Shown in pieces: positions 1-17,068 of a DNA stretch of 17,068 nucleotides. The position numbers were made by a program, and so were the translations under genes. Under the pieces are notes generated by a model. It saw only the letters and a program-made list of their open reading frames with translations, did no database searches and had not been told where the DNA came from. Source of the DNA: Pseudomonadota bacterium (lineage in GTDB: Bacteria > Pseudomonadota > Gammaproteobacteria > Pseudomonadales > Pseudomonadaceae); contig JAEYXX010000158.1 in the NCBI GenBank assembly GCA_023431055.1, forward strand, positions 1-17,068. The letters are read 5' to 3'. Numbering within the stretch: the first letter of the stretch is position 1; every line of letters begins with the position of its first letter.

Positions 1-50
1 TGGACAAGGCCGGCTATGATCGTCTGTTGAACGCCAACGCCGACGCCTGA
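1..50 (+). CDS. gcvH: Glycine cleavage system H protein, C-terminal end only
   Basis: Only the last 15 codons and the TGA stop (48-50) lie in the window. The visible tail reads DKAGYDRLLNANADA, which fits the C-terminus of GcvH, the small lipoyl-carrying shuttle protein that passes the aminomethyl group from the P protein to the T protein. The lipoyl-lysine domain is outside the window. The call rests on this tail and on gcvP starting within ten bases of the stop, which implies one operon and probably translational coupling. Confidence 0.8.
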   Translation, partial: DKAGYDRLLNANADA

Positions 51-59
51 GTGACCGCC

Positions 60-2912
<2,853 letters not shown>

Positions 2913-2922
2913 GCGCGCTTGT

Positions 2923-3020
2923 CTCCCCTCTCCCATTTATGGGAGAGGAGCCGGGGGAGAGGGTAAAGCGGTTGTCTACGCAGCCCCCTCTCCCTAACCC
3001 TCTCCCCGAGGGGAGAGGGA
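2923..3020. repeat. Palindromic C/T-rich REP-like repeats between gcvP and glyA
   Basis: This stretch starts ten bases after the gcvP stop and holds alternating CCCTCTCCC and GGGAGAGGG words. Two hairpins are clear: CCTCTCCCA (2927-2935) with TGGGAGAGG (2940-2948), and a perfect 10-bp stem CCCTCTCCCC (2998-3007) with GGGGAGAGGG (3010-3019). An extra GGGGAGAGGG at 2954-2963 can pair with either C-rich arm, so alternative folds are possible. Such words are common as dispersed intergenic repeats in proteobacteria. Neither hairpin is followed by a T-tract. The rest of the gap to glyA (3021-3110) holds a weaker stem CCCC/GGGG (3054-3066) with a short T-run at 3073-3077, a possible weak terminator or attenuator, and the glyA ribosome-binding region. 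Confidence 0.75.
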
Positions 3021-3110
3021 ACCGTTCTTCGCTTCATCCAGTTTCTTTCGGCTCCCCTTACCGGGGCGGGCCTTTTTCATCCCGAGAAAAACGATAAAGA
3101 GGGCCTCACC

Positions 3111-4364
<1,254 letters not shown>

Positions 4365-4433
4365 TACCCGACTGACCACGGGCCGCACGTCGGCCCCAAC
4401 CGGTGCGCGCGACGCACTCAACAGGAAATCGAC

Positions 4434-5558
4434 ATGACCACTGAAACTCTCGCCAAGACTCCGCTGCACGCCCTGCACCTCGAACTCGGCGCGCGCATGG
4501 TGCCCTTCGCCGGCTATGACATGCCCGTACAGTACCCGCTGGGCGTGATGAAGGAGCACCTGCACACCCGCGACGCCGCCGGCCTGTTCGACGTCTCGCA
4601 CATGGGCCAGGTCCTGCTGCGTGGTGAGAACGCTGCACGTGCTCTGGAAACCCTGGTGCCGGTGGATATCATCGATCTGCCACTGGGTACACAGCGCTAC
4701 GCCATGTTCACCGACGCCCAGGGCGGCATCCTCGACGACCTGATGGTCGCCAACCTGGGCGACGACACCCTGTACCTGGTGGTCAACGCCGCCTGCAAGG
4801 AGCAGGACCTGGCCCACCTGCAGAAACATATTGGCGAGCAGTGCCAGATCGAGAGCCTGTTCGAGGAGCGCGCCCTGCTCGCCCTGCAAGGCCCGAAGGC
4901 GGCTGAGGTTCTGGCCCGACTGGCACCGGAAGTGAGCAAGATGACCTTCATGCAGGTGGCCCGCGTGCGACTGCTGGGCAGCGAGTGCATCGTCAGCCGC
5001 AGCGGCTACACCGGCGAAGATGGCTTCGAGATTTCCGTCGCCGTCGACCAGGCCGAAGCCCTGGCCCGCAGCCTGCTGGCCGAGGCCGAAGTCGAGGCTA
5101 TTGGCCTCGGCGCGCGTGACTCGCTGCGCCTGGAAGCCGGCCTGTGCCTCTATGGCCATGACATGAGCAGCGCCACCACGCCGATCGAAGCCAGCCTGCT
5201 GTGGGCGATCTCCAAGGTGCGCCGCGCTGACGGCGAGCGTGCCGGCAACTTCCCGGGCGCCGAGCGCGTATTCGAGCAACAGCAGAAAGGTGTAGCGCGC
5301 AAACGTGTCGGCCTGCTGCCGCAGGAACGCGTACCGGTGCGCGAAGGTGCGGAAATCGTCGATGCCGACGGCACCGTGATCGGCCAGGTAAGCAGCGGCG
5401 GCTTCGGTCCGACTCTCGGTGCACCGGTCGCGATGGGTTACGTCAATGCCAGCCACACCGCCATCGACAGCGACGTCTGGGCCGTGGTACGCGGTAAACG
5501 CGTGGCGATGAAAGTGGCCAAGACCCCATTCGTGCCGCAGCGTTACTACCGCGGCTGA
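4434..5558 (+). CDS. gcvT: Aminomethyltransferase, T protein of glycine cleavage
   Basis: GcvT transfers the methylene carbon from aminomethyl-lipoyl GcvH to tetrahydrofolate and releases ammonia. The 374-residue protein is of usual length. The folate-binding GcvT domain fills the N-terminal two thirds, with VPFAGYDMPVQYP near residue 25, FDVSHMGQ near 52, the catalytic aspartate at D101 in GGILDDLMV (same position as E. coli), SGYTGEDGFEIS, and GARDSLRLEAGLCLYGHDM from residue 226. The C-terminal barrel domain contains SSGGFGPTLG. The start at 4434 is supported by AGGAAA about eight bases upstream. The 69-bp gap after glyA holds only a small GGGCCG/CGGCCC stem (4380-4396). In P. aeruginosa the serine dehydratase gene sdaA lies between glyA2 and gcvT2; it is absent here. 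Confidence 0.96.
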   Translation: MTTETLAKTPLHALHLELGARMVPFAGYDMPVQYPLGVMKEHLHTRDAAGLFDVSHMGQVLLRGENAARALETLVPVDIIDLPLGTQRYAMFTDAQGGILDDLMVANLGDDTLYLVVNAACKEQDLAHLQKHIGEQCQIESLFEERALLALQGPKAAEVLARLAPEVSKMTFMQVARVRLLGSECIVSRSGYTGEDGFEISVAVDQAEALARSLLAEAEVEAIGLGARDSLRLEAGLCLYGHDMSSATTPIEASLLWAISKVRRADGERAGNFPGAERVFEQQQKGVARKRVGLLPQERVPVREGAEIVDADGTVIGQVSSGGFGPTLGAPVAMGYVNASHTAIDSDVWAVVRGKRVAMKVAKTPFVPQRYYRG

Positions 5559-5566
5559 TTTGCTGA

Positions 5567-5586
5567 CTTTCCCGCTCGAGGGAAAG
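5567..5586 (+). terminator. Hairpin just after gcvT, possible weak terminator
   Basis: CTTTCCC (5567-5573) pairs perfectly with GGGAAAG (5580-5586) across a 6-nt loop, starting nine bases after the gcvT stop. There is no T-tract, so this may instead be an mRNA 3'-end stabiliser or part of the repeat cluster that follows. Confidence 0.35.
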
Positions 5587-5593
5587 GGCAATG

Positions 5594-5649
5594 GCGTAGG
5601 GCGGGTGAAACCCGCCGTATGGATCTGGCGGGTTGTACCCGCCCTACGC
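5594..5649. repeat. REP-like palindrome, GTAGGGCGGGT family
   Basis: A 13-bp perfect inverted repeat has outer arms GCGTAGGGCGGGT (5594-5606) and ACCCGCCCTACGC (5637-5649). Inside it is a second 8-bp stem, AACCCGCC (5609-5616) with GGCGGGTT (5627-5634). The whole 56 bp folds into one long imperfect hairpin. This is a dispersed intergenic repeat type of pseudomonads, probably moved by REP-associated transposases; no such transposase gene is in the window. Confidence 0.85.
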
Positions 5650-5660
5650 ACCGCGAATCT

Positions 5661-5720
5661 CGTAGCCCGGATGCAACCCGGAGAGCCCCTCAAAAGCTCC
5701 CGAATTGCCTCCGGGCTGCG
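5661..5720. repeat. REP-like palindrome, GTAGCCCGGATGCAA family
   Basis: Arms CGTAGCCCGGATGCAA (5661-5676) and TTGCCTCCGGGCTGCG (5705-5720) are inverted repeats matching at 14 of 16 positions, 28 bp apart. The sequence differs from the preceding palindrome, so two REP families sit back to back between gcvT and the convergent reductase gene. It ends six bases before that gene's stop codon. Confidence 0.75.
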
Positions 5721-5726
5721 TCGTTT

Positions 5727-6305
5727 CTACCCCCTGATCCGCTCGTAAGGCACCCGCTCGCGTCCGGCGCGCAGCGTCTGTGCCCACCAGTTCAGTTGCA
5801 CCAGCGTATGCGCCATCGCCGAGTTGGCACGTCGTGGCTCGCTCAACCGCCCCTGATCATCGAACTGTTCCCAGGCATTGGTGAAGCTCACCGAGCTGCG
5901 TACCGTCATGGCATGCAGCTCCGCTAGCACCTGGCGCAACTGCTCCACGGCACGCAGCCCGCCGGACACCCCGCCATAGCTGACGAACCCCACAGGCCGC
6001 GCTTCCCAGGATGCCGGCACCTCGTCGATGAACTGCTTGAGCGCCGCCGGATAGCCATGGTTGTACTCGGGAGTGACGATCAGAAAGGCGTCGGCGCGCA
6101 ACAGATGCTGCAGCGACTGATGGCGTTGCTCGGCAACGGCTTGCGCTTCACCCGCCTGGCGGAACATCACGGCCGGATCGACAAGGCTCAGCTCGAATTC
6201 GCTGCGCTGTTCGATCTGCTCACGCGCCCAGGCTACTACCTGGTCGCAGAAGCGCTCTTCGCGCACGCTGCCGTAAATCAGTACCAGTCGAATGCGGTCC
6301 TGCAT
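5727..6305 (-). CDS. NAD(P)H-dependent FMN/quinone reductase, flavodoxin-like
   Basis: This is a cytoplasmic flavoprotein of the NADPH-dependent FMN reductase family (PF03358), which reduces free flavin, quinones or azo compounds with NAD(P)H. The 192-residue product has the N-terminal FMN-phosphate loop GSVREER (residues 12-18), the [17 protein letters not shown] block (78-94) and the glycine-rich GGVSGG loop (111-116), in family order. The ATG at 6305 is chosen because GAGGGC lies just upstream; a TTG start at 6332 would add nine residues without support. The gene diverges from soxR across a SoxR box, and its predicted -35 and -10 are 19 bp apart, the spacing typical of SoxR-activated promoters. 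It is therefore probably induced by redox-cycling compounds. The exact substrate is unknown. Confidence 0.88.
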
Positions 6306-6321
6306 GGGAATGCCCTCGGTG

Positions 6322-6350
6322 TTGTCTATCAAGGCCTGCGAGGGTAAAAC
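6322..6350 (+). promoter_or_regulatory. Candidate soxR promoter
   Basis: TTGTCT (6322-6327) and TAAAAC (6345-6350) are 17 bp apart, each matching four of six sigma-70 consensus bases. The -10 touches the SoxR box, so SoxR would be expected to repress its own transcription. Prediction only. Confidence 0.4.
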
Positions 6351-6371
6351 CTCAACTTAACTTGAGGTCAA
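6341..6371 (-). promoter_or_regulatory. Candidate SoxR-activated promoter of the reductase gene
   Basis: On the minus strand TTGACC (6371-6366) is the -35 and TACCCT (6346-6341) the -10, with a 19-bp spacer that contains the SoxR box. An over-long 19-bp spacer with the operator inside it is the hallmark of MerR-family activated promoters such as E. coli soxS. The poor -10 fits an activator-dependent promoter. Confidence 0.6.
6349..6368. promoter_or_regulatory. SoxR box
   Basis: ACCTCAACTTAACTTGAGGT is a 20-bp palindrome with a single mismatch (C at 6356) relative to the E. coli-type core CCTCAAGTTAACTTGAGG. It lies between the reductase gene and soxR, and a SoxR with intact iron-sulfur cysteines is encoded 15 bp away. 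Confidence 0.92.
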
Positions 6372-6382
6372 GAGGAAGTTTC

Positions 6383-6841
6383 ATGTCTGCGCCACAGGAA
6401 CGCCTGGAACGACCGCTCACTGTCGGTCAGGTAGCCGAACGCAGCGGGGTGAGTGTTTCCACGCTGCATTTCTACGAGGCCAAGGGGCTGATCCACAGCC
6501 AGCGCAATGCCGGCAATCAGCGGCGTTATCGGCGTGATGTGCTGCGCCGCGTCGCGCTCATCAAGGTGGCGCAGCGCCTGGGCATTCCCTTGGCCGATAT
6601 CGGTGTGGCGCTGAGCACACTGCCTTGCGATCACATACCCACGGCAGCGGACTGGCAGCAACTGTCGGCGCAATGGCAGCGTGATCTGGACGCGCGTATC
6701 GAGCAAATGACGCGACTGCGCGACCAGCTCACCGGTTGTATCGGTTGCGGTTGCCTGTCGATGCAGGACTGCCCACTGCGCAACCCCAGCGACGAACTCG
6801 GCGCACAGGGTGCTGGCGCGCGTTTGCTCGAAACGGATTAA
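6383..6841 (+). CDS. soxR: Redox-sensing transcriptional activator SoxR
   Basis: This is a MerR-family regulator that senses redox-active compounds through a [2Fe-2S] cluster. The 152-residue protein has the winged helix-turn-helix at about residues 11-80 ([26 protein letters not shown]), a dimerisation helix, and the cluster motif [12 protein letters not shown] with cysteines at 119, 122, 124 and 130, the same positions as in E. coli SoxR. The ATG at 6383 is preceded by AGAGGAAG; an in-frame TTG at 6362 lies inside the SoxR box and is unlikely. There is no soxS. In pseudomonads SoxR is known to activate target genes directly, and here the divergent flavin/quinone reductase is the obvious target. 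Its stop TAA (6839-6841) overlaps the stop of the convergent isomerase gene. Confidence 0.95.
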
Positions 6842-7191
6842 TCGTCCAGGCAGTTGCGCCTGTTGCTGAACACCTCGCGGCGGATGTCGCGCACATCCAG
6901 GGAGATCGCCGGCACCTGCGGCAGGCGCTCGACCAGTGCGCGCACGATACGTCGCGACAGCGCCCGCTTGTCGTCATCGCTGCGCCCGGCCAGCACGTAG
7001 AAGATCAGGTGCACGAACATTCCCTGCTCGCCGCCGACGCAGTGGTGCTCGTACAAACTCAGGCGCACCTTGACCTCGCCAGGTTGGAACAACCCCGTGG
7101 CAGCCGCCTGGTCGTGCACCAGTTGCACCAGCTCCTGCGGCGCGATCAGCTCACTCACCTCGCGGGCGGCCTCGATCAGGCAATGCGGCAT
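6838..7191 (-). CDS. 5-carboxymethyl-2-hydroxymuconate isomerase family protein
   Basis: This is a 117-residue tautomerase-superfamily protein similar to HpaF, the isomerase of 4-hydroxyphenylacetate degradation. The start [12 protein letters not shown] places a proline right after the initiator methionine; in this family that N-terminal proline is the catalytic base. The segment with [27 protein letters not shown] is the conserved core. The ATG at 7191 is chosen because of the N-terminal proline and an AAGGA ribosome-binding sequence about eight bases upstream; a longer in-frame start at 7233 would bury the proline. No other hpa genes are nearby, so it is an orphan and may act on another keto-enol substrate. 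Its stop (6838-6840) overlaps the soxR stop, so the two transcripts converge with no spacer. Confidence 0.85.
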
Positions 7192-7262
7192 GGATAAGTC
7201 CTTGATGTCAGTGAAGCCGTCATACGTTATCACACAACAAAAGTACGACCTTTAAGGAAATG

Positions 7263-7462
7263 CTGAAAAAGCTTCACACCGTCACTCCCGCAGGCGGGAG
7301 CCCAGGTACCGCGAGGTGCTGGATTATCGCCCTTCGGGCCAGCGCAAGCGCTGTTCAGCGATAAGGCTGCTGACCCGCCTACGCGGGAACAGCGCTTGCG
7401 CTGAACGCACTTCAGTGCGGCCCGAGTAGGGCGAGCGCAGCGAGTAATGACGACTATTTCAG
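7263..7462. repeat. MITE-like palindromic element, about 200 bp
   Basis: The block begins CTGAAAAAG and ends CTATTTCAG, short imperfect terminal inverted repeats (8 of 9), and is packed with stems. They are CTCCCGC/GCGGGAG (7285-7300), GCCC/GGGC (7329-7339), TTATCGC/GCGATAA (7324-7364), a 17-bp perfect inverted repeat CAGCGCAAGCGCTGTTC (7340-7356) with its complement at 7387-7403, CCCGC/GCGGG (7374-7387) and GCACT/AGTGC (7407-7418). It has no coding potential. The CTCCCGC-type stem resembles the widespread GTCATTCCCGC intergenic repeats. Exact ends and a target-site duplication are not certain. Confidence 0.6.
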
Positions 7463-7567
7463 ACCATCTTTAGGTGTATTTCCCTACTTTACCAACCGAT
7501 GTGTTCCTCAATTCGCTTCACCGGTTGCTGCTGCGCCGCGCCATTCAGACTTTCGTCTAGACATGCG

Positions 7568-7597
7568 TTGACAAGCGATAAAAATGCTGTCGATAAT
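7568..7597 (+). promoter_or_regulatory. Candidate sigma-70 promoter upstream of the porin
   Basis: A perfect -35 TTGACA (7568-7573) and GATAAT (7592-7597, five of six) lie 18 bp apart. It is the best promoter match in this gap. Transcription would start near 7604 and give a leader of roughly 280 nt before the porin start, containing the A-rich motifs, small ORF and hairpins listed below. Confidence 0.6.
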
Positions 7598-7630
7598 CCA
7601 ACAAGTTGTATGACGACATATGACACCGAT

Positions 7631-7641
7631 AACAACAATAA
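7631..7641 (+). promoter_or_regulatory. Double overlapping CA motif (Hfq/Crc-type)
   Basis: AACAACAATAA contains two overlapping matches to AANAANAA, the sequence bound by Hfq with Crc in pseudomonad catabolite repression. It lies 15 nt before the ATG of the 31-codon ORF at 7656. Such motifs arise by chance in A-rich sequence, but this genome is GC-rich. Confidence 0.45.
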
Positions 7642-7655
7642 TCAGGGCCAGAACA

Positions 7656-7751
7656 ATGACTACCCTCGCCTCTCCCCCAGCGCAGCAGCTCCTCGCCTGC
7701 TCGGCATTCATCGCCGCCACACGCCATAGAACCGGATTCGCCGGAGGCTGA
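7656..7751 (+). CDS. Possible 31-codon leader ORF or gene remnant
   Basis: An ORF starting MTTLASPPAQQLL and ending at TGA 7749-7751 sits in the presumed porin leader. The region before its ATG (A-rich motif, CAGGG, then AACAATG) looks like a normal gene start, while the reading frame soon becomes unremarkable. It could be a translated leader peptide, the 5' stump of a deleted gene, or chance. No function is recognised. Confidence 0.25.
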   Translation: MTTLASPPAQQLLACSAFIAATRHRTGFAGG

Positions 7752-7804
7752 CGTCAGCCTTCAGCAATGACCGGCCGCGTCCGGCCGGCCTGCCCTACGG
7801 GGCA
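7745..7804 (+). promoter_or_regulatory. Cluster of three palindromes in the porin leader
   Basis: AGGCTGACGTCAGCCT (7745-7760) is a perfect 16-bp palindrome overlapping the end of the small ORF. It is followed by CCGGCC/GGCCGG (7771-7788) and TGCCC/GGGCA (7791-7804). None is followed by a T-run, so these are not standard terminators. They could be a DNA operator (the first palindrome) or leader structures affecting porin expression. Nothing else is recognised between 7463 and 7882. Confidence 0.45.
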
Positions 7805-7875
7805 AACACAACATTCCCATCATGCAGGCCCTGAGCAGGCCAGCAGGGGATGGTTCGTTCAAAAACTGGGAGCAC

Positions 7876-7883
7876 AACAATAA
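7876..7883 (+). promoter_or_regulatory. CA motif at the porin translation start
   Basis: AACAATAA matches AANAANAA and lies between the GGGAG ribosome-binding sequence (7868-7872) and the first base of the porin ATG (7883). Hfq/Crc binding here would block ribosome access, the usual arrangement for carbon-catabolite-repressed uptake genes in Pseudomonas. Confidence 0.6.
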
Positions 7884-9154
7884 TGACCTTACGCAACGCC
7901 CTTCCACTGGCCCTGCTCGGCAGCACCGCCCTGGGCCTGTTTCTGCCTGTCAGCAGCGTTCAGGCCGCCGGTTTCGTCGAAGACGCCAAGGTCACCCTTG
8001 GTCTGCGCAACTACTACTTCAACCGTAACTACCTGAACGGCACTGACCCGGTCATCAACAACGAACGCCAGGGCCAGGCCGATGGCTGGACCCAGAGCTT
8101 CATCCTCGATGCCCGCTCCGGTTACACCGAAGGCACCGTCGGTTTCGGCCTGGATGTGCTGAGCATGCTCAGCGTCAAGCTCGATGGCAACGCCGGCACC
8201 AGCAACAGCGGCCTGCTGCCGGAGCGTGGCCCGAGCACCAATCGTTACGTACCCGACGAGTACGGCCGTGTTGCCGTGGCGGCCAAAGCCAAATTCTCCA
8301 AGACCGAACTGAAAGTCGGTGAGTGGTTCGCCGTACTGCCGATCCTGCGTGCTGACGATGGTCGTTCGCTGCCGCAAACCTTCCAGGGCGCGCAGATCAC
8401 CTCCAACGAAATCGACGGCCTGACCCTGTACGGCGGCCAGTTCTGGAAGAACAGCCAGCGTCATGACGCCAGCCGCGAAGACATGTCCTTCGGCGGCGTC
8501 GAAGGTGATGACTTCAACTTCGCCGGTGGTGAGTTCCGCTTCAACGACAACCGCACCATGGCCGGCGTCTGGCACGCCCGCCTGGAAAACGTCTACCAGC
8601 AGAGCTACGCGCAACTGACCCACAGCCAACCGGTCGGTGACTGGGTGCTGGGCGCCAACCTCGGCTACGTCACCGGCAAGGAAGAAGGCTCGGCCAAGGC
8701 CGGCGACCTGGACAACAAGGTGTACCAGGGCGCGTTGTCCGCCAAGCGCGGCAACAACACCTTTACCGTGACCTACCAGAAACTCAGTGGCGACACCAAG
8801 TTCATGCGCATCGACGGCGCCAGCGGCGGCTTGCTGGTCAACGATGGCTTCACCAATGCCTTCGACGCCCCGGAAGAGCGCTCCTGGCAGGTTCGTCACG
8901 ACTACAACTTCGCGGGTATGGGCATCCCGGGCCTGACGTTGATGAACCGCTACACCAGTGGTTCCAACATCCACACCGGCGGCCGTACCGATGCCGAAGA
9001 GTGGGCGCGTGAATCCGAGCTGGCCTACACCATCCAGGAAGGCTCGCTGAAGAACCTGAGCATCCGCTGGCGTAACTCCGACCTGCGCCGCGATGTGGGC
9101 CAGGATCTGCACGAGAACCGCCTGATCATCAACTATCCGCTGTCGATTCTGTAA
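7883..9154 (+). CDS. OprD-family outer membrane porin
   Basis: The 423-residue protein begins with a Sec signal peptide (MTLRNALPLALLGSTALGLF, cleavage near VQA-AG at residues 28-29). Then comes the OprD-family opening GFVEDAKVTLGLRNYYFNRNY, followed by SFILDARSGYTEGTVGFGLDVLSMLSVKLD, typical of PF03573. The rest alternates short amphipathic strands with polar loops, as in an 18-stranded barrel, and it ends LIINYPLSIL. These porins take up specific small substrates such as basic amino acids or carboxylates; the subtype cannot be assigned from the sequence alone. The start at 7883 is preferred over an in-frame ATG at 7850 because it gives a normal signal peptide. A CA motif overlaps the start region and a terminator follows, so it is a single-gene transcript. 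Neighbours do not reveal the substrate. Confidence 0.92.
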   Translation: MTLRNALPLALLGSTALGLFLPVSSVQAAGFVEDAKVTLGLRNYYFNRNYLNGTDPVINNERQGQADGWTQSFILDARSGYTEGTVGFGLDVLSMLSVKLDGNAGTSNSGLLPERGPSTNRYVPDEYGRVAVAAKAKFSKTELKVGEWFAVLPILRADDGRSLPQTFQGAQITSNEIDGLTLYGGQFWKNSQRHDASREDMSFGGVEGDDFNFAGGEFRFNDNRTMAGVWHARLENVYQQSYAQLTHSQPVGDWVLGANLGYVTGKEEGSAKAGDLDNKVYQGALSAKRGNNTFTVTYQKLSGDTKFMRIDGASGGLLVNDGFTNAFDAPEERSWQVRHDYNFAGMGIPGLTLMNRYTSGSNIHTGGRTDAEEWARESELAYTIQEGSLKNLSIRWRNSDLRRDVGQDLHENRLIINYPLSIL

Positions 9155-9205
9155 TACCGGACGCTTCACTACGTCCGATTGACTCCTGTGTGTTAACGGC
9201 ACTTT

Positions 9206-9233
9206 AAGCCCGTCCTCGTGACGGGCTTTTTTT
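9206..9233 (+). terminator. Rho-independent terminator of the porin gene
   Basis: AAGCCCGTC (9206-9214) pairs perfectly with GACGGGCTT (9220-9228) across a 5-nt loop, followed by a run of seven T (9227-9233). It lies 52 bp after the porin stop. Confidence 0.95.
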
Positions 9234-9304
9234 GCCTGAGAAATGGCTGCCTCACCCAGAAACCAACTAAGTGCGCACGACGGCAGCTTGCCGTTGAAAG
9301 CTGT

Positions 9305-9358
9305 GGGTGTGGTTTTTTACATCCACCAGAGCGGTGGATCAGTAAAACGTGTACACCC
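9305..9358. repeat. REP-like imperfect palindrome, GGGTGT/ATCCACC family
   Basis: The outer arms GGGTGT (9305-9310) and ACACCC (9353-9358) enclose a perfect inner hairpin, ATCCACC (9321-9327) with GGTGGAT (9333-9339). The T-rich and A-rich stretches between also partly pair. This is a third REP-like family in the window. The remainder of the gap 9234-9459 holds only the repeat fragment at 9427. Confidence 0.6.
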
Positions 9359-9426
9359 TACATGTCTGATGGCGCGTCACTGCGTGCCCCGACGGTAAAC
9401 CAGGTGATCGGCTTACCCCAGAATCA

Positions 9427-9449
9427 TCGCGGCTAAAGCCCCTCCCACA
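9427..9449. repeat. Fragment of the GGCTnnAGCC REP family
   Basis: A 23-bp stretch with the small stem GGCT/AGCC (9431-9440) followed by CCCTCCCACA is the same, except for one base, as 14333-14355 between two genes of the transporter operon. It belongs to the common pseudomonad repeat usually written TGTGGGAGGGGCTTCAGCC. It ends ten bases before the 3' end of the M14 gene. Confidence 0.75.
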
Positions 9450-9459
9450 GCTATCCGCG

Positions 9460-10590
9460 TCAGTCACGCAACTTGCCGACCATCTGCGCCAGCACCGTCA
9501 ACACGTCCTGCCCCAGCTTCCGTGAGCGAGCGCCGTTCCAGCCAGTACCTGGCTGCGGGCTGTCATCGTGGTCCTTGAATGGCATTTCGATGGTGAACGA
9601 CAGGCAATCGAAGGCTTCGCCCACCGCGTTGCAGGCCAGGGTCAGGTTGGCCTGGCCCGGTTCGTCGCGCGGGTAGCCGAAACGGGTCTGGAACTCCGCG
9701 CCGATACCGACCAGACGGCTGCGGAAGTCCTCCTCCAGCGCAGCCAGACGCGGGGTATAACCTGGATTGCCTTCGCAGCCGGCGGTGAACACATGAGGAA
9801 TTTCCTCGTCACCGTGGATATCGAGAAACAGGTCGACGCCAATGCGCTGCATATGCTGCTGTACGAACAGCACCTCGGGGCTGCGCTCGGAGCTGGCCGA
9901 CTGCCAGGCGCGATTGAGGTCCTGTCCGGCGTAATTGGTGCGCAGATGACCGCGAGAAGCGCCATCCGGGTTCATGTTCGGCACTAGGTAGAACTCGGCC
10001 TCGCGCAGCAAGGCGGCGACCTCGGCATCCTGCGGATTCTGCAGGCGCTCGATCAACCCTTCCATGAACCATTCGGCCATGTGCTCGCCGGGGTGCTGCT
10101 GGGCGATGATCCACAGCTTGCGCGCAGTGTCAGTCTGGCCGCCAACGCGCAGCAGCTGAATATCGCGCCCTTCCAGGCTTCTGCCACAAGCCACCAGCTC
10201 GGCACCGCGTTCCAGCGCCTTGGCGATCAGGCGCTCATGCCGCGCCCGTGGGTAAGGCTCGAAATAGGCGAAGCGCACGCTCTCATGCCCGGCCTGCAAC
10301 TGGAAATGCAACTGACCGTCCTGGTAATGGGTCGGCACGCGAAACCAGTTCTGCTGATCGTAACTGGCCACAGCCTGGTAACCGTCCCAGGCGCCGTTAT
10401 AGGCCGATTGCCCGGCATTGCTCAGGCAAAAGCCATAATCCTGACCAGGCTGCAGGCCATCGACCTGAAAGTGGAACCACTGGAAGTGGTGGCTGTTGAG
10501 GTCCGGCCGCATGGCCAGCAACACATGCTGCGGGTCACTGGCATCGATGACCTGGATATTGCCGCTGTCGAAATCCGCACTAATCTTCAT
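9460..10590 (-). CDS. M14 zinc carboxypeptidase, cytosolic carboxypeptidase-like
   Basis: This is a 376-residue metallo-carboxypeptidase of the bacterial branch of the cytosolic carboxypeptidases (CCP/AGTPBP1-like), the type whose structure is known from P. aeruginosa. Residues 1-115 form the CCP-specific N-terminal beta domain (WFHFQVDGLQPGQDYGF). The peptidase domain follows, with zinc ligands H166 and E169 in QQHPGEHMAEWF and H259 in DIHGDEE, a substrate-binding block NMNPDGASRGHLRTNYAGQDLNRAW (205-229), and catalytic E335 in FTIEMPFKD. All catalytic residues are present. There is no signal peptide, so it should be cytoplasmic. Eukaryotic relatives trim glutamates from tubulin; the bacterial substrate is not known to me. 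The ATG at 10590 has AAGAGG upstream. It diverges from the lipoprotein gene. Confidence 0.92.
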   Translation of the reverse strand: MKISADFDSGNIQVIDASDPQHVLLAMRPDLNSHHFQWFHFQVDGLQPGQDYGFCLSNAGQSAYNGAWDGYQAVASYDQQNWFRVPTHYQDGQLHFQLQAGHESVRFAYFEPYPRARHERLIAKALERGAELVACGRSLEGRDIQLLRVGGQTDTARKLWIIAQQHPGEHMAEWFMEGLIERLQNPQDAEVAALLREAEFYLVPNMNPDGASRGHLRTNYAGQDLNRAWQSASSERSPEVLFVQQHMQRIGVDLFLDIHGDEEIPHVFTAGCEGNPGYTPRLAALEEDFRSRLVGIGAEFQTRFGYPRDEPGQANLTLACNAVGEAFDCLSFTIEMPFKDHDDSPQPGTGWNGARSRKLGQDVLTVLAQMVGKLRD

Positions 10591-10739
10591 GACTGCCTCT
10601 TGAGCGAAATCAGCGCTCAGGATTGCAGCTCATGGTGCGAGTGTGAAGCCGACACTGCACGGAAGGATCAGCGCGAACTATGGTGAGCGAGGCAGGCCTA
10701 ACAGCGACTTGCCTCGATTCTCGCCGGGAGTCCACTGCC

Positions 10740-11276
10740 ATGCCCACGCCATTCAACCTGTTGCACGCCACCACCGCCCTGCTCGCTCTCGTGCTGCTGG
10801 CCGGATGCGCCGGGCGCGAGCCTGACGTAGCCAGGCCCGACGAACAGCCGCAAGCGCAACCGCCCGTCACTCAGACCGAACAGGACCAGTTGCGCCAGCA
10901 GGCCCAACGCGGCGATCTGGACAGCCAGTTCCAGCTCGGCAGCAGTTACTTCGTCGGCCAGCCGGAGAAGAATCTCAAGCAGGCCGAGTACTGGTGGAAG
11001 CAGGCCGCCGACAAGGGCCATGCCATGGCCGCCGTGAGCCTGGCCTATCTCTACACCGGGCGTGACGCACCGGAGTTTGCCAACCAGCGCGACATGCTCA
11101 AGTACCTCAACCAGTCAGCCGCTGCGGGCAACCCGATGGCTCAGCATGTGCTGGGCAACCTCTACCGCCGCGGCGAGGGCGGAGTACCGCGCGACCCGGA
11201 TCAGGCACAACGCCTGTACCAGAGTGCCTGCCAGCAAAACTACGAGCTCTCCTGCACGGCGCTGGGTCGCCAGTAA
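10740..11276 (+). CDS. Sel1-repeat (TPR-like) lipoprotein
   Basis: The 178-residue product starts with a lipoprotein signal peptide ending in the lipobox LAGC, with the lipidated cysteine at residue 23. The next residue is alanine, not aspartate, so outer-membrane sorting is expected. After a proline- and glutamine-rich linker come about three Sel1-like repeats, each with the A-x-x-x-L-x-x-x-Y pattern: AQRGDLDSQFQLGSSYF, AADKGHAMAAVSLAYLY and SAAAGNPMAQHVLGNLYRRGEGGVPRD. Such repeats mediate protein-protein contacts, and the specific role is unknown. The ATG at 10740 is chosen for its GGGAG ribosome-binding sequence and the good signal peptide; the upstream ATG at 10680 would put 20 extra residues in front. 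The 149-bp gap to the divergent M14 gene should hold both promoters, but no convincing pair was found. Confidence 0.88.
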   Translation: MPTPFNLLHATTALLALVLLAGCAGREPDVARPDEQPQAQPPVTQTEQDQLRQQAQRGDLDSQFQLGSSYFVGQPEKNLKQAEYWWKQAADKGHAMAAVSLAYLYTGRDAPEFANQRDMLKYLNQSAAAGNPMAQHVLGNLYRRGEGGVPRDPDQAQRLYQSACQQNYELSCTALGRQ

Positions 11277-11355
11277 CGCTGCCGCAGAGCCAACTCGCGC
11301 GCGAGCCCTGTTACAACTCAGCATGGCCAACGCGCAGCAGGCTTTGAACGGGTTA

Positions 11356-11782
11356 TCAGGGCTGCAGGTCGAACAGCGCCTTGCCGCTTTCCATATCGCA
11401 AGGCGCGGAGAAGTGCTCGTGAAAGATCAGCCAGCGACCGCCCTGGCGGCGCAGGCACTGGGTCACGCGCATCCAGCAGGTTTCCAGCTCGCCCTTGTCA
11501 TTGGTGCCGCCGCAGTGCAGCAGGTAATGAGTGACGCCAAGATCGCCCTCGGCGGTGAACGAACGTCGGCTCGTGCGGTTCGAAACGCCCTTCGCCGCTG
11601 CACATTTCCATGCAGGCCTGCCAATGCGCCTGGTATGCCGGGCGCCCCTGGAAGCGCAGCGGCCCCACAGCATCGTAGGCGACCACGCCTTCCACGTAGT
11701 GACCCATGATGCGTGCCACAGCCTTGCTGCGGCAGGCGTCGGTTCGACTGTTCAGTGCATCTTGCAGTTCATGCTGACTCAT
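11356..11782 (-). pseudogene. NTF2/SnoaL-like protein gene broken by a frameshift
   Basis: Reading from ATG 11782 (AAGGA upstream) gives MSQHELQDALNSRTDACRS to FEPHEPTFV, an NTF2/SnoaL-like small alpha-beta domain. The frame then goes astray. The continuation TAEGDLGVTHYLLHCGGTNDKGE to HEHFSAPCDMESGKALFDLQP is in another frame and ends at the stop 11356-11358. Removing one base near 11558-11559 (plus-strand GGTGAACGAA would become GGTGACGAA) restores TFVTAEGDLGV. The total length of 427 nt is one more than a multiple of three, fitting a single-base insertion; the intact protein would be about 141 residues. It overlaps the truncated YCII gene by 14 bp. A sequencing error is the alternative explanation. 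The enzymatic role of this family member is unknown. Confidence 0.8.
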
Positions 11783-12005
11783 ATCGATTTTCCTTCGTGC
11801 GTGGATTGGGTGACTCAATGGCCAGCTTGCCGCCGCGCATGCGCACGGTGGTGGCGGTCTGCACCGACTGCAGCGCCTCGGCGGCGAGCATGCGCCCGCT
11901 CTCCTGTACTGCATTGGCGTAGGCGAAGCACTCGCTGTCATGCGGGCTGTCGGGGGAGCTGTGCAGCTCCTGTTCGTTGGCGTAAACGAGACAGAGGTAT
12001 TTCAT
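11769..12005 (-). pseudogene. YCII-related (DGPF) protein gene, 3' truncated
   Basis: The ORF from ATG 12005 reads MKYLCLVYANEQEL to ESGRMLAAEALQSVQTATTVRMRGGKLAI, which is the N-terminal half of a YCII/DGPF-domain protein (PF03795). Family members normally continue with a TDGPFAETKE motif and about 50 more residues. Here that motif is missing and the frame ends after a short unrelated tail, giving 78 residues. The lost part is not found nearby in another frame, so a deletion is likelier than a frameshift. The tail runs into the ribosome-binding site and start of the NTF2-like gene, so the deletion may have fused them. In many bacteria DGPF genes neighbour an ECF sigma factor gene; none is seen here. 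Confidence 0.7.
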
Positions 12006-12205
12006 GGCGCGCTCCAGTTCCTGTGCGGTGGGTACTGGATAGTCGAACGCGACGAAGGTATTTCGACATTGGCCGGAAAAACATCGATGAAGCCGATGAA
12101 CGGTAGGGTGCGCCATACACACCGACCGCCCCCGTTTTGAGCCCGCCCCGTCTTGTGCACTGGCGATTAGAAGTCGGCCGGCCGCCTAGATGCGCGCAGC
12201 GAATC
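12006..12205. other. 200-bp gap with a REP-like fragment
   Basis: There is no gene here. The segment near 12102-12122 (GTAGGGTGCGCC followed by ACACACC) looks like a degraded half of a REP family that reads GTAGGGTGCGCC in pseudomonads. A GCCGGCCGGC-type GC-rich palindromic stretch lies near 12176-12186. No terminator with a T-tract is visible after the GntR gene. Confidence 0.4.
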
Positions 12206-12922
12206 CTATTCGGGCACTTCGACGCTGACGTGGATGGCGTCGTGGCGCCAGAACTCCAGGTCGCAGTCGATGATGCGCCCGTACTGGTCGCGGTTGACCC
12301 GGGTAATGCGCAGCGCCGGGCTGCCGGGCGCCACCCTGAGGCTGGCTGCGGCTTCGGCGTGCAGTGCGGTGGGCACCATGTCGAAACGCACGCGACCGTA
12401 GTGGATGCCGTACTCGCTGGCATACAGGTCGGTCAGCGAGCGAGTCAGGTCGAACTCGAGAATGCCGGGGAAGTAGGCCGGATTCAGGTAGTGCTCGACA
12501 TATAGCACCAGGCGCCCGTCGATGCGCCGCGCGCGGCACACCTGATAGACGCTCGACAGCGCAGGCAGCTCCAGCACCTGGCAGATTTCCGCGCTGGCCG
12601 GCATCAAGCGCGCACTCAGGACCTCGGTAGCCGGTACCCGCCCCTGCTCGGCGACCATGGCGTGGAAGTGGGTACGTACCAGAGGGTTGTAGGCCACCCG
12701 TTGCGGCGAAACGAACCAGCCACGACGCTCCTCGCGATAGACCAGCCCCTGCGCCTCCAACTGGCCGAGCGCCTCGCGCAGGGTGATGCGCGTGGTATCG
12801 AACAACTCACTGAGCTTGCGCTCGGCCGGCAACTTGCTGCCGGAGGGCAACAGGCCCCGGTCGATCTGCTCCTGTAACGCGCGGCAGATGATGGTGACGG
12901 CCCGTGGCGCTTCTTCGCGCAT
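12206..12922 (-). CDS. GntR-family regulator, HutC subfamily (UTRA domain)
   Basis: The 238-residue protein has an N-terminal GntR winged helix-turn-helix (about residues 8-75: ALQEQIDRGLLPSGSKLPAERKLSELFDTTRITLREALGQLEAQGLV, then the wing EERRGWFV). A C-terminal UTRA effector-binding domain follows (about 90-235, including YQVCRARRIDGRLVLYVEHYLNPAYFPGILEFDL and LEFWRHDAIHVSVEV). Members include PhnF, HutC and DasR/NagR, usually repressors released by a pathway metabolite. ATG 12922 is preferred over TTG 12925; GGGGAA lies upstream. It diverges from an ABC-transporter operon that it probably controls. A TGGACTAGTCCA palindrome 16 bp before its start suggests autoregulation, and a minus-strand Pho box suggests phosphate control. 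It resembles regulators of phosphonate uptake by context rather than by any diagnostic residue. Confidence 0.9.
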   Translation of the reverse strand: MREEAPRAVTIICRALQEQIDRGLLPSGSKLPAERKLSELFDTTRITLREALGQLEAQGLVYREERRGWFVSPQRVAYNPLVRTHFHAMVAEQGRVPATEVLSARLMPASAEICQVLELPALSSVYQVCRARRIDGRLVLYVEHYLNPAYFPGILEFDLTRSLTDLYASEYGIHYGRVRFDMVPTALHAEAAASLRVAPGSPALRITRVNRDQYGRIIDCDLEFWRHDAIHVSVEVPE

Positions 12923-12937
12923 CAAAATTTCCCCTTT

Positions 12938-12949
12938 TGGACTAGTCCA
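12938..12949. promoter_or_regulatory. Candidate GntR/HutC operator 1
   Basis: TGGACTAGTCCA is a perfect 12-bp palindrome matching 10 of 12 positions of TGGTCTAGACCA, the known operator type of HutC-subfamily proteins such as DasR/NagR. It lies immediately upstream of the ribosome-binding site of the GntR gene. Confidence 0.65.
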
Positions 12950-12991
12950 GCCCCATCACAGGGCAAAAGTCACTTGCTCAGACGGGTTACA

Positions 12992-13025
12992 AGCCTAGGC
13001 AGTCTAGATGACTGATAGATGACAG
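12992..13025 (-). promoter_or_regulatory. Candidate Pho box and promoter facing the GntR gene
   Basis: Read on the minus strand, 13025-13008 is CTGTCATCTATCAGTCAT: two CTGTCAT-type half sites (7/7 and 6/7) separated by four bases, the PhoB-site spacing. Ten bases further is TAGGCT (12997-12992), a weak -10. A CAGTC/GACTG inverted repeat (13000-13014) overlaps it. Confidence 0.6.
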
Positions 13026-13152
13026 CCATGCTGCAAGCACGCCGCATGCCACTGTCACATCCGCTCACGGCCCGCGAAATCAGCTACTTATCCATGGTCT
13101 ACGCTTGATGAGCGCGCCAGTTGACTGCACCTAGACATCTGCCAGCCGTGGC

Positions 13153-13186
13153 CGGACATAAAACTGTCATCGAAGGCGCTTAGATT
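13153..13186 (+). promoter_or_regulatory. Pho box and promoter of the transporter operon
   Basis: CGGACATAAAACTGTCAT (13153-13170) matches 16 of 18 positions of the classical Pho box CTGTCATAAAACTGTCAT, with a perfect second half and perfect A-spacer. TAGATT (13181-13186), a 4/6 match to the -10, begins after exactly 10 bases, the geometry of PhoB-activated promoters in which the second half-site replaces the -35. Transcription would start near 13193. Confidence 0.82.
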
Positions 13187-13200
13187 GGCTCGGGTATTGC

Positions 13201-13212
13201 TGATCTAGACCA
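13201..13212. promoter_or_regulatory. Candidate GntR/HutC operator 2
   Basis: TGATCTAGACCA matches 11 of 12 positions of the HutC-type palindrome TGGTCTAGACCA. It lies 15 bp downstream of the predicted -10 of the Pho promoter, in the first transcribed bases, where a bound repressor would block initiation or elongation. It is 26 bp before the binding-protein start codon. Confidence 0.7.
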
Positions 13213-13238
13213 ACACTCTCACTGCAAAGGAGTTTCCA

Positions 13239-14297
13239 ATGAAACAACTGCTGCTGGCTTCACTGATGGGTTCGGCCATCGCCCTGGCGACTTCCGCCAT
13301 GGCCGAAGGCACCGACTTGCAGGCACTGGAACAGGCTGCACGCGCCGAAGGCGTGGTGAATAGCGTGGGGATGCCCGATAGCTGGGCCAACTGGAAGGAC
13401 ACCTGGAGCGACCTGAATAGCAAGTACGGCCTCAAGCACTCCGACACCGACATGAGCTCGGCACAGGAGATCGCCAAGTTCGCCGCCGAGAAGGACAATG
13501 CCACCGCCGATATTGGTGACGTCGGCGCCGCCTTTGGTCCCATCGCCGTGCAACAGGGCGTGACCCAGCCGTACAAGCCGAGCACCTGGGAACAGATCCC
13601 AAGCTGGGCCAAGGACGCCGATGGCCACTGGATGCTGGCCTACACCGGCTCCATCGCCTTCATCGTCAACAAGCAACTGGTCAAGGATGTACCGAAATCC
13701 TGGGCCGACCTGAAGAACGGCAAGTACCGCGTCGCCATCGGTGACGTCAGCGCCGCCGCCCAGGCCGTGAACGGCGTGCTGGCTGCCGCCATCGCCAACG
13801 GCGGTGACGAGAAAAACATCCAACCGGGCCTGGACTTCTTCGCCGCCATCGCCGAGCAGGGCCGCCTGTCGCTGTCCAACCCGACCATCCAGACCCTGGA
13901 GAAGGGTGAAGTGGAAGTCGGTATCGTCTGGGACTTCAACGGCCTGTCGTACCGCGACCAGATCGACCCCAACCGCTTCGAGGTGCTGATCCCCTCCGAT
14001 GGTTCGGTGATCTCCGGCTACACCACCATCATCAACAAGTACGCCAAGAACCCCAACGCGGCCAAGCTGGCGCGTGAGTACATCCTCTCCGACGCAGGCC
14101 AGATCAACCTGGCCAAAGGCAATGCCCGACCGATCCGCGCCGAGCACCTGACCCTGCCGGCCGAGGTGCAGGCCAAGCTGCTGCCCAACGAGCAGTACGC
14201 CAAGGTCAAGCCAATCGCCGACGCGGCTGCCTGGGAGGCCACCTCCAAGGCACTGCCACAGATGTGGCAAGAGAACGTGATCATCAATATGGAATAA
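13239..14297 (+). CDS. ABC transporter periplasmic substrate-binding protein
   Basis: A 352-residue extracellular solute-binding protein of the iron/thiamine/polyamine/2-aminoethylphosphonate-like class. A Sec signal peptide (cleavage AMA-EG after residue 22) sends it to the periplasm. The body has the expected two-lobe layout with GSIAFIVNKQLVKDVPKSWADLKNGKYRVAIGD near residues 132-169, VGIVWDFNGLSYRDQI, and EYILSDAGQINLAKGNARPIRAEH toward the C-terminus. The start is backed by AAAGGAG (13226-13232) six bases upstream. It is the first gene of an operon headed by a Pho box and a HutC-type operator. The ligand cannot be read off; the Pho box and the downstream phosphatase-superfamily hydrolase point to a phosphorus-containing compound such as a phosphonate or phosphoester. 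REP hairpins separate it from the next gene. Confidence 0.9.
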   Translation: MKQLLLASLMGSAIALATSAMAEGTDLQALEQAARAEGVVNSVGMPDSWANWKDTWSDLNSKYGLKHSDTDMSSAQEIAKFAAEKDNATADIGDVGAAFGPIAVQQGVTQPYKPSTWEQIPSWAKDADGHWMLAYTGSIAFIVNKQLVKDVPKSWADLKNGKYRVAIGDVSAAAQAVNGVLAAAIANGGDEKNIQPGLDFFAAIAEQGRLSLSNPTIQTLEKGEVEVGIVWDFNGLSYRDQIDPNRFEVLIPSDGSVISGYTTIINKYAKNPNAAKLAREYILSDAGQINLAKGNARPIRAEHLTLPAEVQAKLLPNEQYAKVKPIADAAAWEATSKALPQMWQENVIINME

Positions 14298-14310
14298 CCG
14301 GGGCTCGGTG

Positions 14311-14413
14311 GTAGGAGCTTCAGCGGCGACAGTCGCGGCTGAAGCCCCTCCCACAAGCTGCTCCCGCAGCCAATACCTGTAGGAGCGGCTGGGCGGCATA
14401 CCGCTTCAGCCGC
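14311..14413. repeat. Pair of REP hairpins inside the transporter operon
   Basis: The first element has arms GTAGGAGCTTCAGC (14311-14324) and GCTGAAGCCCCTCCCAC (14338-14354), with an inner GCGAC/GTCGC stem. The second has GCGGCTG (14385-14391) with CAGCCGC (14407-14413) and an inner GCGG/CCGC stem (14393-14404). Both have the GTAGGAG(C) edge of pseudomonad REPs and together form a REP doublet filling most of the gap between the binding-protein gene and the hydrolase gene. Such doublets can stabilise upstream mRNA or cause partial termination. Confidence 0.85.
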
Positions 14414-14443
14414 GAAACGCTTCCATCGTCTTCAGGATTCCCC

Positions 14444-15250
14444 ATGCCTTCCAAGGTCATCCTCGTCGTGCTCGACGGCCTCAGCCACTCGGTCGCACAA
14501 CACGCCATGGGCCATCTGCACGCTTGGTGCGACGCCGGGCGCGCGGCCTTCTACCGCCTCGACTGCGAGCTGCCGGCGCTGTCGCGCCCGCTCTACGAGG
14601 CCATCCTCACTGGCGTGCGCCCCATCGACAGCGGCATCGTGCACAACGGCGTTTCGCGCCTGTCGCGCGAACGCAGCCTCTTTCATTACGCCCGCGATGC
14701 CGGTCTGAGCACCGCCGCCGCGGCCTATCACTGGGTCAGCGAGCTGTACAACCGCTCGCCCTTCGTCGCCGTGCGCGACCGGCATACCTGCGATGAATCG
14801 CTGCCGATCCAGCATGGCCACTTCTATTACGCCGACCACTACCCGGACTCGCACCTGTTCGTCGACGCCGAGAGCCTGCGTTTGCAGCACACGCCAGACC
14901 TGCTGCTGGTGCACCCGATGAACATCGACGACGCCGGCCACAAGCACGGCCTGGACAGTTCCCAGTATCGCAACGCCGCACGGATGGCCGATGTGCTGCT
15001 GGCGGACTACCTGCAGAACTGGATCGATGCAGGCTATCAGGTACTGGTCACCGCCGACCACGGCATGAACGTCGACCGCTCGCACAACGGCCTGCTGCCG
15101 GAAGAGCGCCAGGTGCCACTGTTCGTCATCGGTGATGCCTTCAGCCTCGATGCCAATGCGCGCCCACGCCAGCTCGAGCTGTGCGGCAGCATCTGCCAGT
15201 TGCTCGGTGTACCGCACGACAAACCCTACTGCGCGGAGTTGCTGAAATGA
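14444..15250 (+). CDS. Alkaline phosphatase superfamily hydrolase (phosphodiesterase/pyrophosphatase-like)
   Basis: The 268-residue protein belongs to the type I phosphodiesterase/nucleotide pyrophosphatase branch (PF01663), which also includes phosphonoacetate hydrolase. Metal-site residues are visible in order: D11 in VVLDGLS, a probable serine nucleophile S47 in LPALSRPLYEAILTG, D162 and H166 in HPMNIDDAGHKHG, D205-H206 in VTADHGMN, and H214. All expected residues of the two-metal site appear present. There is no signal peptide, so it should act in the cytoplasm on a substrate after import. It is shorter than most NPP enzymes. AGGATT precedes the ATG at 14444. Its stop overlaps the next start as ATGA (15247-15250), so it is co-translated with the permease, tying it to the transporter. 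Phosphodiester, pyrophosphate or phosphonate specificity is undecided. Confidence 0.87.
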   Translation: MPSKVILVVLDGLSHSVAQHAMGHLHAWCDAGRAAFYRLDCELPALSRPLYEAILTGVRPIDSGIVHNGVSRLSRERSLFHYARDAGLSTAAAAYHWVSELYNRSPFVAVRDRHTCDESLPIQHGHFYYADHYPDSHLFVDAESLRLQHTPDLLLVHPMNIDDAGHKHGLDSSQYRNAARMADVLLADYLQNWIDAGYQVLVTADHGMNVDRSHNGLLPEERQVPLFVIGDAFSLDANARPRQLELCGSICQLLGVPHDKPYCAELLK

Positions 15251-16092
15251 GCGCGCCACCCTCCCTGCGTCGCTGGCTGCCGCTGTTGTGCCTGCTGCCC
15301 TTCACCCTGTTCTTCGTGGTGTTCCAGGTGGCGCCGCTGGTGTGGGTGGCGGTCAACAGTCTGAACAGCCCCGCTGGCTGGGGCCTGGGCAATTTCGAGA
15401 AGATCTTCGCCTCCAGGTTCTATATGCAGGCGATCAAGCACAGCCTGGAAATCGCCTTCTGGTCGAGCCTGTTTGGCATGGCCATCGCCATCCTCGGCAG
15501 CTACTCGCTGCGCCAGGTGGACTCGAAGCTGCGCAACTTCGTCATCGCCTTCTCCAACATGACCAGCAACTTCGCCGGGGTGCCGCTGGCCTTCGCCTTC
15601 ATCATCCTGCTTGGCTTCAACGGCGCGCTGACCATCCTGCTCAAGCAGATGGGGGTGATCGAGGACTTCAACCTCTACTCCAAGACCGGCCTGATCGTCC
15701 TTTACACCTACTTCCAGATTCCCCTCGGCGTCTTGCTGCTCTACCCGGCCTTCGACGCCCTGCGCGAAGACTGGCGCGAGTCGGCCGAACTGCTCGGCGC
15801 CAGCACCTGGCAGTTCTGGCGGCACATTGGCCTGCCGGTGCTGACCCCGGCGTTGCTCGGCACCTTCGTCATCCTCCTGGCCAACGCCCTGGGCGCCTAT
15901 GCCACGGTGTATGCACTGACCACCGGCAACTTCAACATCCTGCCGATCCGTATCGCGGCGATGGTCTCCGGCGACATCTTCCTCGACCCGAACATGGCCA
16001 GCGCATTGGCCATGGTGCTGGTCGGCCTGATGACCCTGATCACCCTCGTCCACCAATGGCTGCTGCGCCGGAGCTACCATGTCACCCGCTGA
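15247..16092 (+). CDS. ABC transporter permease 1
   Basis: This 281-residue inner-membrane protein of the binding-protein-dependent permease family (BPD_transp_1) has about six hydrophobic segments: LPLLCLLPFTLFFVVFQVAPLVWVAV at the N-terminus, then stretches around SLFGMAIAILGSY, GVPLAFAFIILLGF, GLIVLYTYFQIPLGVLLLY, LLGTFVILLANALGAY and a final ALAMVLVGLMTLITL. The cytoplasmic EAA loop that contacts the ATPase is ESAELLGASTWQFWRHIGLP from residue 178. The start at 15247 forms an ATGA overlap with the hydrolase stop; a longer in-frame ORF reaching upstream to 15181 is not needed. The 3' end overlaps permease 2 by 14 bp. Confidence 0.92.
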   Translation: MSAPPSLRRWLPLLCLLPFTLFFVVFQVAPLVWVAVNSLNSPAGWGLGNFEKIFASRFYMQAIKHSLEIAFWSSLFGMAIAILGSYSLRQVDSKLRNFVIAFSNMTSNFAGVPLAFAFIILLGFNGALTILLKQMGVIEDFNLYSKTGLIVLYTYFQIPLGVLLLYPAFDALREDWRESAELLGASTWQFWRHIGLPVLTPALLGTFVILLANALGAYATVYALTTGNFNILPIRIAAMVSGDIFLDPNMASALAMVLVGLMTLITLVHQWLLRRSYHVTR

Positions 16093-16873
16093 AAAACGCT
16101 CGCCGCTGTTCCACCAACTGGTGGTCTACCTGCTGTTTCTGATCCTGCTGCTGCCGCTGCTCGGCACCCTGGTGTACTCGCTGTCCACCAGTTGGTCGGC
16201 GACCATCCTGCCCAGCGGGTTCACCTTCAAGTGGTACGTGGCGCTATGGAGCGATGCACGCTTTCTCGCCGCCTTCGGTCGCTCGCTGCTGGTGTGCTTC
16301 GGCGCCCTGGCGCTGGCACTGCTGCTGATCCTGCCGCTGCTGTTCGTGGTCAACTACCACTTCCCCAAGCTCGACGGCGTGATGAACGTGCTGATCCTGC
16401 TGCCGTTCGCCATTCCGCCGGTGGTCTCATCGGTGGGGCTAATGCAGCTGTTCGCGTCCGGCCCGCTGCCGATCCTCGGTACGCCATGGATCCTGATCGG
16501 CTGCTACTTCACCATCGCCCTGCCCTTCATGTACCGGGCCATCACCAACAACCTGCAGGCGATCAACCTGCGCGACCTGATGGACGCCGCCCACCTGCTC
16601 GGCGCCAGCACCTGGCGCGCGGCCTTCATGGTGGTGCTGCCGAATCTGCGCAAGGGTTTGATGGTGTCGGTGTTCCTGTCCTTCAGCTTCCTGTTCGGCG
16701 AATTCGTTTTCGCCAACCTGCTGGTGGGCAGCCGCTACGAGACGCTGCAGGTGTACCTGTACAACATGCGCAACGACAGCGGCCATTTCACCAGCGCCCT
16801 GGTGATCTCCTATTTCATGTTCGTGCTGCTGATGACCTGGGCAGCCAACCGTCTGAACAAGGACAAGTCATGA
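16079..16873 (+). CDS. ABC transporter permease 2
   Basis: The second 264-residue permease of the same importer would pair with permease 1. Hydrophobic segments include LVVYLLFLILLLPLLGTLVYSL, a LLVCFGALALALLLILPLLFVV stretch, VLILLPFAIPPVVSSVGLM, ILIGCYFTIALPFMY, VSVFLSFSFLFGEFVFANLL and a C-terminal VISYFMFVLLMTWA. The EAA loop is MDAAHLLGASTWRAAFMVVLPNLRKG from residue 168. It starts inside the end of permease 1 (14-bp overlap) and its stop overlaps the ATPase start as ATGA (16870-16873), indicating tight translational coupling. Confidence 0.92.
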   Translation: MSPAEKRSPLFHQLVVYLLFLILLLPLLGTLVYSLSTSWSATILPSGFTFKWYVALWSDARFLAAFGRSLLVCFGALALALLLILPLLFVVNYHFPKLDGVMNVLILLPFAIPPVVSSVGLMQLFASGPLPILGTPWILIGCYFTIALPFMYRAITNNLQAINLRDLMDAAHLLGASTWRAAFMVVLPNLRKGLMVSVFLSFSFLFGEFVFANLLVGSRYETLQVYLYNMRNDSGHFTSALVISYFMFVLLMTWAANRLNKDKS

Positions 16874-17068
16874 GTTTTCTGCACATTCAGAACCTGCACA
16901 AAAGCTACGGCCCGACCCGTATCTTCACCGACATCAATATCGAGATCGGCCAGGGTCAGTTCATCACCCTGCTCGGCCCCTCCGGCTGCGGTAAATCCAC
17001 CCTACTGCGCTGTATTGCAGGCCTGACGGAGGTCGACGGAGGGCAGATCCTGCTGGACGGCGAGGACC
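16870..17068 (+). CDS. ABC transporter ATP-binding protein, N-terminal part (cut by window edge)
   Basis: The first 66 codons of the importer ATPase are visible and run off the right edge. The sequence MSFLHIQNLHKSYGPTRIF has the aromatic A-loop tyrosine (Y13) and is followed by the Walker A motif GPSGCGKST (residues 36-44), typical of the polyamine/iron/phosphonate-type ATPases. The Q-loop, signature and Walker B motifs lie outside the window. It starts in an ATGA overlap with permease 2, completing the set of parts for one importer. Confidence 0.93.
   Translation, partial: MSFLHIQNLHKSYGPTRIFTDINIEIGQGQFITLLGPSGCGKSTLLRCIAGLTEVDGGQILLDGED

Follow-up and report, generated by a model that had tools for sequence, protein, structure and literature searches.

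A conserved PhoB-type promoter in a mirror-image control region with probable GntR operators at an aepSTU-type transporter locus

The 34-bp element located at 13153-13186, upstream of a transporter operon in the 17,068-nucleotide stretch analysed here (the window, at its full length), is probably a PhoB-dependent promoter that forms one side of a mirror-image control region, in which PhoB and a GntR-family regulator would together constitute an AND gate. An initial annotation had placed the operon under phosphate-starvation control on account of this element. That finding is real and its interpretation is half right: control of the operon by PhoB is very likely, and PhoB is probably not its sole control.

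Results

Two divergent PhoB-type promoters share one control region

The element consists of a rightward Pho box, a 10-bp spacer (13171-13180, as read from the sequence) and a -10 element. The features of the control region, in order of position, are as follows.

12938..12949, no strand assigned: O2, a probable operator for GntR, perfect palindrome TGGACTAGTCCA within the presumed leader of gntR
12992..12997, minus strand: -10 element of gntR, TAGGCT (minus strand), exactly 10 bp past the minus-strand box
13008..13025, minus strand: second, better Pho box, upstream of gntR, CTGTCATCTATCAGTCAT, 13/14 half-site positions
13153..13170, plus strand: rightward Pho box, in the promoter of the aepS-like operon, CGGACATAAAACTGTCAT, matching at 12/14 half-site positions
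13181..13186, plus strand: -10 element TAGATT, exactly 10 bp past the Pho box
13201..13212, no strand assigned: probable GntR operator O1, TGATCTAGACCA, 14 nt downstream of the -10 element, conserved and at near-fixed spacing

Comparison of the rightward box with CTGTCAT-N4-CTGTCAT gave agreement at 12 of the 14 half-site positions, or at 16 of 18 when the A/T-rich linker was counted, so that both the match and the spacing to TAGATT given in the initial annotation were reproduced. Classical PhoB-activated promoters (pst, phoA type) carry GTCAT-like direct repeats with an 11-bp period and a -10 element ten bp further on, which is the spacing of PhoB promoters, and have no -35 element. The promoters of the window are alike in repeat period, -10 spacing and missing -35: two CTGTCAT-like direct repeats with an 11-bp period were found on each side, each pair was followed ten bp downstream by a -10 element, and a consensus scan of 12100-13400 found no sigma-70 promoter with a -35. 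They differ from the classical promoters, however, in that a conserved palindrome for a second regulator follows and in that the promoter is duplicated divergently for the regulator gene. On the gntR side, the box is an unambiguous direct repeat with the same 10-bp spacing as on the operon side. The control region is therefore a mirror image, comprising two divergent promoters, each with a Pho box, 10 bp, a -10 element and then a palindrome. The initial annotation was correct as to the rightward element, but overlooked the divergent box, which is the stronger of the two, as well as both probable GntR operators. In a published study, the P. aeruginosa PhoB motif is given as a pair of (T)GTCAT boxes separated by 5 nt (PMC4513871).

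Two further sequences were considered as extra GntR sites, GTCTAGAT at 13002-13009 and CCTAGACA at 13131-13138; both are present in some close relatives and neither is generally conserved in the upstream sequences printed, and they were set aside.

The paired box and -10 element exceed chance expectation

The Pho box alone, with up to three mismatches allowed, was found 3 times in the whole window against 1.08 expected, which is weak evidence because 17 of 200 shuffles also reach 3. This count, together with the description of the substrate-binding protein AepS of P. putida BIRD-1 as constitutive (PMC8316502), would fit a chance resemblance in front of a constitutive operon. Such a reading is scarcely credible, as shuffles, genome controls and conservation are all contrary to it; a chance match had already been largely refuted and was ruled out on these three grounds. 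At a threshold of at least 12/14 the window holds two matches (13153-13170 on the plus strand and 13008-13025 on the minus strand), whereas 500 dinucleotide shuffles gave a mean of 0.09 and a single shuffle that reached two. When TANNNT was additionally required 10 bp downstream, both real matches were retained, and two matches were reached neither in the 500 window shuffles nor when the 313-bp intergenic region was shuffled 5000 times.

The composite pattern (box, N10 and TANNNT, with up to three mismatches) was then counted in five related genomes picked by the analyst (G001, G078, G013, G113 and G064), giving 18, 21, 15, 17 and 20 matches, respectively, versus 4, 3, 1, 1 and 2 for the same pattern reversed. 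Downstream frames were inspected for 14 of the 30 matches fetched. One match in G078 precedes pstS (L210, above the TIGR02136 cut-off) and one in G064 precedes PPK2 (L192, above the TIGR03707 cut-off), while three of the 14 are the aepS-like locus itself, copies of it or sites inside it. Other matches precede frames that by eye resemble FabD or HemB and show no obvious connection with phosphate. The composite pattern enriches for Pho genes, yet is not specific.

As a separate observation, a Pho box with a -10 element (0 to 2 mismatches) at 1501-1534 of L186, and in the relatives L190, L194 and L212, lies before a gene for a 154-residue protein that by eye is apparently exported and is a candidate unnamed member of the Pho regulon. 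The L186 copy of this protein had no NCBIfam match.

Both Pho boxes are conserved across the genus

The binding-protein gene was sought in 194 genomes and matched in 127, including 117 of the 119 genomes of the same genus. Loci were fetched for 68 of these 117, leaving out 49, together with two from other families. In all 69 same-genus promoters (the window and the 68 loci), the register of the box was retained, as were TANNTT and its exact spacing of 10 bases, positions 1, 2, 5 and 6 of the rightward -10 element (T, A, T and T) being invariant. Half-site scores of the rightward box were 12 (n=4), 11 (29), 10 (25), 9 (9) and 8 (2). The conservation script rewards a -10 element in its scoring, and the sequences as printed, which show the same register, therefore give the fairer view of it. 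Without this bonus, a best rightward score of at least 10/14 was obtained in 59 of 71 upstream regions compared with 6 of 630 size-matched stretches of coding sequence, and a best leftward score of at least 11/14 in 55 of 71 compared with 0 of 280; several of these bonus-free best matches are shifted from the register by 11 bases, and coding stretches are not an ideal null for an intergenic region.

The leftward box (at least 9/14) together with the TA of its -10 element was present in 68 of the 69 same-genus promoters, the exception being L039, and scored just 9/14 in ten. Of the two loci outside the genus, L069 carries a leftward box scoring 13/14, with related repeats on the rightward side, and no Pho boxes were found in the upstream region of L070. 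Both boxes are present in the P. aeruginosa copies L181 and L182. Lack of conservation in orthologous operons was one of the outcomes that the initial annotation had named as refuting it; the register is kept in every same-genus promoter examined, so that this check did not refute it, and the rightward site is regarded as a conserved PhoB-type element.

It was also considered that the rightward element might be the site of another regulator and merely resemble a Pho box. The window contains a perfect 4+4 dyad, GACA-N6-TGTC, and at half-site position 4 of the box an A replaces the T in 66 of 69 promoters, both of which would suit such a protein. A dyad binder is nevertheless disfavoured, because three orthologues (L008, L009 and L011) break the dyad (GCCAT) and yet keep the CAT of the direct repeat. 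The 10-bp spacing is moreover typical of PhoB promoters, and the gntR side pairs the same spacing with an unambiguous repeat. This alternative is accordingly rated as very improbable, and the element continues to be treated as a PhoB-type promoter.

Two palindromes are probable GntR operators

O1 and O2 are 12-base palindromes with a CTAG centre, one after each -10 element. In 72 upstream regions (the window, L001-L070 and L182), O1 was found with no or one mismatch in 70 and O2 in 69. Both were missing from L039 and L070, which have no gntR match either, and O2 was additionally missed in L009, where it has two mismatches; both are present in the P. aeruginosa copy L182. Among 180 loci, the only other binding-protein loci lacking gntR were L130 and L137, both on short contigs. 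O1 was located in 69 of 71 regions, lying 14 nt past the -10 element in 63 and 15-16 nt past it in six, whereas anything from 26 to 94 bases separates it from the ATG. As the spacing to the -10 element is near-fixed and that to the ATG variable, O1 belongs with the promoter and not with the gene. The distance of O2 from the gntR -10 element varies from 17 to 56.

At the level of whole genomes, the O1 pattern CTGAYCTAGACCA gave 57 matches, spread over 56 of 59 genomes, and in 56 cases the match lies at most 150 bp from the binding-protein gene; the reversed pattern still gave 24 matches in 18 of the 59. An orthologous gntR (best E < 1e-59) was found in exactly the same 56 genomes, G014, G028 and G044 having neither gene nor pattern. 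G044 is the sole informative case, because G014 and G028 are also without a binding-protein match. It has the binding protein, permeases, ATPase and a rightward Pho box (9/14), and is without gntR, the hydrolase, the leftward box and either palindrome. The single O2 variant TGGACTAGTCCA occurs at 16 sites in 15 of the 59 genomes, 15 of these sites at the aepS-like locus; its rarity is no argument, however, since the reversed pattern, another palindrome, is commoner and occurs in all 59.

From these patterns we infer, with good support, that GntR binds both palindromes. Repression of the transporter promoter by GntR is suggested by the position of O1, just downstream of the presumed start point. 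A wider GntR regulon was considered and rejected, as just one of the 57 O1-pattern matches in the 59 genomes lies away from the aepS-like locus, at 235002-235014 of contig 5 in G009. In G025 (contig 34, 195461-196151), the gntR match is split into two pieces that overlap, and operon and operator are still present.

By gene order the operon is of the aepSTU type

The genes flanking the control region are as follows.

12206..12922, minus strand: gntR, GntR/UTRA regulator close to PhnR (PF00392 and PF07702)
13239..14297, plus strand: aepS-like periplasmic substrate-binding protein (PF13343)
14444..15250, plus strand: alkaline-phosphatase-superfamily (type I phosphodiesterase) hydrolase (PF01663)
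15247..16092, plus strand: ABC permease 1 (PF00528)
16079..16873, plus strand: ABC permease 2 (PF00528; nearest NCBIfam model PhnV)
16870..17068, plus strand: ABC ATPase, truncated where the window ends

The gntR reading frame was listed from a TTG at 12925, and the adjacent ATG at 12922 was taken as the start; that of permease 1 was listed from 15181, the likelier start being the ATG at 15247, which overlaps the hydrolase stop (ATGA). The closest solved relative of the aepS-like protein by sequence is 5t1p (E=6.5e-150). Gene order is the same in P. aeruginosa L182, where the locus presumably corresponds to the PA3249-PA3255 numbering.

By gene order and annotation, the operon is of the type of aepSTU, the auxiliary 2-aminoethylphosphonate importer of P. 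putida BIRD-1. The locus has the corresponding layout, with a PF13343 binding protein beside gntR and an ATPase four genes on, and the order in the window agrees with that of PPUBIRD1_3890 (GntR), 3891 (binding protein) and 3895 (ATPase). Binding proteins named Pseudomonas putida, among the 120 of 4089 matches listed, are 91-93% identical to the L024 orthologue. In two reports, PPUBIRD1_3891 is phnD3 (PMC5082522) and AepS of AepSTU (PMC8316502).

There is also a likeness to phnVUTSRWX of Salmonella enterica, described as a 2-aminoethylphosphonate locus that belongs to the pho regulon and has a regulator of the GntR family, PhnR (PMC5351497). Unlike the PhnSTUV/PhnR system, however, the regulator, binding protein, permeases and L102 ATPase all score below the respective model cut-offs, mostly by far. 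The gntR product reached 288.2 bits against TIGR03337 PhnR (cut-off 296.75; P. aeruginosa copy, 283.5) and the aepS-like protein 51.4 bits against PhnS (TIGR03227, cut-off 395.3). Both permeases were far below the PhnU and PhnV cut-offs, permease 2 scoring 89.9 bits against PhnV (TIGR03255, cut-off 358.7), and for the full-length ATPase relative in L102 the nearest model was PhnT2, with a score under its cut-off. Furthermore, no phnWX was seen among the operon genes, which include an alkaline-phosphatase-superfamily hydrolase instead. Campylobacter cj0727-cj0732, mentioned in the literature as an operon without assigned function, was set aside as a relative.

Several neighbouring features were noted in passing. 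In L102 (Pseudomonas mendocina FFL34, a close relative), a HAD-IB phosphatase frame at 9557-10213 begins within the last part of the ATPase gene and could be a further gene of the operon; it scored 235 against the NCBIfam histidinol-phosphatase model, below the cut-off of 280. On the minus strand at 11356-12122 of the window, SnoaL-like and YCII-related frames, seemingly short or disrupted, lie between a Sel1-repeat gene and gntR. At 51-5558, gcvP-, glyA- and gcvT-like glycine-cleavage genes (named by eye) stand in a row, an ordinary arrangement.

Published expression data set AepS apart from regulator and ATPase

In the published tables for BIRD-1 (PMC5082522 Table 2), GntR 3890 rose in low Pi by a log2 value of 3.57 and ATPase 3895 by 4.72, and neither was detected in the phoBR mutant; AepS 3891 rose by 2.69 in the wild type and 2.31 in the phoBR mutant, and is listed as unaffected by PhoBR. 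Section 7 of PMC8316502 calls AepS constitutive under all conditions in BIRD-1. Phosphate-starvation control of the operon, as first proposed, is too simple a reading: it agrees with the conserved Pho box and with the PhoBR dependence of the BIRD-1 GntR and ATPase, but not with an AepS that is induced by low Pi without PhoBR and is elsewhere called constitutive.

These data would also fit an arrangement in which gntR is the main target of PhoB, expression of the operon depends chiefly on GntR and substrate, the rightward box is a minor input and AepS is near-constitutive. The divergent box is the better match (13/14 versus 12/14), and in the BIRD-1 reports GntR depends on PhoBR and AepS does not (PMC5082522), AepS being reported as constitutive (PMC8316502). 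Against this, the register of rightward box and -10 element is kept in 69/69 promoters, even in G044 despite its lack of gntR, and the operon's ATPase was not detected in the BIRD-1 phoBR mutant (PMC5082522 Table 2). This arrangement is judged unlikely, although far less so than the other two alternatives, and direct PhoB control of the transporter promoter is retained as the preferred reading.

In the literature covered, neither a Pho box nor a GntR operator was found described for an aepSTU-type locus; as the term AepSTU itself, subscription papers and supplements were outside that coverage, such a description may still exist. PMC8316502 uses neither of the words GntR and phosphodiesterase, PMC9311074 neither GntR nor Pho box, and the main texts of PMC4513871 and PMC7480860 make no mention of PA3249, PA3250 or PA325x. 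PA3249 is reported to bind the amrZ promoter in vitro (PMC8041468).

The cargo and the hydrolase

The initial annotation had also proposed that the cargo should supply phosphorus. This fits the genetics of aepSTU in BIRD-1, to which the operon is matched by gene order: section 7 of PMC8316502 describes aepSTU as helping 2-aminoethylphosphonate to serve as a P source, the genetic evidence being from BIRD-1 only. In the same account, a triple transporter mutant was unable to use 2-aminoethylphosphonate as P source, and the Pi-sensitive growth of a single aepSTU mutant was unaffected (PMC8316502).

PhnX scored above cut-off in 40 of the 59 genomes and PhnJ in 17. One or the other is present in 48 of the 57 genomes with the binding-protein gene, and most could therefore use 2-aminoethylphosphonate. 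The remaining nine operon-bearing genomes (G002, G004, G009, G011, G019, G025, G036, G040 and G055) have neither, and none has PhnA or PhnW above cut-off; these counts refer to a survey of PhnX, PhnJ, PhnA and PhnW, which left out PhnY/PhnZ, PalA and other routes. Free 2-aminoethylphosphonate may thus not be the main cargo.

The hydrolase is present in 55 of the 57 operon-bearing genomes, with no match in G044 and G055. Residues D11, S47, N68, D162, D163, H166, D205, H206 and H214 are invariant in nine diverse sequences, and are presumably those expected of a two-metal enzyme of the alkaline-phosphatase superfamily. The predicted structure model has a mean pLDDT of 86.2 and a pTM of 0.90, and no export signal was evident in the protein by eye. 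An ester of 2-aminoethylphosphonate, or another phosphodiester, is suggested as the cargo.

Relatives of the hydrolase also occur on plasmids, Enterococcus accounting for 179 of the 200 matching plasmid records. On the one plasmid examined, p1 of E. faecium Aus0085 (L183, 8893-13484), the relative lies between a binding protein and two permeases with an ATPase.

Discussion

In the mechanism proposed here, scarce phosphate would lead phosphorylated PhoB to activate the transporter operon and gntR alike. The UTRA-domain GntR protein would bind both palindromes and, at the site just downstream of the presumed start point, block the transporter promoter until its ligand, possibly a phosphonate or a phosphate ester, arrives. 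The result would be an AND gate permitting import only when phosphate is scarce and substrate available. The rise of AepS in low Pi without PhoBR is left unexplained by this scheme, because loss of GntR would give derepression and not, by itself, a remaining response to Pi.

A broader proposal is put forward tentatively and is, taken as a whole, rather doubtful. It holds that the locus forms a genus-wide incoherent feed-forward AND gate, in which PhoB would induce both the importer and a dedicated, single-locus GntR repressor that is relieved by the cargo, the latter being, in place of free 2-aminoethylphosphonate, one of its esters or another phosphodiester cleaved by the hydrolase after uptake. 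If true, such a gate would account in part for AepS seeming constitutive.

Each control element is of a known kind, and it is their combination, together with the conflict with the published constitutive view, that is the useful part. The aepSTU system of BIRD-1 was published as constitutive, whereas the locus described here carries a double Pho-box and operator region, whose composition names the exact sites to mutate. The hydrolase, which PMC8316502 leaves unmentioned, is a likely key to the identity of the cargo. With two Pho boxes and two probable operators, the importer would answer to two signals, contrary to the view of a constitutive minor system in P. putida.
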